Assembly (NCBI GenBank): GCA_001768235.1
Contig: MENK01000008.1
Span: forward strand, 248,001 to 312,000
DNA: 64,000 bases
Direction: 5' to 3'
Source: Bacteroidetes bacterium GWB2_32_14
Lineage (GTDB): Bacteria; Bacteroidota; Bacteroidia; Bacteroidales; UBA12077
The notes below the pieces were generated by a model, which saw only the letters and a program-made list of their open reading frames with translations, did no database searches and had not been told where the DNA came from. Each line of letters starts with the position of its first letter. Position 1 is the stretch's first letter. Positions 1-64,000 of this stretch are shown one piece after another. A program made the position numbers and the translations under genes.

Positions 1-469
1 GTTTATCTATTACCGTTCCTGAATTTGGATTTATTGTCCAACTGTTTTCATCAATCATTTCAGGTAAAAGAAGGTTATTTGTATTAATAGATTTAATACT
101 ATATCCCGCCTTTATTCCAAAGTTTACAGACCATAACTTTCGTATTTTGAAATGATAGGCATATATTAAACTAATATTTAAATCATTAATAGCTCCCTGT
201 GCCTGCCTGTCGTTCATAATTTGAAACCCCAGGCCCCCGCTTAATCCATCAAAATACTGGTCATAAGAAGCACTATATGTAGTATAATCACCATAAGAGC
301 TTGGCAATAATGTTCTGTAATTTAATGAAAATCTCGACATATTATCTGAACCTGCAAAAGCGGGATTTAAATAAAGCATATTCGCGTAATATTGAGAAAA
401 CTCAACGTCCTGTGGAAAAATATTCTGAAAACTAGATATAAATATGAAAAGTATAATTATCTTTTTCAT
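1..469 (-). CDS. PorP/SprF-family type IX secretion membrane protein (C-terminus cut by window edge)
   Basis: I translated this from the reverse strand; the ATG is at 467-469 and the frame stays open to base 1, so about 156 N-terminal residues are visible. A signal peptide (MKKIIILFIFISS...FPQ) is followed by DVEFSQYYANMLYLNPAFAG, the typical start of mature PorP/SprF proteins, then beta-strand-like segments (SRFSLNYRTLLP, GLGFQIMNDRQAQGAINDLN). The family forms outer-membrane barrels that work with type IX secretion, often one paralogue per large secreted adhesin. It is transcribed away from porU. Which paralogue it is cannot be told without the downstream gene. Confidence 0.88.
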   Translation of the reverse strand, partial: MKKIIILFIFISSFQNIFPQDVEFSQYYANMLYLNPAFAGSDNMSRFSLNYRTLLPSSYGDYTTYSASYDQYFDGLSGGLGFQIMNDRQAQGAINDLNISLIYAYHFKIRKLWSVNFGIKAGYSIKSINTNNLLLPEMIDENSWTINPNSGTVIDK

Positions 470-621
470 GTATAAGCAAACATCCTTTTTATTAATTTTT
501 CAAAATTACAATATTGATAAAATTACTACCGTTTTAAGATAATTAATTATAAACAAACGATTCACAAGCAGATATTATTACTTTGTGTAAAGTTTTGTTT
601 CTTTGTAAAAAATATATAAAT

Positions 622-3600
622 ATGAAAATTAAGTTATTTATCATTCTTATAATTCTTTCTCCTTTTATATGCAAATCACAAGAAAAAAGTTTCGAAAAGT
701 TTATTCGCTGGCAAACTCCGCGAACAATTTCTAATTACAAAAATATTGAAGATAAAACAATTGGTAAGAAAGACTTTTTATTTTTTGAAAATGCATCTTT
801 TACTAATGAGAATCCATATATACCTTACTATTTTGAATTACTGAAAGTAAATTCGGCACACGTTCGTATTTCAGTTTCCCATATTAAAACCCTGAGTTTA
901 AATTCTGAAGAATTAAAAATATTAGGCAATAACATAAAAATACCTGAAAAGCCTGAATATAACTATAGCATCCAATACCAGCGGGGTAAACCTTATATAT
1001 TATTTAATTTCCTGCCACTTATTAAAAATTCCGTATCAAACCAGGTTGAAAAAGTAATATCGTTTAGAATTAATATTGTTGATGATCAAAAATTAAAAAC
1101 AATTAAACAACACTATGGTACCCTGTTTCAATCAGAATCTGTATTACAAAATGGGAAGTGGGTAAAAATAAAAATAAGCCAGGATGGAATATACAAATTG
1201 AGTTATTCTGAACTTATTGGAATGGGATTTTCTAATCCGGAAAATATAAAAGTGTATGGAAACTCAGCAGGAATGCTCCCAATAACAAATACCGATCTTT
1301 GCCAGGATGATTTAATCCAGAATGCAATATACATGGAAAAAGGAAGTGATGGTATTTTTAATTCCGACGATTATATATTATTCCTGGGAAAAAGCCCTCA
1401 TCAATGGCAATATGATGCAGATGAAAATTTTTACTCTTTGAACAGGCACTTATTTTCCGATTATAATTATTATTTCTTAACTACCGATGCGGGTATCGTT
1501 AATTACATTTCCAATTCAGGTTTCCTGCCGGGGGCTGTTGTTGAAAATGTAACTTCATTTACCGATTTAAAGCATCACGAATCTGATTTATTCAATTTGA
1601 TAAAATCCGGGCAACTGTGGTTGGGTGAGAATTTTGATATCACAACGAACTATGAATTTAGTTTTAATTTCCCCGGGTTAATAAAAACAAGTCCTGTTAA
1701 GATAAAATCAGGCATTGCTGCCCGATCGGGAGTTAACTCTGCTTTTACATTTCATTCCGGCTCCACGACCATTTTTAATCAGGAAATTGCCGCCGTTAAT
1801 TTAAGCTCCTATACTTCAATATATGCCAATATAGCTAATCCGTCAGGAAGTTTTACAAGCCCGTCGGACCAGGTTAAAATCAATATATCTTACAACAAAC
1901 CATCGGCTTCATCAGAAGGATGGCTCGATTACCTGACATTAAATGCTCAGCGCCAACTAAGTATGAGTGAGAACCAACTTGTTTTCAGGTATTACAATTC
2001 TGATTTGGTATCAAAAATAATTGAGCTCACCTTGCAAAATGCCACAAGTGAAACTAAAATATGGAATATAACAAATGTTAATCAACCTGTAAACCTTGCA
2101 GTTTCTGCTTTACAAACAAATAACTCAATTACCTGTAAAGTTGCAGTTCAACCGGGGATAAATGAATTTATTGCATTTAACAATTCGGGTTACCTTACAC
2201 CTGTTCAGGCGGGAGAAGTTGAAAATCAAAATATTCATGCACTCAATCATCGCGATATGATTATTGTATCTCACCCTGATTTTATTTCGCAGGCAAATCA
2301 ACTTGCCGAACTTCATGCCGCAAATGAAAACCTGAGTGTTGCAGTTGTAACAACAGAACAGGTTTACAATGAATTTTCATCGGGAACACCAGATGCAACA
2401 GCCATTCGAAATTTTGCAAGAATGATTTATAGCCGGCCATCGACAAGTGATACATTAAAATATTTGCTTTTACTTGGTGATGGCTCGTTTGATAATAAAT
2501 CGATAAGTGCTCAAAATATTAATTATGTGCCAACTTATCAATCAGTAAATTCTTTGAATCCCACCACATCTTTCGTTACAGATGATTTTTTTGGATTGCT
2601 CGATGCGGACGATAATGTTGAAGCAACAAACTCAGGCCTGGTAGATATTGGAATTGGCCGGTTCCCTGTGCAATCGGCAAATGAAGCACAAGATATCGTA
2701 AATAAAATAATTACATATTCTGATCCGGTTAATTATGGAAACTGGTTAAATTCAATTTGTTTTATTGGCGATGATGAAGACAATAACCTGCACATGGAAG
2801 ATGCAGACAGACTTGCCACTTTTGTAGATACAAGTTATCGGCATTTTTATATAAATAAAATCTACCTTGATGCCTTCCCTCAAACTTCATCAGCAATTGA
2901 TGAAAGCTATCCTGAAGTTAACCAATTAATAAATGATGTTGTTAATAATGGGATTTTGATATTCAATTATACCGGGCATGGTGGTGAAAGTGGCCTGGCA
3001 CATGAGCGGGTTCTTACAATTGATAATATCAATTCGTGGAAAAATAAAAACAAACTGGCAATTTTTATGACTGCAACCTGCGAATTTAGCCGATTTGATG
3101 ATCACAACCTGATATCAGCCGGAGAATTGGTATTACTCAATCCGAACGGAGGAGCTATTGCATTATTTTCTACAACTCGCCTGGTATATTCAAGCCCGAA
3201 TTTTGTATTGAACAGTAAATTTTACAATTATGTTTTCGAAAAAGACTACAAGGGAAACTACAGAGCATTCGGAGATATAATAAGGCTGGCAAAAAACGCA
3301 TCAGGAACCGGAAATAACAAACGAAACTTCACTTTGCTTGGAGATCCTGCTTTAAAGATTCCTCTTCCCCGACTGTTTATTATTACTGACTCAATAAACG
3401 GGAATAGTGTAACAGAATATACCGATACACTTAAAGCATTACAAAAAGTAACGATTTCCGGCCGTATCTCTGACGAAAACAATTTATTTATTTCAAATTT
3501 CAATGGTGTAATCTACCCGTTGGTTTTAGACAAGAAAAAAGATATTTCGACCCTGGCAAACGATGGCGGAACACCAATGACTTTCTCTTTACAAAATAAT

Positions 3601-4449
3601 ATCATTTATAAAGGAAAGGCGAGTATAAATAATGGCAGGTTTGAATACACCTTTATTGTTCCCAAGGATATTTCATACAGCTTAGGAAATGGTAAAATCA
3701 GCTATTTTGCAAGTGGAATGAATAATTTTGCAAAAGGATATTTTAATGATTTTATTATCGGGGGTTCATCAGATTCATCACCCGAAGATAACATCGGGCC
3801 TTCAGTAAATCTGTATATGAATGATGAAAATTTTGTTTCAGGAGGTATTACCAATCAAAATCCTAAACTATATGCAGTAATTATAGATAGTAGCGGAATT
3901 AATACAACAGGCAGCGGAATAGGGCACGACATTGCTGCAACTCTCGATAATAACACGAGCAATGTAATCGTGTTAAACAATTACTACGAATCGGATATTG
4001 ATAAATACCAAAAAGGCAGAATCGAATATTTATTTTCGGAACTCGAAGAAGGAAATCATAATCTTAAACTGAAAATCTGGGATGTTTACAACAATTCAAC
4101 CGAAGAATATCTTGATTTTATAGTAGCCGAAACAGCAAGCCTGGCATTAAAACATGTGTTCAATTATCCAAACCCGTTTACTGAAAATACAAGTTTTTAT
4201 TTTGATCACAACAGACCCAATGAAGATTTGGACGTACTGATTCAAATTTTTACTATATCCGGCAAATTGGTAAAAACAATACACCATATACTAAACTCAA
4301 ATGCTTTTCGTTCTGATGCTATACCTTGGGACGGGCTTGATGATTTCGGGGATAAAATCGGCAGGGGTGTTTATGTTTACATGATAAAAGTGCGCTCGGC
4401 AGATGGAAAAACAGCTGAGAAAATAGAAAAATTGGTAATACTTAAATAA
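622..4449 (+). CDS. porU: Type IX secretion system sortase PorU (C25 gingipain-like peptidase)
   Basis: A 1275-aa protein with a signal peptide (MKIKLFIILIILSPFICKSQ) and the C25 cysteine peptidase core. The His motif NYTGHGGES has His near residue 786 and the Cys motif FMTATCEF has Cys near residue 820, spaced as in gingipains. The C-terminus (from about residue 1180, FNYPNPF ... GRGVYVYMIKV) looks like a T9SS sorting-type domain, which PorU is known to keep. In the known system PorU removes the C-terminal signal of secreted cargo and joins it to lipopolysaccharide at the cell surface, with PorV as cargo shuttle. The frame also opens at a TTG at 583, but that TTG lies inside a promoter-like TTACTTTG (578-585), so I take the ATG at 622. 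porV follows after 58 nt. Confidence 0.92.
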   Translation: MKIKLFIILIILSPFICKSQEKSFEKFIRWQTPRTISNYKNIEDKTIGKKDFLFFENASFTNENPYIPYYFELLKVNSAHVRISVSHIKTLSLNSEELKILGNNIKIPEKPEYNYSIQYQRGKPYILFNFLPLIKNSVSNQVEKVISFRINIVDDQKLKTIKQHYGTLFQSESVLQNGKWVKIKISQDGIYKLSYSELIGMGFSNPENIKVYGNSAGMLPITNTDLCQDDLIQNAIYMEKGSDGIFNSDDYILFLGKSPHQWQYDADENFYSLNRHLFSDYNYYFLTTDAGIVNYISNSGFLPGAVVENVTSFTDLKHHESDLFNLIKSGQLWLGENFDITTNYEFSFNFPGLIKTSPVKIKSGIAARSGVNSAFTFHSGSTTIFNQEIAAVNLSSYTSIYANIANPSGSFTSPSDQVKINISYNKPSASSEGWLDYLTLNAQRQLSMSENQLVFRYYNSDLVSKIIELTLQNATSETKIWNITNVNQPVNLAVSALQTNNSITCKVAVQPGINEFIAFNNSGYLTPVQAGEVENQNIHALNHRDMIIVSHPDFISQANQLAELHAANENLSVAVVTTEQVYNEFSSGTPDATAIRNFARMIYSRPSTSDTLKYLLLLGDGSFDNKSISAQNINYVPTYQSVNSLNPTTSFVTDDFFGLLDADDNVEATNSGLVDIGIGRFPVQSANEAQDIVNKIITYSDPVNYGNWLNSICFIGDDEDNNLHMEDADRLATFVDTSYRHFYINKIYLDAFPQTSSAIDESYPEVNQLINDVVNNGILIFNYTGHGGESGLAHERVLTIDNINSWKNKNKLAIFMTATCEFSRFDDHNLISAGELVLLNPNGGAIALFSTTRLVYSSPNFVLNSKFYNYVFEKDYKGNYRAFGDIIRLAKNASGTGNNKRNFTLLGDPALKIPLPRLFIITDSINGNSVTEYTDTLKALQKVTISGRISDENNLFISNFNGVIYPLVLDKKKDISTLANDGGTPMTFSLQNNIIYKGKASINNGRFEYTFIVPKDISYSLGNGKISYFASGMNNFAKGYFNDFIIGGSSDSSPEDNIGPSVNLYMNDENFVSGGITNQNPKLYAVIIDSSGINTTGSGIGHDIAATLDNNTSNVIVLNNYYESDIDKYQKGRIEYLFSELEEGNHNLKLKIWDVYNNSTEEYLDFIVAETASLALKHVFNYPNPFTENTSFYFDHNRPNEDLDVLIQIFTISGKLVKTIHHILNSNAFRSDAIPWDGLDDFGDKIGRGVYVYMIKVRSADGKTAEKIEKLVILK

Positions 4450-4474
4450 AGTAATTATCGAATAGAAATAATTT

Positions 4475-4482
4475 TATATTTG
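4475..4482 (+). promoter_or_regulatory. Bacteroidetes -7 promoter box before porV
   Basis: TATATTTG matches the Bacteroidetes -7 consensus TAnnTTTG exactly, 25 nt before the porV ATG. No clear -33 TTTG is present at the usual distance. It suggests porV can be transcribed separately from porU. Confidence 0.45.
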
Positions 4483-4507
4483 CAAATCTTACAACGAGGA
4501 ATTTTAA

Positions 4508-5689
4508 ATGAAAAGATTAATTTACATTTTGCTGTTTGGATTAATATTAACAAACATAACCGGTTATTCGCAAGTAACATCAAATGACTTAATTGGCTCA
4601 GAAAATGCAATTGAATATGCTGTTCCGTTTTTAATTATTGCCCCCGATTCAAGAGCTGGTGCAATGGGTGATGCAGGGGTTGCCACATCGCCAGATTACA
4701 ACTCGATGCACTGGAATGCTGCTAAATATGCATTTATTGAAAGTGATCTGGGAATTTCAGTTTCCTATACTCCCTGGCTGCGAAACCTTATTGGTGATAT
4801 AGATTTAGCATATGTTTCAGCTTTTAAACGAATAGACCAAAGACAAACAGTTGCGGCAACATTGCTTTATTTTAGCCTGGGCGAAATTCAATTTACAAAT
4901 GACATTGGGGAACTATTAAATGTCCATAAACCCAACGAATTTTCTGTTGATGTTGCCTATGCCCGCAGTTTTTCCGATAATATTTCAGGAGGTATTGCAT
5001 TCCGTTATATCCGTTCAGATATCACCGGTGGTGCATACGCTGGAAGCACTGAAACAAAAGCAGGAAATGCAGTTGCAGCAGATGTTTCGATGTATTATGT
5101 TAACGACCGGATTAAACTTGCACAAAAAAATTCCACCCTTTCGTTTGGATTAAATATCTCGAATATCGGTTCAAAATTATCTTATACCGACATTGAAAAA
5201 GATTTTTTACCTACTAACTTAAAATTAGGACTCGCTTATTTAATCAATATCGATGATTTTAATTCTTTAACTCTTGCTATTGATTTAAATAAATTTTTAG
5301 TACCTACACCTCCTGATTACGACAGTTTAAATGTAATTGTAGCAGGTTACGATCCCGATGTTTCTGTTCCACAAGGTATGATTCAATCGTTTTACGATGC
5401 TCCCGGGGGATTTTCTGAAGAAATGCACGAGATAAAATATTCTATTGGAGCTGAGTACTGGTATGCAAAGCAATTTGCTGTTCGTGGCGGGTATTTTACT
5501 GAAAATGAAAATAAAGGAAACCGTAAATATTTTACGGCCGGCGTTGGTTTAAAGTTTAATGTTTTTACTTTCGATTTTTCGTATTTGATTTCAACACAGC
5601 AAAATCATCCTTTGGATAAAACCATGCGTTTTACTTTAGGCCTGGATTTCCAGGCATTACGTAATCAAAAACGGCAAAAAGCAAGCTAA
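4508..5689 (+). CDS. porV: Type IX secretion outer-membrane protein PorV
   Basis: A 393-aa protein with a signal peptide (MKRLIYILLFGLILTNITGYSQ). It has the PorV/LptO signature near the mature N-terminus: FLIIAPDSRAGAMGDAGVAT followed by NSMHWNAAKYAF. The remainder is alternating strands of a FadL-like outer-membrane barrel (GGIAFRYIRSDITGG, FAVRGGYFTENENKGNRKYF, ending in strands to FTLGLDFQALRNQ). PorV binds the C-terminal domain of T9SS cargo after it leaves the translocon and hands it to PorU, so the porU-porV pairing is functionally coherent. ispF starts one base after the stop codon, which suggests cotranscription with an unrelated isoprenoid gene. Confidence 0.93.
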   Translation: MKRLIYILLFGLILTNITGYSQVTSNDLIGSENAIEYAVPFLIIAPDSRAGAMGDAGVATSPDYNSMHWNAAKYAFIESDLGISVSYTPWLRNLIGDIDLAYVSAFKRIDQRQTVAATLLYFSLGEIQFTNDIGELLNVHKPNEFSVDVAYARSFSDNISGGIAFRYIRSDITGGAYAGSTETKAGNAVAADVSMYYVNDRIKLAQKNSTLSFGLNISNIGSKLSYTDIEKDFLPTNLKLGLAYLINIDDFNSLTLAIDLNKFLVPTPPDYDSLNVIVAGYDPDVSVPQGMIQSFYDAPGGFSEEMHEIKYSIGAEYWYAKQFAVRGGYFTENENKGNRKYFTAGVGLKFNVFTFDFSYLISTQQNHPLDKTMRFTLGLDFQALRNQKRQKAS

Positions 5690-5690
5690 A

Positions 5691-6173
5691 ATGAATATTC
5701 GGATAGGACACGGATACGATGTTCACCGCCTCGAAGAAGGCCTTAAACTGGTTATCGGGGGCATAACAATACCTCATACAAAAGGTTGTGTTGCCCATTC
5801 CGATGGCGATGTACTTATACATGCTATCTGTGATGCCCTGCTTGGAGCTGCCGCACTCCGCGATATTGGATTCCACTTTCCCGATACAAGTAACGAATTT
5901 AAAGGTATTGACAGTAAAATTCTTCTTAAACGAACATTTCAATTATTAAACAAGTATGGGTATTCTCTTGTAAATATTGATTCTACAATATGTTTACAAA
6001 AACCAAAAATCCAGGAATACATTCCGGAAATGATTCGTACACTTGCAAATACACTTGAAGTTAATCCCGATAAAATATCAATAAAAGCAACTACTACCGA
6101 AAAGCTTGGATTTATTGGCAACGAAGAAGGAATTTCTGCTCATGCTGTTGTTTTAATCCAAAAAATTGTTTAA
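5691..6173 (+). CDS. ispF: 2-C-methyl-D-erythritol 2,4-cyclodiphosphate synthase
   Basis: A 160-aa cytosolic enzyme of the non-mevalonate (MEP) isoprenoid pathway that cyclises CDP-methylerythritol 2-phosphate to MEcPP and CMP. The metal-binding GHGYDVHRL at residues 5-13 gives the conserved D-x-H. HSDGDVLIHAICDALLGA carries the second metal ligand and the substrate site, and KATTTEKLGFIGNEEGISAHA near the C-terminus is the nucleotide-binding signature. Length is normal for the family. It starts 1 nt after porV ends and is probably read through from it. Confidence 0.96.
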   Translation: MNIRIGHGYDVHRLEEGLKLVIGGITIPHTKGCVAHSDGDVLIHAICDALLGAAALRDIGFHFPDTSNEFKGIDSKILLKRTFQLLNKYGYSLVNIDSTICLQKPKIQEYIPEMIRTLANTLEVNPDKISIKATTTEKLGFIGNEEGISAHAVVLIQKIV

Positions 6174-6207
6174 CCTTCCTATCATCTGTCAACATCTATA
6201 TTTCCTA

Positions 6208-6239
6208 TTTGTAACATCCTCGGAAAAAATGTATTTTTG
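6208..6239 (+). promoter_or_regulatory. Bacteroidetes-type promoter before the CoA-binding gene
   Basis: TTTG at 6208-6211, a 20-nt spacer and TATTTTTG at 6232-6239 match the TTTG (-33) / TAnnTTTG (-7) pattern at the expected spacing. The next ATG is 42 nt downstream. It separates the CoA-binding/thioredoxin pair from the porV-ispF unit. Confidence 0.6.
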
Positions 6240-6281
6240 AATAGAATTCTTACTAAAAAATAAATATTGAAATTTTAAAAT

Positions 6282-6641
6282 ATGAAAAAGACACTTGTTT
6301 TAGGAGCAAGTCCAAATCCAACCCGGTTTTCTTACAAAGCAGTTAAAAGCCTTGTTCGCCATGGGTTCGAAGCAGTACCCATTGGCAATCGTAAAGGGCA
6401 AATTATGTGGCAGGATATTATTATCGGAAAACCTGAACTTTCTGATATACACACTGTAACAATATATCTTAATCCTGAAAATCAAAAAGAATACTACGAT
6501 TATATCATCAACCTGGCGCCAAAACGTATAATCTTTAACCCCGGTTCAGAAAACCAGGAACTTATACAACTTGCAATGGAAAACAATATTGAGGTATCTA
6601 TTGCATGTACACTTATTATGCTAAACACGAATAATTATTAA
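6282..6641 (+). CDS. CoA-binding domain protein (YccU-like)
   Basis: A 119-aa single-domain protein. The start (KTLVLGASPNPTRFSYKAV) is the Rossmann-type nucleotide loop of the CoA_binding_2 family, and the rest (GFEAVPIGNRKGQI ... TIYLNPENQKEYYDYIINLAPKRIIFNPGSEN) keeps the family's pattern, including the conserved N-PG. Members bind CoA, but no precise reaction is known for stand-alone proteins. Its stop codon overlaps the next gene's ATG by one base, so the two genes are probably cotranslated. Confidence 0.85.
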   Translation: MKKTLVLGASPNPTRFSYKAVKSLVRHGFEAVPIGNRKGQIMWQDIIIGKPELSDIHTVTIYLNPENQKEYYDYIINLAPKRIIFNPGSENQELIQLAMENNIEVSIACTLIMLNTNNY

Positions 6642-7009
6642 TGATACCATCAATAAATAGTTTACCGGATTTTAACGAATCAATTTCGCAAGACAAAGCT
6701 GTGCTTTTTTATTTTTCTCACCAGTTATGTAATGTGTGTAAGGTATTAAAACCCAAAATTGAAGAGTTGCTTAACACTGAATTTCCGCAAATGCGAATGT
6801 ATTATTGTGATACCATGGAACATCCTGAAATTGCAGCTCAGAACTCTATATTTGCTGTGCCAACACTGGTTATTTATTTCGAGGGAAAAGAATACATTCG
6901 CAAAAGCAGAAACTTTGGGATTAATGAATTACAAAATGAAATTGCCCGTCCTTATTCATTATTATTTAGTTGTACGCAAGCCGAAAAAATGACACAGCAG
7001 CCAGATTAA
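6641..7009 (+). CDS. Thioredoxin-family protein
   Basis: A 122-aa cytosolic thioredoxin-fold protein. The active site Cys-Asn-Val-Cys at residues 30-33 follows a predicted strand (VLFYFSHQLC), and the cis-proline motif FAVPTLVIYFEGKE is at about residues 70-84, as in thioredoxin. The CNVC dipeptide differs from the common CGPC, so its redox potential and partners may differ. It overlaps the CoA-binding gene by one base, which suggests a shared role, perhaps protection of CoA thiols; that is inference. The C-terminal tail after residue 105 is not conserved. Confidence 0.88.
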   Translation: MIPSINSLPDFNESISQDKAVLFYFSHQLCNVCKVLKPKIEELLNTEFPQMRMYYCDTMEHPEIAAQNSIFAVPTLVIYFEGKEYIRKSRNFGINELQNEIARPYSLLFSCTQAEKMTQQPD

Positions 7010-7030
7010 CTGCTGATTTAAAAGACAAAA

Positions 7031-7120
7031 ATATGCCAACGCACAAAAACAAGAGTGTTCCAGCCCGTCCCACGACCATCCCATCGCTTCCACACACTTG
7101 TTTTTCTTGCCTACGCACAC
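7031..7120. repeat. Structured cassette-boundary-like element A upstream of the NTPase gene
   Basis: The 150-nt gap before the NTPase gene holds a 14-bp inverted repeat with one mismatch (7045-7058 against 7092-7105). It also holds a direct repeat, TGCCAACGCACA at 7034-7045 and TGCCTACGCACA at 7108-7119. The GC-rich centre contains AGCCCGTCCCAC (7062-7073), which recurs with one change at 10493-10504 beyond the far end of the same gene. The CCAACGCACA 10-mer also recurs there. This looks like a recombination or insertion boundary rather than a promoter. Confidence 0.5.
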
Positions 7121-7159
7121 CAGATTGAGGATTAAACTTATATCTTTTAGATTTTAGTT

Positions 7160-10100
7160 ATGAGAAATGCCTATAGTGGATATACTTATCAAAAGCATGT
7201 AACTAAATTGTTATTGAGCAAAATGGACGTTGAGCGTTCAATCGATAAGATTGAAATTGAGGCTGATGTGAATAATAAATTTGATGATGCTAAAATCTCA
7301 TTCGGAGATGTAGAATACTATTTTCAAATTAAAGATTTTGAAGGGATTTCATTAGATGACCTTGTTTTATCTGATGGAAATATTAAAATTCGTGGAAATA
7401 GCCATAAACTTTCCGATGCAAAAAATATTCTGTTTTTTAAAAGTATTCCCTTAACTCCTAATTGTGAAATATTAGGTTTTCCAGCTTTTAAATTGTCTGA
7501 TATTTATATTGTTTCATTTAACCGTTCTCAAATAGACAAGAAAATAGCCGAGTTTTACAAGAATGACACACTAAGAAAACAGGAAATCGAAAATTGGTTT
7601 CATGAGTGCTTAGATAAGCGCGAGTGGATTCTTTTAAGGGAGGATTTACCTTCAATAAAAGTATTTAACACGGAGCTCCAAGAGAAAACGATTGACACAG
7701 GTAGAAAACATCTTCAAATACACAACTTGTTATTGATTGAAGGGAAACCAGGTGTAGGGAAAAGCCATTTTGTGAATAGTCTTACTAAAGAATACAATAA
7801 ATCAATTTTATATCGATTTTGGATTAGTAGTCAAGACGAAGACTACGAAAAAAGATTAAAATTTAAAAACTTCATTTTTGATTTCTCAAAAAAACTATTC
7901 AACGACCAAAAATTCAGAGAAATAAGTGAAATATTTAAGGAGATTAAGAAAAGACAAAAAACAGTTATAATTGATGGATTAGACCACATTGAAAACTATA
8001 ATCTACCTGAGTTTGAATTATTCATCGATTTTATAAATAAGTTAAAGAACTATTGTAAAGTAATTGTACTATCACGACCTCTACAGAAAAAGCTTGAATG
8101 GGAAAAATTCAACTTGATTAATTGGAATGAAAAACAAACCCAAAAAGTTCTTGATGAACTATTTCATATTTCAGATTATCAGATTTTTAAGAAAATATAT
8201 TCAATCACTGATGGCTATCCTATATTAGTTAAATATATAGCGGAACATTACAAGCTTTACAAAGCTATTCCAAATTTAAATAAACTTGAAAGTGTTGATA
8301 GTTACTACAATAACTTGATAAAGCAGGAAAAGGGAAAACAATTATTATCGCTATTTCTATGCAATCGTTCTTTCTTCATGAAATCGGAAATCATTCAGAT
8401 TTTGGATGAAGCCGCAAATTATGTGAATGAGTTTATTGAGGAACATCCATATTTATTTGAAATCAGGTTAAATAGAATTTCTTTATTTCATGACAGTTTT
8501 AATACTTTTTTGCGCAAACAGAAAATCGACTATTCTTCTATCTCAGAAAAAGTTAATCTATATGTTTATAATTCTATTCAAAGCATAGATAAAAGGTTCT
8601 TATCTCGTTTCAATTACTTCTATCTTGATAATCAGTACAAAAAAGACATTATTCTGAAGTATTGTCAGATAAGCACTTTTAAGGAATTGATTCAAAATGT
8701 GATTGACTATGAAGCAATACAATCATTCTATTTTCAAATAAGAGAAGCGATAAATGCTTTGAATTATGAAGATTTAGAAATAACTCATTATTACGATTTA
8801 TCTTTAATTTTAAATATTGTAAGCAGAGACCATATTTCAACTCTTAATGCCTTATATTATACATATACTAAAGCTCTTTTAGCCAATGGTTTTTCAGAAG
8901 AAAACATTACAAGTACAAGGTACTTATTTGCAATGTTGTGTTATATAAAGTCGAATGATTCAACATTACTCTTCAATATAACCAGTGATGATATGTATTC
9001 AACAGAGCGGTTTTCCGAAAATTTGCAAGATGAAATCGATACAGAGGATTATTTTTTTGACCAACATGAAAAGGCTTTAACAGAAGAAAGGTTAGATGAA
9101 TTAATTCAAGATAAATTAAACTTAAAGGATATTGTTACATATAGTTTAGAAAATTCATTTATTCACGGAAATACAACAGGCTCATTTTCTGTTTTACACG
9201 ATTGCATAAAGCTCTACATATCTGGTAAAGAAGATATTGCGATAAACAAATTAGCTTCATTTCTTAAGCCATATAGCTCTCAAGAATATTATTCTAATTG
9301 GACATTAAAAGATGCTAAAAGAAATATTCTTGCTTATGGATATTTACCAGAGATAAATGACTATAAGAAGTTGTCTCTACGTGATTTTATTCTTGCGCGA
9401 AAGGATTTAGGTAGTTTCGATTTGAGAGATGAAATTCACAATTTTATACGTTTATCACTACAGGAATCAAGAAAAATAGATATATCCAATATTTCACCTT
9501 ACTGGACTAAATATTACCAACGTAAAGATTATTCATTTATTAACCTTGATACAGCACTATATGAATTTGAAAAAAAATGTTATGTATCTAAGTTTGAATG
9601 CATAGAACTTATTCATAAAATTCAGGAGATATCAGAAAAAGGATATAGAGGATTGCTATCAGGTTTTGTAGAACTATATCCTCCACACGAGATATTGCCT
9701 TTTATTCTCGAAAATTTTGACATAGAAAGCCTGAGAATAGAATGGTTTCATTTACCTGTTGACTATATAAACATATTTCCTGACCAGATTTTTAATTTTG
9801 CTTTAAGTGAAATATTAAGATATCATAATTATAATAAAGAGATTGATTTAAATGATATCTTGAATGTGCTTTATTCAAATAGGTTGAATGAATTAGCGCA
9901 GATTTTAGAAATTACAAAATATTCAATTCGTGTCCCTAAATCCCATTCAATTATTAAGGAATTTAAAAATAGTAAATTAAGCTTTGTTCAATTTGAACCA
10001 GATAAATATGAATATAAAGATGATAGTCAAAGTCGTTTTAATAGGGGGGAGTTAACGATTAAAGACAAAGAATTTATATTAAGCAATAATATCAAATCTT

Positions 10101-10381
10101 ATGAGGTTGCTGGATTTTCTAACGGCTATCATTCTGCTTTAGCTGATACTGAACTGTTTGAAATTTATACAAAGAATGATGTAAAGGATAATTTCAAGCA
10201 AATTTTATATAATGCATTGTTGGGAAAAACAAAAAGCATAAATTTTTTTCATGACGTTTATAATTACCCAAGCAATGTATTAAAAATGGTTCGTGAGTAT
10301 GAGATTGATGTTGATTATGATATACTGTTTAACAACTTTTTAAACTATCTGGATATATCTCAGTTTTCATTAAAAAATTAA
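7160..10381 (+). CDS. Nuclease-like domain fused to STAND/NACHT-like NTPase; candidate antiphage defence protein
   Basis: A 1073-aa soluble protein. Residues about 1-95 resemble a Cap4/DUF4297-type PD-(D/E)XK nuclease: YSGYTYQKHV start, Glu34, Asp43 in NKFDDAKIS, then FQIK with Lys58. An NTPase follows, with Walker A GKPGVGKS (195-202), Walker B TVIIDGLDHI (268-277, the DGLD form typical of NACHT/STAND ATPases) and a sensor-like VIVLSRPL near 300. The remaining 600 residues are helix-rich with no motif I recognise, probably sensor repeats. This order (N-terminal nuclease, central STAND NTPase, C-terminal repeats) is that of Avs-type defence proteins, but this one is shorter than most Avs. The gene stands alone between structured elements, and its very A/T-rich coding differs from the neighbouring core genes. 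Function as defence is inference. Confidence 0.72.
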   Translation: MRNAYSGYTYQKHVTKLLLSKMDVERSIDKIEIEADVNNKFDDAKISFGDVEYYFQIKDFEGISLDDLVLSDGNIKIRGNSHKLSDAKNILFFKSIPLTPNCEILGFPAFKLSDIYIVSFNRSQIDKKIAEFYKNDTLRKQEIENWFHECLDKREWILLREDLPSIKVFNTELQEKTIDTGRKHLQIHNLLLIEGKPGVGKSHFVNSLTKEYNKSILYRFWISSQDEDYEKRLKFKNFIFDFSKKLFNDQKFREISEIFKEIKKRQKTVIIDGLDHIENYNLPEFELFIDFINKLKNYCKVIVLSRPLQKKLEWEKFNLINWNEKQTQKVLDELFHISDYQIFKKIYSITDGYPILVKYIAEHYKLYKAIPNLNKLESVDSYYNNLIKQEKGKQLLSLFLCNRSFFMKSEIIQILDEAANYVNEFIEEHPYLFEIRLNRISLFHDSFNTFLRKQKIDYSSISEKVNLYVYNSIQSIDKRFLSRFNYFYLDNQYKKDIILKYCQISTFKELIQNVIDYEAIQSFYFQIREAINALNYEDLEITHYYDLSLILNIVSRDHISTLNALYYTYTKALLANGFSEENITSTRYLFAMLCYIKSNDSTLLFNITSDDMYSTERFSENLQDEIDTEDYFFDQHEKALTEERLDELIQDKLNLKDIVTYSLENSFIHGNTTGSFSVLHDCIKLYISGKEDIAINKLASFLKPYSSQEYYSNWTLKDAKRNILAYGYLPEINDYKKLSLRDFILARKDLGSFDLRDEIHNFIRLSLQESRKIDISNISPYWTKYYQRKDYSFINLDTALYEFEKKCYVSKFECIELIHKIQEISEKGYRGLLSGFVELYPPHEILPFILENFDIESLRIEWFHLPVDYINIFPDQIFNFALSEILRYHNYNKEIDLNDILNVLYSNRLNELAQILEITKYSIRVPKSHSIIKEFKNSKLSFVQFEPDKYEYKDDSQSRFNRGELTIKDKEFILSNNIKSYEVAGFSNGYHSALADTELFEIYTKNDVKDNFKQILYNALLGKTKSINFFHDVYNYPSNVLKMVREYEIDVDYDILFNNFLNYLDISQFSLKN

Positions 10382-10419
10382 TTGATTATGAATAGAAGAT
10401 TATCCAACACCTTTTGCAT

Positions 10420-10530
10420 CCCTTTGCTCTCAGGCACATTTGGCATTCCCGCAAAGCTTGCGCTCAATCCCAAAATGCCAAAAGAGCCTTCAAGCCCGTT
10501 CCACTCCAACGCACAGTTTGAGAGACAATA
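10420..10530. repeat. Structured cassette-boundary-like element B downstream of the NTPase gene
   Basis: The sequence just after the NTPase stop has a perfect 9-bp inverted repeat, TTTGGCATT (10439-10447) and AATGCCAAA (10474-10482), around a GC-rich loop. It then has AGCCCGTTCCAC (10493-10504) and CCAACGCACA (10506-10515), both also present in the element before the gene. Small reading frames across it have no coding character. Confidence 0.45.
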
Positions 10531-10565
10531 CATTAAAAATGAGATAAATAGATTAGAAAACAATA

Positions 10566-10735
10566 ACGGCCAGCGTACAACACGCGGTATAAAACATTGG
10601 GGGTTAAGTGGTTATGTAAACAGTATCTCTCGCATCAAAGTTGGTTGTACCTTGATAGTGAAGTGTCTCCGAACTCCCCAACGATTTCATACCGCCATCA
10701 GTTAGCTGCAACCCTGAAAATGTGGTCTCCGATGA
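10566..10735 (+). repeat. attC-like intergenic element C between NTPase and RibD-like genes
   Basis: This part of the 430-nt gap between the NTPase and RibD-like genes carries the exact 15-mer ACAACACGCGGTATA (10577-10591), followed by AGTGGTTATG, and near its end ATACCGCCATCAGTTA. The element at 36284-36421 has the same 15-mer, then AGTGGTATG, then ATGCCATCAACCGTTA, in the same order when read in the direction of its genes. An inner pair (CATTGGGG near 10596 and CTCCCCAACG near 10675) gives inverted-repeat potential. Bases 10736-10811 are plain A/T-rich leader of the next gene. Confidence 0.55.
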
Positions 10736-10811
10736 CAAATAATCGTCAAGAAGTTTTCAAATCAAACAAAAAGGATGAGATTATTGTTTTAAAGTCAAAA
10801 TTGATAGCAAA

Positions 10812-11378
10812 ATGAGAAACTTAGTATATTTTATGCATTCATCACTTGATGGTTTTGTTGCCGGATCAAATGGTGAAATGGACTGGATAACTGTTGATGA
10901 TGAAATATTTGATTTTGTTACAACAATGACAGACCAAGTCGATACAGCGTTATATGGTCGAGTGACATATCAAATGATGGAAGCATACTGGCCAACAGCA
11001 GGTGAACAGCCTAATGCAAGCAGACACGACAAAGAACATTCAATTTGGTATAAAAACGTTTCAAAGGTTGTTTTATCAAAAACAATTAATGAAACTGGAT
11101 TATTGAATACAAAAGTCATAAGTGACAATCTTTCTGAAAATATAAACAAATTAAAACAACAGTCAGGTAAAAACATATTGATTTTTGGTAGTCCAAGAGC
11201 TTCTCATTCTCTTTTAAATCTTGGATTAGTAGATGAATTTTGGATTTTTATAAATCCAATTTTATTAGGACAAGGTATTCCATTATTTAAAAATGTTCAG
11301 GAATTAATTAAACTAAGACTCTTGGATACTAAAACATTTACTTCTGGTGTAGTTGCACTTCATTATAGGAAAGAATAG
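10812..11378 (+). CDS. Dihydrofolate reductase-family protein (RibD C-terminal-like)
   Basis: A 188-aa protein of the RibD_C/DHFR-like superfamily. The start RNLVYFMHSSLDGFVAGSNGEMDWI is the family's opening strand and loop, ALYGRVTYQMMEAYWP forms the nucleotide-contact region, and IFGSPRASHSLLNLGLVDEFWIFINPILLGQGIPLF is the conserved C-terminal half. Relatives are NADPH-dependent reductases of unknown substrate that are often found as isolated accessory genes, so true folate or riboflavin roles should not be assumed. It lies between two structured elements (10566-10735 and 11402-11570) and is the only gene between them, which fits a single-gene cassette. Confidence 0.85.
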   Translation: MRNLVYFMHSSLDGFVAGSNGEMDWITVDDEIFDFVTTMTDQVDTALYGRVTYQMMEAYWPTAGEQPNASRHDKEHSIWYKNVSKVVLSKTINETGLLNTKVISDNLSENINKLKQQSGKNILIFGSPRASHSLLNLGLVDEFWIFINPILLGQGIPLFKNVQELIKLRLLDTKTFTSGVVALHYRKE

Positions 11379-11401
11379 AAGGACAAACCACTTTACAATA
11401 A

Positions 11402-11570
11402 GAAAAACTATAGGGCAGCAGCTAACAGGCAGCACATGGCCAATGCGGGTTTCAGATGTTTGCAATATTTGTAGTTTTTTGGTAGTTTTGGTCACGGTGG
11501 ATAGAGATGCGGTTATAAATCCCGCACAACACGATACCATCGACCGATATACTGTCCGATGCAGGATAGT
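11402..11570 (+). repeat. attC-like intergenic element D downstream of the RibD-like gene
   Basis: The 356-nt gap after the RibD-like gene contains GGCAGCACATGGCCAATG then GCGGGTTTCAG (11445-11455), close to CCAATAAGGGTTTCAG of the reverse strand of the element at 36284-36421. It also has ATCCCGCACAACACGATACC (about 11520-11538), similar to the GCACAACACGCGGTATA start of that element. GCGGG (11445-11449) and CCCGC (11521-11525) can pair across it. It is the most divergent member of the set. Overlapping reading frames here look non-coding. Bases 11571-11734 are A/T-rich and lead into the Mla operon, with a TACCTTTC (11697-11704) near the -7 consensus. Confidence 0.4.
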
Positions 11571-11734
11571 TCTTTTGCTTTCTATCCAGCCACTTATTTT
11601 AGCTATTTTGTTTAAAAACCGAGCAAGAAAAGAATTATCCCCATTCAAATTCAAAAATTTTACATTGATTTAATCTCATTTTACCCCAATAATTTGTACC
11701 TTTCATCGTTTAAATAAATTTATTGACAATAAAT

Positions 11735-12577
11735 ATGAGACTAAATATTTTTAAAATATTTAGAAAAAAAAGGAACCATCAGCCAACCGAAAATAAACAA
11801 GAAAATAATGATTTTCAATGGGTTCATAATTTTCTCCTGGAACTGGGGGGGCTATCCAGATTTACAGTTCAGTTTTTTAAAGAACTCTTTAGCCAGCCTT
11901 ATGAACATAAAGAATTTTTTCGCCAGGCATACAAAATTGGATTAAGCACACTCCCGTTAATAGGCATAACTGCATTTATAATGGGTTTAGTCCTTACATT
12001 ACAATCAAAGCCAATAATGGAAGAATTTGGAGCCGAATCCTGGTTACCCGGTATGGTTGCAGTATCTATTGTCAGAGAAATTGGCCCTGTAATAACAGCT
12101 TTGATTTGTGCAGGCAAGATTGGCTCCGGCATTGGTGCCGAGCTGGGCTCAATGAGAGTAACCGAACAGATAGATGCCATGGATGTTTCCGGGACAAACC
12201 CGATAAAATACCTGGTAGTTACACGTGTACTTGCTACAACATTTATGATTCCATTGCTTGTATTATATGCCGATTTTATTTCATTTTTTGGTTCGTATGT
12301 TGCTGTTAACCTGGGTGGTTTTATTTCTCTTCCCTTATTTGTTAATTTGGCTTTCGATCCATTGCATTATTACGATTTAGTCCCGGCAACAATCAAAACC
12401 TTCTTTTTTGGTTTTGCAATCGGGATTATTGGATGTTACAAAGGATATTATGCCGAAAATGGAACCGAAGGGGTTGGGAAAGCAGCTAACTCGGCAGTTG
12501 TCATTTCTTCGCTTGTAATTTTTATTATGGATTTAATTGCTGTGCAATTAGCTGATTTATTTAAAGTATTTAATTAA
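11735..12577 (+). CDS. MlaE-family ABC transporter permease
   Basis: A 280-aa inner-membrane permease of the MlaE family, the membrane part of phospholipid traffic between inner and outer membranes. Hydrophobic segments include TLPLIGITAFIMGLVLTLQS, the conserved AVSIVREIGPVITALICAGKIGSGIGAELGSMRVTEQIDAM region, FMIPLLVLYADFISFFGSYV and VVISSLVIFIMDLIAVQL. A TTG at 11723 would add four residues; the ATG at 11735 is preferred. Its stop overlaps the ATPase ATG (TAATG), and an MCE protein follows, giving the usual permease-ATPase-MCE order. Confidence 0.93.
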   Translation: MRLNIFKIFRKKRNHQPTENKQENNDFQWVHNFLLELGGLSRFTVQFFKELFSQPYEHKEFFRQAYKIGLSTLPLIGITAFIMGLVLTLQSKPIMEEFGAESWLPGMVAVSIVREIGPVITALICAGKIGSGIGAELGSMRVTEQIDAMDVSGTNPIKYLVVTRVLATTFMIPLLVLYADFISFFGSYVAVNLGGFISLPLFVNLAFDPLHYYDLVPATIKTFFFGFAIGIIGCYKGYYAENGTEGVGKAANSAVVISSLVIFIMDLIAVQLADLFKVFN

Positions 12578-13347
12578 TGAATTTAGAAGAAGAAATATCG
12601 TTATATTCTGACAAGGAAGCTGTTATTGACATCAATCACCTTAAAAAAGCTTTTGACAGACATACTGTTCTTAAAGATATCAGTATGAAAGTAAAAAAAA
12701 GTGAAAATGTTGTTGTACTTGGAAGATCCGGTATCGGGAAATCAGTTCTTATAAAATGTATTGTAGGATTAATACATCCCGACGAAGGTTCTGTTAAGGT
12801 TTTTGGAAAAGAAGTAACAACAATGAATTCAAAAGAACTTAATGAATTAAGAACTAAAGTAGGTTTCATATTCCAGAGCAACGCTCTTTACGATTCAATG
12901 ACAGTTAGAGAAAATCTTGAATTTCCGCTCAGAAGAAACAAGGAACTTAACGATCATCATGTTATTGAGGGATTGATTGTAGAAGCACTTGAAAATGTGG
13001 GGTTACTTGATACAATAAATAAAATGCCATCAGAGCTTTCGGGGGGCATGAAAAAACGAATAGGATTAGCACGCACATTAATTCTTAAACCCGAGATTAT
13101 TCTCTACGACGAACCTACAACAGGCCTCGATCCGTTAACATCAAGAGAGATAAGTAATTTAATTCTTGAAATCCAAACCAAATACAATGCATCTTCAATA
13201 ATTATTACTCACGATTTAAACTGCGCCAAAATTACATCGAACCGAATGTTAATTTTACAAGATGGTGTTTTTCTGGCAGAAGGTACTTTTAACGAACTAA
13301 AAAATTCAAATAATGAATGGGTTCGATCTTATTTTAAAATTGAATAA
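12577..13347 (+). CDS. MlaF-type ABC transporter ATP-binding protein
   Basis: A 256-aa cytoplasmic ATPase that drives the MlaE-type permease. Walker A is GRSGIGKS (about residues 49-56), the signature is LSGGMKKRIGLAR and Walker B is IILYDEPTTGLDP, followed by the switch His in IIITHDL. Length and motif order match MlaF/Ttg2A. The start overlaps the permease stop by one base, and the MCE gene starts 12 nt later, so the three genes form an operon. Confidence 0.94.
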   Translation: MNLEEEISLYSDKEAVIDINHLKKAFDRHTVLKDISMKVKKSENVVVLGRSGIGKSVLIKCIVGLIHPDEGSVKVFGKEVTTMNSKELNELRTKVGFIFQSNALYDSMTVRENLEFPLRRNKELNDHHVIEGLIVEALENVGLLDTINKMPSELSGGMKKRIGLARTLILKPEIILYDEPTTGLDPLTSREISNLILEIQTKYNASSIIITHDLNCAKITSNRMLILQDGVFLAEGTFNELKNSNNEWVRSYFKIE

Positions 13348-13359
13348 AAACAATTGAAT

Positions 13360-14412
13360 ATGAAAAATACAAGAAAAAATAATATTCGCCTGGGTTCTTT
13401 TGTAGGAATCGGAATAATTATATTCATCTTAGGTATTTATTATATTGGCAGCCAGGGTAGTATATTCAGCCGGAATATTATGCTGAGTGGTATTTTTAAA
13501 GATATTAGTGGTGTTAAAATTGGCAACGATGTACGGTTTTCCGGAATAAATATTGGAACAGTTTCAAGTGTTAAAATTCTGAACGACTCATTAGTCCGTA
13601 TTGATGTACATATACAATCTGATGTTAAACAGTTTATTCGCAAAGACTCCAAAATGGAAATTATACCTGAAGGACTAATGGGAATAAAAGCAGTAACCAT
13701 ATACTCCGGAAGTTCTACCGAAGAAGTTGTCGAAGATGGTGATGTTTTGGAAACCATTGAAGCAGTTCAAATTGATAAAATCCTTCGGCAATTAAATACT
13801 TCCACTCAAAATACCACGATAATCACAAAAAATATTGCAGATATTACAGAAAAAATAAACCGGGGCGAAGGGGCGTTTGGAAAATTCTTTGCCGACGAAT
13901 CGTTCGCAAGTAATCTGAGTACTATTGCCCGGAAAACTGCAATACTTACCGAGAATTTTGCCGACATTTCGGATAAAATATCAAAAGAGCAAGGCACAAT
14001 AGGTATGTTACTATCAGATACTGCTTTTGCAAATAAAATATATACTGCAGGCCAAAACCTGCAAAAATCAACAAAAAACCTTGTTGGCATTACCAACCAA
14101 ATGAACAAAGGACAAGGACTTTATGGAAAAATATTTACTGATACATCCTTTACATCGGGATTAAGCAGAGCAGGTAAAAACCTCGATTATACAACCGAAC
14201 GGACAAAAGTCTTATCGGATAATCTTGTAAGAATTACCGATGAAATAAACCAGGGACAAGGCCTTATTTCACGATTAATTTATGATACTGCATTTGCTGA
14301 CAGTGTTGAAATTGCTGTTCAAAATTTAAATAAAGGAGCTATAGAAGTAGAAGAAGCTGCCGGTGTTGTTAAAAGAAACTGGTTAATAAAGCTATTTTCA
14401 AGAAAAAAATAA
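13360..14412 (+). CDS. MlaD-family (MCE domain) substrate-binding protein with C-terminal repeats
   Basis: A 350-aa protein anchored by one N-terminal membrane segment (VGIGIIIFILGIYYIGSQG), with an MCE domain at about residues 35-120 (FKDISGVKIGNDVRFSGINIGTV). MCE proteins bind lipid between the membranes for the MlaEF pump. From about residue 160 there are roughly four repeats of about 50 residues sharing INxGxG.xG.l..D..FA..l. and a NL segment, for example INRGEGAFGKFFADESFA and MNKGQGLYGKIFTDTSFT. These likely form a long helical or tube-like extension into the periplasm. I prefer the ATG at 13360 over an upstream TTG at 13354. Confidence 0.92.
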   Translation: MKNTRKNNIRLGSFVGIGIIIFILGIYYIGSQGSIFSRNIMLSGIFKDISGVKIGNDVRFSGINIGTVSSVKILNDSLVRIDVHIQSDVKQFIRKDSKMEIIPEGLMGIKAVTIYSGSSTEEVVEDGDVLETIEAVQIDKILRQLNTSTQNTTIITKNIADITEKINRGEGAFGKFFADESFASNLSTIARKTAILTENFADISDKISKEQGTIGMLLSDTAFANKIYTAGQNLQKSTKNLVGITNQMNKGQGLYGKIFTDTSFTSGLSRAGKNLDYTTERTKVLSDNLVRITDEINQGQGLISRLIYDTAFADSVEIAVQNLNKGAIEVEEAAGVVKRNWLIKLFSRKK

Positions 14413-15677
14413 TGAAAAATATTAAAAGCAAAAAAATGAAAAAAAATATTTTGATCATACTCCTGCTTTTTATGCAGAATTATTCATTTACACAAAAATA
14501 TGTAGCTTTTGCCAGGGTTGACGATAATTGGAGTTTAATTTCACTACAAGGTGAAAAAGTAATCAACAAAGAATTTTCTCATGTATATTCACCTTCATGT
14601 GATTATTGGTCACCATCACCCAGCGCATGCATAATCCATTTGCCAAACGACAATGTATTTAGATTTAAAGAAAATAACAGGTATGGTTACATCGATATTA
14701 AAGGAAATATTATTATAAAGCCTCAATTTATAAGAGCTGAAGACTTTCACGAAGGATTTGCTGTTGCAGGAAATATCCGCTCCCTGGGTTATATAAATAA
14801 ATCAGGTAATTGGATTATTGATGAAATTTTTGATGAAGCCTATGAGTTTTCAGAAGGATTAGCTTTGGTAAAGTATAAGTCGAAATGGAATTTTGTTGAT
14901 ACAAATGGTGTTTTTTTATTTAAAGATGGCATAAACAATGCTTTCTTATTTAGAGACGGTATTGCCCGTGCATGTGTTAATTCAAAATGGGGTTTAATTA
15001 ATAAAAAAGGGCAATGGATTGTTTTTCCAAATTATGAAAATTTAAAAAAGATATCTGAAGGTAAAATAGCATTTTCTGAAAAAAACAAATGGGGGTTTAT
15101 TGATATTTCAGGAGATACCATTTCTCCTGCCTTATTTGACGATATAAACGACTTTTCTAATGGGATGGCAGCAGTAAAAAAGAATGGGAAATGGGGATTT
15201 ATTGATAATACAGGTAAATTAGTTGTTGATTGTAAATATGATAAAATAAGAGATTTTGCCGAAGATGTAGCTGTAGTTTTTAAAAATAAAATAAGTGGAA
15301 TAATTGATAAAAATGGAAATACGGTTGGTTCTTATAATTACGCTGATATTAAAAGTTGTAAAAATGGTTTTTTAAGAATAAGAATGAACGATTTATGGGG
15401 TTACTTAAAAAATGACGGTTCAGTTTTTATCGAACCTAAATATACGGGTGTAGAAGATTTTTCAGAAGGTTTTGCGCGTGTTAAATCTGGAAATCAATGG
15501 ATATTTATTGATACAAATGGTATCATCCAATTTGAAAAATTATTTGATAGTGCACATGATTTTATAAATGGATTTGCCCGTATTAAGATTCGTGAAAAAT
15601 GGGGCTTAATTAATAATAAAGGAGAAATAGTTATCAAACCTTTATATAATAATATTTCTGATGTATTTATTCTTTAG
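14412..15677 (+). CDS. WG-repeat protein, secreted
   Basis: A 421-aa protein with a signal peptide after a short basic lead (KKNILIILLLFMQNYSFTQ); an internal ATG at 14436 gives a more usual signal peptide. The mature part is about ten WG (KWG) repeats of 38-40 residues, such as WGFIDNTGKLVVDCKY and WGLINNKGEIVIKPLY, with FSEGLA/FADEVA-type linkers. WG repeats are thought to be beta-rich, protein- or ligand-binding scaffolds; no catalytic site is visible. The ATG overlaps the stop of the MCE gene by one base, so it is probably the last gene of the Mla-type operon. Confidence 0.9.
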   Translation: MKNIKSKKMKKNILIILLLFMQNYSFTQKYVAFARVDDNWSLISLQGEKVINKEFSHVYSPSCDYWSPSPSACIIHLPNDNVFRFKENNRYGYIDIKGNIIIKPQFIRAEDFHEGFAVAGNIRSLGYINKSGNWIIDEIFDEAYEFSEGLALVKYKSKWNFVDTNGVFLFKDGINNAFLFRDGIARACVNSKWGLINKKGQWIVFPNYENLKKISEGKIAFSEKNKWGFIDISGDTISPALFDDINDFSNGMAAVKKNGKWGFIDNTGKLVVDCKYDKIRDFAEDVAVVFKNKISGIIDKNGNTVGSYNYADIKSCKNGFLRIRMNDLWGYLKNDGSVFIEPKYTGVEDFSEGFARVKSGNQWIFIDTNGIIQFEKLFDSAHDFINGFARIKIREKWGLINNKGEIVIKPLYNNISDVFIL

Positions 15678-15716
15678 AAATGAAAAAATTAAAAGGGCAA
15701 AAAAAATAGGGGGTTA

Positions 15717-15744
15717 AAAGAGCGGGCAAAATTGCCCGCTCTTT
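15717..15744. terminator. Bidirectional terminator between WG-repeat gene and hutU
   Basis: A perfect 13-bp stem (AAAGAGCGGGCAA and its complement) with a 2-nt loop lies between the convergent ends of two genes. The stem ends carry A and T runs, so it can act in both directions. Confidence 0.88.
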
Positions 15745-15784
15745 AAGCCTATTTTCAAGCAGATAAAAATATTTGTCCAACTTA

Positions 15785-17791
15785 TTAGAATAACTTATCA
15801 ATCAATTTATCATCCGCAACATTCGGAAGAGTAACTTTTAAATCAGGTGTACGTTCCATTTCGCGTTTAATTGCAAATATTGCTTCATCGTTTCTGGCCC
15901 AGCTTCTGCGAGCAATTCCATTATTCACATCCCAATGCAACATCATTTTCAGGTGTCTGTCTGCATCATCGCTTCCATCGAGTACCATTCCAAATCCGCC
16001 ATTAATCACTTCGCCCCATCCTACTCCGCCGCCGTTATGAATTGAAACCCATGTTGCACCACGGAATGAATCACCAATTACATTCTGAATAGCCATATCG
16101 GCTGTAAATTGCGAACCGTCATATATATTAGATGTTTCACGGAAAGGAGAATCCGTACCTGAAACATCGTGATGATCACGCCCTAAAACAACAGGTGCAG
16201 AAAGTTTGCCATCTTTAACCGCTTTATTAAATGCAGCAGCTATTTTTGTTCGCCCTTCGCAGTCGGCATACAAAATACGTGCCTGAGAACCTACTACCAG
16301 CTTGTTCTTTTTTGCTTCGCGTATCCAACGAATATTGTCTTTCATTTGCTGGGTAATCTCAGCAGGCGCAGTAAGAGCAATTTCTTCGAGTACATCCATC
16401 GCGATTTTATCGGTTAAATCCAAATCTTCAGGTTTTGATGAAGTGCAAACCCAGCGGAATGGCCCAAAGCCATAATCAAAACACATTGGGCCCATAATAT
16501 CCTGAACATACGAAGGATATTTAAATTTGCCATCTGCTTTCATTATATCGGCTCCTGCCCTGCCCGATTCCAACAAAAAAGCATTTCCATAATCGAAAAA
16601 ATACATTCCCTTTGCTGAAAGTTTATTAATAGCCTCTACCTGCCTTCGCAACGATTCCTGGACATGTTTTTTGAATTTTTCAGGATTTTCAGCCATCATC
16701 TTGTTCGACTCCTCGTAACTTAAACCCACAGGATAATATCCCCCTGCCCAGGGATTATGCAATGATGTTTGATCGGAACCCAAATGAACCTGAATATTTC
16801 TTTCGTTTAATTTTTCCCAGAGTTCAACAATATTTCCCAAGAATGCAATCGAACGGGCTTCCTTCTTTTTGCAATATTCAAGAGCTACATCAATAGCTTT
16901 ATCAACATCAGTAATTAATTCATCAACCCAGCCCTGCTCATGGCGTTTAGATGCCGCTTTAGGATTTATTTCAGCTGTAATACTTACAACACCTGCAATA
17001 TTAGCTGCTTTGGGTTGTGCACCACTCATACCACCCAACCCTGAAGTAACAAATAATTTTCCTTCTAATCCTTCCCCTGATTCACTGATTTTTCGTCCTG
17101 CATTTAAAACAGTAATCGTTGTACCATGCACAATACCTTGTGGGCCAATATACATAAACGATCCTGCTGTCATTTGTCCGTACTGCGACACTCCTAAGGC
17201 ATTAAAACGTTCCCAGTCATCCTGTTTCGAATAATTCGGAATAACCATCCCGTTTGTAACAATCACTCTGGGCGCATCTTTATGAGATGGGAACAAACCC
17301 ATTGGGTGTCCCGAATAAAGCACGAGTGTTTGTTCATTGGTCATCTCTGCAAGGTATTTTATTGTTAGCAGGTACTGAGCCCAGTTTTGAAATACAGCAC
17401 CATTGCCTCCATAAGTAATTAACTCATGAGGATGTTGTGCCACGGCATAATCCAGGTTATTACTCAACATCAGCATGATTGCTGCAGCCTGAACAGACCT
17501 GGCCGGGAAATCATGAATTGAACGGGCATAAATTCGATAATCAGGGCGAAAACGATACATGTAAATCCGCCCATATTTTTCAAGCTCTTGTAAAAACTCT
17601 TTAGCCAAAACTTCGTGGTGTTTTTTATCGAAATAACGTAAAGCATTTTTCAAGGCCAGTTTTTTGTCTTCTTTTGTAAGAATGTCTTTACGTTTAGGAG
17701 CATGATTTATTTCGCTATCATAAGGTTTTGCTGCAGGCAATTGATCAGGAATACCTTGCAAAACAAGTTTTTGAAATTCTTCTCGTGTCAT
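15785..17791 (-). CDS. hutU: Urocanate hydratase
   Basis: A 668-aa cytosolic NAD+-dependent enzyme of histidine breakdown that converts urocanate to 4-imidazolone-5-propionate. Family blocks are clear: YGGNGAVFQNWAQYLLTIKY, YSGHPMGLFPSHKDAPRVIVTNGMVIPNY, GQMTAGSFMYIGPQGIVHGT, VTSGLGGMSGAQPKAA (NAD-binding loop), GRDHHDVSGTDSPFRET and WVSIHNGGGVGWGEVINGG near the C-terminus. The length is that of the longer urocanate hydratase form found in Bacteroidetes, against about 555 aa in proteobacteria. No other hut gene lies nearby, so the pathway must be completed elsewhere. Confidence 0.95.
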   Translation of the reverse strand: MTREEFQKLVLQGIPDQLPAAKPYDSEINHAPKRKDILTKEDKKLALKNALRYFDKKHHEVLAKEFLQELEKYGRIYMYRFRPDYRIYARSIHDFPARSVQAAAIMLMLSNNLDYAVAQHPHELITYGGNGAVFQNWAQYLLTIKYLAEMTNEQTLVLYSGHPMGLFPSHKDAPRVIVTNGMVIPNYSKQDDWERFNALGVSQYGQMTAGSFMYIGPQGIVHGTTITVLNAGRKISESGEGLEGKLFVTSGLGGMSGAQPKAANIAGVVSITAEINPKAASKRHEQGWVDELITDVDKAIDVALEYCKKKEARSIAFLGNIVELWEKLNERNIQVHLGSDQTSLHNPWAGGYYPVGLSYEESNKMMAENPEKFKKHVQESLRRQVEAINKLSAKGMYFFDYGNAFLLESGRAGADIMKADGKFKYPSYVQDIMGPMCFDYGFGPFRWVCTSSKPEDLDLTDKIAMDVLEEIALTAPAEITQQMKDNIRWIREAKKNKLVVGSQARILYADCEGRTKIAAAFNKAVKDGKLSAPVVLGRDHHDVSGTDSPFRETSNIYDGSQFTADMAIQNVIGDSFRGATWVSIHNGGGVGWGEVINGGFGMVLDGSDDADRHLKMMLHWDVNNGIARRSWARNDEAIFAIKREMERTPDLKVTLPNVADDKLIDKLF

Positions 17792-18099
17792 TATATACTA
17801 TTTTTTAATTGTTTATCTTTTTTATGTATCATTCAATATTTGTAAAAATACCTTTTCTATGGGTATCTAATACGTAAAGTATTGCTTGTTAAAAAAGGAT
17901 AACAATCTTTCCAGTTCATAAGTTAAGTTATTTATAATGCCAAAAATACAAATATTGATGTTATTTAGAAAAATTAAAATGCATTTGGCATATAAATTAT
18001 GACATAATTACCTGAATTGAAAACTTGCATAAAATTTGAGACTGGCAATGTATATTTAAAATTTACTACATTTGATTACAAATTAAAATCTTATTAAAA
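17792..18099. other. 308-nt divergent intergenic region (hutU / lemA)
   Basis: A/T-rich spacer between the divergent hutU and lemA genes. TACATTTG (18067-18074) matches the -7 box TAnnTTTG, 25 nt before the lemA ATG, without a clear -33 box. I see no ORF, strong hairpin or riboswitch-like element. Confidence 0.5.
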
Positions 18100-18669
18100 A
18101 TGAAAAAATTACTTATCACTTTAGGAGTTATTGCAGGTATTGTAATAATCTTTGTTATGTGGGCTAACGGAAATTATGATAAAGCTATAAAATACCAGGA
18201 AGAAGTTAATGCATCATGGGGTGATGTTATTGCACAATACCAACGAAGAGCCGATCTTGTTCCCATGTTGGTTGAAACAGTAAAAGGTGCCGCAGAAAAC
18301 GAAAGAGGAATTTTAACGGCAGTTACCCAAGCCAGGGCAGGAATTGTAAATGCAAAAACCCCTGAGGATCTTGAATTAATGGGAAAACAAATCAATACAG
18401 CTATTAATATGGCATTTGAAGCTTACCCGCAAATTCGCTCAACGCAAAACTTTGGTGAATTGCAGGCACAACTTGAAGGCACTGAAAACAGAATATCTGT
18501 AGGACGAATGAAATACAATGAAACTGTTAAAGTTTACAATCGTCATATTCGCGGATTCTTTAGAAAATTTGCCATAGGAATTTTTGCCGATGAAGATGAA
18601 TTTCCAAAGAAAGACATGTTCCAGGCTGTATCTGAAAATGTTGAAAAAGCACCTGAAGTTAAATTTTAG
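18100..18669 (+). CDS. lemA: LemA family protein
   Basis: A 189-aa protein with one N-terminal membrane helix (KLLITLGVIAGIVIIFVMWA) and the conserved LemA helix block NGNYDKAIKYQEEVNASWGDVIAQYQRRADLVPMLVETVKG, then FEAYPQIRSTQNFGELQAQLEGTENRISVGRMKYNETVKVYN. It is mostly helical and faces one side of the membrane. The biochemical role is not established for the family. Two TPM-domain genes follow with 2-nt and 1-nt gaps, a common LemA-TPM arrangement in bacteria. Confidence 0.93.
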   Translation: MKKLLITLGVIAGIVIIFVMWANGNYDKAIKYQEEVNASWGDVIAQYQRRADLVPMLVETVKGAAENERGILTAVTQARAGIVNAKTPEDLELMGKQINTAINMAFEAYPQIRSTQNFGELQAQLEGTENRISVGRMKYNETVKVYNRHIRGFFRKFAIGIFADEDEFPKKDMFQAVSENVEKAPEVKF

Positions 18670-18671
18670 TT

Positions 18672-19115
18672 ATGAAGCCATCAGAATTTTTCAACGAACA
18701 GGAAAAGCAGCAGATAACGCAAGCCATAAATGATGCTGAAACAAATACATCGGGCGAAATTCGAATACATATAGAATCGGACTGCCCCGAAGATGTACTC
18801 GACAGGGCTGCTTATATGTTTAAGAAACTTGAGATGAATAAAACAAAACTCCGCAATGGTGTTTTGTTTTATCTATCAATAACCGACAGGAAGTTTGCCA
18901 TACTAGGTGATGCAGGAATAAATGCTGTTACACCCGCCAATTTTTGGGATGAAATTAAAGAAACTGTTATTTCAAAATTTAAAACAGGCGAATTTGCTGC
19001 AGGATTAAGCGAAGGAATAAAAATGGCAGGAGATGCTTTAAAAAAACATTTTCCATACCAGAAAGATGATATTAACGAACTATCCAACGATATATCGTTC
19101 GGAAAAAATAATTAA
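18672..19115 (+). CDS. TPM-domain protein, no signal peptide
   Basis: A 147-aa protein made only of a TPM (TLP18.3/Psb32/MOLO-1) domain: FFNEQEKQQITQAINDAETNTSGEIRIHIES at the start, GVLFYLSITDRKFAILGDAGINA and FAAGLSEGIKMAGDALKKHFPY. There is no signal peptide or membrane segment, unlike the next gene. TPM domains have been linked to phosphatase activity in plants, but bacterial roles are open. It starts 2 nt after lemA. Confidence 0.88.
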   Translation: MKPSEFFNEQEKQQITQAINDAETNTSGEIRIHIESDCPEDVLDRAAYMFKKLEMNKTKLRNGVLFYLSITDRKFAILGDAGINAVTPANFWDEIKETVISKFKTGEFAAGLSEGIKMAGDALKKHFPYQKDDINELSNDISFGKNN

Positions 19116-19116
19116 A

Positions 19117-19914
19117 ATGAATAAATCATTAAAAATAATATTCATAGCCATTTTGGCATTGTTTAGTTTACGCGGGATTGCCCAGGATTTTCCCCAGAGG
19201 CCTGTTCCACCAAGAATTGTAAATGATTTTGCAAATTTTTTAAGCGGTCAGGAACAACAAGCACTTGAGAACAAACTGGTACAGTTTAACAACGAAACTT
19301 CTACCCAGGTAGCAATAGTTATTCTTCCTACCCTAAACGGTTACGATCCATCACAGTATGCTTTCGAGCTTGGCGAGAAATGGGGTATCGGGCAAAAAGG
19401 AAAGAATAACGGCATATTGATCCTTGTAAAACCTAAAACAGCTACAGAAAAAGGTGAGGTATTTATTGCCACAGGATATGGTTTAGAAGGTGCCGTACCT
19501 GATGCACTTTCAAAACGAATTGTTGAAAATGACATTTTACCCTATTTCAGGCAGGGACAATATTATCAGGGACTGGATAATGCTGTAAATACGATTATCA
19601 GCCTTACCAAAGGTGAATATACTGCCGATGAATACCAGAAACGAACCCAGGGAACCGGGCCATTTCCGATAATTATTGTTTTTATACTCATCATTATAAT
19701 TGCTATCGTGAGCCGTATAAAACGTGCAAGGCATTATGCCCTGGGCCACAACTTACCATTCTGGATTGCAATGGGAATGCTGGCTTCACAAAACAGGAGT
19801 CATAGTGGCAGCTTTGGGAATTTTTCTTCCGGTTCGGGAGGATTCGGCGGTGGCGGTTTTGGCGGTTTTGGTGGTGGCAGCTTCGGTGGCGGTGGTGCCG
19901 GCGGAAGCTGGTAA
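19117..19914 (+). CDS. TPM-domain membrane protein with glycine-rich tail (YgcG-like)
   Basis: A 265-aa protein with a signal peptide (NKSLKIIFIAILALFSLRGIAQ), an extracytoplasmic TPM domain (VNDFANFLSGQEQQALENKL ... GIGQKGKNNGILILVKP ... FIATGYGLEGAVPDALSKRI), one membrane helix (FPIIIVFILIIIIAIVSRIK) and a C-terminal tail rich in glycine and serine ending in GAGGSW, as in YgcG proteins. The frame also opens upstream at 19066, but that start would lie inside the previous gene, so I use the ATG one base after its stop. It completes the lemA-TPM-TPM operon. Confidence 0.9.
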   Translation: MNKSLKIIFIAILALFSLRGIAQDFPQRPVPPRIVNDFANFLSGQEQQALENKLVQFNNETSTQVAIVILPTLNGYDPSQYAFELGEKWGIGQKGKNNGILILVKPKTATEKGEVFIATGYGLEGAVPDALSKRIVENDILPYFRQGQYYQGLDNAVNTIISLTKGEYTADEYQKRTQGTGPFPIIIVFILIIIIAIVSRIKRARHYALGHNLPFWIAMGMLASQNRSHSGSFGNFSSGSGGFGGGGFGGFGGGSFGGGGAGGSW

Positions 19915-19923
19915 AAAGAAAAT

Positions 19924-19958
19924 AAAAAAGGTACCTGAAAAACAGATACCTTTTTTTT
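19924..19958. terminator. Bidirectional terminator after the lemA operon
   Basis: An A-run, the stem GGTACCTG / CAGATACC (one mismatch) with an AAAA loop, and an 8-T run lie between convergent genes. Flanking A and T runs extend the stem and let it work in both directions. Confidence 0.85.
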
Positions 19959-19971
19959 AATTATTTAATTG

Positions 19972-20736
19972 CTATTCATTTTCCATCTCAGGATCAACAA
20001 GAATACGGCCACAGTATTCACAAACAATGATTTTCTTTCGCGAGCGAACATCTAACTGGCGTTGAGGTGGAATTTTATTAAAACAACCACCACAAGCATC
20101 GCGTTGCACAGAAACTACTGCTAATCCATTTCGGGCATTTGCACGTATTTTCTTATATGCATTCGATAACCGTTCGTCAAGAATTTCATGAATTTTTTCA
20201 GATTTATCGAATAATGCTTCTTCTTCTTTTTTGGTTTCGTTGGTTATTGAATTGAGCTCGTTTCTTTTGTTCTCTATATCTGTTGAACGCTCGTTAAGAA
20301 TTATCTTCGACTCATCAATGATATCTTGCTTCTCCTTAATTTTTACAGTAAATTCCTTAATACGTTTCTCGCATAACTCGATTTCGAGGTTTTGAAATTC
20401 AATTTCTTTTGAAAGAGAGTCGAATTCACGATTATTACGAACATTATTTTGTTGTTCTGTATATTTTTTTATCAGGGCTTGGGCATCTTTTATTTCAATC
20501 TTCTTTGTATTAATAGATTCGCTAAGTTTAACAACATCTTCTTCAAAATTCTGAATACGGGTTTGTAAACCGGCAATCTCATCTTCCAAATCCTGAACTT
20601 CTAACGGAAGCTCCCCTCTTAGTCTTTTGAAATCATCAATTTTCGAATCAACAGATTGTAATTCAAACAGTGCTTTTAATTTTTCCTCTACAGTAAGTTC
20701 TGCGGTTTCAGATACTTTTATCTTTTCTTTAGCCAT
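19972..20736 (-). CDS. Coiled-coil zinc-ribbon protein (CT398-like)
   Basis: A 254-aa cytoplasmic protein. Residues about 15-195 are a long coiled coil (charged heptads such as LEDEIAGLQTRIQNFEEDVVKL and NNREFDSLSKEIEFQNLEIELCEKRI). The C-terminus has a zinc ribbon with two CxxC knuckles (ACGGCFN and CEYCGR). This is the C4-type zinc ribbon family of CT398/HP0958, members of which have been tied to flagellar or nucleic-acid functions; the Bacteroidetes role is unknown. It lies 2 nt downstream of a Nif3-like gene, a pairing often seen in this phylum. Confidence 0.9.
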   Translation of the reverse strand: MAKEKIKVSETAELTVEEKLKALFELQSVDSKIDDFKRLRGELPLEVQDLEDEIAGLQTRIQNFEEDVVKLSESINTKKIEIKDAQALIKKYTEQQNNVRNNREFDSLSKEIEFQNLEIELCEKRIKEFTVKIKEKQDIIDESKIILNERSTDIENKRNELNSITNETKKEEEALFDKSEKIHEILDERLSNAYKKIRANARNGLAVVSVQRDACGGCFNKIPPQRQLDVRSRKKIIVCEYCGRILVDPEMENE

Positions 20737-20738
20737 AT

Positions 20739-21833
20739 TTATAAATAATTTATCGGATTTGAATTTATTTCGGACAAATGAACTGCAAATTTAGGGAATT
20801 TTTTTATAAGTAATTCATAAATTAATTCTTTTGTAAATTGTTCTGATTCAAAGTGGCCAATATCAGCAATCAGTATTTTATTGTTGGCATCGAAAAACTG
20901 GTGGTATTTAAAATCTGCAGAAATGAATACATCAGCTTTTTCGGCTATTGCACGGTTTAATAAGAAACTGCCACTTCCCCCGCAGAGAGCTGCTTTTTTA
21001 ATCGGTTTGTCGAGTAAACCGGTATAACGAATACATTTTGCATTAAACAAAGATTTCAACTGATTTAAAAAATCAAGTTCATTCATTTCATTTTCAAGTT
21101 CACCAATTATTCCAATACCAGAACCTGTATATTCATTTTCAAGTGCATAAAGGTCGTAAGCAACTTCTTCGTATGGATGTGCCGATATAAGCGCTTGAAT
21201 AACATTATTTTTTATTTGTTTCGGGAGGATAACTTCAACACGGATTTCATTCTCAGTATGTATTTCGCCTTTCTTTCCCACGAAGGGATTCGTGTTTTCG
21301 CGGGCCTTAAAAGTACCTTTGCCTTCTACATTAAAACTACACATATCGTAATTGCCTATATGCCCTGCACCAGCTTCGAATACTGCTTTTCGTGTTTCTT
21401 CTGCCTGTTGAACAGGAACAAAATATACCAGCTTAATAAGTTGATTTAATGAGTTTGATAATATTCGTGTATTTTTCAGGTTTAGTTTCTGGGCAATTTT
21501 ACTATTAACTCCCCCGGAAACACTGTCGAGATTCGTGTGTGCAGCATAAATAGCAATATCATTTTTTATTGCCTTTAATACTGTTTTTTCGATATAATTT
21601 TTACCATTTATTTTTTTTAATCCCGAGAAAATAACCGGGTGATGGGAAATAATTAAGTTTAAATTTTTATCAATAGCTTCCTGAACAACTTCTTCAATTG
21701 AATCAATTGTAATTAATATACCGGTAAGTTCTGCATCAGGATTTCCAATAATTAACCCGGAATTATCATAATCTTCCTGAAGCGAGAGTGGTGCAAACGA
21801 TTCTAAGTAAGAAATAACTTCTTTAATCTTCAT
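20739..21833 (-). CDS. Nif3-like dinuclear metal-centre protein
   Basis: A 364-aa protein of the Nif3/YbgI/YqfO family, which forms hexameric toroids with a di-metal site. Metal ligands are seen in LIISHHPVIFSGLKKI and AAHTNLDSVSGGVN near the N-terminus and in IADIGHFESEQF near the C-terminus. The middle (about residues 125-235, KLVYFVPVQQAEETRKAVFEAGAG ... SAHPYEEVAYDLY) is the inserted PII-like domain that marks the long YqfO form. Cellular role is uncertain. It starts 36 nt after the MerR-type gene and is followed by the zinc-ribbon gene, so the three form a likely operon. Confidence 0.93.
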   Translation of the reverse strand: MKIKEVISYLESFAPLSLQEDYDNSGLIIGNPDAELTGILITIDSIEEVVQEAIDKNLNLIISHHPVIFSGLKKINGKNYIEKTVLKAIKNDIAIYAAHTNLDSVSGGVNSKIAQKLNLKNTRILSNSLNQLIKLVYFVPVQQAEETRKAVFEAGAGHIGNYDMCSFNVEGKGTFKARENTNPFVGKKGEIHTENEIRVEVILPKQIKNNVIQALISAHPYEEVAYDLYALENEYTGSGIGIIGELENEMNELDFLNQLKSLFNAKCIRYTGLLDKPIKKAALCGGSGSFLLNRAIAEKADVFISADFKYHQFFDANNKILIADIGHFESEQFTKELIYELLIKKFPKFAVHLSEINSNPINYL

Positions 21834-21869
21834 ATTTTAGAAAGTGAGGTAGGAAAATTTTATTTGTAA

Positions 21870-22205
21870 TTAAATTTCTTCGCGAATCTCGAGCAATAGT
21901 GTTTTAATTTCTTTCAGGGTTTTTACAGCTTCAAAATTATTGATAGTACCCTCTTTATTTTCTTTTAATTTCTTCTGAGCTCCTTTTAAAGTCAATCCAA
22001 GTTCTTTTACAAGATAATATATAACATGAAAATTTTCAATATCTTCCAGGGTAAAAAACCTGTTTCCTTTTTTATTTTTATGAGGCTTGATAATATCGAA
22101 TTCTTTTTCCCAGTAACGAATTAATGATGGATTGACATTAAACATCTCGGCAACTTCACCAATGCTGTAATAAAGCTTCTCTACTTTTTTTTCCTTATAT
22201 GGCAT
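21870..22205 (-). CDS. MerR-family transcriptional regulator
   Basis: A 111-aa protein. Residues 9-75 form a MerR winged helix (YYSIGEVAEMFNVNPSLIRYWEKEFDIIKPHKNKKGNRFFTLED in short pieces), followed by a short helix that probably dimerises. There is no C-terminal ligand domain and no conserved Cys for metal sensing, so it resembles the small MerR-like regulators common in Bacteroidetes. It is first in the group with the Nif3-like and zinc-ribbon genes. Its targets are unknown. Confidence 0.9.
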   Translation of the reverse strand: MPYKEKKVEKLYYSIGEVAEMFNVNPSLIRYWEKEFDIIKPHKNKKGNRFFTLEDIENFHVIYYLVKELGLTLKGAQKKLKENKEGTINNFEAVKTLKEIKTLLLEIREEI

Positions 22206-22275
22206 ACCAAATTATATAAATATGTACGGGAAATTTTAAAACACTAATTTAAAAAAATATATCCAACATGCAAAG

Positions 22276-23751
22276 TTAATTCTTTAATCCAAAACAATAT
22301 AAATATCCATCGCGTGAGGCAATATAAATTTTATAATTATATACTATCGGGGTAGATTCGAAGGAGCCTGGTTTTTTATCAAGTAAAACAAATTGATTGT
22401 TTTCGTTGTATTCATATAAACTTATTCCCCAATAACCAGCAACTATGAGTTTGTTCTCAACAAATACAGGTGTAGAAATTGATGGCCCTACTTTTTCTTT
22501 ATAAATCAACTTAGGATGAAAATAATAAGTTAAGCTGTCAGGGCCAAGAACTTTCATTGATTCATCAATACTTCTATGATCAACTACATATAAATACCCA
22601 TCTATTCCAACAAAAGCAGACAAGTGAGTTTTATCAGGCTGAATGTAGCTATCATTAATGCCAACAGAACCGATTACACCACCTTCCCAGCCATTAAAAT
22701 CGTTATTTTCAACAGGGAAGAACCAAACTACAGATTTATCGGGTGCTGATAAAGGATTCAATTTAAATACTCCGCCTTTACCTTTTATATACTGTTTTTC
22801 AACAGAAACCATTATGCAACTGTCATTTGTAACAACAGCAGAGCCATCCATGTCGGAACCTATAAAAAAGTCCCAGTCAAGTTTTCGTGATATCAAATTA
22901 TATCCCCAAACATGCCCTGCTCCCGAGGCAACATAAATCCTGTTTCCCATTATAGAAGGTGACGATTCGGTAACAATATTATTTTTATGATTATAAACAT
23001 CGTTTAAAGAATACAGTTTGTGCTCTTCGTAAATTTGAGGCTGAAACATTCCATTAATTAGTGTTGCATTTCGATGATCGGGATTAAAAACAGTAAAAAG
23101 AGAATTTTCAAATCCAATATAAACGGTATCATTTAATATGAGAGCAGAGCCATCAACATCGCGGCTATAACTTTCAGTCCATTTTTGATCAAACCGCCAC
23201 AATTCTTTTCCTGTAAAATAAGAAATTGCCCTGTAGCTGGGAATGTATCTTGAATCGAGAAAATTTCCAACTCCTAACCTGCTGCCTTGTAATATTACCA
23301 AGCTGTTTTCCGGTTTATCCGGGTTTTTATTCACCCATATTGTTCCTGTCCCTTTTATAACATCATCGAACAGGTATTGCCAAACCAGTTTTCCGTCTTC
23401 GGCATTAATTTTCTTTAAATGATGATCATACGCACCCTGAAGCAGGAATAAAGTATCATTTTCAGAAACTAAAAGTGGCTGCCCTGTCCATCCGGCGCCT
23501 GACCATATTTTAGTACCTAACCTTCGTGAGATTACTGTTTCCCCGGTTCCCAAATGATGTTTCCAGATAATATCCAGTTTTTCGGGAGCATTTACACCAT
23601 AGTAATTACGTTGCCAGTTTCCAAGAAATGTTTGAATTACCGGGTAAGTTGTATCATTCAATTCAACCGGTTGTTCTTGTGCAAGAACCCGGGTACAAAA
23701 AAAATTCCCCAGAAACAGGGGAATCAGAAAATATCTGTAATAATATTTCAT
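22276..23751 (-). CDS. Secreted PQQ-like beta-propeller protein
   Basis: A 491-aa protein with a signal peptide (YYYRYFLIPLFLGNFFCTRVLAQ) and a set of propeller blades of the PQQ/quinoprotein type, for example AEDGKLVWQYLFDD, GKELWRFDQKWTE, ISRKLDWDFFIGSDMDG and YKIYIASRDGYLYCFGL at the end. Substrate-binding or catalytic quinoprotein residues are not obvious, so it may be a structural or binding propeller rather than a dehydrogenase. It stands 11 nt from the end of the M23 gene upstream, so readthrough from that gene is likely. Confidence 0.8.
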   Translation of the reverse strand: MKYYYRYFLIPLFLGNFFCTRVLAQEQPVELNDTTYPVIQTFLGNWQRNYYGVNAPEKLDIIWKHHLGTGETVISRRLGTKIWSGAGWTGQPLLVSENDTLFLLQGAYDHHLKKINAEDGKLVWQYLFDDVIKGTGTIWVNKNPDKPENSLVILQGSRLGVGNFLDSRYIPSYRAISYFTGKELWRFDQKWTESYSRDVDGSALILNDTVYIGFENSLFTVFNPDHRNATLINGMFQPQIYEEHKLYSLNDVYNHKNNIVTESSPSIMGNRIYVASGAGHVWGYNLISRKLDWDFFIGSDMDGSAVVTNDSCIMVSVEKQYIKGKGGVFKLNPLSAPDKSVVWFFPVENNDFNGWEGGVIGSVGINDSYIQPDKTHLSAFVGIDGYLYVVDHRSIDESMKVLGPDSLTYYFHPKLIYKEKVGPSISTPVFVENKLIVAGYWGISLYEYNENNQFVLLDKKPGSFESTPIVYNYKIYIASRDGYLYCFGLKN

Positions 23752-23762
23752 TAAAAATTGAA

Positions 23763-24734
23763 TTAGTCAAACGATTGCCCGCTATTTGAAGAAATAAATA
23801 TCATTTTGTCAAACTCTTCAGGGCTAAGATCATTAAAATAATAATGAACCGGGTTTACTTTCTTATCATTTTTAAGCACTTCGTAATGTAAATGTGGTGC
23901 AGTTGATGTTCCGGTAGAACCAACAAAGCCGATCACTTCACCACGTTTCACTTTTTGGCCTTTTTGAACTTTATACCCGCTTAAATGGGCATAAATGGTT
24001 TTATAACCAAACCCGTGATCAACAATGATATGTTTTCCATAACCACGCATTGAGGTTTCAACAGTTTCAATAACGCCATCACCGGTTACATAAACATCAG
24101 TGCCTGTAGATGCAGTAAAATCCATCCCGTAATGAAACTTTCTGATTTTATATATTGGATGAATCCTCCAACCCCAGCCTGAAGCCGTGCGGGTTAAGTC
24201 TTTATTGGAAATTGGCATTATTGCAGGAACAGAAGCAACCATTACTTCTTTATTCTTAGCCAGTTTAATAATATCGTCGTATGATTTTGACTGAACAACT
24301 AGCTTTTTTGAAATTTTATCCAATCGTTCAGTTGTATTAATAACAAGTTCAGAATTGTTATAACCTTGTAAATCCAGGTAACGGTTTGTACCACCAAAAC
24401 CTGCCGAACGAACAGATGCAGGTATAGGCTCAGCTTCAAAAATTACCCGGTATATATTATCATCACGTTTTTGAAGATCTTCGAGTGTATTTTCGATTAA
24501 ATCGAATTGCTTGTTTAATTCATAGTACTGTGTTGCCAGTTGTTGATTTTCCCGGATTAACCCTTTTTCTTTTGGTGTATGAAAAAGCGAAGAAAAAATA
24601 ATATTATAAATTAATCCTATTAAAACCGTTGCAACAAAATAAGTTAAAAATCGAAAAAACTTCTGCTTTAGTGATAAAGAAACCTTATCATAACTCAGGG
24701 ACTCGTGGTTAAACTTATATCTTATTTTAGCCAT
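23763..24734 (-). CDS. M23-family metallopeptidase (membrane-anchored), copy 2
   Basis: A 323-aa protein with a cytoplasmic lead, one membrane helix (FLTYFVATVLIGLIYNIIF), a coiled-coil stalk with LQKRDDNIYRVIFEAEPIP, and a C-terminal M23/LytM domain. The zinc ligands are in HYGMDFTAS (H and D) and HLHYEV (second H of HxH); YKTIYAHLSG carries the other active-site His. It would cut peptidoglycan cross-links in the periplasm. It is a clear paralogue of the next gene upstream, of identical length and domain order. It has its own possible -7 box at 24754-24761. Confidence 0.92.
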   Translation of the reverse strand: MAKIRYKFNHESLSYDKVSLSLKQKFFRFLTYFVATVLIGLIYNIIFSSLFHTPKEKGLIRENQQLATQYYELNKQFDLIENTLEDLQKRDDNIYRVIFEAEPIPASVRSAGFGGTNRYLDLQGYNNSELVINTTERLDKISKKLVVQSKSYDDIIKLAKNKEVMVASVPAIMPISNKDLTRTASGWGWRIHPIYKIRKFHYGMDFTASTGTDVYVTGDGVIETVETSMRGYGKHIIVDHGFGYKTIYAHLSGYKVQKGQKVKRGEVIGFVGSTGTSTAPHLHYEVLKNDKKVNPVHYYFNDLSPEEFDKMIFISSNSGQSFD

Positions 24735-24753
24735 TCTTAAATTTTTAAAGCTT

Positions 24754-24761
24754 CAAATATA
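24754..24761 (-). promoter_or_regulatory. -7 promoter box between the two M23 genes
   Basis: Read on the minus strand this is TATATTTG, an exact TAnnTTTG match 19 nt before the ATG of the downstream M23 gene. No clear -33 box is seen. Confidence 0.35.
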
Positions 24762-24776
24762 CATAAATTTTTAAAT

Positions 24777-25748
24777 CTAATCCATTGGGGTTCTTCTTTT
24801 TGAAAGCGCTAAAATCATTTCGTCATATTCCTCGGCAGTTATATCGTTAAAATAAAAATTAATCGGGTCAATTGGCTTATCGTACAACCTGACTTCATAA
24901 TGAAGGTGAGTACCTGTTGAACGGCCTGTATTGCCTAACTTACCAATTACATCGCCACGTTTTATCTTTTGCCCGTTTTCAACACTGATTTCGTTCAAAT
25001 GGGCATACACTGTTTTATATCCAAAACCATGATCAATGGTTAAGCGGTTTCCATAACCGAATAAAGAATATCCTGCTTCAACAACAACACCATCGCCTGT
25101 AGCAAAAACATCTGCTCCTTCGGGTCCTGTAAAATCCATTCCATAATGCATGGTTGATGAGTTATTAAACGGATCGCTACGCATTCCGAAATAATCACTT
25201 ATGCGATCAAAATCTTTTATTGCTACTGGCTGAATTGCCGGTATGCAGGCTAACATTTTTTCTTTGTTTTTAGCATAATCGATTACAACATCAAACGATT
25301 TTGACTGAACAACTAACTGCTTTGAAATAGCATCCATTTTTTTACAGGATTCAATCATCATTTCTGAATAATCATATCCTTCGAGTTCAGTATAACGGTT
25401 AGAACCTCCAAAGCCGGCCATTCTAACTGTTGAAGGTACCGGATCGAGTTCGAAAATTGTTCTGTATAAATTATCGTCACGATGCTGCATATCTTTTAAT
25501 ACAGTATTTACTTCAGCCAGTTTATCCTGTAATAAATCATACTTAATGATAAGTTCGTACCTGTTATTAATGATTTTTGATAGTTTAGGAGTAGTAAAGT
25601 AAGTTGATAATATAAAATTCAGTAAAAAAGCTGCAGTAATTGTTACTACTAAAAAAGAAACCAGTCTTACAATTTTTTGTTTCTTTACTAATCGAACTCT
25701 CTTGAACGTAAGTGTATTATCATCAAAATAATATTTGACTTTAAACAT
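24777..25748 (-). CDS. M23-family metallopeptidase (membrane-anchored), copy 1
   Basis: A 323-aa paralogue of the gene that follows it, with the same layout: membrane helix (VRLVSFLVVTITAAFLLNFIL), stalk with MQHRDDNLYRTIFELDPVP, and an M23 domain with HYGMDFTGPEG, YKTVYAHLNE and HLHYEVRLYD carrying the zinc and catalytic residues. All residues needed for activity seem present in both copies, so they probably hydrolyse peptidoglycan at different places or times. It has a well-formed promoter at 25803-25834. Confidence 0.92.
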   Translation of the reverse strand: MFKVKYYFDDNTLTFKRVRLVKKQKIVRLVSFLVVTITAAFLLNFILSTYFTTPKLSKIINNRYELIIKYDLLQDKLAEVNTVLKDMQHRDDNLYRTIFELDPVPSTVRMAGFGGSNRYTELEGYDYSEMMIESCKKMDAISKQLVVQSKSFDVVIDYAKNKEKMLACIPAIQPVAIKDFDRISDYFGMRSDPFNNSSTMHYGMDFTGPEGADVFATGDGVVVEAGYSLFGYGNRLTIDHGFGYKTVYAHLNEISVENGQKIKRGDVIGKLGNTGRSTGTHLHYEVRLYDKPIDPINFYFNDITAEEYDEMILALSKRRTPMD

Positions 25749-25802
25749 GATACCAGTAGTTATTCTTAAGCATTATTTAACAAAAAAACACGATGATAGC
25801 GA

Positions 25803-25834
25803 CAAATCTAACTTAAATAAATTAATTTTACAAA
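25803..25834 (-). promoter_or_regulatory. Bacteroidetes-type promoter before the M23 pair
   Basis: On the minus strand TTTG (25834-25831), a 20-nt spacer and TAGATTTG (25810-25803) match the -33/-7 consensus, about 55 nt before the ATG at 25748. Confidence 0.65.
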
Positions 25835-25904
25835 TTCAAAAATAAAAAATTAATCACATAATTATTTAGTTTACAACATTTAACTGTTTATAAATTGTTT
25901 TTTT

Positions 25905-28526
25905 ATGAATTCGAAAGAAATACGAGCTGCTTTTTTACATTATTTTGAAGATAAAAATCATGCAATTGTTCCATCTGCACCTATGGTAATTAAAAACGAT
26001 CCCACACTCATGTTTACCAATGCCGGGATGAATCAATTTAAAGATATTTTTTTAGGGAATAAACCCGCAAAACATACACGAATTGCTGATTCACAAAAAT
26101 GTTTACGTGTTTCGGGAAAACATAATGATTTGGAAGAAGTAGGGCACGACACCTATCATCATACCATGTTTGAAATGTTAGGAAACTGGTCATTTGGCGA
26201 TTACTTTAAAAAAGAAGCCATTGAATGGGCTTACGAATTACTGGTTAAAGAACTGGGTATTGATCCCGACAGGCTTTATGCAACAGTTTTCGAAGGCAGT
26301 AAAGATGATAAACTTGAAGCCGATAACGAGGCTCTTACATATTGGAAAAAATACTTACCTGAAAACAGGATCCTTTACGGTTCAAAAAAAGACAATTTCT
26401 GGGAAATGGGTGACTCAGGCCCATGCGGCCCTTGCTCCGAGCTTCATGTTGACATAAGAAGTAATGAGGAACGAAAAAAAATTGATGGTAAATTACTCGT
26501 TAATAAAGATAATCCGTTAGTTATCGAGATATGGAATCTTGTATTTATTCAATACAACCGTAAAGCAAATGGTGAATTGGAATTATTGCCAAACAAGCAC
26601 GTTGATACCGGTATGGGCTTTGAACGATTGTGCATGGTATTACAAAAGAAACAATCGAACTACGACACCGATGTTTTTCAACCCATAATTCAGGAAATTG
26701 CAACTATTTCCGGAATAAAATATGGCTCAAACACGAAATCCGATGTTGCCATGCGTGTAATTGCCGATCATTTACGTGCAATAAGTTTCTCTATTGCTGA
26801 TGGACAGTTACCTTCGAACAATAAAGCAGGTTATGTTATTCGCAGAATCTTACGCAGGGCAGTCCGTTATGGATATACATTCCTTAATTTCAGGGAACCT
26901 TCAATTTATAAATTAGTCGATGTTCTTGCTTCGAATATGGGAGAAGCTTATCCCGAACTCAGGTCGCAGCAGGAATTAATTGAAAAAGTAATTGCAGAAG
27001 AAGAACATTCATTTTTAAAAACACTCGAAACAGGAATAAAATTGCTTGACCAGATTATTGAAAAAAATCTTGCTCACGGGATAAAAATTATTGATGGCAA
27101 AACAGCATTTGAGCTATACGACACCTATGGGTTTCCTCTTGATTTAACCGAACTGATACTAAAAGAAAAAAATCTTGTAGTTAACAAAGATGAATTTCAA
27201 AAAGAGATGGAAGCTCAAAAAGATCGCTCCCGTTCAGCTACATCGCTTACAACAGATGACTGGGTAGATTTAGTTGCCGGTGTTGAAACTGAATTTATTG
27301 GTTACGACAATATTGAAAAAGAAATTGATATTGAAATTACCCGTTACCGAAAAATTAAAACGAAAGATAAAGAGCTATATCAACTGGTATTTAATCAAAC
27401 ACCATTTTATGCCGAGTCGGGAGGCCAGGTTGGCGATACCGGGTATATTGTTTGCGGAGACGAAAAAATTTCAATCATTGATACCAAAAAAGAAAATAAT
27501 TTAATCGTCCATTTTGCATCAAAATTACCAACTAATCCTAAAGCTGAATTTAAAGCAATTGTAAACAAAAACAACAGGCAGGCAACAGCAAACAATCATA
27601 CAGCGACACATTTACTTCATCACGCGTTACGGGAAGTATTAGGTAAACATGTTGAACAAAAAGGTTCTTTGGTTCATCCCGATTACTTACGATTCGACTT
27701 TTCGCATTTTCAAAAAGTAACACAGGAAGAAATTGAAAAAATCGAAAGGATTGTTAACTCGTTAATCAGGCAAAATAATGTAATAGATGAAAAGCGGGAT
27801 GTTCCAATGAAAACGGCAACCGATATGGGCGCTATCGCTTTATTTGGTGAAAAATACAGCGACCATGTGAGGGTAATTAAATTTGGTAATTCGGTTGAAT
27901 TGTGTGGAGGAACACACGTGAAGGCAACCGGGCAAATTGGTTTTTTTAAAATAATTTCTGAAAGTGCCATTTCTGCCGGAATACGAAGAATTGAAGCCAT
28001 TACAGCCGATAAAGCAGAAGAGTTTATTAACCAGAATCTTAAAGAGATTCATGAAATCAGGGTAATGCTTAACAATTCTAAAAACCTGAAACAATCAATT
28101 GAAACAATACTGAATGAAAGTACCAGACGCGAAAAACAAATTGAACTTCTCTTGAAAGAAAAAGTAAAAACAATAAAGGCTGGTTTACTGAGTAAATTGG
28201 AACATATAAACGGTATTCAGTTTATTGGAGATATTATTGATATTGATTCTCCTTCAGCAATAAAAGATTTAGCTTTTCAAATGAAAAACGAAAATTCAAA
28301 TCTTGTCATGGTGTTAGGTTCTGAAATTGACGGGAAAGCAAATCTTTCTGTAATGATTTCGGATAACCTGGTAAAAGAAAAGAACCTGAATGCCAGCCAG
28401 ATTGTACGTGAAATATCTAAAGAAATTGATGGCGGCGGCGGCGGGCAGGCATTCTACGCTACCGCCGGGGGTAAAAATCCTAAAGGATTAAAACCGGCAA
28501 TTGATAAAGCCCGAAAATTGCTTTAA
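25905..28526 (+). CDS. alaS: Alanyl-tRNA synthetase
   Basis: An 873-aa class II synthetase that charges tRNA-Ala. The N-terminal catalytic domain shows [50 protein letters not shown] and [16 protein letters not shown]. The editing domain has the zinc motifs [12 protein letters not shown] and ELCGGTHV. The C-terminal DHHA1 domain ends with [14 protein letters not shown]. All regions are intact and the length is normal. It is transcribed alone and ends in a strong terminator. Confidence 0.98.
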
Positions 28527-28543
28527 AAAATTTATACAACTCC

Positions 28544-28580
28544 AAAAAGCCTGAATGTAATTTTGTATTCAGGCTTTTTT
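28544..28580 (+). terminator. Terminator after alaS
   Basis: AAAAAGCCTGAAT pairs with ATTCAGGCTTTTT over 13 bp around a 10-nt loop, followed by a T-run, 17 nt after the alaS stop. Confidence 0.9.
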
Positions 28581-28684
28581 CTTTAAACCCACCAAAACGA
28601 ATTTAATAAAACATATTGCACTTGAAATCTATTCTTTAGCTCCCGAATTATCAACATATAAATATACTTGAGGAAATTAATTAT

Positions 28685-28692
28685 TATATTTG
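28685..28692 (+). promoter_or_regulatory. -7 promoter box before the acyl-CoA ligase gene
   Basis: TATATTTG is an exact TAnnTTTG match 26 nt before the ATG. A TTG at 28668-28670 is closer than the usual -33 spacing, so only the -7 element is supported. Confidence 0.4.
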
Positions 28693-28718
28693 AGTGCTAT
28701 TAATTAATCTATCAGATT

Positions 28719-30596
28719 ATGGAATTAACAAGAACATTTGATCTTCTTGAGCGTTACAGGGAATTATATCCGATGGATGATGCTCTTGCAGGAAAACAGG
28801 ATGGCGTTTGGGTTAAATACAGTACCCGCGATTATATAAATTACTCAAACTATATCAGTTGTGGTTTATTGGCTCTGGGCTACAAGAAAGGAGATAAGAT
28901 TGCAACCATATTAAACAGCAGGCCGGAATGGAATTTTATTGACATGGGCTTATCCCAGGTTGGAATAGTTCATGTTCCTATTTACCCGACAATTGGTACC
29001 GAAGAATACGATTATATTTTAAAACATTCTGAAGTTAAAGCAGTATTTATTTCAAGCAAACTTATCTGGAATAAAATAAAACCCGTTGTTAACCAGGTTT
29101 CTACAATTCAATCAATCTATTCGCTTTCTGAAATTGAAGAATTAATATCGTGGGAAGTTGTTTTGGAAGCAGGTAAAGAGAACTATGAGAAATTAATTGA
29201 TACAGTTCATTCTATAAAAGATTCCATTACCCCTGATGAAATGATTTCAATTATTTACACATCGGGAACTACAGGTAACCCTAAGGGAGTGATGTTGACA
29301 CATAAAAATATTGTTTCAAACTTTGTAAGCACTTCAAAAGCCCACGCTCTCGGATATGGACACCGCACACTAAGTTTTCTGCCTTTATGCCATATTTACG
29401 AGCGAATGATGAATTATCATTTTCAATACAAAGGAATTGCAATTTATTACGCCGAAAGCCTTGGAACAATTACCGCTGATATTAAAGACGTTAAACCCCA
29501 TATTTTTAATACTGTTCCCCGCTTACTCGAAAAAGTTTACGATGGAATTATTGGAAAAGGAAAAAACTTACCTTACCTGAAAAAACAGGTATTTTTCTGG
29601 GCTGTAAATCTGGGGTTAAAATACCGGTTAAACGGGAAATACCGTTTCTGGTATAATTTTAAATTAACAATTGCCCGGAAACTAATATTCAGTAAATGGA
29701 AAGAAGCTTTAGGAGGTGAAGATTTAATTATAGTTTCGGGAGGAGCAGCTCTTCAGGAAAGATTAGCCCGTATTTTCTGGGCTGCAGGCATCGATGTTAT
29801 TGAAGGATATGGGCTGACAGAAACATCACCGGTAATTGCCGTAAATTTCCATACGCCACAAATATGTAAGTTTGGAACCGTTGGTAAAATACTTGAGAAT
29901 GTTCAGGTAAAAATTGATGATGACGGAGAAATATTGAGTAAAGGGCCAAACCTGATGCTTGGTTACTACAAAGAACCAGAACTTACAAGTGAAGTCATTG
30001 ATTCTGAAGGTTGGTTCCATACCGGTGATATTGGCCATATTGATGATGACGGCTTTCTTAAAATTACCGACCGTAAAAAAGAAATGTTTAAGACTTCTGC
30101 AGGCAAATATATTGCACCACAGGTTATCGAAAATAAATTTAAAGAATCATTTTTTATTGAACAATTGATGGTTATTGGCGAAAACGAGAAGTTTGCCAGT
30201 GCATTGATATCGCCAAATTTTCAATTCCTGCACGACTGGTGCTCAATACACAAGGTTCAGTACAGGGATAACACCGAATTAGTTCATTTGCCCGAAGTAA
30301 TTGCACGATATCAAAAAGAAGTAAACAAATACAACATTACACTTGGCGAACATGAAAAAATTAAACGTTTCAGGTTAGTATGTGAAGAATGGAGTGCTCA
30401 ATCCGGCGAATTATCGCAAACTCAAAAATTGAAACGTAATATTGTATTTGAAAAATACAAAGATATTATTGCTGAAATATATCAACACGAGAAGAAACAG
30501 AAACCAAACGGGATAATACAGAAAACAGTATCTGATATTAAAAACGGGATAAAAAATGGAATTGATACGATAATTAAAAATGTCCCTAAAATTTAG
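28719..30596 (+). CDS. Long-chain acyl-CoA ligase family (AMP-binding) protein
   Basis: A 625-aa ANL-superfamily enzyme that activates a carboxylic acid, probably a long-chain fatty acid, through an acyl-adenylate to the CoA thioester. The P-loop-like motif is IIYTSGTTGNPKGVMLTHKN (about residues 175-194). GYGLTETSPVIAVN is the adenine-binding region, GWFHTGDIGHIDDDGFLKITDRKKEMFKTSAGKY covers the hinge and the last conserved block. The length fits the FAA1/FadD15-like AMP-forming ligases common in Bacteroidetes. The gene ends in a terminator that overlaps its last codons. Confidence 0.92.
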   Translation: MELTRTFDLLERYRELYPMDDALAGKQDGVWVKYSTRDYINYSNYISCGLLALGYKKGDKIATILNSRPEWNFIDMGLSQVGIVHVPIYPTIGTEEYDYILKHSEVKAVFISSKLIWNKIKPVVNQVSTIQSIYSLSEIEELISWEVVLEAGKENYEKLIDTVHSIKDSITPDEMISIIYTSGTTGNPKGVMLTHKNIVSNFVSTSKAHALGYGHRTLSFLPLCHIYERMMNYHFQYKGIAIYYAESLGTITADIKDVKPHIFNTVPRLLEKVYDGIIGKGKNLPYLKKQVFFWAVNLGLKYRLNGKYRFWYNFKLTIARKLIFSKWKEALGGEDLIIVSGGAALQERLARIFWAAGIDVIEGYGLTETSPVIAVNFHTPQICKFGTVGKILENVQVKIDDDGEILSKGPNLMLGYYKEPELTSEVIDSEGWFHTGDIGHIDDDGFLKITDRKKEMFKTSAGKYIAPQVIENKFKESFFIEQLMVIGENEKFASALISPNFQFLHDWCSIHKVQYRDNTELVHLPEVIARYQKEVNKYNITLGEHEKIKRFRLVCEEWSAQSGELSQTQKLKRNIVFEKYKDIIAEIYQHEKKQKPNGIIQKTVSDIKNGIKNGIDTIIKNVPKI

Positions 30597-30608
30597 GGAT
30601 ATTTTTTT
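30583..30608 (+). terminator. Terminator overlapping the acyl-CoA ligase stop
   Basis: The palindrome TCCCTAAAATTTAGGGA (30583-30599) includes the TAG stop at 30594-30596 and is followed by a T-run. Confidence 0.75.
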
Positions 30609-30840
30609 ATTTTAAAGTTAAATCCTTTTTCTTCTGCACTTTCTTACAACCCCATACAAAAAAAATATTTTGAATATGCTCCCCGGATTGTGAGGTATTA
30701 CACAACAGGTTGGCATCAGGCATTTTTTATTTTGTATAACACTAAATATTTTTTGGATATCCGATTTTCAATTTGCATCTTCGCATCAACTTCGTAAACA
30801 TATTGATTTTTTATTTTAACAAAATTAGGAGGATAATTAC

Positions 30841-32052
30841 ATGATTACCGATCTGGAGCAAATCTACTCGATTAGCATTAAAAGCATGAAGAAGTCAGCT
30901 ATTCGCGAACTTCTTAAATTAACCCAGCGCCCAGAGATTATTTCATTTGCCGGTGGTTTACCAGCGCCTGAAACATTCCCAATTCAACAATTAAAAGAAA
31001 TTACTGCTGAAATTCTGGATAACGACGGGGCAGCCGCTTTGCAGTATGGTGCCACGGAAGGCGTTACCGAATTACGCCAGATTTTAGTTGAGAGATATAA
31101 AAAACAGGGCTTAAACATCGAGTTAAAAAATCTTGTAATTACAACTTCATCACAACAGGGACTCGATTTACTGGCTAAAATATTTATAAACCGGGGTGAT
31201 AAAGCAATCGTGGGACTTCCTTCCTACCTGGGTGGATTAGGTGCTTTTAACTCGTATGGCGCAGACCTCGTAGGAATTACTTTAGACGATAAAGGAATGC
31301 GTTCTGACCTGCTTGAGAAAAAGCTTGCCGAGCTTAAATCGCAAGGTACAAAACCAAAGTTTATTTATGTTATTCCCGATTTCCAGAACCCTGCAGGCAT
31401 TACCATGCCCGAATCACGAAGACGAGAAATTATTGCCATTGCTAAAAAATACGATGTTCTTATTGTTGAAGACAGCCCATACCGTGAAGTACGCTTCGAC
31501 GGGCAAGTTCAGCCAACACTTTTCGAGTTAGATAATTCAGGACATGTTATTTTACTGGGAACTTTCTCGAAAATTTTCGTTCCCGGCTTTAGAATCGGCT
31601 GGGTAATTGCCGACGAACGAATAGTTGACAAGTTTGTAACGGCAAAACAATCGACTGACCTGTGTACCCCGACATTGAATCAAAAGATTGCTTACAAATA
31701 CATTCAAAAAGGATATTTCGACCAGAACCTTAAAAAAACCATTGCTTCTTACAAAGAAAAGCGTGACAACATGCTTAAAGCATTCCGCGATTATATGCCC
31801 GAAGGTGTAACCTGGATTGAACCCGAAGGCGGATTATTCCTGTTTCTGAAACTACCTGAACACATGGATGCTGAAAAGCTTTTTAATAAAGCACTTGAAA
31901 ACAATGTAGCTTTTGTTTTAGGCAGCGTGTTCCATTGCGACGGCAGCGGCAAAAACACCATGCGGATTAACTTCTCGTTTATGTCGATAGAAAAAACTAT
32001 TGAAGGAGTTAAACGGCTGGCTAAAGCGATTAAAGAAGAAATGGGAATATAA
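30841..32052 (+). CDS. PLP-dependent aminotransferase (class I/II, 2-aminoadipate/aromatic type)
   Basis: A 403-aa fold-type I aminotransferase. ISFAGGLPAPETFP is the start typical of the LysN/MocR-C-terminal-like group, LQYGATEGVTELRQIL the substrate loop, YVIPDFQNPAGITM and VEDSPYREVRF the PLP contacts, and LGTFSKIFVPGFRIGWV holds the Schiff-base Lys. LFLFLKLPEHMDAEKLF and NTMRINFSFMS complete the small domain. The group includes 2-aminoadipate, aromatic and branched-chain aminotransferases, so the exact substrate is not settled by sequence. No biosynthetic partner is nearby. Confidence 0.9.
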   Translation: MITDLEQIYSISIKSMKKSAIRELLKLTQRPEIISFAGGLPAPETFPIQQLKEITAEILDNDGAAALQYGATEGVTELRQILVERYKKQGLNIELKNLVITTSSQQGLDLLAKIFINRGDKAIVGLPSYLGGLGAFNSYGADLVGITLDDKGMRSDLLEKKLAELKSQGTKPKFIYVIPDFQNPAGITMPESRRREIIAIAKKYDVLIVEDSPYREVRFDGQVQPTLFELDNSGHVILLGTFSKIFVPGFRIGWVIADERIVDKFVTAKQSTDLCTPTLNQKIAYKYIQKGYFDQNLKKTIASYKEKRDNMLKAFRDYMPEGVTWIEPEGGLFLFLKLPEHMDAEKLFNKALENNVAFVLGSVFHCDGSGKNTMRINFSFMSIEKTIEGVKRLAKAIKEEMGI

Positions 32053-32074
32053 TAAAACCAAATAGAAAAATAGT

Positions 32075-32109
32075 AAAAAGGTACTGTTTAAAAAAACAGT
32101 ACCTTTTTT
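32075..32109. terminator. Terminator after the aminotransferase gene
   Basis: AAAAAGGTACTGTTT pairs with AAACAGTACCTTTTT over 15 bp with a short A-rich loop. It lies between convergent genes and could serve both. Confidence 0.9.
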
Positions 32110-32195
32110 ACAATAACTCCAAAGCTTTTGCTAGCTATTCCTTTCATCCAAAGAATCATGTCCGGGATTTTTTTCTATACACCTATCCTTATTTG

Positions 32196-32900
32196 CTATA
32201 AGTTAGATATAAGTTTAGATTTATAATCATACAAGGATGTGTCTAAGCTAAAAGTATATTTCTTGTAATCATCTTTTTCAAGATTTACAAATGTAAGTTC
32301 ATTCTTTTTATATGTCCCTTTATAGGCAATTAACCGAAAATCCCTGTTCGAAGGAATATCAAGAATAACAACTCCTTCGGTATCGGTTCTTCCTGAAAAC
32401 TCAGCTCTTGCAACTAATTCTGCAACTGTATAATCCGAATCATATAATTCATTTGGAACAACAATAACATCTAAATTTGTAAATGGCCCACCACCAAGGT
32501 AATCAGACAGGTATATTGTAAGCTTAAACTTTCCTGTATATTCTTCAACATTTACTGTGATTTCTTTTGATGAACCCGAGGTAACCTGCAATGTCTTAAT
32601 TGGATTATATTTTATTCCATCCACTTTAGGTGTATCAACATTAATCACATAAGTTCCGGTAAGCACTTTACCAAAATCAACTTCGCCATTGCTGTTTGTA
32701 TAATAAGCATCTAAAAGATCCCCTTCTAAACTTTCTATATAAAGCTTTACTTTGGTATCTTCTATTGGATTTTCAGAATCATCTGTCACACTAACAAATA
32801 AGCTACCATCCATTTTTAAAGTAACGTTTAAATCGTTATCATCGGTGCACATGATTAAAAGCATAGCAAAAGCCAGTAAACCCAAAATTTTTGTTTTCAT
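32196..32900 (-). CDS. Putative lipoprotein with Ig-like/carboxypeptidase-regulatory-like domain
   Basis: A 234-aa protein with a lipoprotein signal (KTKILGLLAFAMLLIMC, Cys near residue 18). Residues about 30-115 resemble a carboxypeptidase-regulatory-like beta-sandwich (GSLFVSVTDDSENPIEDTKVKLY ... GEVDFGKVLTGTYVINVDTP). A second similar sandwich may follow (KFKLTIYLSDYLGGGPFTNLDVIVV ... TDTEGVVILDIPSNRDFRLIAYKG). It is probably anchored in the outer membrane. No partner gene or enzyme motif indicates its job. Confidence 0.75.
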   Translation of the reverse strand: MKTKILGLLAFAMLLIMCTDDNDLNVTLKMDGSLFVSVTDDSENPIEDTKVKLYIESLEGDLLDAYYTNSNGEVDFGKVLTGTYVINVDTPKVDGIKYNPIKTLQVTSGSSKEITVNVEEYTGKFKLTIYLSDYLGGGPFTNLDVIVVPNELYDSDYTVAELVARAEFSGRTDTEGVVILDIPSNRDFRLIAYKGTYKKNELTFVNLEKDDYKKYTFSLDTSLYDYKSKLISNL

Positions 32901-33147
32901 ATTTTTACTTTTATTTATGATTCGTATTCAATTCGTTTATTGTTATAAATAGAAACAAATATCAATTTTTTGGCGGTAAAGAGAACTTACAGATAGTTCA
33001 AACCAGTTTACCATGAACTCATTACAAAGCTAAAATAATAAAAAGGATTGTATTTGAAAAATTTCATTTTTTCAAGAATCAGGATAAGTGTTTGGTGAAA
33101 AGAGTAAAATATTGATTCAAATCCCGAATAAAAAAGGGGAAAATATT

Positions 33148-33891
33148 TTATTTACCCAACAATTCCAACGTGTGATTTAACAATTCCTTACCACCCAAAG
33201 AGCCATGCCCCGGAATAACGATTTGCGCATCAGGAAAACGGGCAATTACTTTGTGTATGGTTTTGGGATACTCGTTTAAATCAGCATCTGCGGTATTACC
33301 AAGAGTTTTTGAACAGGTATCTTTAGCCATACATCCTGGAAACAGGATTTTCTCCGATGGAATCCAAACCACGATATTATCGGTTGAATGAGCTGCTCCA
33401 AAATAATAGCATCTTATTTCTTTGTCATCCAGATTTAATGTAAGTGAATCGGTAAAACCGACATCAGGAACAGGCAGTTTCTCTTCAATTGCTTTATCAA
33501 TTGTCACCTGGTTTGCCCATGACTTTATTCCTTTGCTCTGCAAATACGACAGTCCGCCCATGCAATCGTTGTGCCAATGATTTGGAACAAATCCAACAAT
33601 TGAAACATTCAACGAATCTTCGATCCATGAAACCAGTGTTTGAGTATCCAAATCACTCATAGGTGTATCGAATAAAAAAGCTTTTTTGTTTTGAACATAG
33701 ATCAGTCCATTCGAACCTACCTTGCCCCACGCGGGATGCACGAAATACGAAATATGAACATAGGCATTTTCTGAAATTTTTGTAAGCTCCAAACCGGGAG
33801 CAATAATAATTTTTTCGAGCTTTAGCTGCGAAAAACCGGTAAAAGAAATGAAACCGGTAAGGATAAGAAGAAGTCCCTTTTTAAAATTCAT
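33148..33891 (-). CDS. Subclass B1 metallo-beta-lactamase family protein
   Basis: A 247-aa secreted protein with a signal peptide ending FTGFSQ. The complete B1 zinc set is visible: His105, His107 and Asp109 in NHWHND, His168 in GAAHSTDN, Cys187 in FPGCMAKD and His229 in PGHGSLGG. Lys190 and GNTADAD also fit the substrate-contact positions of B1 enzymes, which hydrolyse beta-lactams in the periplasm. Activity is not proven, because B1-like sequences in environmental Bacteroidetes vary. It lies 55 nt downstream of the isochorismatase-like gene; no insertion sequence or integrase is near, which points to a resident chromosomal gene. Confidence 0.9.
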   Translation of the reverse strand: MNFKKGLLLILTGFISFTGFSQLKLEKIIIAPGLELTKISENAYVHISYFVHPAWGKVGSNGLIYVQNKKAFLFDTPMSDLDTQTLVSWIEDSLNVSIVGFVPNHWHNDCMGGLSYLQSKGIKSWANQVTIDKAIEEKLPVPDVGFTDSLTLNLDDKEIRCYYFGAAHSTDNIVVWIPSEKILFPGCMAKDTCSKTLGNTADADLNEYPKTIHKVIARFPDAQIVIPGHGSLGGKELLNHTLELLGK

Positions 33892-33946
33892 TTTTAAATT
33901 CTTTTAGTTATTATACGATGTTTAAGAAAATTAATAATCCTTGCAT

Positions 33947-34504
33947 TTAAACCAAAACAATAGTATTTAAGCTATTTAAATAGTTTTCTAAATCAACAAC
34001 TGCAATATTTCCATTTACAGGAATCATCTCTTTCCATATCCAGTTGTAATGTTCAATAATTTTATCTGCATTAAGGTGCGGCCTGTTGGCAGTTGTATGC
34101 CCGTTAGCAATTACGGTTACCTTATAATTATTTGTTAAAGCTGATTTTACAGTTGCATCTACGCAAAAATCTGTTGCACAGCCTGTAATAACTATTTCTT
34201 CGATTCCAAACCCTTTCAATATTTCGTTCAGATTTGAATTATAAAATGAATCGTTAGCAGTTTTTCCAACAATAATATCTGTATTATCCACATTTAATGA
34301 TTCAATAATTTCCCATTCTACAGAACCAGGGATACAGAAATTGCCTTTAGAGCCATCGTGTTGAATAAAAATCACTTTATCTCCATTTTTTCTGAAATAA
34401 TCAGAAAGTGAATTAATTCGTTTCACAACGCCTTCTGCATCAAAACGAGGAGTTTCGGGAGTAAATGATATCTTTTGCATATCAACAATCAATAGTCCTT
34501 TCAT
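33947..34504 (-). CDS. Isochorismatase-family cysteine hydrolase
   Basis: A 185-aa cytosolic hydrolase. The catalytic triad of the family is present: Asp8 in LLIVDMQ, Lys in GKTANDSF (about residue 101) and Cys in GCATDFCVDAT (about residue 137). FIQHDG and the cis-peptide region ITGCATD are also typical. Members hydrolyse amides or enol ethers (nicotinamide, isochorismate, N-carbamoyl compounds); which substrate applies here cannot be told. It ends 55 nt before the metallo-beta-lactamase gene on the same strand. Confidence 0.9.
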   Translation of the reverse strand: MKGLLIVDMQKISFTPETPRFDAEGVVKRINSLSDYFRKNGDKVIFIQHDGSKGNFCIPGSVEWEIIESLNVDNTDIIVGKTANDSFYNSNLNEILKGFGIEEIVITGCATDFCVDATVKSALTNNYKVTVIANGHTTANRPHLNADKIIEHYNWIWKEMIPVNGNIAVVDLENYLNSLNTIVLV

Positions 34505-34872
34505 AGCTGTTTTTTTATTCCGGCAACCAATTACCAGTTATGTTAAGCTGCTTTTTCACTGGTTCAATTTGCCCTGTGAATAGAGTTTGAAGATAATAAT
34601 TTCTGAATAAACTACAATAAATCGTGATTAAATTACAAAGATGTGAATCCAGATAACGGGAAACCCGCGGGGCTTTGCCTGAATACATTACCACTGTCAA
34701 AGACGGTGGTTTCTTAGATTCTAATAAAAAAGCGGCATTATGAATGCCGCCAAACTATTTATTGAATTACAAATTCAACTGCTCGGAAGAATTTCAAATT
34801 CCGCCGAGCAAGTTACAACAAACTTTGATGTGGACTACTGTGCACTAAAAACCACCATGTGTTGTAATACAT
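34505..34872. repeat. Gap rich in successive hairpins (element E) after the orphan pair
   Basis: This 368-nt region contains a row of inverted repeats: ACCACTGTC/GACGGTGGT (34691-34711), GCGGCATT/AATGCCGC (34732-34750), TTGAATT/AATTCAA (34762-34778) and GCTCGGAAGAATT with its partner ending CCGAGC (34781-34809). An outer pair GTTACAACA/TGTTGTAAT (about 34811-34860) follows. Read on the minus strand, ACAACACATGGTGG at its start resembles ACAACACGCGGTATA of the elements at 10566 and 36284. No credible ORF is present. Confidence 0.5.
34724..34750 (-). terminator. Terminator for the minus-strand orphan pair
   Basis: On the minus strand a perfect 8-bp stem, GCGGCATT/AATGCCGC with a 3-nt loop, is followed directly by six T residues. 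It lies about 120 nt past the stop of the 372-aa gene. Confidence 0.7.
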
Positions 34873-35991
34873 TTATTTATTCATTTGATTATTTACAATA
34901 TTTATTCTTGTCGTTATGCCTATTTTGAACTTAAACAAAGTACCTTTATTATCATCTGATTTGTCAACATTAAATACATCTACGTAGTCAAAAGTAATTC
35001 CTGCAACAGGATTAAAGGCATTTTGCTTACGAAGAAAAAAAACTCCAAAACCCAATTTCGTTTTAGATAATTCTGCTTTTGAAATATCGGTCCTGCTATA
35101 AGCTAAAAGCGAAACATTCTCGAGTTTATGAGGAACTAAATAAAGGTCAAAGTTTAAAGGATACACGACAGTCTCTTTATAATTACCTGTATATAAAGTT
35201 TGTTTTGTGACAATTTTTCTTGTAGCGCCTGTTATGCTATCACTAACTAATTTAGTATCCTCTGAAATACTTTCGGTAAGATCATCAAAGTTATTAATCC
35301 TTTTATAGCCTATTGTTGCTCCCGCAAGAATAGTAGTATTTAAAATTCTTGCGTTCCAGTAATTAAGGCCTATATTTATTTCTGTTCCTGTAAAGTTAGT
35401 TTTCTCTATTTGTTTCGAAAAAACGCTGTCTGGTTGAAATAACTTAAAAGAAGAACCAATAAATTTACCTGTTGTTATAAGCCATAAATCCGATGCGGGT
35501 TTTGTTTTTTTGTCTAATACTTCTTGAATTTCCTCTTTAGTCATATCCTTAATTAGGTATTTAGTAAAAAAAGAATTGTTCTTAAAAAGTCTTAATCCAA
35601 ATCTTAAAGTTGCATCTCCTCCAGAAACTACATTTCCAGAAGAAAAAAGATTTGCAACACTATTTTTTAATTCCCCAGCAGCAGAAATTCCAATGAAAAA
35701 GTCAGTGAACTTTTCTGGTGAAAAATAACTGTAGTGATTTAATTCTAATTTTTTATCTGATGTAATTACCTTAATAATACCTAAATTAAAAGGAATTTCC
35801 TCAACTTTGGAATCATTTATGGAACTATCTTTTTTTGTTTCCTTAAAACCAGGATTTAAAGAAATTGAAGATAAACCTTTAGTATCAGAAACAATATTCT
35901 GAGAATAAAGATGGTTGCCTACAAGCAATAAAACTGATAAAACATAATATCTTTTATAAGCGAATTTCTTGATTAAACTGTCCATATCCAT
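34873..35991 (-). CDS. Secreted protein of unknown function, outer-membrane-like
   Basis: I do not recognise this protein (372 aa from the ATG at 35991; the frame opens at 36033). A signal peptide is visible (FAYKRYYVLSVLLLVGNHLYSQ). The mature part alternates polar and hydrophobic residues in barrel-like strands, for example TEINIGLNYWNARILNTTILAGATIGY, here given in short stretches, YPLNFDLYLVP and FKFKIGITTRINIV at the end. It may be an outer-membrane or surface barrel. It overlaps the preceding 103-aa gene in another frame by a few tens of bases, so the two are translationally close. Both lie between elements F and E. Confidence 0.7.
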   Translation of the reverse strand: MDMDSLIKKFAYKRYYVLSVLLLVGNHLYSQNIVSDTKGLSSISLNPGFKETKKDSSINDSKVEEIPFNLGIIKVITSDKKLELNHYSYFSPEKFTDFFIGISAAGELKNSVANLFSSGNVVSGGDATLRFGLRLFKNNSFFTKYLIKDMTKEEIQEVLDKKTKPASDLWLITTGKFIGSSFKLFQPDSVFSKQIEKTNFTGTEINIGLNYWNARILNTTILAGATIGYKRINNFDDLTESISEDTKLVSDSITGATRKIVTKQTLYTGNYKETVVYPLNFDLYLVPHKLENVSLLAYSRTDISKAELSKTKLGFGVFFLRKQNAFNPVAGITFDYVDVFNVDKSDDNKGTLFKFKIGITTRINIVNNQMNK

Positions 35992-36265
35992 TACGATTAA
36001 ATGGTTTAAATAAATTAAACGAACCCTTCTCAATTCCGCTAATTATTACTTTCATTTTAGAATTGCTGTTTGGATTACCTATTGTTACAATTAAGAAATC
36101 CAAATCATTATCAGAACCCAAAGGGAAATTATTAAAATTCCCTACCCATTCGCCATTCTTGAATGAGAAGTGATTTTGCGGTTTTAAGTTTTTGTCTTCC
36201 AACAAACAAAATTCTATTCGTCTAGAATTGCTATCAATTTTGATTGTAATGTCAACATTTGCCAT
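35954..36265 (-). CDS. Small orphan protein, 103 aa
   Basis: I do not recognise this protein. It has no signal peptide or membrane helix. The sequence (MANVDITIKIDSNSRRIEFC ... VIISGIEKGSFNLFKPFNRNG) suggests a small beta-sandwich. It ends inside the start region of the secreted protein downstream (35954-35991 shared), a close arrangement that suggests an operon of two orphan genes. It begins just below element F and may take its transcription from there. Confidence 0.6.
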   Translation of the reverse strand: MANVDITIKIDSNSRRIEFCLLEDKNLKPQNHFSFKNGEWVGNFNNFPLGSDNDLDFLIVTIGNPNSNSKMKVIISGIEKGSFNLFKPFNRNGYGQFNQEIRL

Positions 36266-36283
36266 ATGCTAGGTTTTTAAATG

Positions 36284-36421
36284 GTTTATAACGGTTGATG
36301 GCATGACCAGTAAGGGTTTGCGGGTGTTTTCTGTCAAGTTACACGAAAAGATGATGCGGGCAAAAACCTTTCGCATACCACTGAAACCCTTATTGGCTAT
36401 ACCGCGTGTTGTGCGTTCGTG
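36284..36421 (-). repeat. attC-like intergenic element F
   Basis: Nearly the whole 156-nt gap is one structured element. ACCAGTAAGGGTTT (36306-36319) pairs with AAACCCTTATTGG (36384-36396) around a GC-rich centre. Read on the minus strand, in the direction of the genes, it begins GCACAACACGCGGTATAGCC (15-mer at 36398-36412 identical to 10577-10591) and ends ATGCCATCAACCGTTA. It sits between the subtilase-VWA stop and the small orphan gene, the same position relative to transcription as the element at 10566-10735. Confidence 0.65.
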
Positions 36422-39400
36422 CTATTCTTTATTTAAAAAATTATAGTGACAAAAACACTTTATTAATGAATCAATATCAAAACCATTTTTTTTCAACCTT
36501 TCTTTTGCACCCTTGTCCATCGTTCTTTTTAAACAATTCAGGAATTTACAGATGGTAACATGAAATGGATTTTGACTAGTATCAGTGGATGATGTCGGAG
36601 CAGGAGCATCACCCCCTTTCCAAATAGCTGCGGATAAAACCTGCTCACGTGTAAAAGGCAGATTACGGGAAGTAAATCCATTTGCTTGAACAGTAAATAC
36701 ATATACACCTTGGTAATCTGCTCGAAGCTGGGTTTCATATATGCCTGATGAAACTTTATTTAAAGTGATAGTATTTACCGAACCATCCGGCATAATATAC
36801 GATGAAATCACACTTGTATCTTTTATCAGTGGTATGCCGTACTCAGTGATAAGGCAGCGTAAACTGATAGTGCCACCAGGTTCATATGAGTTTTGTGAAA
36901 GAGTACAATTAATGCGAAGATTTGAATATGCATGAACCAGTGCCGTAAATTTTACACCATGTACAACAACTTGTTGATACTGATCTTTAGATTTCTTGAG
37001 TTCTGCCAGGTAACGCTTATAATACTTTTGATTCACTTTAAGCAAAATATTCCACTGACCGTTCTGTTCGTTTATTCTGGTGCCATCACTTACCGGCAGA
37101 GTCATCCTGTAATAGGTAACCTGTGTTCCGTCAACCTTTTTAACTGTAGGAAACGAAGCTAGATTTGAATCTTCAATGATGTTACCTTCTGGTGTTTCAA
37201 TAGAAACGTCAATCAGACTCTGAATGGGCATCATCACTATTGCATCGACAGAGATATCTGTTTCATTTAGATAAAATGGAATCTTTATCACAGAATTAGG
37301 GACAACATACCCATTGGGATCAACCACAATCTGTTCATTATTAACGCCTGCTTGTATTTGAAGAAAATATTTGGCAAGCTTAAAGGTATCATCATTGTCC
37401 AGTTGGTCCGTTAAAAGCAGATAACCATTGTGGTTGTTGCATATACTATTTAGTGCTGCTGCGTTTAGTACATCGGCAGTGCCTAAGCCTACTGCAAAAA
37501 CTTGCTCATCAATTAGCGAACTTACATCAGCAATAAATTTCGGCCTATTTTCGCACCCATCAGTAAATACTATCATTGCTTTTTTATCGTAACCTGTAAT
37601 CCCCGATAAGTTATTGTGCCCTCTTTCTATTCCATCCCCTATTGAGGTCCAACCATTTGGATTTGGAGCATAATTTGATAAAGCATTAAATGCGCTCACG
37701 TGAGCGCTATCAAAGACATCTTCTGGAGTACCAAATGGACCAGCAAGTGGATTTAATAGATCATATGAATCTTCATCAAAAGTAACTATCCCCACACCAT
37801 TATTCTCGCGTATACAGGACAAGAATATACTAGTTGAATATTTTAAGACTTCCGATCTGAGTTTATTCTCAATTCCTGAATCCCAATTCATACTGTTCGA
37901 TTTATCCAAAACCAGCATCATTGCACAAGTGGGGCGTGCAATCGTATTTGCAGTAATAGTCACATCGAAAACGTCTCCAGTAGTGATACAGCGAACTTGA
38001 GCTGTTGAATTTGCGGTGTCACCGGCATTCGTCCCGGTATATTTCACCCATACAAAAAACGAACGTGGCAAATTATAGTTTGTTGTTTTGCCCAGTATAA
38101 TGGGGCCGCTGTAATTATGAAGACTGAATGGTGCACTTGGAGATACAGTCACTTCCAGTTCTGTTTGGTGAAAACTGTTTACATCTATTCTGATCGCTCG
38201 AAGTTGTGTTTCTCCTTCAGGTATGTCAATAAAGTTGAGATTTGTTTGAATTGACGTCAATTCCCATCCAGCTTTGGCTACTGCTTCTGCAGCGTTTATT
38301 CGTCCATATCCCCAGTCATTGTTGAATATGTCAGAGCCAAGTTTAACTGCGGTGTTTTGAATAACATCACGTACTTGTTCGTTGGAAAGGCGCGCTTCAC
38401 GACTCCAGACCAATGAAGCCAAACCAGTAACATGAGGTGTAGCCATTGATGTTCCATCCCATTCTACAAAGTCATGGGCGGTGTCTCCATTTACATCATA
38501 GGTTGGAAAAGTCGAAAGAATATTCTTACCAGGAGCTACTACTGAAACGGCTGGGCCAACATTGGAAAAATCTGTTACTTCATCCGAACTATTGGTTGCA
38601 CCTACTGCAATAACGCCTGAGAAATCTGCCGAGTGGATGGCAGGTGTGCGTAAATCCCCGCCATCATTACCAGTGGCAACGCAAAGTACCATCCCATTAT
38701 CATGCGCATATGCACATGCATCACGTAATGTTTGATTGTCAGTAAACCAACCTGCGCTTAGGTTGATAACTAAGCGTTTATTGTTAGCAATTGCATAATC
38801 AACAACTTCTTCTACTGCTGCTTCAAAATCTGATTCAGAACCGTTGCCAGAGTCGTCAAAAACTTTGCATACATAAATTTGCGAATTCCAATTCACACCT
38901 GCAATACCTGAATTATTGTTAGTTTCAGATCCAATTGTTCCACCCACATGTGTTCCGTGTCCGTGTCCATCGGCTGGCAAGTTATCATCATTTACAAAAT
39001 CGGTACCAAGAATATACCTGCTAGTGTCATTTAAGTCTGGGTGAGTAAGATTAGTTCCATCATGTGAGATACCAGTGTCTAGTACTGCAACCAGTACATC
39101 AGTATTACCTTTTTCCAAATCCCAAGCATCTTCTGCATCAATCATGGTTAAAGCCCATTGCTCACTATACTTTGTGTCGTTCGGAGTTGCCAACACATTA
39201 GTTATTGTGTCAGGTTCGGCATAAGCGATATCCATTCGTTTACTTAGTTCTTCAGTGAACATTAGAATATCTGTACCTCCAGAAACTGATAGGACAATTT
39301 TCCCAGTTTTCAGGTTAAACCTATGCACAGAAGTGCCTTTCAATAATTTAGTGATTTCTTCAACTTTCTTTTTGAGCTCTTTTTCATCCTGTTTGCCTTT

Positions 39401-39505
39401 GCTGATCTTAAGTTTTACATTCAGCCTATCAGTGCGGATGTCAACTTTTTTTCCTTTCCATTCAACTGTAGTGAACGGAATGCGTTTTGATTTTTTTGTT
39501 TTCAT
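36422..39505 (-). CDS. Subtilase (S8) fused to von Willebrand A domain
   Basis: A 1027-aa protein. Residues 1-115 form an inhibitor-like propeptide (KIVLSVSGGTDILMFTEELS ... MDIAYAEPD). The S8 domain has the full triad Asp143 (AVLDTGIS), His183 (GHGTHVGG) and Ser353 (GTSMATPHVTG), plus oxyanion Asn280. A linker domain (about 420-520) leads to a VWA domain whose MIDAS motif DKSNS is at 534-538 (MMLVLDKSNSMNWDSG, later IVFTDGC). The last 300 residues look beta-rich, ending with a Cys-containing tail. There is no signal peptide and no T9SS C-terminal domain, odd for a subtilase. I take it as a single intact protein; its target is unknown. Confidence 0.88.
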   Translation of the reverse strand: MKTKKSKRIPFTTVEWKGKKVDIRTDRLNVKLKISKGKQDEKELKKKVEEITKLLKGTSVHRFNLKTGKIVLSVSGGTDILMFTEELSKRMDIAYAEPDTITNVLATPNDTKYSEQWALTMIDAEDAWDLEKGNTDVLVAVLDTGISHDGTNLTHPDLNDTSRYILGTDFVNDDNLPADGHGHGTHVGGTIGSETNNNSGIAGVNWNSQIYVCKVFDDSGNGSESDFEAAVEEVVDYAIANNKRLVINLSAGWFTDNQTLRDACAYAHDNGMVLCVATGNDGGDLRTPAIHSADFSGVIAVGATNSSDEVTDFSNVGPAVSVVAPGKNILSTFPTYDVNGDTAHDFVEWDGTSMATPHVTGLASLVWSREARLSNEQVRDVIQNTAVKLGSDIFNNDWGYGRINAAEAVAKAGWELTSIQTNLNFIDIPEGETQLRAIRIDVNSFHQTELEVTVSPSAPFSLHNYSGPIILGKTTNYNLPRSFFVWVKYTGTNAGDTANSTAQVRCITTGDVFDVTITANTIARPTCAMMLVLDKSNSMNWDSGIENKLRSEVLKYSTSIFLSCIRENNGVGIVTFDEDSYDLLNPLAGPFGTPEDVFDSAHVSAFNALSNYAPNPNGWTSIGDGIERGHNNLSGITGYDKKAMIVFTDGCENRPKFIADVSSLIDEQVFAVGLGTADVLNAAALNSICNNHNGYLLLTDQLDNDDTFKLAKYFLQIQAGVNNEQIVVDPNGYVVPNSVIKIPFYLNETDISVDAIVMMPIQSLIDVSIETPEGNIIEDSNLASFPTVKKVDGTQVTYYRMTLPVSDGTRINEQNGQWNILLKVNQKYYKRYLAELKKSKDQYQQVVVHGVKFTALVHAYSNLRINCTLSQNSYEPGGTISLRCLITEYGIPLIKDTSVISSYIMPDGSVNTITLNKVSSGIYETQLRADYQGVYVFTVQANGFTSRNLPFTREQVLSAAIWKGGDAPAPTSSTDTSQNPFHVTICKFLNCLKRTMDKGAKERLKKNGFDIDSLIKCFCHYNFLNKE

Positions 39506-39612
39506 TGTTTTTCCGTTTTTTTAATAATTACTACATATTATTTGGTGAAAATGAGATTCTTAGCATGACGCCCAACTATTTAATATATTCAAAATCATTG
39601 AACCTATTCACT

Positions 39613-39645
39613 CAAATGTAAATTTGAATGTATAAATCTTACAAA
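39613..39645 (-). promoter_or_regulatory. Bacteroidetes-type promoter before the subtilase-VWA gene
   Basis: On the minus strand TTTG (39645-39642), a 21-nt spacer and TACATTTG (39620-39613) match the -33/-7 consensus, 108 nt before the ATG. The palindrome TCAAAT-GTAA-ATTTGA covers the -7 box (39612-39627), so a repressor could act here. Confidence 0.5.
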
Positions 39646-39709
39646 TAAGTTTTATCTTATGTATTCTAAATCTTATCAGTAAATTTCCTATTCAACCTGC
39701 CCTGCCAAG

Positions 39710-39982
39710 CTATTTAACCAAACTTAAAAGATCAATTCCTGGTCTGAATTTCACAACTTTTTTTCGGGGAATAGAGATCGGTTTTCCCGTTTGCGGGTTT
39801 CTTCCTACCCGTGCATTTTTTTCGGTAACCGAGAAAGAACCAAACCCAACCAGGGCAACTCTATTTCCCTTTTTTAGTGCCCCACTTACACACTCGTGGT
39901 AACAATCAATTGCTCTTTTTGCTTCTGCTTTTGTTAACCCGGAGCATTCAGCTATGGCTTCTATTAAATCTGATTTGTTCAT
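39710..39982 (-). CDS. HU-family DNA-binding protein
   Basis: A 90-aa nucleoid protein. NKSDLIEAIAECSGLTKAEAKRAID is the dimerising helix pair; VALVGFGSFSVTEKNARVGRNPQTGKPISIPRKKVVKFRPG is the saddle and DNA-bending arms with the conserved GFG and RNPQTG motifs. It binds and bends DNA with little sequence preference. It is the last gene of a minus-strand run of small orphan genes, and it also borders the subtilase-VWA accessory block. This may be an extra, locus-specific copy; whether the genome has another HU cannot be seen. Confidence 0.95.
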   Translation of the reverse strand: MNKSDLIEAIAECSGLTKAEAKRAIDCYHECVSGALKKGNRVALVGFGSFSVTEKNARVGRNPQTGKPISIPRKKVVKFRPGIDLLSLVK

Positions 39983-39997
39983 CTTGTAATTATTTAA

Positions 39998-40189
39998 TTA
40001 ATTATTTTTTTTTATAGTATTCAATTGGTTTATGCTATCATTCAGTAGAATTATTTTTGTATATAATTCGTCCATTTTTATATTATCCTGCTCAATTTTT
40101 TGCTTTAATTCCGTGTTTTGATTGTTCTGTATTAAACCATAAAAGCTTACAAAAACTGTTATAATCCCCAGTACGATATTTAATATCAA
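39998..40189 (-). CDS. Small membrane-anchored coiled-coil protein
   Basis: A 63-aa protein with an N-terminal membrane helix (NIVLGIITVFVSFYGLIQ) and a charged coiled coil (NTELKQKIEQDNIKMDELYTKI). It begins with TTG, because no ATG is available between an upstream in-frame stop and the helix. The 15-nt distance to HU and 21-nt distance to the preceding gene support a real gene in an operon, but the short length keeps confidence moderate. I do not recognise a family. Confidence 0.5.
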   Translation of the reverse strand: MILNIVLGIITVFVSFYGLIQNNQNTELKQKIEQDNIKMDELYTKIILLNDSINQLNTIKKNN

Positions 40190-40210
40190 ATTAATTTTTG
40201 TTTGTCGTTT

Positions 40211-40513
40211 CTAATAATTTGCTATAAACAGATTCAGCAATTGGTTTTTATCAAAACTTTTCGACAGGTCTTTGTAATATTTACAGTTTTTCATAATTTC
40301 ATTTTCCTTTGTTAGTCCACCAATACACGTTTTTCTCCTGATTTTTTGCAACAAATACGAAAGTCTTTCCAATGCCTGTTTGTCTAAACCGTACAATGAA
40401 TCTGTATTAAATTTTTCGAACTCTATCTGTTCTTCACTGCTCAGATTTTCAATGTCTTCATCAATTAAATGAAACGAACATTCAGTGCATGTCTTAATTT
40501 CTTTTTTTGCCAT
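40211..40513 (-). CDS. Hypothetical protein, 100 aa
   Basis: I do not recognise a family. It is a soluble charged protein with CTEC near the N-terminus and two further Cys (TCIGG and NCKYY). Those four Cys might bind a metal, but spacing is irregular. It lies between the 237-aa membrane protein gene and the small coiled-coil gene on the same strand. Confidence 0.6.
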   Translation of the reverse strand: MAKKEIKTCTECSFHLIDEDIENLSSEEQIEFEKFNTDSLYGLDKQALERLSYLLQKIRRKTCIGGLTKENEIMKNCKYYKDLSKSFDKNQLLNLFIANY

Positions 40514-40579
40514 TTAACTATCGATTATATTTTAATATTTAGCTTCAAAACCTGAATTCTAAACCATTGGCTATATAGT

Positions 40580-41293
40580 TTATTTACAAGAAACTTGAAA
40601 CACAACTGTTGGTGCTTTTGGAAATGTATCCCAACCAGGGCAATATTTTTCATCCCCAAAATTTAACATTGTAAAATACCATATTCCCGATATTGTTGGT
40701 TGCGGATCGAATCCTGCCTGAAAACCATTATCAGCAGTTAAATATCCACTTACTGCTGTTCCTTTATCATATTGCCAATTAATTAAATATTCATCAGGTT
40801 TTCCAATACAGGTATATTTTTGTGGGTATTGTAGCTGAATTTTATGGACAATTATATCATTACTCCAAATTTCGGGAATAAACTCAATTCGAAACCTGTA
40901 CCGGGTATCTGAAATATACAACCCTGTTCTCGAATAGGTTTCAATCCCCATAATGGTTTCTACTGTAAATTCTCTACTTTCACCATTTGACGCATCAATT
41001 TTCAAAGTAATAACTACCGGATTTGGTAAAGCATTAACATCTTCTGCATTAATCAGGTAGTCACCACTTCCAGGTGCATCGTGGGTTTCGTCATTATAAA
41101 TAATTTTTATCGGAGTATCAGGACTAGTGGTCCAGTGAGCTCTTACATCATCTTTAGGACATCGGAATAAAGGGTAAACTTTAACTGTTTTAAAATTTAC
41201 CGTTTTTTCACCATTGGTAGCAATTATTGTAATTAATCCAATAATTACAATAACAAAAAATAACCCATACTGATAAAATTTTGATTTTCTCAT
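40580..41293 (-). CDS. Putative secreted or anchored protein, 237 aa
   Basis: A signal anchor (YGLFFVIVIIGLITIIATNG) is followed by a beta-rich extracytoplasmic region with no family I recognise; SGDYLINAEDVNALPNPVVITLKID and GIWYFTMLNFGDEKYCPGWD look like sandwich strands. The ATG at 41293 lies 86 nt inside the end of the preceding membrane protein gene in another frame. The membrane helix depends on that start, so a true overlap is likely. Confidence 0.65.
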   Translation of the reverse strand: MRKSKFYQYGLFFVIVIIGLITIIATNGEKTVNFKTVKVYPLFRCPKDDVRAHWTTSPDTPIKIIYNDETHDAPGSGDYLINAEDVNALPNPVVITLKIDASNGESREFTVETIMGIETYSRTGLYISDTRYRFRIEFIPEIWSNDIIVHKIQLQYPQKYTCIGKPDEYLINWQYDKGTAVSGYLTADNGFQAGFDPQPTISGIWYFTMLNFGDEKYCPGWDTFPKAPTVVFQVSCK

Positions 41294-41750
41294 AATTGTA
41301 ATTTTTAATTAGTACAAATGATATAAGTGATGAAAATATTATTGCAAGAATATCGAACCAATCAAAAATTCCTGAACGGAAAAAAGAAACTAAAGCATTT
41401 AATACTGAATAAGATACTTTTAAATCAGCATTGTATAACTGTCCAACTTCAAACAACAGTTCAACAATCATCCAGAATAAACATATAGCTATAATTTTTG
41501 AATTTCTCTTTGGTGTAACCAAGTATAAGAAGATTGTAAATGAAAAGGTGTGAGAAAAACTGGGAAAGGAATTTAAGAATGCAGTAAGAAAATTATTTTT
41601 TGAGTAATCAATAATTTTTATGTTATAAACATTTAATAAACCTGGTCTCGACAAAAAATAAATCATATAACCCATTATTATTACTATTATGCCAACACAT
41701 AATAAAATAAGGTTCTTTTTTTTGGAATCTTGATAAAACATATTTTTCAA
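41208..41750 (-). CDS. VanZ-like membrane protein
   Basis: A 180-aa protein with four or five membrane helices (LILLCVGIIVIIMGYMIYFLS, FSHTFSFTIFLYLVTP, IIAICLFWMIVELLFEVGQLY, WFDILAIIFSSLISFVLI). The FEVGQ followed by GIFDWFDILA is the pattern of VanZ-like proteins; that family can affect glycopeptide sensitivity in some hosts, but most members have unknown roles. Its last 29 codons overlap the next gene. A copy of the 66-bp duplicated element lies 67 nt upstream. Confidence 0.6.
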   Translation of the reverse strand: MKNMFYQDSKKKNLILLCVGIIVIIMGYMIYFLSRPGLLNVYNIKIIDYSKNNFLTAFLNSFPSFSHTFSFTIFLYLVTPKRNSKIIAICLFWMIVELLFEVGQLYNADLKVSYSVLNALVSFFRSGIFDWFDILAIIFSSLISFVLIKNYNYEKIKILSVWVIFCYCNYWINYNNCYQW

Positions 41751-42219
41751 TATTTTAATTTCTAAGATTCTGAATAAAAATATTTATCACCCTAAAATTT
41801 TATTAAAAATCTGATCTCCTTCCACTTATATGTGCCTTATTTTTGAAAAAGGTAACCCTAAATAAAATATGTTATAAAACATGTTTTTGGAATTACTCAC
41901 GAAATATGAGTTTTAGAATGTATCTTTTTTGAAAAAAGAAAAAACAAGAAAATTGAACACTTATTAATTTTCCATACAGGGAGTTAAAGTATCAAATAAA
42001 AACTCTTTAACTATGGAAAAATGTTAGCTCCGGGTATTTAGTTTGGTATTATATAAGAAAACTACCCTGCTTGAATAAAAATGATTTCCAAAAAACAGCA
42101 ACCTTTTTTAATTGTTCCCAACTTAACACGATATTAAATTGGGAAACAATTGCTGTTATTACTTAAACACAGTAGTAATAAATTCTGCTAAATTTACTTT
42201 AGCTAAAACCCAAACGGGT
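41751..42219. other. 469-nt intergenic region with duplicated element copy 1 and large inverted repeats
   Basis: No ORF is credible here. The first copy of the 66-bp element lies at 41817-41882. TTTTCCAT (41968-41975) and AGTTAAAG (41982-41989) pair with CTTTAACT (42005-42012) and ATGGAAAA (42013-42020), leaving one 6-nt bulge. A second structure pairs AACAGCAA and AATTGTTCCCAA (about 42094-42125) with TTGGGAAACAATTGCTGTT (42138-42156). The last one follows the 216-aa gene on the minus strand and may be its terminator; the first has no obvious role. Confidence 0.55.
41817..41882 (-). repeat. 66-bp duplicated upstream element, copy 1
   Basis: Aligned without gaps to 42974-43039, 60 of 66 bases agree by my count. 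It lies 67 nt before the VanZ-like gene and contains CACTTATATGTG, an imperfect palindrome kept in the second copy as CACTTACATGTG. Its position upstream of two genes on the same strand suggests a shared regulatory signal. Confidence 0.75.
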
Positions 42220-42870
42220 TTATGCCATTATTTTAACTATATTTAAAGTGACCGTGTAATTGTATGAATTCCCGAATTTTTTATGTTTAAATTTTATGGT
42301 CTTTTCGTTATTCCCCAAAGCTAAATCTCTTATTTTAAATTCAATGCTTTTTTCACCTAAAAAATCGTCATCATCACCATATGTAACTATTCTCGATACA
42401 GCCTCCTTAGCTATATCATATAATACTCCGCCAACTAATGCCCCAATAATAAATAAAGCTACCGGGCCAACAGCTAATACTTCAGAATCACTTGATGAAG
42501 GTACCTTTTCAACCCACAAATTATTAAATTCTTTCGAGTATTTTTCAGCAAGTTTCTGATAAAACTTACCATTATCCTGTTCCCAGGCTTCCAACATGAT
42601 TACAACAACATGGTTGTCATCTATAATTATATTATCATTTTTACAAATTGTAGTATTTACAATTTTTGTTTCACCGCTATTGGTACTATAAATATCGGTT
42701 AATATTGTGCCTGGCATATAAACTTTTTTTTCTTCATTCTCATGCCCCTCGTCCATCTTGTCTGAAATAGTATAAGCCCCCATGAGGTAAAACTCATCCC
42801 GACTTAATTCCTGTGATTCTTCACAATGAATTTTTGTTAATTCAACTTCAATTTTAAATTGATTCTCCAT
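42220..42870 (-). CDS. Hypothetical protein, 216 aa
   Basis: I do not recognise a family. It lacks a signal peptide. A hydrophobic stretch in the middle (VLAVGPVALFIIGALVGGVLYDIA, about residues 130-153) could be a single membrane helix or a hydrophobic insertion hairpin; it is flanked by an N-terminal beta-rich half and a basic C-terminal half (EKTIKFKHKKFGNSYNYTVTL). The run of hydrophobic then glycine residues is similar in feel to membrane-inserting effectors, but that is only an impression. A second copy of the 66-bp element is upstream. Confidence 0.65.
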   Translation of the reverse strand: MENQFKIEVELTKIHCEESQELSRDEFYLMGAYTISDKMDEGHENEEKKVYMPGTILTDIYSTNSGETKIVNTTICKNDNIIIDDNHVVVIMLEAWEQDNGKFYQKLAEKYSKEFNNLWVEKVPSSSDSEVLAVGPVALFIIGALVGGVLYDIAKEAVSRIVTYGDDDDFLGEKSIEFKIRDLALGNNEKTIKFKHKKFGNSYNYTVTLNIVKIMA

Positions 42871-43493
42871 AATAATTAAATGTTTAGTTAAAAAATTAAT
42901 ATTAAGCTACCTTAGAAAGTTTTCTAAGTTTTTCTCGTTTTTAGATTTCCCATTTCTTTCTCTCATTTTAGAATCCTTCCACTTACATGTGTCTTATTTT
43001 TGAAGAAGGTAACCCTAAATAGAGTGTGTTATAAAACATAATTTTTGAGAATTGTAAACATGTTAAGTGTTTTGGGATATAATTTTTAAGAAATTTTTAA
43101 AATGAGTTTTGTTTATTCCTGCAACCCGGTTAAACTTCGAATAAATATACTGTCGTGCTTACAATACTCTCGACATATACACTTAACTGTTTATTACCCT
43201 ATATTGCCCCAATGAAGCTATTGTTGAGTGTGGGAACTAAAGGATGGTAAAACAATACAAATAAAAAAAGTAAGCCCAATAGGGCGATAGAAATTCGGAG
43301 AACAGTATTATTATATCTAAGAACGGTAATCAAATCCCCCCTCTGCCGACAGTCGATCCCCATTTATTGTTCTCTTTGATCACGAGATCGCTTCGCTTAG
43401 TTTTCCAAAGTGGGGAAATGTAAGTATTCAAAGGTAGAAGGAAATTATAAGCAAAATAGAAGTTTAAGTGTGATTTACCTGAAAATAAACTAT
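42871..43493. other. 623-nt intergenic region: palindrome, duplicated element copy 2, degenerate inverted repeat
   Basis: The longest gene-free stretch of the window. CTTAGAAA-GT-TTTCTAAG (42911-42928) is a perfect palindrome near the 216-aa gene. The second 66-bp copy is at 42974-43039. A G+C-richer patch at about 43330-43420 has TCCCCATTT (43357-43365) facing AAAGTGGGGA (43408-43417) and a CGCTTCGC hairpin, which looks like a decayed mobile or palindromic repeat. No ORF is convincing. Confidence 0.55.
42974..43039 (-). repeat. 66-bp duplicated upstream element, copy 2
   Basis: Matches 41817-41882 at 60 of 66 positions. It lies 104 nt before the 216-aa hypothetical gene, on the same side as copy 1 relative to its gene. 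Confidence 0.75.
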
Positions 43494-43994
43494 TTAGAAA
43501 ATAAATTTAACGCCTATACCTGGATCCGTTGAAACCCAAACATCACCATTTGATACAACCTCAATGAATGGTTTAAAATCAAAACTAACAGCTATAGGTA
43601 TTTGTGGAATTTTATACTCCATTCCCAATAGGCCGTCAAGTCCAAACCCAAAAGTAATATAATCAACATAAGCAGGATAATCAGTATGCCAATATGGCTC
43701 TTTGTTTCTGTTAAACTTTTCGCCATAATGCGAAACATGAGCTCCTGCGCCATAAATCCAATTCAAGCCAATAACATCAAAAGCTTGTTGTCTCCTTTTA
43801 TGAAGCACTGTTACCGAAACGCCATGGTTCCAGAATCCAGCTATTCCTTCGAGTTCATATCCCGAAGAAGTTATCATTCTGAATGTTAATCCAGAAGTTC
43901 CACCAGCCCGGAGACCCATTGCATAATTTTCCTGAGCTCTTGCATCAATAAAGATGAAAGTTAGCACGCTAAATAATATTAGTAACTTTTTCAT
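43494..43994 (-). CDS. Putative outer-membrane protein, 166 aa
   Basis: A signal peptide (KKLLILFSVLTFIFIDARAQ) precedes beta-strand-like segments with glycine and aromatic residues (NYAMGLRAGGTSGLTFRMI, GLNWIYGAGAHVSHYGE, VDYITFGFGLDGLLGMEYKI) and the protein ends GIGVKFIF, with a final Phe typical of outer-membrane barrels. It is likely an eight-strand barrel. Function is unknown. It lies 17 nt after the 151-aa secreted protein gene. Confidence 0.75.
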   Translation of the reverse strand: MKKLLILFSVLTFIFIDARAQENYAMGLRAGGTSGLTFRMITSSGYELEGIAGFWNHGVSVTVLHKRRQQAFDVIGLNWIYGAGAHVSHYGEKFNRNKEPYWHTDYPAYVDYITFGFGLDGLLGMEYKIPQIPIAVSFDFKPFIEVVSNGDVWVSTDPGIGVKFIF

Positions 43995-44011
43995 AGGACG
44001 TATTTTTAAAA

Positions 44012-44467
44012 TTATTTTGATATTTTCATTTTATGTGCAGGTTCGAGTTTTAGTTTTAAGCCAGATTTGCAATATTCATTCTCCTCGACATTTATATATT
44101 CAATTTCCCAAGTAAAACTTCTGTTATGAATTTCTTCCAGGGTTTTAATATCTGATTGAAAAGCAAGGTTCCATCTTTTCCCCCAGATTTTTTGGCTTGG
44201 ACGAATACAATATTCCTTGTATCCGCTTCGAGAATGAACCACTCCATTCCAAAAGTAGAACAATTCAAAACTTACCAGTTTTTTCTCAAATCCAGTATTT
44301 TTAATCCTAAGATAAAGCACATAAGGACTATCGCTTTTCAATAGATTTTTCTTTCTCCATTTGTATTCGAATTTCACATCATCCTTCGATGCAAAATCAA
44401 CATATTCCTGCCCATATAACATTACAGGTATCTGGAATAAAATCATTATTGTAATTAAGTATTTCAT
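44012..44467 (-). CDS. Secreted hypothetical protein, 151 aa
   Basis: A signal peptide (KYLITIMILFQIPVMLYGQ) is followed by a soluble beta-rich domain (VKFEYKWRKKNLLKSDSPYVLYLRIKNTG in short pieces; FTWEIEYINVEENEYC). No family is recognised. It is in line with the outer-membrane protein gene downstream and the STAS-like gene upstream. Confidence 0.65.
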   Translation of the reverse strand: MKYLITIMILFQIPVMLYGQEYVDFASKDDVKFEYKWRKKNLLKSDSPYVLYLRIKNTGFEKKLVSFELFYFWNGVVHSRSGYKEYCIRPSQKIWGKRWNLAFQSDIKTLEEIHNRSFTWEIEYINVEENEYCKSGLKLKLEPAHKMKISK

Positions 44468-44521
44468 AGCAGTTTATTTTATATGGTTTAAATTATTATT
44501 ACCTGAATATTCGTTTAAGAT

Positions 44522-44890
44522 TCATCCTGTACACCAATGTAATGCTTCATCAATGTTCCCAAATAGCTCGCATTCCAATCCGGCTAATCTCATCTCTGAA
44601 AAATAAAAACCAAAACCATTGATTATTTGCGGATTTATTGCAACCATTGCAATTTTAACCGAGTTGTTCCACCTCATGGTGCCTTTTTGTAACATCGAAA
44701 ACACTTTTATTTCATTATGAGAAATATCCAAACTTTCAACTTCCAGAAAGTTAAAAATCTGGTAACTCATCAAATCAAATTTTGGACTTGTTAGCATAAA
44801 CGCGTTTGCTTCGAGCAATACTTTCAGATCAAGCTTACCCTGCACTTCTATCATAATATTATTTTCGATCCATGTGTGACTAACTTTCAT
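44522..44890 (-). CDS. STAS/SpoIIAA-like protein
   Basis: A 122-aa soluble protein resembling SpoIIAA/STAS-type domains: it starts VSHTWIENNIMIEVQGKLDL, with strand-helix alternation, and ends with ISHNEIKVFSMLQKG, VKIAMVAINPQIINGFGFYFSEM and ELFGNIDEALHWC. This class is used in anti-sigma networks or as phosphatidylinositol-like binding folds. It lacks the Ser phosphorylation motif that I could identify with certainty. Its closeness to a phosphorelay system is suggestive only. Confidence 0.6.
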   Translation of the reverse strand: MKVSHTWIENNIMIEVQGKLDLKVLLEANAFMLTSPKFDLMSYQIFNFLEVESLDISHNEIKVFSMLQKGTMRWNNSVKIAMVAINPQIINGFGFYFSEMRLAGLECELFGNIDEALHWCTG

Positions 44891-44992
44891 AACTTTATTT
44901 TTTTGTGTAAATCAAAGGGATGCTGTTTTAAAGCCATCCCCAAGATCATTATTAACTAAAACTCAAATGACTTTTTAAAGGAAAAGCCAGCC

Positions 44993-45445
44993 TCATTTAT
45001 TATCCGTAAAGAAATTCTCTACACTTTTACCAAACTCGGCAAAATCATACTTTAATTCATGCTTAATCTCAATAAGATGATCGTCCGTTTTCTCTTCCAG
45101 TTGGTCAAGTTTAGCTGCCAGTTTATTACTGGTAATTTTAAGCTGACTTATCTTAGATTTTGTTTCTTGATCAACTATTTGTTTCTTTTCAGTAATTTCA
45201 ATTTCAAAATCCTCGATTTTCTGATTGAATTTATCCAGCAGTAAATAAGCTTCCGTTTTAAAATCATCGCTCTCATTCATTGTCAGATTATCGATTTCTG
45301 AAGAAATCTCTTTCATCTCATTTTTTAACTCATTAATACTTTCATTGGCATTCTCTTCATTCTTTGAATCCTGTTTACATGCTGTAAATAATGCTACCGC
45401 TATTACCAACATGATTATTCCCTTAATTTTTATTGGTATTTTCAT
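44993..45445 (-). CDS. Coiled-coil lipoprotein
   Basis: A 150-aa protein with a lipoprotein signal (GIIMLVIAVALFTAC, Cys near residue 23) and then continuous charged coiled coil (ELKNEMKEISSEIDNLTMNE; KIEDFEIEITEKKQIVDQET). Such small coiled-coil lipoproteins often act as stress-induced envelope proteins in Bacteroidetes. It is the second gene after the sigma-54 activator operon end. Confidence 0.75.
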   Translation of the reverse strand: MKIPIKIKGIIMLVIAVALFTACKQDSKNEENANESINELKNEMKEISSEIDNLTMNESDDFKTEAYLLLDKFNQKIEDFEIEITEKKQIVDQETKSKISQLKITSNKLAAKLDQLEEKTDDHLIEIKHELKYDFAEFGKSVENFFTDNK

Positions 45446-45522
45446 GGCAATTGTTTTTATAATTTATTACTGATTTTTATTTATTAGAAAACTGTTAAAT
45501 TCAACCAATGTTATTATTAAAA

Positions 45523-46500
45523 CTATTTACCCGTGTCAACAACAACATACCTGGTTAACTTCCAAAATTCTTTAGAATCTTTGATTTCGAGATATGCAAT
45601 AAGGCTGTCGTTTCTGACAAATTCGTAAGAACTGGCCGGATGATCAGATATTAGTTCGGCTTTTTTCGAGTTTACTTTAATTTTATTGGTTTGTACAATA
45701 TCAATTTCATTAAAATCTTTTTCTGAAATTACTGTTGAAACCTCTTTGTTTCTTCCAATAAATCCCAGGAATCCACCGTTTTTTTCTACCAAACCTTTCT
45801 GTTTTAGTTCCTTTGAACTACCGATTGCCACATAGGCTGTGTTCATTTTTGCAACTTGTAGTTCAATTTCCTTATTCTTTTTAATCACTTCATAATCCAG
45901 ACTATCAATTAACTTATTGAGATCTTCGAGTACAAATTCGTTTTTCACAAGTTCAAATTTTAAATCAGCTATGCTCTTATCTCTTTCGACTATGGCATTT
46001 TCAAGATCAATCATTTTCTCTTTTAGGGCAGCTATTTCCATTCCTGATTGTTTGAGCTTATAATTAAGGGTTGCAATCTTGGCTTTGTTCTCCTTCATCA
46101 AGGAATTCAGGAGTCTAATCTCACTTAGTATTCGCTCTTTTATATCTGCTGTAATTTCTGGATCAGTATTACTAAATTTCAACAAGTTTTCCTTTTCACG
46201 CATGGTGATTAAATCTCTTTCAATCTCGTTGAATGCTTGCATCCATTCATTGATTAATGAATCCCTGTTTGTCAATTCAAATGATAATTCAGAGTTTACT
46301 TCTGCAAGAGCTTCATAATTCTTTTTATGATAATTTTCGGTATAGAGATAAAGCAAAACTCCTGCAATAATCAGTAATGAAATAACTGATATTGCCGACC
46401 AAAATCCTTTGTTTTTTTGTTGATTGGGTTTTTCTACTTTTTTGCCATCATTCGGTTGGTTAGGATCGTTGTTTGATTTTTGAATTTCATTGTTTTTCAT
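45523..46500 (-). CDS. Membrane-anchored coiled-coil protein
   Basis: A 325-aa protein from the ATG at 46500; an upstream start at 46569 would add a non-conserved lead. A polar N-terminus rich in Asn/Gln/Pro is followed by one membrane helix (ISVISLLIIAGVLLYLYTE) and a long coiled coil (about residues 60-220, e.g. RDSLINEWMQAFNEIERDLI and IAALKEKMIDLENAIVERDK). The C-terminal 100 residues (NKEVSTVISEKDFNEIDIVQ ... YEFVRNDSLIAYLEI) look globular. It is directly downstream of the sigma-54 activator gene, with an 152-nt gap. Confidence 0.75.
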   Translation of the reverse strand: MKNNEIQKSNNDPNQPNDGKKVEKPNQQKNKGFWSAISVISLLIIAGVLLYLYTENYHKKNYEALAEVNSELSFELTNRDSLINEWMQAFNEIERDLITMREKENLLKFSNTDPEITADIKERILSEIRLLNSLMKENKAKIATLNYKLKQSGMEIAALKEKMIDLENAIVERDKSIADLKFELVKNEFVLEDLNKLIDSLDYEVIKKNKEIELQVAKMNTAYVAIGSSKELKQKGLVEKNGGFLGFIGRNKEVSTVISEKDFNEIDIVQTNKIKVNSKKAELISDHPASSYEFVRNDSLIAYLEIKDSKEFWKLTRYVVVDTGK

Positions 46501-46652
46501 AGTTGTATTTTTTAGTGTTTGTTTATTGGTAATGCCAAAAGCAATACCAAAGCCAAATAAAAAACACAAATAAATGATTATCTGATACTTAAAAAGTGAT
46601 GTAAATCAAGAAGAAAAATCAAAATGATGAAAGATTATCAAAATGAGACAAG

Positions 46653-48005
46653 TTAGTTTTGTTTCTTTTCTTTTAACATACGGTAAATTGTGGCTGAACC
46701 GATCGCAAGTTTTTTGGCAACAAGTCGAACGTCGTTATTGTATTTTTGCAGGTAGGAATTAATAATTTTCATTTCATACTCACGCAGAGTAAGGTCTTCG
46801 AAGGATTGGTTTTCGAGTATTTCACTGCTATTAAACAAGATATCGTGGTCGGTAATTTCATTTGTAGAACTCAGCGTTACAGCCAGTTCTATTATCGATT
46901 TAAGTTCCCTGATATTGCCCGGAAATGAATAATTTTTAATTTTATTTATTGCAGAAGTGGTTAGCTTCTTCTCTGCCAAGTTATTTTCAGAACAGAACGA
47001 TTTGACAAAATGCTTTGCTAAAATAAGTACATCGTTATTTCTCTCTCTTAAAGGAGGTAATTCTATTGGGAAACCGAGCAAACGATAAAACAAGTCCTGT
47101 CTGAAATTTCCATTTTTTACTTCCAGTGCAAGGTTTTTATGTGTAGCAGTTATAATACGGCAATCCACTTTTAATTTTTTATTGCTTCCAATCCTGGTAA
47201 TTTCCTTTTCCTGAAGAGCTCTTAGCAGTTTCGCCTGAAACTGAATATCCATATCTCCTATCTCATCAAGAAATAAGGTACCACCATCAGCTTCTTCGAA
47301 TTTGCCTTTACGTAAAAATGAGGCACCTGTAAAAGCTCCCTTTTCGTGACCAAACAATTCGCTCTCGACTAATTCAGATGGAATAGCGGAAACATTTACA
47401 GCAACAAAGGCGTTTGATTTTCGATTAGAATTGTAATGGATTGCTTTGGCTACCAATTCCTTACCAGTACCTGTTTCACCAAAAACTGACACATTAATAT
47501 TTGTAGTGATGGCTTTGGAAATCAACTCGTGCACACCTTTTATAGCATCACTTTCACCAATAATCAAGTTGTTGTATGTATATTTCTTTTGAACTTCTTT
47601 TTTTAACTCTGATATCTCGTTTTTCAGGCCAACATTTTTTCTGATATTTAAAATTGTATTGTGCAATCGTTCTTTAATATCGTTCGATTTAACGATGTAA
47701 TCGTAAGCACCCTCCTTGAGAAGTTCAACCACTACTTCGATATCATTCTGCTCAGAAATTAAAATAACATGGGTATCGTAGTTTTGTTGTTTAATTCTTT
47801 TTAACACTTCAATTCCACTAATATCGGGCAATCGGAAATCCAATGTAACAAGATCCGGGTTTTTATCGAGATTATTTAAGCAATCCCAACCATTTAAAAA
47901 ACTAATAACTTCAAAATCGGGATTTAACGACAAATTATGAACAAGCAAGCGATTATACCATTCATTATCTTCAACAACAAAAATCTTAAAAGGTACACTG
48001 CTCAT
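46653..48005 (-). CDS. NtrC-type sigma-54-dependent response regulator
   Basis: A 450-aa activator. Residues 1-125 are a receiver domain with phospho-acceptor Asp56 ([10 protein letters not shown]) and an acidic pocket at VEDNE. An AAA+ domain follows: Walker A GETGTGKE (176-183), the sigma-54 contact loop GAFTGA (223-228) and [22 protein letters not shown]. The C-terminus has a Fis-like helix-turn-helix ([20 protein letters not shown]). When phosphorylated it should remodel sigma-54 polymerase at upstream sites. It is the last gene of an operon with the hybrid kinase (11-nt gap). I found no convincing sigma-54 promoter nearby. Confidence 0.96.
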
Positions 48006-48016
48006 GAGCTATTTCT

Positions 48017-50410
48017 TTATTTTTTATTTTTTAATTCGCGAAATTGATCTTCCAGGCTTTTTATTGCTTTTGCCAGGGTATCTTTTGCTTCGGGCACCAA
48101 TTCCAAAATTACATTTTTATTTTCATTTAATGCATTCTCTTCTATGTCTTTAAACTGCTTAACTAGTTTATTAATTTCTAAATGTCGGCTTGCAGGAGTT
48201 AACTTATGCGCCAGATCTGCAACAAGGTCAAATTGATTATTGTCTATTGCAGTTTCGATCTCATTCAGTCCACTCTCCATTGATTGCTTAAATTTTTGAA
48301 TCATTTCTTCAATAAAACCTATATCATTTGCAGCAGTTCGAATAAGGTTCGATAAATCTGCATCTTTCAGATTTTCTTTCTGATTAGCAATTGTTGTTGT
48401 CTTTAAAACATCACTATTTTCATTAGGTTCATTTTGTAGTACATTGTACAATTCATCTTCGGTAAATGGTTTAGTAAGAATTGTATTGAACAGATTTTTA
48501 GACTCAGCTTTCAGGTTTGTCGATATATTGGCTGTTATTCCAATTACCTGTGTTTGCGTATCCGATAGATTTAATGTTTCCCTGATAAATTTTGTAGCCA
48601 TAACACCATTTATTATTGGCATTCGTATATCCATAAAAACAAAATTGTAGGTATTTTTCTTTATTAGTTCAATTGCTTCAAGGCCATTTTTTGCAATATC
48701 ATAATTAAGGTTCCATTTATCTAAAATAGATGTTATTAATAATCGATTATACTCTTCGTCATCTGCTAAAAGTATTTTCAAATTTTCCGGGAAACAGTAT
48801 TTGATTGCTTCGACCTTACGTTCAATAATTTCTTCACGTTTACCAGGCTCGAACCTAAGATTGCAAATTGCTTTAGTACCAAAACCTTTTTTACTTTCCA
48901 GCCTGACATCTCCATCAAAAAGCTCAACAATACGTTTAACAATAGTTAATCCCAAACCTGTACCTCCATATTTAATTGCCACATCCTGATCTTCCTGAGT
49001 ATATTCCTGAAATACAGCATCAAGCATTGATGAATCAATTCCTAAACCAGTATCAGTTACAATTAACTGAAACAAAATAGTTTCCTTATTTTCAGGTGTT
49101 ACTTTGGTAAAAACATCAATAGTGCCATGTTCAGTAAATTTAACTGCATTGCTTAGCAGGTTGTAAATAATTTGCTGTAAACGATGAATATCGCCATAAA
49201 GAACAATGTTTTCGTCGTTTTCAATACGAACAATAATGCTATTTCCATTTTTCTTAGCCAGATCATAAAATAAATTGCAGACATTTTTAACCAACTCCGT
49301 TGAATCAAAATGTGATTTGTAAATTGTAAGCTGATCGGATTGCAATTTGGTAAAGTCAAGCACATCGTTTATTAGCCTGATTAAATGATCACTTGCCTGA
49401 TCTACAATCTTTATTTTTTCTTTTATAGGCTGTTCCATTGGCATTGTAAGAGCCTGTTTAATAAAACCAGAGATTGCATTCAGCGGTGTTCTTATTTCAT
49501 GACTAACCTTAGCCATAAATAGCTCTTTGGATTTTGCCAGGTTTTCTGCCTCCATTTTTGAGCTAATAAGTATTTCGTTGTACTTTTTACTTTTACGTAT
49601 GTATTTAATAACACCAAGCAAAACAAACATCGACAATAGCACACCAAACAGAGAGAATAAAGCCAGGCGATTATAAGCCATTTCGGCAAGTTTTTCTGCA
49701 TTTTTATAATGTTCAAGTGCTTTCTCTCGCTCATAATTCTCCAGTTGTTCCATTAATGAAATAAATGCATCGTTTAATAAGTTGCTTGTGGTTGTTAGCT
49801 CCGTTTCTTTCATTAACAGACTTTGTTCAATAACTTTTTCACTTCGCCCGATTTTATTTAATTTTTCGAGGATTTCACTACTGCTAATTAATTGGTCTGC
49901 CCTTCTGGATTTAAAGATTCTCTCAAATAATCTTGTGTCTTTTCCCAAATTATCTTCGTTAGTTTGCAATTCTGCTGTAAGATTCGAAAAAACATCATCT
50001 GTGCTATCTGTTTGCCATAGAAAAATCATTTCATCCCAAATTTGGGTTTTGGTTTCCAAAAGCCAGCTGATTGTATCTATTTTTGATACAAACCACTTAT
50101 CGGCTGGATATTGCGAATCGAGCATATTGAAATTTGAATCAATTTCCTGAATGTATTTTTTATAGTTCTTTAAATGAGTATTTTTTTTTGTTATACCATA
50201 CAGCCTTATATTGTTTTCGGCCTGTTGTATTAACGTGGTTATATTCTTGATAGTAACTAATCCGTATCGCGGTTCTTTTTCTTGTTGCATCAACATCAAT
50301 ACATTAGATAAACTACTGTACGAAAAGTAGCCTCCGAGCAAAATAATAAATATGCCAACAACTAATAACACACCAATCTTATACGAAAACGAAGCCCTGA
50401 ACTTGAACAT
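48017..50410 (-). CDS. Hybrid histidine kinase with receiver and Hpt domains
   Basis: A 797-aa membrane kinase. An N-terminal helix (VGIFIILLGGYFSYSSL) and a second (LALFSLFGVLLSMFVLLGVI, about residues 245-265) frame a helical extracytoplasmic sensor with no family I can name. HisKA has His304 (SHEIRTPLN). The ATPase domain has N, G1 and G2 boxes (NLLSNAVKF, DTGLGID, GGTGLGLTI). A receiver follows with Asp594 (FMDIRMP) and an Hpt with His735 (AHKLTPAS). All phosphorelay residues are present, so signals can pass from His304 to Asp594 to His735 and on to a separate receiver. The regulators on either side are likely partners. Confidence 0.95.
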   Translation of the reverse strand: MFKFRASFSYKIGVLLVVGIFIILLGGYFSYSSLSNVLMLMQQEKEPRYGLVTIKNITTLIQQAENNIRLYGITKKNTHLKNYKKYIQEIDSNFNMLDSQYPADKWFVSKIDTISWLLETKTQIWDEMIFLWQTDSTDDVFSNLTAELQTNEDNLGKDTRLFERIFKSRRADQLISSSEILEKLNKIGRSEKVIEQSLLMKETELTTTSNLLNDAFISLMEQLENYEREKALEHYKNAEKLAEMAYNRLALFSLFGVLLSMFVLLGVIKYIRKSKKYNEILISSKMEAENLAKSKELFMAKVSHEIRTPLNAISGFIKQALTMPMEQPIKEKIKIVDQASDHLIRLINDVLDFTKLQSDQLTIYKSHFDSTELVKNVCNLFYDLAKKNGNSIIVRIENDENIVLYGDIHRLQQIIYNLLSNAVKFTEHGTIDVFTKVTPENKETILFQLIVTDTGLGIDSSMLDAVFQEYTQEDQDVAIKYGGTGLGLTIVKRIVELFDGDVRLESKKGFGTKAICNLRFEPGKREEIIERKVEAIKYCFPENLKILLADDEEYNRLLITSILDKWNLNYDIAKNGLEAIELIKKNTYNFVFMDIRMPIINGVMATKFIRETLNLSDTQTQVIGITANISTNLKAESKNLFNTILTKPFTEDELYNVLQNEPNENSDVLKTTTIANQKENLKDADLSNLIRTAANDIGFIEEMIQKFKQSMESGLNEIETAIDNNQFDLVADLAHKLTPASRHLEINKLVKQFKDIEENALNENKNVILELVPEAKDTLAKAIKSLEDQFRELKNKK

Positions 50411-50418
50411 AGTTTAAA

Positions 50419-50856
50419 CTAAAGGTTATTAATATAATTTTCTACAATTGTGCTGCAGACATCCGGAGTATAATTATGCTTTAATATCTTAACAAACCTG
50501 CTGTTTTCCAATTCCGGAATTTTCGTCTTTTGAATTATTTTTTCGGACTGCGACATCAGCACGATTTTCATATTCTTATTTCTTTCAAGTAACAAATTTA
50601 CTAAATGTTTACCGTTGATTCCATCTCCAAGGTAATAATCAATAAATGCGATAGTAATTGATGGCTCAAAATTATAGTCCTTTGCCTTTTGCAAACACTC
50701 ATCCGGCTTGGTATATTGCTTAACAGTAAAGCTAAACCGGGTTTTAATTTCATGCTTTTGTTGAAGATTAAAAATTGTTTTAGCAATTAAGTTATTGTAA
50801 AAAATATCGTCTTCCATAATCAAAATCTCAACCTGTTGTTTTGCATGTGTTTTCAT
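50419..50856 (-). CDS. Stand-alone receiver-domain protein
   Basis: A 145-aa single receiver domain with the acidic pair EDD near residue 15 and phospho-acceptor Asp73 (AFIDYYLGDG), ending with a Lys-containing region (KILKH). No output domain is attached. It starts the operon with the hybrid kinase (8-nt gap), so it probably takes phosphate from the Hpt domain or acts as a phosphate sink. Confidence 0.92.
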   Translation of the reverse strand: MKTHAKQQVEILIMEDDIFYNNLIAKTIFNLQQKHEIKTRFSFTVKQYTKPDECLQKAKDYNFEPSITIAFIDYYLGDGINGKHLVNLLLERNKNMKIVLMSQSEKIIQKTKIPELENSRFVKILKHNYTPDVCSTIVENYINNL

Positions 50857-51231
50857 ATTCTGCTATTTTATTTAAACATGCAATTTTCAATTTTAGTACC
50901 ATAAGGCAACTTCTAAGTTAAAACACTAACTATATGACACATACAAAAAGGAGTAATTTCCTGGAATGTTTAATAATGATAATTTTTTCTCAAATTGAAA
51001 TAAATCAATATAAATAGAACCATGAGTTTTTGCTTATGTTGGATTTTGGTTCAAGAGAAAATCAATACTGAATAAGCATGAAACAGATAAGATGATATAA
51101 AAAAAATTGAGCAGGGATAATTTTATACAAAACTCTATTGATCGGCGAATTTAATTCCCAATAATAGTCTGTTCAATCTGCCAATGCAAAATATGAGTCA
51201 ATCTAATTTTATGGAAGAGTTTGAGTCCTTT
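50857..51231. other. 375-nt intergenic region before the receiver gene
   Basis: A/T-rich with no convincing ORF, hairpin or exact promoter box. It separates the phosphorelay operon from the MORN-like and OsmC genes, and it must hold the promoter of the phosphorelay operon. Confidence 0.4.
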
Positions 51232-51618
51232 TTATTTTTTTGCTTTTTCATTACCAAACTTATCAAAGACTCGTAATATCTTTACTTTTTTGCCGGCTTT
51301 AAACTCTGTTTCGTCCCAAAGTTGTCCGTTATCATAATAACGTGTCCATACACCCGTTTTCAATTCGTTTTCGAACGTTCCAACCTGATTCAGTATTCCG
51401 TTTACATGATACCATTTCCATTCGCCTGTCATTTTGCCCAGGGTATAGTTTCCTATTGCTTTTATAATGCCATTTAACAGGTAGTATTTCCACTCTCCTG
51501 TTCGTTCTCCGTCCTTGTAATCGCCTTCGCAAGCAATAGCTCCATTTTTAAAAAATTCCTGAAAATGGCCGTTTTTCAGTTCTCCATTTTTATCGAATTT
51601 GCTGTTGTCGAATTTCAT
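51232..51618 (-). CDS. MORN-like / YwqK-type repeat protein
   Basis: A 128-aa soluble protein made of about five repeats of 23 residues with the pattern G.W.Y...G.....G: QEFFKNGAIACEGDYKDGER, GEWKYYLLNGIIKAIGNYTLG, GEWKWYHVNGILNQVGTFEN and GVWTRYYDNGQLWDETEFKAG. This is the YwqK-type antitoxin/MORN-like repeat; a real toxin partner is not seen. It follows the OsmC gene by 6 nt on the same strand. Confidence 0.88.
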   Translation of the reverse strand: MKFDNSKFDKNGELKNGHFQEFFKNGAIACEGDYKDGERTGEWKYYLLNGIIKAIGNYTLGKMTGEWKWYHVNGILNQVGTFENELKTGVWTRYYDNGQLWDETEFKAGKKVKILRVFDKFGNEKAKK

Positions 51619-51624
51619 AAGCTT

Positions 51625-52068
51625 TTAACTGTTAATATTATATAACACTTCAACTTCCACATTGCCTTTCAACATCGACCATACAGGGCAATAGGTATCT
51701 TCCGATAGTTTTATCACTTTCATTAAATCTGTTTCTGTTACATCGGCCGATGTAAGATGGATATCCATTACAATCCGGCTAAAACCTGTTGGATGTTCCT
51801 GCTTTCGGTAACCTTTGGAATGAATATCGCAAGCTGCAATGGTTTTATTCATCCTGCGAAGAAAGGTTAGAACCGATGAACCCAAACATGATGATAAGCT
51901 TAACAACAACAATTCCAGCGAGGTATAACCCATATTATCGCCCAGGGGAGCAATATAATCGATAGAAACAGGGGTATTCCCTTCAACTGTTCCTGTAAAA
52001 TTCAACTTATTGTTTATCAGTTTTACTGATGCGTTTAATTCTTTTGATTTATCAATTTGGTGTTCCAT
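51625..52068 (-). CDS. OsmC-family peroxiredoxin-like protein
   Basis: A 147-aa protein. The OsmC fold shows in SIDYIAPLGDNMGYTSLELLLLSLSSCLGSSVLTFLRRM (the first redox Cys is in SSCLG) and DTYCPVWSMLKGNVEVEVLYNI, whose Cys is the second redox residue. Such enzymes reduce organic hydroperoxides. I use the ATG at 52068, since the longer frame to 52146 has an unlikely lead. The YwqK-type gene follows 6 nt later. Confidence 0.88.
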   Translation of the reverse strand: MEHQIDKSKELNASVKLINNKLNFTGTVEGNTPVSIDYIAPLGDNMGYTSLELLLLSLSSCLGSSVLTFLRRMNKTIAACDIHSKGYRKQEHPTGFSRIVMDIHLTSADVTETDLMKVIKLSEDTYCPVWSMLKGNVEVEVLYNINS

Positions 52069-52224
52069 AGCTAATATCTTAATTACTGATTTTGTGATTT
52101 CTGTCGTTAAAGGTATAATAAAAATTTTATCTCCACTTGCTCCCAATTCACAAAAAATATCAATTATAGCAGGGAAACATTAACTACTAAATAAATTTCT
52201 GAGATAACACATTAAACATTTCGT

Positions 52225-52232
52225 TATATTTG
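52225..52232 (+). promoter_or_regulatory. -7 promoter box before the GT2 fusion gene
   Basis: TATATTTG is an exact TAnnTTTG match 27 nt before the ATG. A -33 TTTC at 52196-52199 is farther than usual. Confidence 0.4.
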
Positions 52233-52258
52233 TATTTCGCATGATTTAAAAAATATTG

Positions 52259-54223
52259 ATGATTAAGCTGTCTGTAGTAATTGTTAATTATAACGTAAAG
52301 CATTTCCTGGAACAATGCCTTATCTCGGTATTTAATGCTACCAAAGGCATATCTTCAGAAGTTTTTGTTGTGGATAACAATTCTGTCGATGGCTCATGCA
52401 CACTGGTAAAGGAGAAATTTCCACAGGTTCAGTTAATCGAAAACAAAATAAACCACGGTTTTTCAGTTGCCAACAATCAAGCCATTAAGCAGGCAACAGG
52501 TCAATACATCTTACTTTTAAATCCCGACACCGTGGTTGAGGAAAACAGCTTCGAAAAATGCATCTCCTTTATGGATTCTACAAAAGATGCCGGTGGACTG
52601 AGTGTGAAAATGATTGATGGACGTGGACGATTTTTACCTGAATCAAAACGGTCGCTCCCCACTCCTGCCGTTGCTTTTTACAAGATTTTCGGCCTATCGA
52701 GGCTTTTTCCAAAATCAAAACGATTTGCCCGCTATCATTTAGGACATCTCGATAAAGACAAAACAAACGAAATTGAGATTTTACCTGGTGCTTTCATGTT
52801 TTTACGTAAAGAAACGCTTGATAAAACAGGCCTGCTCGACGAAACGTTTTTTATGTATGGCGAAGACATAGATCTTTCGTATCGTATAACTCAGGCAGGA
52901 TACAAAAATTATTATTACCCTGAAACTACAATTATACACTACAAGGGGGAAAGCACAAAAAAAGGAAGCATAAATTATGTTCTTGTATTTTACAATGCCA
53001 TGATTATTTTTGCCCGGAAACATTTCTCAAGCAAGAATGCCCGGTTGTTTTCATTACTTATAAATTCAGCTATCTATTTCAGGGCATCAGTTGCCGTGGC
53101 TCATCGCTTTGTTAAGAAAGCAATTCTTCCGCTTCTCGATTTTTCAATCATCTTTCTTTGTTTTTACTTTATAAAACCTTTATGGGAACAGTATAAATTC
53201 CAAACTCCCGGGTATTATCCTGCTGAATTTTTGCAGTTCGCTGTTCCTTCATATATCCTTATTTGGATGCTGGCTTTATGGTTTAGCGGAGCATACGAAA
53301 GGATAATTCATAAAAACTCAATTATTAAAGGTGTCCTTTCAGGAACAGTAATCATTTTATTGTTTTATGCTTTATTGCCAGAACACATGCGGTTTTCGAG
53401 AGCCCTCATTCTTATTGGCAGCTTACTGGCTCTTTTTGCAGCATTTCTGAACAGGTATATTATCCATTTTTCACCTTTTATCCCGCAACATTTTTATCAG
53501 AAAAAAACTTTGCGCATATTAATTGTAGGTGAAAAAGCTGAGATTACCCGCGTAGAAAAGCTGTTATCCATGGTCGAAATTACCCCGCGTATTGTCGGGT
53601 ACGTTTCGGCTAACACGAACGAAACATCCGGGTTTTACCTGGGAACTGTTGAGCAACTCGGGGAAATGATAAAAATTCACAGAATTGATGAGATTGTTTT
53701 TTGTGCTAAAGATATTCCTTCGCAAAGTATCATAAAAAACATGCTCAGTCTATCGTCGAGAGATGTTGATTTTAAAATTGCCCAGCCCGAAACCATTTCG
53801 ATTATTGGCAGCAGCTCCATTAACTCGGCCGGCGATTTTTATACCATTAATATCAATTCCATTTCAAAAGAAAAAAATATTCGCAACAAACGCATCTTCG
53901 ATATTTTAACATCATTTATTGTACTGATTTTTAGTCCATTCATCATCGTATTCACAAAAAATTCTTTTCTATTAATAAACAATTCGTTATCTGTTTTGTT
54001 TGGATTTAAAACCTGGGTCGGATATTACACGGGTGGAAAAGTTAAACAAAACAACTTGCCAAAAATAAAAGCAGGGATTTTAACTCCGCTCGATTATGTA
54101 AAAATAAACGATTACTCAGATTCTGCAATCGAAAGCATGAATATTATTTATGCCAGGAATTACACCATCTGGAACGATTTGAATATCCTGACAAAAGGTT
54201 TTCAAAATATCAGCAGGCAATAA
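52259..54223 (+). CDS. GT2 glycosyltransferase fused to a glycosylphosphotransferase-like membrane region
   Basis: A 654-aa protein. Residues 1-240 are a GT2 domain of the rhamnosyltransferase type: LSVVIVNYNV, EVFVVDNNSVDGS, LLLNPDTVV (NPD 88-90) and GEDIDLSYRITQAGYKN. Then come about four membrane helices (IIFLCFYFIKPLW, YILIWMLALWFSGAY, GTVIILLFYALL, LILIGSLLALFAAFL), a Rossmann-like region (LRILIVGEKAE) and a terminal part (RIFDILTSFIVLIFSPFIIV ... RNYTIWNDLNIL) that resembles the ends of WcaJ-type sugar-phosphate transferases but lacks their usual catalytic core. It probably adds a sugar to a lipid-linked surface glycan; the fused part may only bind or position substrate. I use the ATG rather than the TTG three bases before. 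Confidence 0.85.
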   Translation: MIKLSVVIVNYNVKHFLEQCLISVFNATKGISSEVFVVDNNSVDGSCTLVKEKFPQVQLIENKINHGFSVANNQAIKQATGQYILLLNPDTVVEENSFEKCISFMDSTKDAGGLSVKMIDGRGRFLPESKRSLPTPAVAFYKIFGLSRLFPKSKRFARYHLGHLDKDKTNEIEILPGAFMFLRKETLDKTGLLDETFFMYGEDIDLSYRITQAGYKNYYYPETTIIHYKGESTKKGSINYVLVFYNAMIIFARKHFSSKNARLFSLLINSAIYFRASVAVAHRFVKKAILPLLDFSIIFLCFYFIKPLWEQYKFQTPGYYPAEFLQFAVPSYILIWMLALWFSGAYERIIHKNSIIKGVLSGTVIILLFYALLPEHMRFSRALILIGSLLALFAAFLNRYIIHFSPFIPQHFYQKKTLRILIVGEKAEITRVEKLLSMVEITPRIVGYVSANTNETSGFYLGTVEQLGEMIKIHRIDEIVFCAKDIPSQSIIKNMLSLSSRDVDFKIAQPETISIIGSSSINSAGDFYTININSISKEKNIRNKRIFDILTSFIVLIFSPFIIVFTKNSFLLINNSLSVLFGFKTWVGYYTGGKVKQNNLPKIKAGILTPLDYVKINDYSDSAIESMNIIYARNYTIWNDLNILTKGFQNISRQ

Positions 54224-54255
54224 CCTGTTTGTTTAAATCGATAATTGAATACAAA

Positions 54256-55596
54256 ATGGCAAAAATTGAAATTATATTGCCCGCGATGGGCGAAGGGATT
54301 ATTGAAGCAACAATTACCAAATGGCTTGTAAAAGAAGGACAACATGTAGATGAAGACCAGTCTATCGTGGAAATTGCAACCGATAAAGTAGATTCCGAAA
54401 TTCCGGCTCCTCAACCTGGTGTAATTCAGAAGATTTTAACTGGCGAAGGTACTGTTCCCAAAATTGGCGACACCATTGCCATATTAGAGACTGAAGGTAC
54501 CGGAATAATTGAAGAAGAAAAAGTAAAAACAGTTACCGATGCTGTTGAAGCCAAACAACCTGCCGAGGAAAAAACAGTTTCTGCTGTATTATCTCAAAAA
54601 ACAGACAATGCAAATCATACTGAAGAAAGTACTCAGGTTTACTCCGGAAAATTCTTATCCCCGCTAGTTAAAAACATTGCTAAAAAAGAAAATATTTTAC
54701 CCGGAGAGCTTGAAACAATTCGTGGAACAAGTAATACAGGCCGGGTTACAAAAAACGACATCCTTAATTATTTAAGTAATAGAAAATCTACAGGAGTTCA
54801 ATTGCCCATACAAAGCGAAAAACAAATTATTGAACCAATACAACAGGCAAAACCAGTAGTTAGCAAAGAGCAACTATTCAGTTCGGGCGAATATGAAATC
54901 GTTCAGATGGATCGTATGCGTAAGCTTATTGCTGAACACATGGTTTACTCTAAACAGGTTTCGCCACATGTAACATCGTTTGTTGAAGCCGATGTTACCA
55001 ATATGGTACAATGGAGAGAAAAGCAAAAGAATCAGTTTCTGCAAAAAGAAAACCAGAAACTTACATTTACCCCGTTATTCATTGAAGCTACAGTTAAAGC
55101 GCTGAAAGATTTCCCTATGGTAAATGTTTCTGTTGATGGTGATAAAATCATTGTTAAGAAAAACATCAACATAGGAATGGCTACTGCTCTCCCCTCGGGG
55201 AATTTAATAGTACCAGTAATTAAAAATGCCGATCGCTTAAACTTAACAGGTTTAGTCACCAGTGTAAACGATCTGGCAGAACGTGCCCGTGACAATAAGC
55301 TTAAACCTGACGAAATACAAGGCGGCACATTTACAATAACCAATTTCGGTACTTTCGGGAATATTTCGGGTACACCAATCATTAATCAGCCACAGGTGGC
55401 TATTCTGGGTATCGGGGCAATAGTTAAAAAACCTGCTGTTATCGAAACTCCTGCCGGTGATGCTATTGCTATAAGACACTTGATGATTCTTTCACTGGCC
55501 TACGATCACAGGGTTGTTGATGGCGCTCTGGGCGGAATGTTCCTGAAACGAATAGCCGATTATCTCGAAAATTTTGATACTAAGCGAAATACATAA
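54256..55596 (+). CDS. Dihydrolipoamide acyltransferase (E2) of a 2-oxoacid dehydrogenase
   Basis: A 446-aa E2 core subunit. The lipoyl domain (residues 1-75) carries Lys44 in EIATDKVDSE. A Pro/Ala-poor linker leads to the E3-binding domain (FLSPLVKNIAKKENILPGELETIRG in parts, about 130-170). The catalytic domain has FTPLFIEATVKALKDFPMVN and the active-site block AYDHRVVDGALGGMFL. Since VEADVTNMVQWREK and TFTITNFGTFGNISGTPIINQPQ resemble branched-chain and Bacteroidetes-type E2, the substrate is open. The frame starts at a TTG at 54229, but the ATG at 54256 gives the normal N-terminus. No E1 or E3 gene lies in the window. Confidence 0.92.
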   Translation: MAKIEIILPAMGEGIIEATITKWLVKEGQHVDEDQSIVEIATDKVDSEIPAPQPGVIQKILTGEGTVPKIGDTIAILETEGTGIIEEEKVKTVTDAVEAKQPAEEKTVSAVLSQKTDNANHTEESTQVYSGKFLSPLVKNIAKKENILPGELETIRGTSNTGRVTKNDILNYLSNRKSTGVQLPIQSEKQIIEPIQQAKPVVSKEQLFSSGEYEIVQMDRMRKLIAEHMVYSKQVSPHVTSFVEADVTNMVQWREKQKNQFLQKENQKLTFTPLFIEATVKALKDFPMVNVSVDGDKIIVKKNINIGMATALPSGNLIVPVIKNADRLNLTGLVTSVNDLAERARDNKLKPDEIQGGTFTITNFGTFGNISGTPIINQPQVAILGIGAIVKKPAVIETPAGDAIAIRHLMILSLAYDHRVVDGALGGMFLKRIADYLENFDTKRNT

Positions 55597-55611
55597 GAAT
55601 CTAATAAAATC

Positions 55612-55640
55612 AAGGCACTCGAATTAATCGGGTGCTTTTC
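55612..55640 (+). terminator. Terminator after the E2 gene
   Basis: GGCACTCG pairs with CGGGTGCT (two G-U pairs) around a 7-nt loop and is followed by TTTTC, 16 nt past the stop. Confidence 0.6.
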
Positions 55641-55675
55641 CCTTTATTCTCCCTAAACATTTAGATTACAATCAT

Positions 55676-55707
55676 TTTCAAAACTTAACAATAATTTATT
55701 ACATTTG
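55676..55707 (+). promoter_or_regulatory. Promoter before the first TPR-PD40 gene
   Basis: TTTC (55676-55679), a 20-nt spacer and TACATTTG (55700-55707) give a good -33/-7 pair; the ATG is 20 nt downstream. Confidence 0.55.
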
Positions 55708-55726
55708 TTATTCTGTTAATGAAATT

Positions 55727-57079
55727 ATGGTTATGAGAAAACTAAATTTAGTACTATTCATTATCATTTTAATATCACCGGGTGCATTTTGTCAGACCAA
55801 GCAGGATTTGAAAAAAGTATTTGTAAATGCAGAGTTTTCGTTACTTTATGAAGAATACCGTGAAGCATTACCCCTGTTTTTAGAAATATACAATTCGGGA
55901 CGCGATGATGCATATATCAAGCAACGTATAGGCCTTTGCTACCTGAATATTCCCAACCAGAAAGATAAAGCGCTTACATTTTTAGAAGGAGCGATAAAAG
56001 ATGTATCACTTACATACAAACCCGGTTTCTATAACGAAAATCAGGCTCCGATTGAAACATATTATCATCTTGGAATTGCATACAGGATAAATAACAGGCT
56101 AAGCGATGCCATTGATGCTTTCAATAAATACAAGCAAGTTATGGATACCAACGATATTGAAAGTTTTACTCTTGTTGAAGCCCAGCTTAAAGCCTGTTAT
56201 AATGCATTGGAACTAACCCGGACACCAACGAATATTATCGAATCGAACCTGGGTAAAAATATTAATTCCGAGTACCATAATTCAAACCCGCTTGTATCAG
56301 AAGATGAAGAAACAATTGTTTTTTCAAGCGAACTAAGATTTTATGACGGTGTATTTTTTTCTAAGAAAAGAGATAACCGATGGTTACCTGCCAGGAATAT
56401 TTCTCTTGAATTCATGTCGGAAAATCCGCTAAAACCTGTTTATTTAACCCGTGATGGCAAAACTCTTTACCTGCAACGCAACGATAACGATATTTTAAAC
56501 TTATATACAAGTAAATATGAAAATGGTGTCTGGGGCCCGGTACAAAAGCTAAACAATAACATTAACTCAACATCGGACGAAACTCATGCATGTGTTAGCG
56601 ACGATGGCAAAACACTCTATTTTACAAGTAACAGGCCCGGAGGCCTGGGAGGATTCGACATTTATAAATCCGAACTTGATGCATCAGGAAACTGGGGCCT
56701 GGCTGTAAATCTTGGAAACACCATAAACACTGTATTTAACGAAGCTTCTCCTTTTATTTCCGAAGATGGAAATACACTTTACTTCTCATCTGAAGGACAT
56801 TTTAATATTGGAGGCTTCGATATTTTTACTTCGAAAAGAAACGGGGATAATTGGAATACACCTGAAAACTTAGGTTACCCATTTAATACTACCGATAACG
56901 ACCTTTTCTTTTTCCCGTTAAAAAATGGTGAGGTTGCTTATTATTCAAAATACAAATCAACAGGATTTGGTGAAAACGACATTTACAGGATTCAGATTAT
57001 ATCGAAAGAAAACATTGAAGAAACAGAACAGGATATACGAGAAGGTAAATTTATAAACGATACCATAAATTTGGATTAA
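55727..57079 (+). CDS. Secreted TPR plus PD40 propeller protein (first of three)
   Basis: A 450-aa protein with a signal peptide (LNLVLFIIILISPGAFCQ). Residues about 20-150 are TPR-like (EYREALPLFLEIYNSGRDDAYIKQRIGLCYLNIP in parts, then YYHLGIAYRINNRLSDAIDAF). From about 180 there are PD40/TolB-like propeller blades, for example DDGKTLYFTSNRPGGLGGFDIY and EDGNTLYFSSEGHFNIGGFDIF. It ends after the propeller without an OmpA domain. It is the shortest of three neighbours with the same N-terminal order, and I infer an origin by local duplication. Confidence 0.88.
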   Translation: MVMRKLNLVLFIIILISPGAFCQTKQDLKKVFVNAEFSLLYEEYREALPLFLEIYNSGRDDAYIKQRIGLCYLNIPNQKDKALTFLEGAIKDVSLTYKPGFYNENQAPIETYYHLGIAYRINNRLSDAIDAFNKYKQVMDTNDIESFTLVEAQLKACYNALELTRTPTNIIESNLGKNINSEYHNSNPLVSEDEETIVFSSELRFYDGVFFSKKRDNRWLPARNISLEFMSENPLKPVYLTRDGKTLYLQRNDNDILNLYTSKYENGVWGPVQKLNNNINSTSDETHACVSDDGKTLYFTSNRPGGLGGFDIYKSELDASGNWGLAVNLGNTINTVFNEASPFISEDGNTLYFSSEGHFNIGGFDIFTSKRNGDNWNTPENLGYPFNTTDNDLFFFPLKNGEVAYYSKYKSTGFGENDIYRIQIISKENIEETEQDIREGKFINDTINLD

Positions 57080-57203
57080 TTCTACAACAGAAATACATTC
57101 TGCATTTAATACTTTTAGGGGATTTGTTGATCATTACTTTAATTTTTAATATCTTTAATTTAATAATTTTCACTATTTTCGTGTGTTAAGAAACCATTGT
57201 TTT

Positions 57204-60143
57204 ATGAAAAAAATATTACTCTTTTTATCTACATTGCTATTTATCAATAATATAACATATTCGCAGGAAGCATATCAAATTGAAGAAATGTTTCTTGATG
57301 CTGACTCATGGTTTTTTTACGAAGATTATACCGAAGCATTACCCATATTTTTAAAAGTAAATCAGGCTGAGCCCGATAATTACAATGTAATCTATAAAAT
57401 TGGTTATTGCTACTTAAATATTCCCGGACAGAAAGACAAAGCCATTCCATATTTAAAACAAGCTACCGAACACACAACAGAGAACTATCGCGAAAATACG
57501 TATATCGAAAAAAGAGCCCCTGTAGATGCTTTCTTTTATTTAGGAAATGCTTACTTAATTAATAACCAGATCGAGCTGGCTATTGATTCATATCTTGGTT
57601 TTAAGAAAATACTCTCGCAAAGTAAAAAACTGACCAATAAAGATATTTACAATATTGATTACCTGAACAGACAAATCGATGCTTGTAATACAGCAATTAA
57701 GCTGAGAAATAACCCTGTAAATTTTATTGCAGCAAATCTTGGTAACCCGGTGAATACAAAATTTACCGAGTTTAACCCGGTTGTTTCGGGTGATGAAAAA
57801 ACACTCGTTTTTACAACAAAATTAAAATTTTACGATGCCATTTTTTACTCCAGAAAAGAAAACGGGAACTGGAGCTACCCTGTAAATATTATGTCGCAGC
57901 TGGGAGTAGATAATAAGACAGCTACCTCATGTTTATCGCACGATGGGAAAGAATTATACCTTTACCGTGACGATGATTTCGATGGAAATATCTATGTAAG
58001 CCGTTTAAAAAATGGAGTTTGGTCGAGAATTGAAAAATTAGGAGAAACAATTAACACAAAATACTGGGAATCGCATGCTTCCATTTCAAAAGATGGCAAG
58101 CAGCTGTATTTTACAAGCAACAGGGCTGGCGGATTTGGTGACCTGGATATCTATGTATCAGAAAAATTACCTGATGGAACATGGGGTATGCCAAAAAACC
58201 TGGGAAAAAATATTAATTCGCCCTGGAATGAAAACTCACCTTTTATCACAGAAGATGGAAAAAAACTGTTTTTCAGTTCCGAAGGCCATAACGGAATGGG
58301 CGGGTTTGATATTTTTTACTCTCAAAAAACAAAAGAAGGATGGTCAGAACCGGTTAATATCGGATACCCTCTAAATACTACCGACGACAACTTATTCTTT
58401 GTTCCATACAATAATGGTGAATATGCTTACTACTCCATGTTTTCTAATGCCGGATACGGAGCACAGGATATATATAAAATTCAACTTACCGATATTGCAA
58501 AATTATCTCCTATAAAAATTGAAGCAGTACTCACACTGGATAATAAAACAAACCGTAAACATAAAGATTTTATTATCAACATTATCGACACAATACATTT
58601 TGATACCATAGCGGTTTTACACCCCGAAAGAGATTTAGATGACGATCAGTACAGAACTCCTTTTGGTAAAGATCACCTCGTTTACGAAAGTACATTACAA
58701 AACGAAAACGGTGTTCAGTACATCATTTCACGTGAATACAATACCAGCGAAATTTTTATTAATCAACCAAAATCAAGGGAAGAAAACAAACTTGCACAAA
58801 TTGATTCTGTTCCTGAAATAAATATCGATAAAGATGTATATAACACCGATTCCGACGAGGAAAATGTTAAAATAAAACTTTCGCTTCAAAAAGGAAATAA
58901 ACTTTTTGTAAGCACTTTTTATAAAGACAATGTAATAAGTTCCGAAGAGTTTGATATCAAAAAGAAAGAAGATTTTATATATGAATATAAACCTCTCGAA
59001 GGTGAAAGTAAAATCCATTTTAAACTGGTTGACAAAAATAATAATATCAAGACCCAGGAAGTAACCGTTTCTTATATTCCAAAAGATAAAGATGCCCACA
59101 TGCAAATTGCAGGCAAAGTAATAAACCTGAGAGGAAACGATAAGGATGTTAAAATTAAGTTATCATTGGAAAAAGATTCAAAACTTTACGTTGAAACATA
59201 TATTGATAACGAACTTGTAAATACGGAGATTTTTGATATCGACAAGGAAAGTTTTACATATGAATACGAACCCAGGGGCGATAAAAGTAAAATCAACTTT
59301 AAGCTGGTTGATAAATTCAATAATATAAAAAATGAGGAAATAATTATTTCTCACAAACCAATTTCTCAGGATTTGGCAACGCTATTAACCGGAATAAATT
59401 CATTCAATACCGCAGGGTTTGAAAATCTGCTTAATTCGCCCAAATTAAAATCAGCCAACTCAATTAAGGAGTTAATTAGCCTTATTTATTCAGAATCGGC
59501 AGCAATGGGTTTAAGTAAAGAACAAACCGATGCATTAATTATTGCTCTTGCTATCAGTTCGTCAGAAAAAACTTCCGATTTCATAAAATCCCTGAGTAAC
59601 CTTGCATCCGGAAATTTAAAAATTACCCTTGATTCGCTCTTCCTGAACCAACCCGACTTTCAAACCAACTTATCGGTTGTTCAGTACTTATCGGCAAATG
59701 CAGGTAAAAAAGGTTATACACAAAAGGATATAGTTAAACTACTTTCAGATTATATTGCTCAGTCGGGATATACTACACAGAGCGCTTTAGCAAGATTAAA
59801 CCAGATAGTAAAAACAGATATTTCAGCATTACTTACTAATCTTGATGCCGGGGCTATTGATATTGTTACTGTTAAAGATTTCTTAAAACATCTCGGCAAA
59901 CGGAACATATATACTGCAGAAGAGATGGATTTAATATACGCCCTTATTGAAGGTATAAATCTTACTATAGATAAAGATAAATCCCTTACCAAAGCAGAAC
60001 ATAAAAAAGACGATATACAGGTAAAATCAAAATACAATTCATCTTTTATACTTCTTATTGTATTTGGAATCGTTATTTTAATATTTTTCATACTATTTAT
60101 TACCCGTAAGAAAAGTAAAAAAAGAACAAAGAGGATAAGATAA
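57204..60143 (+). CDS. TPR plus PD40 protein with internal repeats and C-terminal membrane helix (second of three)
   Basis: A 979-aa protein with a signal peptide (KKILLFLSTLLFINNITYSQ), the same TPR-like (WFFYEDYTEALPIFLKVN; GYCYLNIPGQKDKAIPYL) and PD40 region (KDGKQLYFTSNRAGGFGDLDIY; SSEGHNGMGGFDIFYSQ) as its neighbours. Residues about 552-627 and 648-720 are two copies of one beta-rich repeat (VKIKLSLQKGNKLFVSTFY; VKIKLSLEKDSKLYVETYI). A helical region follows and the protein ends with one membrane helix (FILLIVFGIVILIFFILFIT) and a Lys/Arg tail, unlike its two neighbours. The ATG at 57204 is used; the frame opens at 57183. Confidence 0.85.
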   Translation: MKKILLFLSTLLFINNITYSQEAYQIEEMFLDADSWFFYEDYTEALPIFLKVNQAEPDNYNVIYKIGYCYLNIPGQKDKAIPYLKQATEHTTENYRENTYIEKRAPVDAFFYLGNAYLINNQIELAIDSYLGFKKILSQSKKLTNKDIYNIDYLNRQIDACNTAIKLRNNPVNFIAANLGNPVNTKFTEFNPVVSGDEKTLVFTTKLKFYDAIFYSRKENGNWSYPVNIMSQLGVDNKTATSCLSHDGKELYLYRDDDFDGNIYVSRLKNGVWSRIEKLGETINTKYWESHASISKDGKQLYFTSNRAGGFGDLDIYVSEKLPDGTWGMPKNLGKNINSPWNENSPFITEDGKKLFFSSEGHNGMGGFDIFYSQKTKEGWSEPVNIGYPLNTTDDNLFFVPYNNGEYAYYSMFSNAGYGAQDIYKIQLTDIAKLSPIKIEAVLTLDNKTNRKHKDFIINIIDTIHFDTIAVLHPERDLDDDQYRTPFGKDHLVYESTLQNENGVQYIISREYNTSEIFINQPKSREENKLAQIDSVPEINIDKDVYNTDSDEENVKIKLSLQKGNKLFVSTFYKDNVISSEEFDIKKKEDFIYEYKPLEGESKIHFKLVDKNNNIKTQEVTVSYIPKDKDAHMQIAGKVINLRGNDKDVKIKLSLEKDSKLYVETYIDNELVNTEIFDIDKESFTYEYEPRGDKSKINFKLVDKFNNIKNEEIIISHKPISQDLATLLTGINSFNTAGFENLLNSPKLKSANSIKELISLIYSESAAMGLSKEQTDALIIALAISSSEKTSDFIKSLSNLASGNLKITLDSLFLNQPDFQTNLSVVQYLSANAGKKGYTQKDIVKLLSDYIAQSGYTTQSALARLNQIVKTDISALLTNLDAGAIDIVTVKDFLKHLGKRNIYTAEEMDLIYALIEGINLTIDKDKSLTKAEHKKDDIQVKSKYNSSFILLIVFGIVILIFFILFITRKKSKKRTKRIR
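58857..59362 (+). repeat. Internal tandem domain repeat within the second TPR-PD40 gene
   Basis: Bases about 58857-59083 and 59142-59362 encode two homologous segments with shared VKIKLSL, FDI, YEY, SKI.FKLVDK.NNIK motifs. The 58-base spacer encodes a linker (KDAHMQIAGKVINLRGN). It is a within-gene duplication, not a mobile repeat. Confidence 0.8.
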
Positions 60144-60214
60144 TTTAATTTAAAAATTAGCATTTTTTATATTAACTGCGTAACTTAATGCTGTTTTAAA
60201 TTGATTTATTTTTT

Positions 60215-62707
60215 ATGAAAAAATCATGTATTATTGCACTCTTTCTTGTATCTAACTTTTGTTTTTCTCAAGAACAAGTTAATCTGAAAGAATCATTTCT
60301 CGAAGCCGAATATTACATTCTTTACGAAGATTTTAAAGAAGCTTTACCATTATATTTAAAAGTTGTAAACAATGGTTTAGATAACGCTTATATTAATTAT
60401 CGTGTAGGCGAATGTTATCTTCAAATCCCGGGACAAAAAAGCAAGTCAATACCTTATCTCGAAAAAGCCATAAAAGACATTTCTTCCGATTTTAAAGAAG
60501 GTTCGTTTAAAGAAACACACGCTCCTAAAAATTCAATTTTTTTACTCGGGAATGCTTATCAAATAAACAATAATCTTGATGAAGCCATACTGATGTACGA
60601 AAAATTTAAAGAATCTTTAGAAGTAAATGACGTTTACAATATCGATTATGTTGACCAGCAAATTCAGGCATGTAAAAATGCAAAAGAACTGATGAAATCT
60701 CCAACACGAATTAAAGAAACCAATTTAGGAAATATTATTAATGATGAGTTTTCGAATATACGGCCTGTAATCTCTTCAAACGAGCAGGAAATTCTTTTTA
60801 CCTCGAAGCTTAAATTTTACGATGCTGTTTTTTATTCAGAAAAGGTGGGAGGTAATTGGGATGTACCGACAAACCTTACTCCTGCAATAAAATCCGATGG
60901 CGATTTTTATACTTCATCTATCAGTAACAATGGCAAAACCTTAGTTTTGTTCAGGAACGACAAATTCAGCGGTGATATTTACCTGAGCCATTTCGAAAAT
61001 AATGGCTGGCAGGTTCCAGAAAAATTAAATAAAAATATTAATTCTAAAGGATGGGAAACACATGGAACCTTGTCGTCCGATGGAAAAACCTTTTACTTTG
61101 TAAGCGATAGAAAAGATGGATTTGGAGGACTTGATATTTACAAATCGGTTTACGACGAAACAATCAACGACTGGGGTGTAGCTGTTAACCTGGGACCTGA
61201 AATAAATACTGCCTACAACGAAGAAACTCCGATAATTACTGAAGATGGCAATATGCTATTCTTTAGCTCCCAGGGGCATTACAATATGGGAGGATTCGAC
61301 ATTTTTTATTCAAAAAAATTAAACGAGAATGAATGGTCAAGCCCGGTAAATATTGGTTACCCAATAAATACAACCGACGATGATTTGGCATTTTACCCCG
61401 TGAAAAACGGAACATTCGCGTATGTTTCAAAATTTTCGAAAGATGGTTTCGGGCTTGATGATATTGTCCGTTATGAGATTTTTTCACCTGAACATCCATT
61501 CGAGATAAATGTAAAAGGTACTGTAACATTGCTCGATAATCAGGTAGAGTTTCCAAAAAATAATTTTTCTGTAGATGTTATTGATTCTTTAAAATCAAAA
61601 ACCTTATACTCGCTTGAACTGAATGAAAATTCGGGAACTTTTAATACTAAACTCAAACCCGGCATTTATAAATTTATTTTTAACAGCAAAGAATACAAAC
61701 AAAAATCAAAAATCCTGTTTATCCCCGAAGATTATCCACGCGATGAGCTTACAATGAACATTGAACTTACACCACTCTCTGTTTCTACAGGCGAATATAT
61801 AACGGTTAAAAGTATATTTTTCGATTTCGATAATTCTTCTTTAAGCCGTGATGCAAAAATTGAACTTGAAAGAGTTTACAACCTGATGGTACAATACCCA
61901 TCGCTATACATTGAAGTTATAGGGCATACCGATGCTATTGGGGCATCGCAATACAACTACAATCTGTCAGTTAAACGCGCCCGTTCTGCTATTGATTATT
62001 TAACTAAAAAAGGTATTGATCCCAAACGATTTGTAGCTAAAGGAGCAGGTAAATCACAACCCATAGCAATAAATAAGAATAACGACGGGACTGATAATGC
62101 CGAGGGCAGAAAATTTAACCGAAGAGTAGAAATTAAAATCTTAAAATCAGAAGAGAGGTTAATTATTGATAATGATGTTAATTTACCTGAAAACCTTAAA
62201 GACAGAAATCTTACTTATTCAATTTTACTTTTAAAACAGGAAAACAGGTTACCTGCCGATTACTTTGATAAGTACGAAGAACTCTATAATTATAACATCA
62301 ATGAATACCAGGATGGTTTGTATATATATACTTTAGGAGTATTTAAACAAAAATCGAAACTTATAGAGATATATAACACTATTCTTGAACTTGGATTCTC
62401 TAACGCGGAAATAATAAGTAGCTACGATTTACAAATTCTGCTTAACGAAAATGAAGCAGGAACAGATATCTCAGAAACAGATTTTTCTGTAACCTATACT
62501 ATTCAGTTAAAAGCCACAAGTGTTCCTGTAAATACCGAAACATTTAAACCTTTAGAAGGAGTCAAAGAAATTAAGTGCATTGATGGTTATTACCGCTACA
62601 TATATGGAGAATTTAAAAATAAGGATTTCGCTGTAAAAGAACTCGACAAATTAATTAACAAGGGATTTAACGAGGCGTTAGTTATTGAATTAAACAAATA
62701 TAAATAA
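60215..62707 (+). CDS. PorE-like protein: TPR, PD40 propeller, CRD-like and OmpA domains, then SPOR-like tail
   Basis: An 830-aa protein with a signal peptide (KKSCIIALFLVSNFCFSQ). Domain order: TPR-like (about 20-150, ILYEDFKEALPLYLKVV), PD40 propeller (about 180-425, SDGKTFYFVSDRKDGFGGLD; EDGNMLFFSSQGHYNMGGFD), a carboxypeptidase-regulatory-like domain (about 430-525) and OmpA-type peptidoglycan-binding domain (about 530-650, IEVIGHTDAIGASQYNYNLS with the Asp and Arg contacts in KRARSAIDYL). The order is that of PorE, which links the T9SS to peptidoglycan and PorP. The last 170 residues hold two segments that resemble SPOR repeats (YIYTLGVFKQKSKLIEIYNT; YRYIYGEFKNKDFAVKELDK), not part of PorE as described. 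Confidence 0.88.
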   Translation: MKKSCIIALFLVSNFCFSQEQVNLKESFLEAEYYILYEDFKEALPLYLKVVNNGLDNAYINYRVGECYLQIPGQKSKSIPYLEKAIKDISSDFKEGSFKETHAPKNSIFLLGNAYQINNNLDEAILMYEKFKESLEVNDVYNIDYVDQQIQACKNAKELMKSPTRIKETNLGNIINDEFSNIRPVISSNEQEILFTSKLKFYDAVFYSEKVGGNWDVPTNLTPAIKSDGDFYTSSISNNGKTLVLFRNDKFSGDIYLSHFENNGWQVPEKLNKNINSKGWETHGTLSSDGKTFYFVSDRKDGFGGLDIYKSVYDETINDWGVAVNLGPEINTAYNEETPIITEDGNMLFFSSQGHYNMGGFDIFYSKKLNENEWSSPVNIGYPINTTDDDLAFYPVKNGTFAYVSKFSKDGFGLDDIVRYEIFSPEHPFEINVKGTVTLLDNQVEFPKNNFSVDVIDSLKSKTLYSLELNENSGTFNTKLKPGIYKFIFNSKEYKQKSKILFIPEDYPRDELTMNIELTPLSVSTGEYITVKSIFFDFDNSSLSRDAKIELERVYNLMVQYPSLYIEVIGHTDAIGASQYNYNLSVKRARSAIDYLTKKGIDPKRFVAKGAGKSQPIAINKNNDGTDNAEGRKFNRRVEIKILKSEERLIIDNDVNLPENLKDRNLTYSILLLKQENRLPADYFDKYEELYNYNINEYQDGLYIYTLGVFKQKSKLIEIYNTILELGFSNAEIISSYDLQILLNENEAGTDISETDFSVTYTIQLKATSVPVNTETFKPLEGVKEIKCIDGYYRYIYGEFKNKDFAVKELDKLINKGFNEALVIELNKYK

Positions 62708-62716
62708 TTCATTATT

Positions 62717-63265
62717 TTGAGAATTCTCGAGGGTAATATTACACGTTTAAGAGCCGTTGAACCAACAGATGCTGATTTAATCTATACCTGGGAAAACGAC
62801 TGTTCTGTCTGGCAAATGAGCAATACCATTGCCCCGTTTTCAAAACACATTATCGAACAATTTATTGAAACCGCACAGCAGGATATTTTCCAGGCAAAAC
62901 AGCTACGATTAATGGTTGACAAAACTGATGTAAATAGCTCCGAAACTATAGGTACTATTGATATTTTTGAATTCGACCCGTTAAATTCGCGTGCAGGAAT
63001 TGGTATTTTAATAGCTAAAGAAACCGATCGTGAAAAAGGTTTTGCTTCCGATGCTCTTGATGTTTTAATTAATTATTGTTTTAATACTTTATTGCTTCAC
63101 CAGCTCTTTTGTAACATCTGCCACGATAATATCTCGAGTATCAATCTGTTTAAAAACAAAGGATTCGAACTGATAGGAATAAAAAAAGACTGGATACACA
63201 CTTCCGAAGGATGGAAAGACGAACTCATGTTTCAACTGGTTAATCAAAAATGGGGTGAAATGTGA
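62717..63265 (+). CDS. GNAT-family N-acetyltransferase
   Basis: A 182-aa RimJ/RimL-like acetyltransferase: RLRAVEPTDADLIYTWEND start, SRAGIGILIAKETDREKGFASDALDVLINYCF is the acetyl-CoA-binding loop (KGFASDAL), and CHDNISSINLFKNKGFELIGIKKDWI is the conserved C-terminal block. It acetylates an amine on a protein or small molecule; which is unknown. No ATG is available at the N-terminus, so a TTG start at 62717 is likely, 9 nt after the PorE-like gene. It converges with the next gene 2 nt away. Confidence 0.88.
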   Translation: MRILEGNITRLRAVEPTDADLIYTWENDCSVWQMSNTIAPFSKHIIEQFIETAQQDIFQAKQLRLMVDKTDVNSSETIGTIDIFEFDPLNSRAGIGILIAKETDREKGFASDALDVLINYCFNTLLLHQLFCNICHDNISSINLFKNKGFELIGIKKDWIHTSEGWKDELMFQLVNQKWGEM

Positions 63266-63267
63266 TG

Positions 63268-63723
63268 CTAACTATTCAGTTCTTTAAATTCCGGAATATG
63301 ATTTAAAAATACAAAACCCTGGTTCTCAAAATCAATTTTGCAGCAAAAATGCCGTAACCCGTTTGTTACAATAAGAAAATCTACTTTCAGGTTCATATTG
63401 TACCGGGCAATTTGCTCAAATGCCTTCTGATCAATTTTTACACTTGTTGCTTTACATTCTACAATTAACAGGGGCCTGCCATCACGATTAAAAATAACCG
63501 CATCGCAACGCTTCGAAAGTGTATTTAACTTAAACTCCATTTCCACCGAGATAAGTGAAGCAGGATATTTTTTTTCTTCGACTAAAAATTTTAGAAAATT
63601 TTGCCGAACCCATTCTTCAGGAGTTAATAATACATATTTCTTTCGCAGAGTGTCAAAAATATATTTTCTTTGTTCCTGAAATTTTATATTGAACGAATAA
63701 GTTGGTAAATTTAAGCTCTCCAT
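63268..63723 (-). CDS. HsdR N-terminal domain-like nuclease-fold protein (solitary)
   Basis: A 151-aa protein resembling the N-terminal part of type I restriction HsdR. Residues about 30-80 (VLLTPEEWVRQNFLKFLVEE) form a helix-turn, then KRCDAVIFNRDGRPLLIVECKA gives a PD-(D/E)XK-type D, E and K set. No methylase, specificity or helicase gene is adjacent, so a true restriction system is unlikely. Stand-alone members of this family are common in Bacteroidetes and have no established function. Confidence 0.82.
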   Translation of the reverse strand: MESLNLPTYSFNIKFQEQRKYIFDTLRKKYVLLTPEEWVRQNFLKFLVEEKKYPASLISVEMEFKLNTLSKRCDAVIFNRDGRPLLIVECKATSVKIDQKAFEQIARYNMNLKVDFLIVTNGLRHFCCKIDFENQGFVFLNHIPEFKELNS

Positions 63724-63798
63724 TAAAACTGATTCAAGAATTAATATGTTTGAAATTTCTGTTTTTTTTGAGAGAAATAAAAATAAAGTACACGCTAT

Positions 63799-64000
63799 AT
63801 GAAAACAAAAAAGGAAATTGTTGACAACTGGCTTCCCCGTTATACTGGTTGCCCGTTAGAAGAATTTGGAGAATATATTTTACTAACCAATTTTGGACAT
63901 TACCTCGAACTGTTTTGTAAATGGAACAATGTTGAAATAAAAAACCTGAATGTACCCATGCATTGTGCCACTGCCGATGGAATTACAATGATAAACTTTG
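63799..64000 (+). CDS. AMP nucleosidase, N-terminal part (cut by window end)
   Basis: The ATG at 63799 opens a frame to the window end (67 residues). KTKKEIVDNWLPRYTGCPLEE, then FGEYILLTNFGHYLELF and ATADGITMINF match the start of Bacteroidetes AMP nucleosidase, which splits AMP to adenine and ribose 5-phosphate. It is an inference from the N-terminus only. Confidence 0.75.
   Translation, partial: MKTKKEIVDNWLPRYTGCPLEEFGEYILLTNFGHYLELFCKWNNVEIKNLNVPMHCATADGITMINF

Follow-up and report, generated by a model that had tools for sequence, protein, structure and literature searches.

How a gene joining a nuclease-like domain to a STAND NTPase came to lie between conserved genes of a Bacteroidales genome, and what its product may do there, is the question raised by a 64,000-nucleotide stretch of Bacteroidetes bacterium GWB2_32_14 (assembly GCA_001768235.1, contig MENK01000008.1, positions 248,001 to 312,000), hereafter called the window. 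The gene occupies positions 7160..10381 of the + strand, starts with ATG and encodes 1073 amino acids, as a preliminary description of the sequence had proposed. Sequence and predicted model together support a protein composed of three parts, namely an N-terminal nuclease fold (7160..7663, +; residues about 1-168), a STAND NTPase with its winged-helix part (7682..8524, +; residues about 175-455) and a C-terminal helical region, the presumed sensor (8525..10378, +; residues about 456-1073). The motifs of the preliminary description were all recovered: E34, D42/D43 and Q56-x-K58 stand where it had put a Glu34 / Asp43 / Gln56-x-Lys58 pattern, the Walker A at 195-202 reads GKPGVGKS, the DGLDH of the Walker B lies at 272-276 (with D272 and D275), and the roughly 600 residues that follow the NTPase are mostly helices in the secondary structure of the predicted model. 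A sensor-1 arginine, together with the GxP and HD motifs of the winged-helix part, are the marks by which STAND proteins are recognized; here they correspond to R306, GYP 352-354 and HD 444-445. Among Pfam families, NPHP3_N matches above its cut-off (30.1 bits versus 24.8), while the match to nSTAND3 is sub-threshold (24.6 bits versus 27.2).

The assignment of the N-terminal domain as a predicted Cap4/DUF4297-type PD-(D/E)XK nuclease, already suggested in the preliminary description, is supported by fold and by invariant residues, on which it has to rest since searches of the sequences of solved structures (PDB) returned no sequence-level relative of the protein. When residues 1-185 are modelled with AlphaFold (pLDDT 82.9), the E...D...QxK residues fall on the expected strands, and in VIA-align comparisons the 12 best rows are all Cap4-like defence nucleases (Z 7.4-9.7; rows 1-11, Cap4/DUF4297-like nucleases, Z 7.9-9.7), among them HerA-DUF4297 (9.7), LmuA (9.6), Cap4 (9.1), HamA (9.1) and Avs3 (7.4), with no match to a non-nuclease fold among them; the E/D/QxK motif is therefore not a chance resemblance. 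Z values of 7-10 are moderate. With Foldseek alone the nuclease match of the same model is weak, zero rows falling under E 0.001 (best 1.0e-3). Cap4 (the CBASS effector), HerA-DUF4297, LmuA (Lamassu) and HamA (Hachiman) share both the fold and the E...D...QxK residues; however, whereas these nucleases either form one chain with a SAVED domain or work with a partner of helicase or SMC-like type, that of the window protein is joined in a single chain to a STAND NTPase.

The same residues stand out when the family is compared. In a full-length alignment of 11 sequences (the window protein and ten members that share 27-49% identity with it; their sources are Bacteroidota, Kapaibacterium, Lachnospiraceae and two viral contigs), no member differs at E34, D42, D43, Q56, K58, K201, D272 or D275, nor anywhere in the Walker A, at R306, in G352-x-P354 or in H444-D445; E34, D43, Q56 and K58 are invariant also in an alignment of 13 N-terminal sequences, of which two come from partial copies. 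Conservation is unevenly distributed over the 11 sequences: invariant positions make up 28% of residues 1-60 and 25% of the NTPase, 7% of residues 61-180 (which make up the later part of the nuclease domain and are conserved no better than the C-terminus) and 3-6% of residues 456-1073, the helical region being the least conserved part of the protein. The earlier statement that no C-terminal sensor is recognizable stands as far as Pfam is concerned; as to position, however, the poorly conserved helical region lies where STAND proteins carry their sensor.

A plan shared with Avs proteins had also been proposed, and the whole model agrees with it: ranks 1-5 of a Foldseek search of the PDB are taken by Avs3 (best E 6.7e-10), STAND-TPR 6mfv and Avs4. 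Avs3 (AVAST type 3, PDB 8dgc), the best match of the whole model and a match over the nuclease domain taken alone, likewise consists of an N-terminal Cap4-like nuclease, a central STAND NTPase and a long helical C-terminus, so that the tripartite effector-STAND-helical plan of Avs is present in the window protein, with the helical part as the putative sensor. The differences are of length, the Avs3 chain having 2028 residues versus 1073 here (shorter than a typical Avs, as had been noted), and of sequence, no relationship to Avs3 being detectable in the PDB sequence searches. In PADLOC-DB 2.0 no Avs model matched the window protein at E<=0.1, and PADLOC gave nothing beyond three weak matches (best E 4.7e-4); the protein is therefore not filed under Avs1-5. 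Avs5, which contains an nSTAND3 domain (according to PMC12931631), and other nSTAND3 proteins are STAND defence proteins as well, but the effector of Avs5 is a Sir2 NADase and that of the window protein a predicted nuclease. GiPD474 (PMC12724215), considered as a possible related system, was dropped, being a ParA-like ATPase.

On these grounds the protein is probably a single-protein Avs-like antiphage system, in which the C-terminal helical region would recognize an invader protein (for Avs3 the trigger is the terminase, as quoted in PMC12724215), the STAND NTPase would then exchange its nucleotide and oligomerize, and the N-terminal nucleases, brought together in this way, would cut DNA without strict sequence specificity, so that the infected cell would die or stall; abortive infection is what we infer as the outcome. 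An unlikely alternative is that the protein is directed against foreign DNA such as plasmids and conjugative elements rather than against a phage protein, its nuclease destroying the element once the helical region has sensed DNA ends or a protein of such an element, as in Hachiman, Lamassu and Wadjet. The nuclease domain is indeed as close to LmuA and HamA as to Cap4, some members of the family lie in islands and one at the end of a prophage (see below), and in the VIA-align list for the whole model, whose rows are taken up by the NTPase domain and which barely probes the C-terminal half, the NTPase also resembles the DNA-binding ATPases Cdc6/Orc and MuB/TnsC; this AAA+ resemblance is, however, common to all these ATPases, whereas GxP and HD, the winged helix and the long helical C-terminus are laid out as in STAND proteins, and it is Avs and STAND-TPR that match the whole model best.

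The distribution of the family is patchy: members were found in 1 of 25 genomes of the taxonomic family and in 2 of 393 of the order, the genome studied here being counted in both. With the window protein and the Lachnospiraceae member as queries, no homologue came up in the collections of plasmid and phage records, and a scan of viral contigs with a single protein found nothing; the same scan carried out with alignments found two contigs carrying members. Each of the relatives is encoded by one gene, the length of which hardly varies, in line with the earlier remark that the gene stands alone. Of nine larger loci, six have known or candidate defence genes in their vicinity and a seventh is at a prophage end, beside two serine recombinases; the defence neighbours tested, chosen by eye and without a null, include Gabija (GajA 7.9e-146, GajB 1.7e-190), PDC-S25, PDC-M65B, MTase_II and Upx, and at loci L006 and L007 no defence gene was recognized among the neighbours tested. 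It may be added that L006 and L002 (genome G047, same order) share the same protein length (1084 aa), start and upstream gene.

A non-defence role, as a regulator or housekeeping signalling ATPase whose PD-(D/E)XK-like fold is incidental, would fit the position of the window gene between conserved genes (porU, porV, ispF and trx upstream, mla genes downstream) and the metabolic appearance of the gene next to it; it is nevertheless very improbable, as the nuclease residues are strictly conserved, the insertion is missing from all 16 same-genus loci fetched, and the homologues are rare, patchy, not consistently placed in housekeeping loci and without constant neighbours, except for Gabija in three Chryseobacterium.

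What the preliminary description had called a cassette-like accessory block is, judging from its sequence features, a literal integron-type gene cassette of 3.7 kb (3732 bp; 6970..10701, +), which begins with the TT after the left-junction G and ends on the G in the right attC core. At the left junction, G^TTGTACGC at 6969, 9 nt are complementary to the R'' core of the attC-like site at 10573..10709 (+; covariance model R1, 118.5 bits, the site belonging to the training set). The thioredoxin-like gene upstream (6641..7009, +; Pfam Thioredoxin 6.2e-13) takes its last 12 codons from the inserted cassette, its relatives ending, in an alignment read by eye, about where the insertion starts; in the empty site trx is followed by mlaE in 16/16 same-genus loci fetched. 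A second cassette (10702..11546, +; right end tentative) carries a RibD_C/DHFR-family gene (ORF 10812-11378; RibD_C 1.1e-24), and its start, GTTAGCTGC, shows 9 nt complementary to its own R'', GCAGCTAAC; its attC-like site (11425..11554, +; R1 42.5 bits, E 2.4e-7, not in the training set) is divergent, the last core being GATATAC and not GTT. The STAND gene, together with the RibD_C cassette, has apparently been recombined into the end of the thioredoxin gene. Roughly 100 bp after the second cassette are, by eye, without counterpart in relatives. Elsewhere in the window a further attC-like site (36284..36416, -; R1 105.4 bits, most of it in the training set) lies downstream of the gene for a subtilase-VWA protein of 1027 aa (36422-39505, -; Pfam Peptidase_S8 1.7e-51 and VWA).

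Over the whole genome 66 attC-like sites are found at E<=0.01. Single sites fold no better than shuffled DNA (z -0.5 to -1.0), so that it is covariation and the complementarity of the cores that argue for attC; Rfam at gathering thresholds has no match in the window. Across 20 sites, two-sided changes are seen at 15 of the 17 stem pairs, and among 59 cassettes (the arrays of this genome and of two relatives) 52 have at least 7 nt of core complementarity between the cassette start and their own attC, versus 168 of 3422 mismatched pairs, the 7 cassettes below this rule being counted as failures. In at least 4 of these 7 (two on C23, one each on C12 and C36) the GTT picked by the script lies after the one that fits. 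The longer ORFs of contigs C12, C36 and C23 almost all point the same way, with sites between them, and other cassettes of the genome, within a set of cassette genes picked by eye, match AriAB (PARIS), PDC-M48B and SoFic. To the proposal that the block is an ordinary insertion (a transposon or island) and its palindromes terminators or unrelated repeats we give hardly any weight: the shuffle-like folding of single sites, the last core, which is not GTT, with the unmatched 100 bp after that site and the lack of an integron integrase above the curated TIGR02249 cut-off speak for it, but the covariation, the complementarity of the cores (9 and 9 nt for the two cassettes of the window) and the co-oriented ORFs speak against it. 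On 13 loci of relatives the covariance model gave no convincing attC-like site (best E 0.92), so that among those the gene is a cassette in this genome only.

The candidate integrase scores 213.4 bits against TIGR02249, below the cut-off of 265, in two stretches that leave out profile positions 180-237, where we take the IntI-specific added domain to lie; it passes NF040815 ('site-specific tyrosine recombinase/integron integrase'; 221.6 versus 220). In the same-genus genomes G006 and G013 its homologues lie immediately upstream of arrays, the start of the first cassette falling between integrase stop and array; in the genome studied here the candidate gene sits at a contig end (C2) and no attC-like site is visible next to it, none turned up in the surroundings of several homologues, and the site near the homologue in G016 and in G002 lies on the opposite strand. 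Across 24 genomes (homologue at E<=1e-40; sites at E<=1e-5, which concerns G008), 14 have both an integrase homologue and sites, 7 have sites alone, one (G008) a homologue alone and 2 neither. We would put at about even the chances that a Bacteroidales family carries a chromosomal integron missed by current tools, in which a XerA/IntI-like recombinase without the canonical domain, transcribed toward the array, serves a mobile antiphage bank that includes full-size NLR-like sensors (3.7 kb), its cassettes also jumping to secondary sites such as the trx end. The Vibrio chromosomal integrons with antiphage cassettes reviewed in PMC12409362 similarly keep defence-like genes as attC-bounded cassettes; there, integron-borne systems are described as streamlined to small size, larger ones of more than two genes being absent, unlike the present 3.7-kb STAND cassette in a Bacteroidales host with a candidate integrase below the integron-integrase cut-off. 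The Treponema chromosomal integron (PMC3607928) is likewise atypical in that its integrase gene reads toward the array, but this gene is a recognized intI.

What is new here is a compact Cap4-STAND family that in this genome lies within an unusually large integron cassette, which brings work on NLR-like immune sensors of bacteria together with work on integrons as stores of defence genes, two fields that seldom touch. If the protein works as proposed, sensor, switch and nuclease would be combined in one compact gene, whose product has about half the length of the Avs3 chain and would lend itself to structural studies and to the question of the minimal length of an Avs-like sensor; if the vehicle works as proposed, the customary test for an integrase would fail in Bacteroidota, whose integrons may for that reason be detected too rarely, and cassettes with defence genes could far exceed the sizes described so far.

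The STAND gene (7160-10381, plus strand) is one uninterrupted frame of 1073 aa, in single copy in its genome, and lies in the 4.7 kb that separate trx (6641-7009) from mlaE (11723). A match to mlaE was obtained in 16 of the 18 other same-genus genomes searched; in all 16 loci fetched the order is porV, ispF, a CoA-binding gene, trx and mlaE, the trx and mlaE matches are spaced by about 100–200 bp, and neither the STAND gene nor the RibD_C gene (DHFR family) of the second window cassette is present between them. Among the four loci fetched from the sister genus, porV, ispF and trx were not found next to mlaE. As judged by eye, trx of the relatives ends at most 1–3 residues from a conserved F near its terminus, the window frame extends 12 codons beyond S110, and the insertion break is at TTATTTAG^TTGTACGC.

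A family of repeats occurring on contigs C12, C36, C23 and C22 of this genome has a match at 10573-10709, downstream of the STAND gene; on these contigs nearly all longer ORFs share one orientation and attC-like sites (integron-type recombination sites) lie between them. The alignment of 20 sites revealed two-sided changes in 15 of 17 stem pairs; at E<=0.01 the derived covariance model detects 66 sites across the 3.66 Mb of this genome, probably one of the Bacteroidales (its own 20 training sites included), as arrays and single sites on C12 (L033), C13, C5, C23 (L035), C36 (L034), C22 and C4, and 21 of 24 family genomes, this one included, carry sites at E<=1e-5. An integron cassette has to begin with bases complementary to the R'' core of the attC that it carries itself. 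Such complementarity spans 9-10 nt in 8/8 cassettes of contig C12 with hand-bounded sites, and 9 nt both in the RibD_C cassette and in the STAND cassette, whose start at 6969/6970 complements the core 10574-10581; under an automatic rule, in which three bases of the run are fixed by the anchor, 52 of 59 cassettes (own genome and the relatives G006 and G013) have a complementary run of at least 7 and 49 one of at least 9, the figure for mismatched start/core pairs being 168/3422 with a run of at least 7. On the strength of the complementarity to its own attC core, the STAND cassette is therefore delimited to 6970-10701 (3732 bp), a single-gene unit, and the block that the preliminary description had called cassette-like is an integron-type insertion, with an attC-like site 3' of the STAND gene. 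Two inverted repeats within the cassette (7045-7105 and 10432-10489) are not recognised as attC-like. The roughly 100 bp from the last attC-like site to the conserved mlaE upstream region (11547-11650), by eye missing in the relatives, are possibly remnants of a third cassette. Elsewhere in the window, the stretch 36284-39505 (minus strand) holds a subtilase-VWA gene (1027 aa) and, after it, an attC-like site, whose core ACGCACAAC is fitted by the upstream GTTGGGCGT at 8/9 positions, by eye.

None of the genome's recombinases reaches the TIGR02249 cut-off of 265; the best one, of 381 aa at the end of contig C2 (61428-62570; L038:7429-8571), scores 213.4, leaving profile positions 180-237 without a match, and is barely over NF040815, "site-specific tyrosine recombinase/integron integrase" (221.6 versus 220). 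Its homologues in G006 (66% identical; C34, L138:1919-3106) and G013 (43%; C10, L141/L142) lie directly upstream of arrays of 27 and 19 detected sites, respectively, in the same orientation, and the first cassette, whose start is identified by complementing the first attC, begins in the interval that separates the stop of the integrase from the array (by eye); in G009 (C72) and G017 the homologue is followed by a shorter same-orientation array. Two observations speak against a fixed layout: in G016 and G002 the one site found beside the homologue is on the opposite strand, and the fetched flanks in G010, G023, G014, G020, G008, G007 and the own genome yielded no site, several of these contigs ending close by. 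The tyrosine recombinase, which in G006 and G013 is upstream of the arrays and transcribed toward them, is a candidate non-canonical integron integrase. An integrase-toward-array layout has been reported in Treponema (PMC3607928), and intI genes are listed for the Bacteroidetes/Chlorobi group in PMC2426708; no description of a Bacteroidales integron was found in the literature searched, mostly without subscription papers.

As to the protein itself, the nuclease pattern and the Walker motifs read in the preliminary description are in place in the 1073-aa ORF. Pfam returned generic NTPase families only, NPHP3_N above its cut-off (30.1 versus 24.8 bits, residues 249-306), nSTAND3 (24.6 bits) and NACHT (21.8 bits) under theirs, and PADLOC three weak matches (best 4.7e-4). 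Helices dominate the last 600 residues of the whole-protein AlphaFold model (mean pLDDT 83.3, pTM 0.71); Foldseek ranks 1–5 against the PDB are taken by Avs3 (best E 6.7e-10) and Avs4, with two chains each, and by the STAND-TPR protein 6mfv; whole-chain superposition on the top matches, Avs3 and Avs4 included, is poor, with low TM-scores and large rmsd. With residues 1-185 modelled separately (pLDDT 82.9), the proposed Cap4/DUF4297-type N-terminus finds support in predicted structure: VIA-align rows 1–12 are exclusively nucleases of this type, HerA-DUF4297 being the best (Z 9.7, 142 residues, 3.7 A), with LmuA (Z 9.6), Cap4 (9.1), HamA of Hachiman (9.1) and Avs3 (7.4) as further matches, and the next rows are other nucleases (Z<=6.5) plus another LmuA entry at 6.4. 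Foldseek alone was weaker on this model (best E 1.0e-3, LmuA). In the same model strand 30-33 leads into E34, D43 stands just before strand 44-48, and strand 51-58 carries both Q56 and K58, which is the usual PD-(D/E)XK layout.

Eleven full-length members were aligned (the window, L002, Kapaibacterium, Flavobacterium, three Chryseobacterium, Lachnospiraceae, L014 of G928 and two viral contigs), and the catalytic and switch residues are strictly conserved, E34, D42, D43, Q56, K58, K196, K201, S202, D272, D275, R306, G352, P354, H444 and D445 being identical in 11/11. Mean pairwise identity is 57% over residues 1-60, 38% over 61-180, 55% over 181-310 and 33% over 851-1073, the corresponding invariant positions amounting to 28%, 7%, 25% and 3%. 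The gene is rare, occurring in 1/25 genomes of its family and 1/395 of the class sample (in both cases itself), in 2/393 of the sampled order (itself and G047) and, by profile search, in 3/395 of the phylum sample, one of these as two fragments; a two-sequence alignment run against genome contigs yielded 10 loci, and alignment searches of viral contigs two. L002 and L006 (Bacteroidales) are apparently one and the same locus. Matches in L008, L010 and L011, from the genome-contig scan, are N-terminal only, the last two running to the contig edge; the Proteiniphilum copy (L008:9989-10975), which ends after 328 residues, matches only up to residue 297 and precedes a 1576-aa ORF, is probably a truncated member. 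No description of the family was found in the literature searched, mostly without subscription papers, and its absence in print is unproven.

ORFs were listed for 11 relative loci and L017, and neighbours picked by eye were scanned, ten proteins with PADLOC and nine with Pfam. Downstream of the relative in L005 are GajA (E 7.9e-146) and GajB (1.7e-190); the ORF listing places ORFs of equal lengths and closely similar starts at this position in L009 and L012, the latter also having an upstream four-gene group whose sole match is weak (JetD, 6.6e-6). On the viral contig L013 the relative is immediately flanked by PDC-M65B upstream and PDC-S25 (SIR2) downstream, while a block containing two C5-methyltransferases (L003) and an Upx-like gene (L004) lie near two others. 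Among the neighbours tested, no defence gene was found in L006 (an ATPase upstream, the rest ordinary by eye) or L007 (by eye, accessory genes and a MazF-like ORF). In L017 the STAND gene sits at the end of a prophage, preceded by two serine recombinases and, before these, by genes that were named by eye as phage structural, holin-like and lysin-like. The defence role put forward in the preliminary description thus agrees with the neighbourhoods of homologues, known or candidate defence genes being near the relative in six of the nine larger loci (L003, L004, L005, L009, L012 and L013; neighbours eye-picked, no null model, three Chryseobacterium loci not independent) and a seventh being the prophage end.

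Ten proteins of the own genome whose genes belong to attC arrays or adjoin attC-like sites, picked by size and eye, were likewise scanned: an AriAB (PARIS) fusion (3.7e-111) and PDC-M48B (3e-152), encoded by adjoining cassette genes (L035:4387-6303 and 6484-7368, both minus strand), SoFic (3.5e-46) and a subtilase-like protein (1.4e-21) are clear PADLOC matches, the remaining six being weak in three cases and without match in three. A protein of 1081 aa encoded between attC-like sites (L034:1064-4309, minus strand) gives no match in either Pfam or PADLOC at E<=0.001. In its action, the STAND protein would recognise a trigger through its helical half, may oligomerise, and would employ its N-terminal domain as a nuclease, the outcome presumably being cell death. 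In view of the PADLOC matches of other cassette proteins, the STAND gene is part of a set of cassettes with a plausible role in defence.
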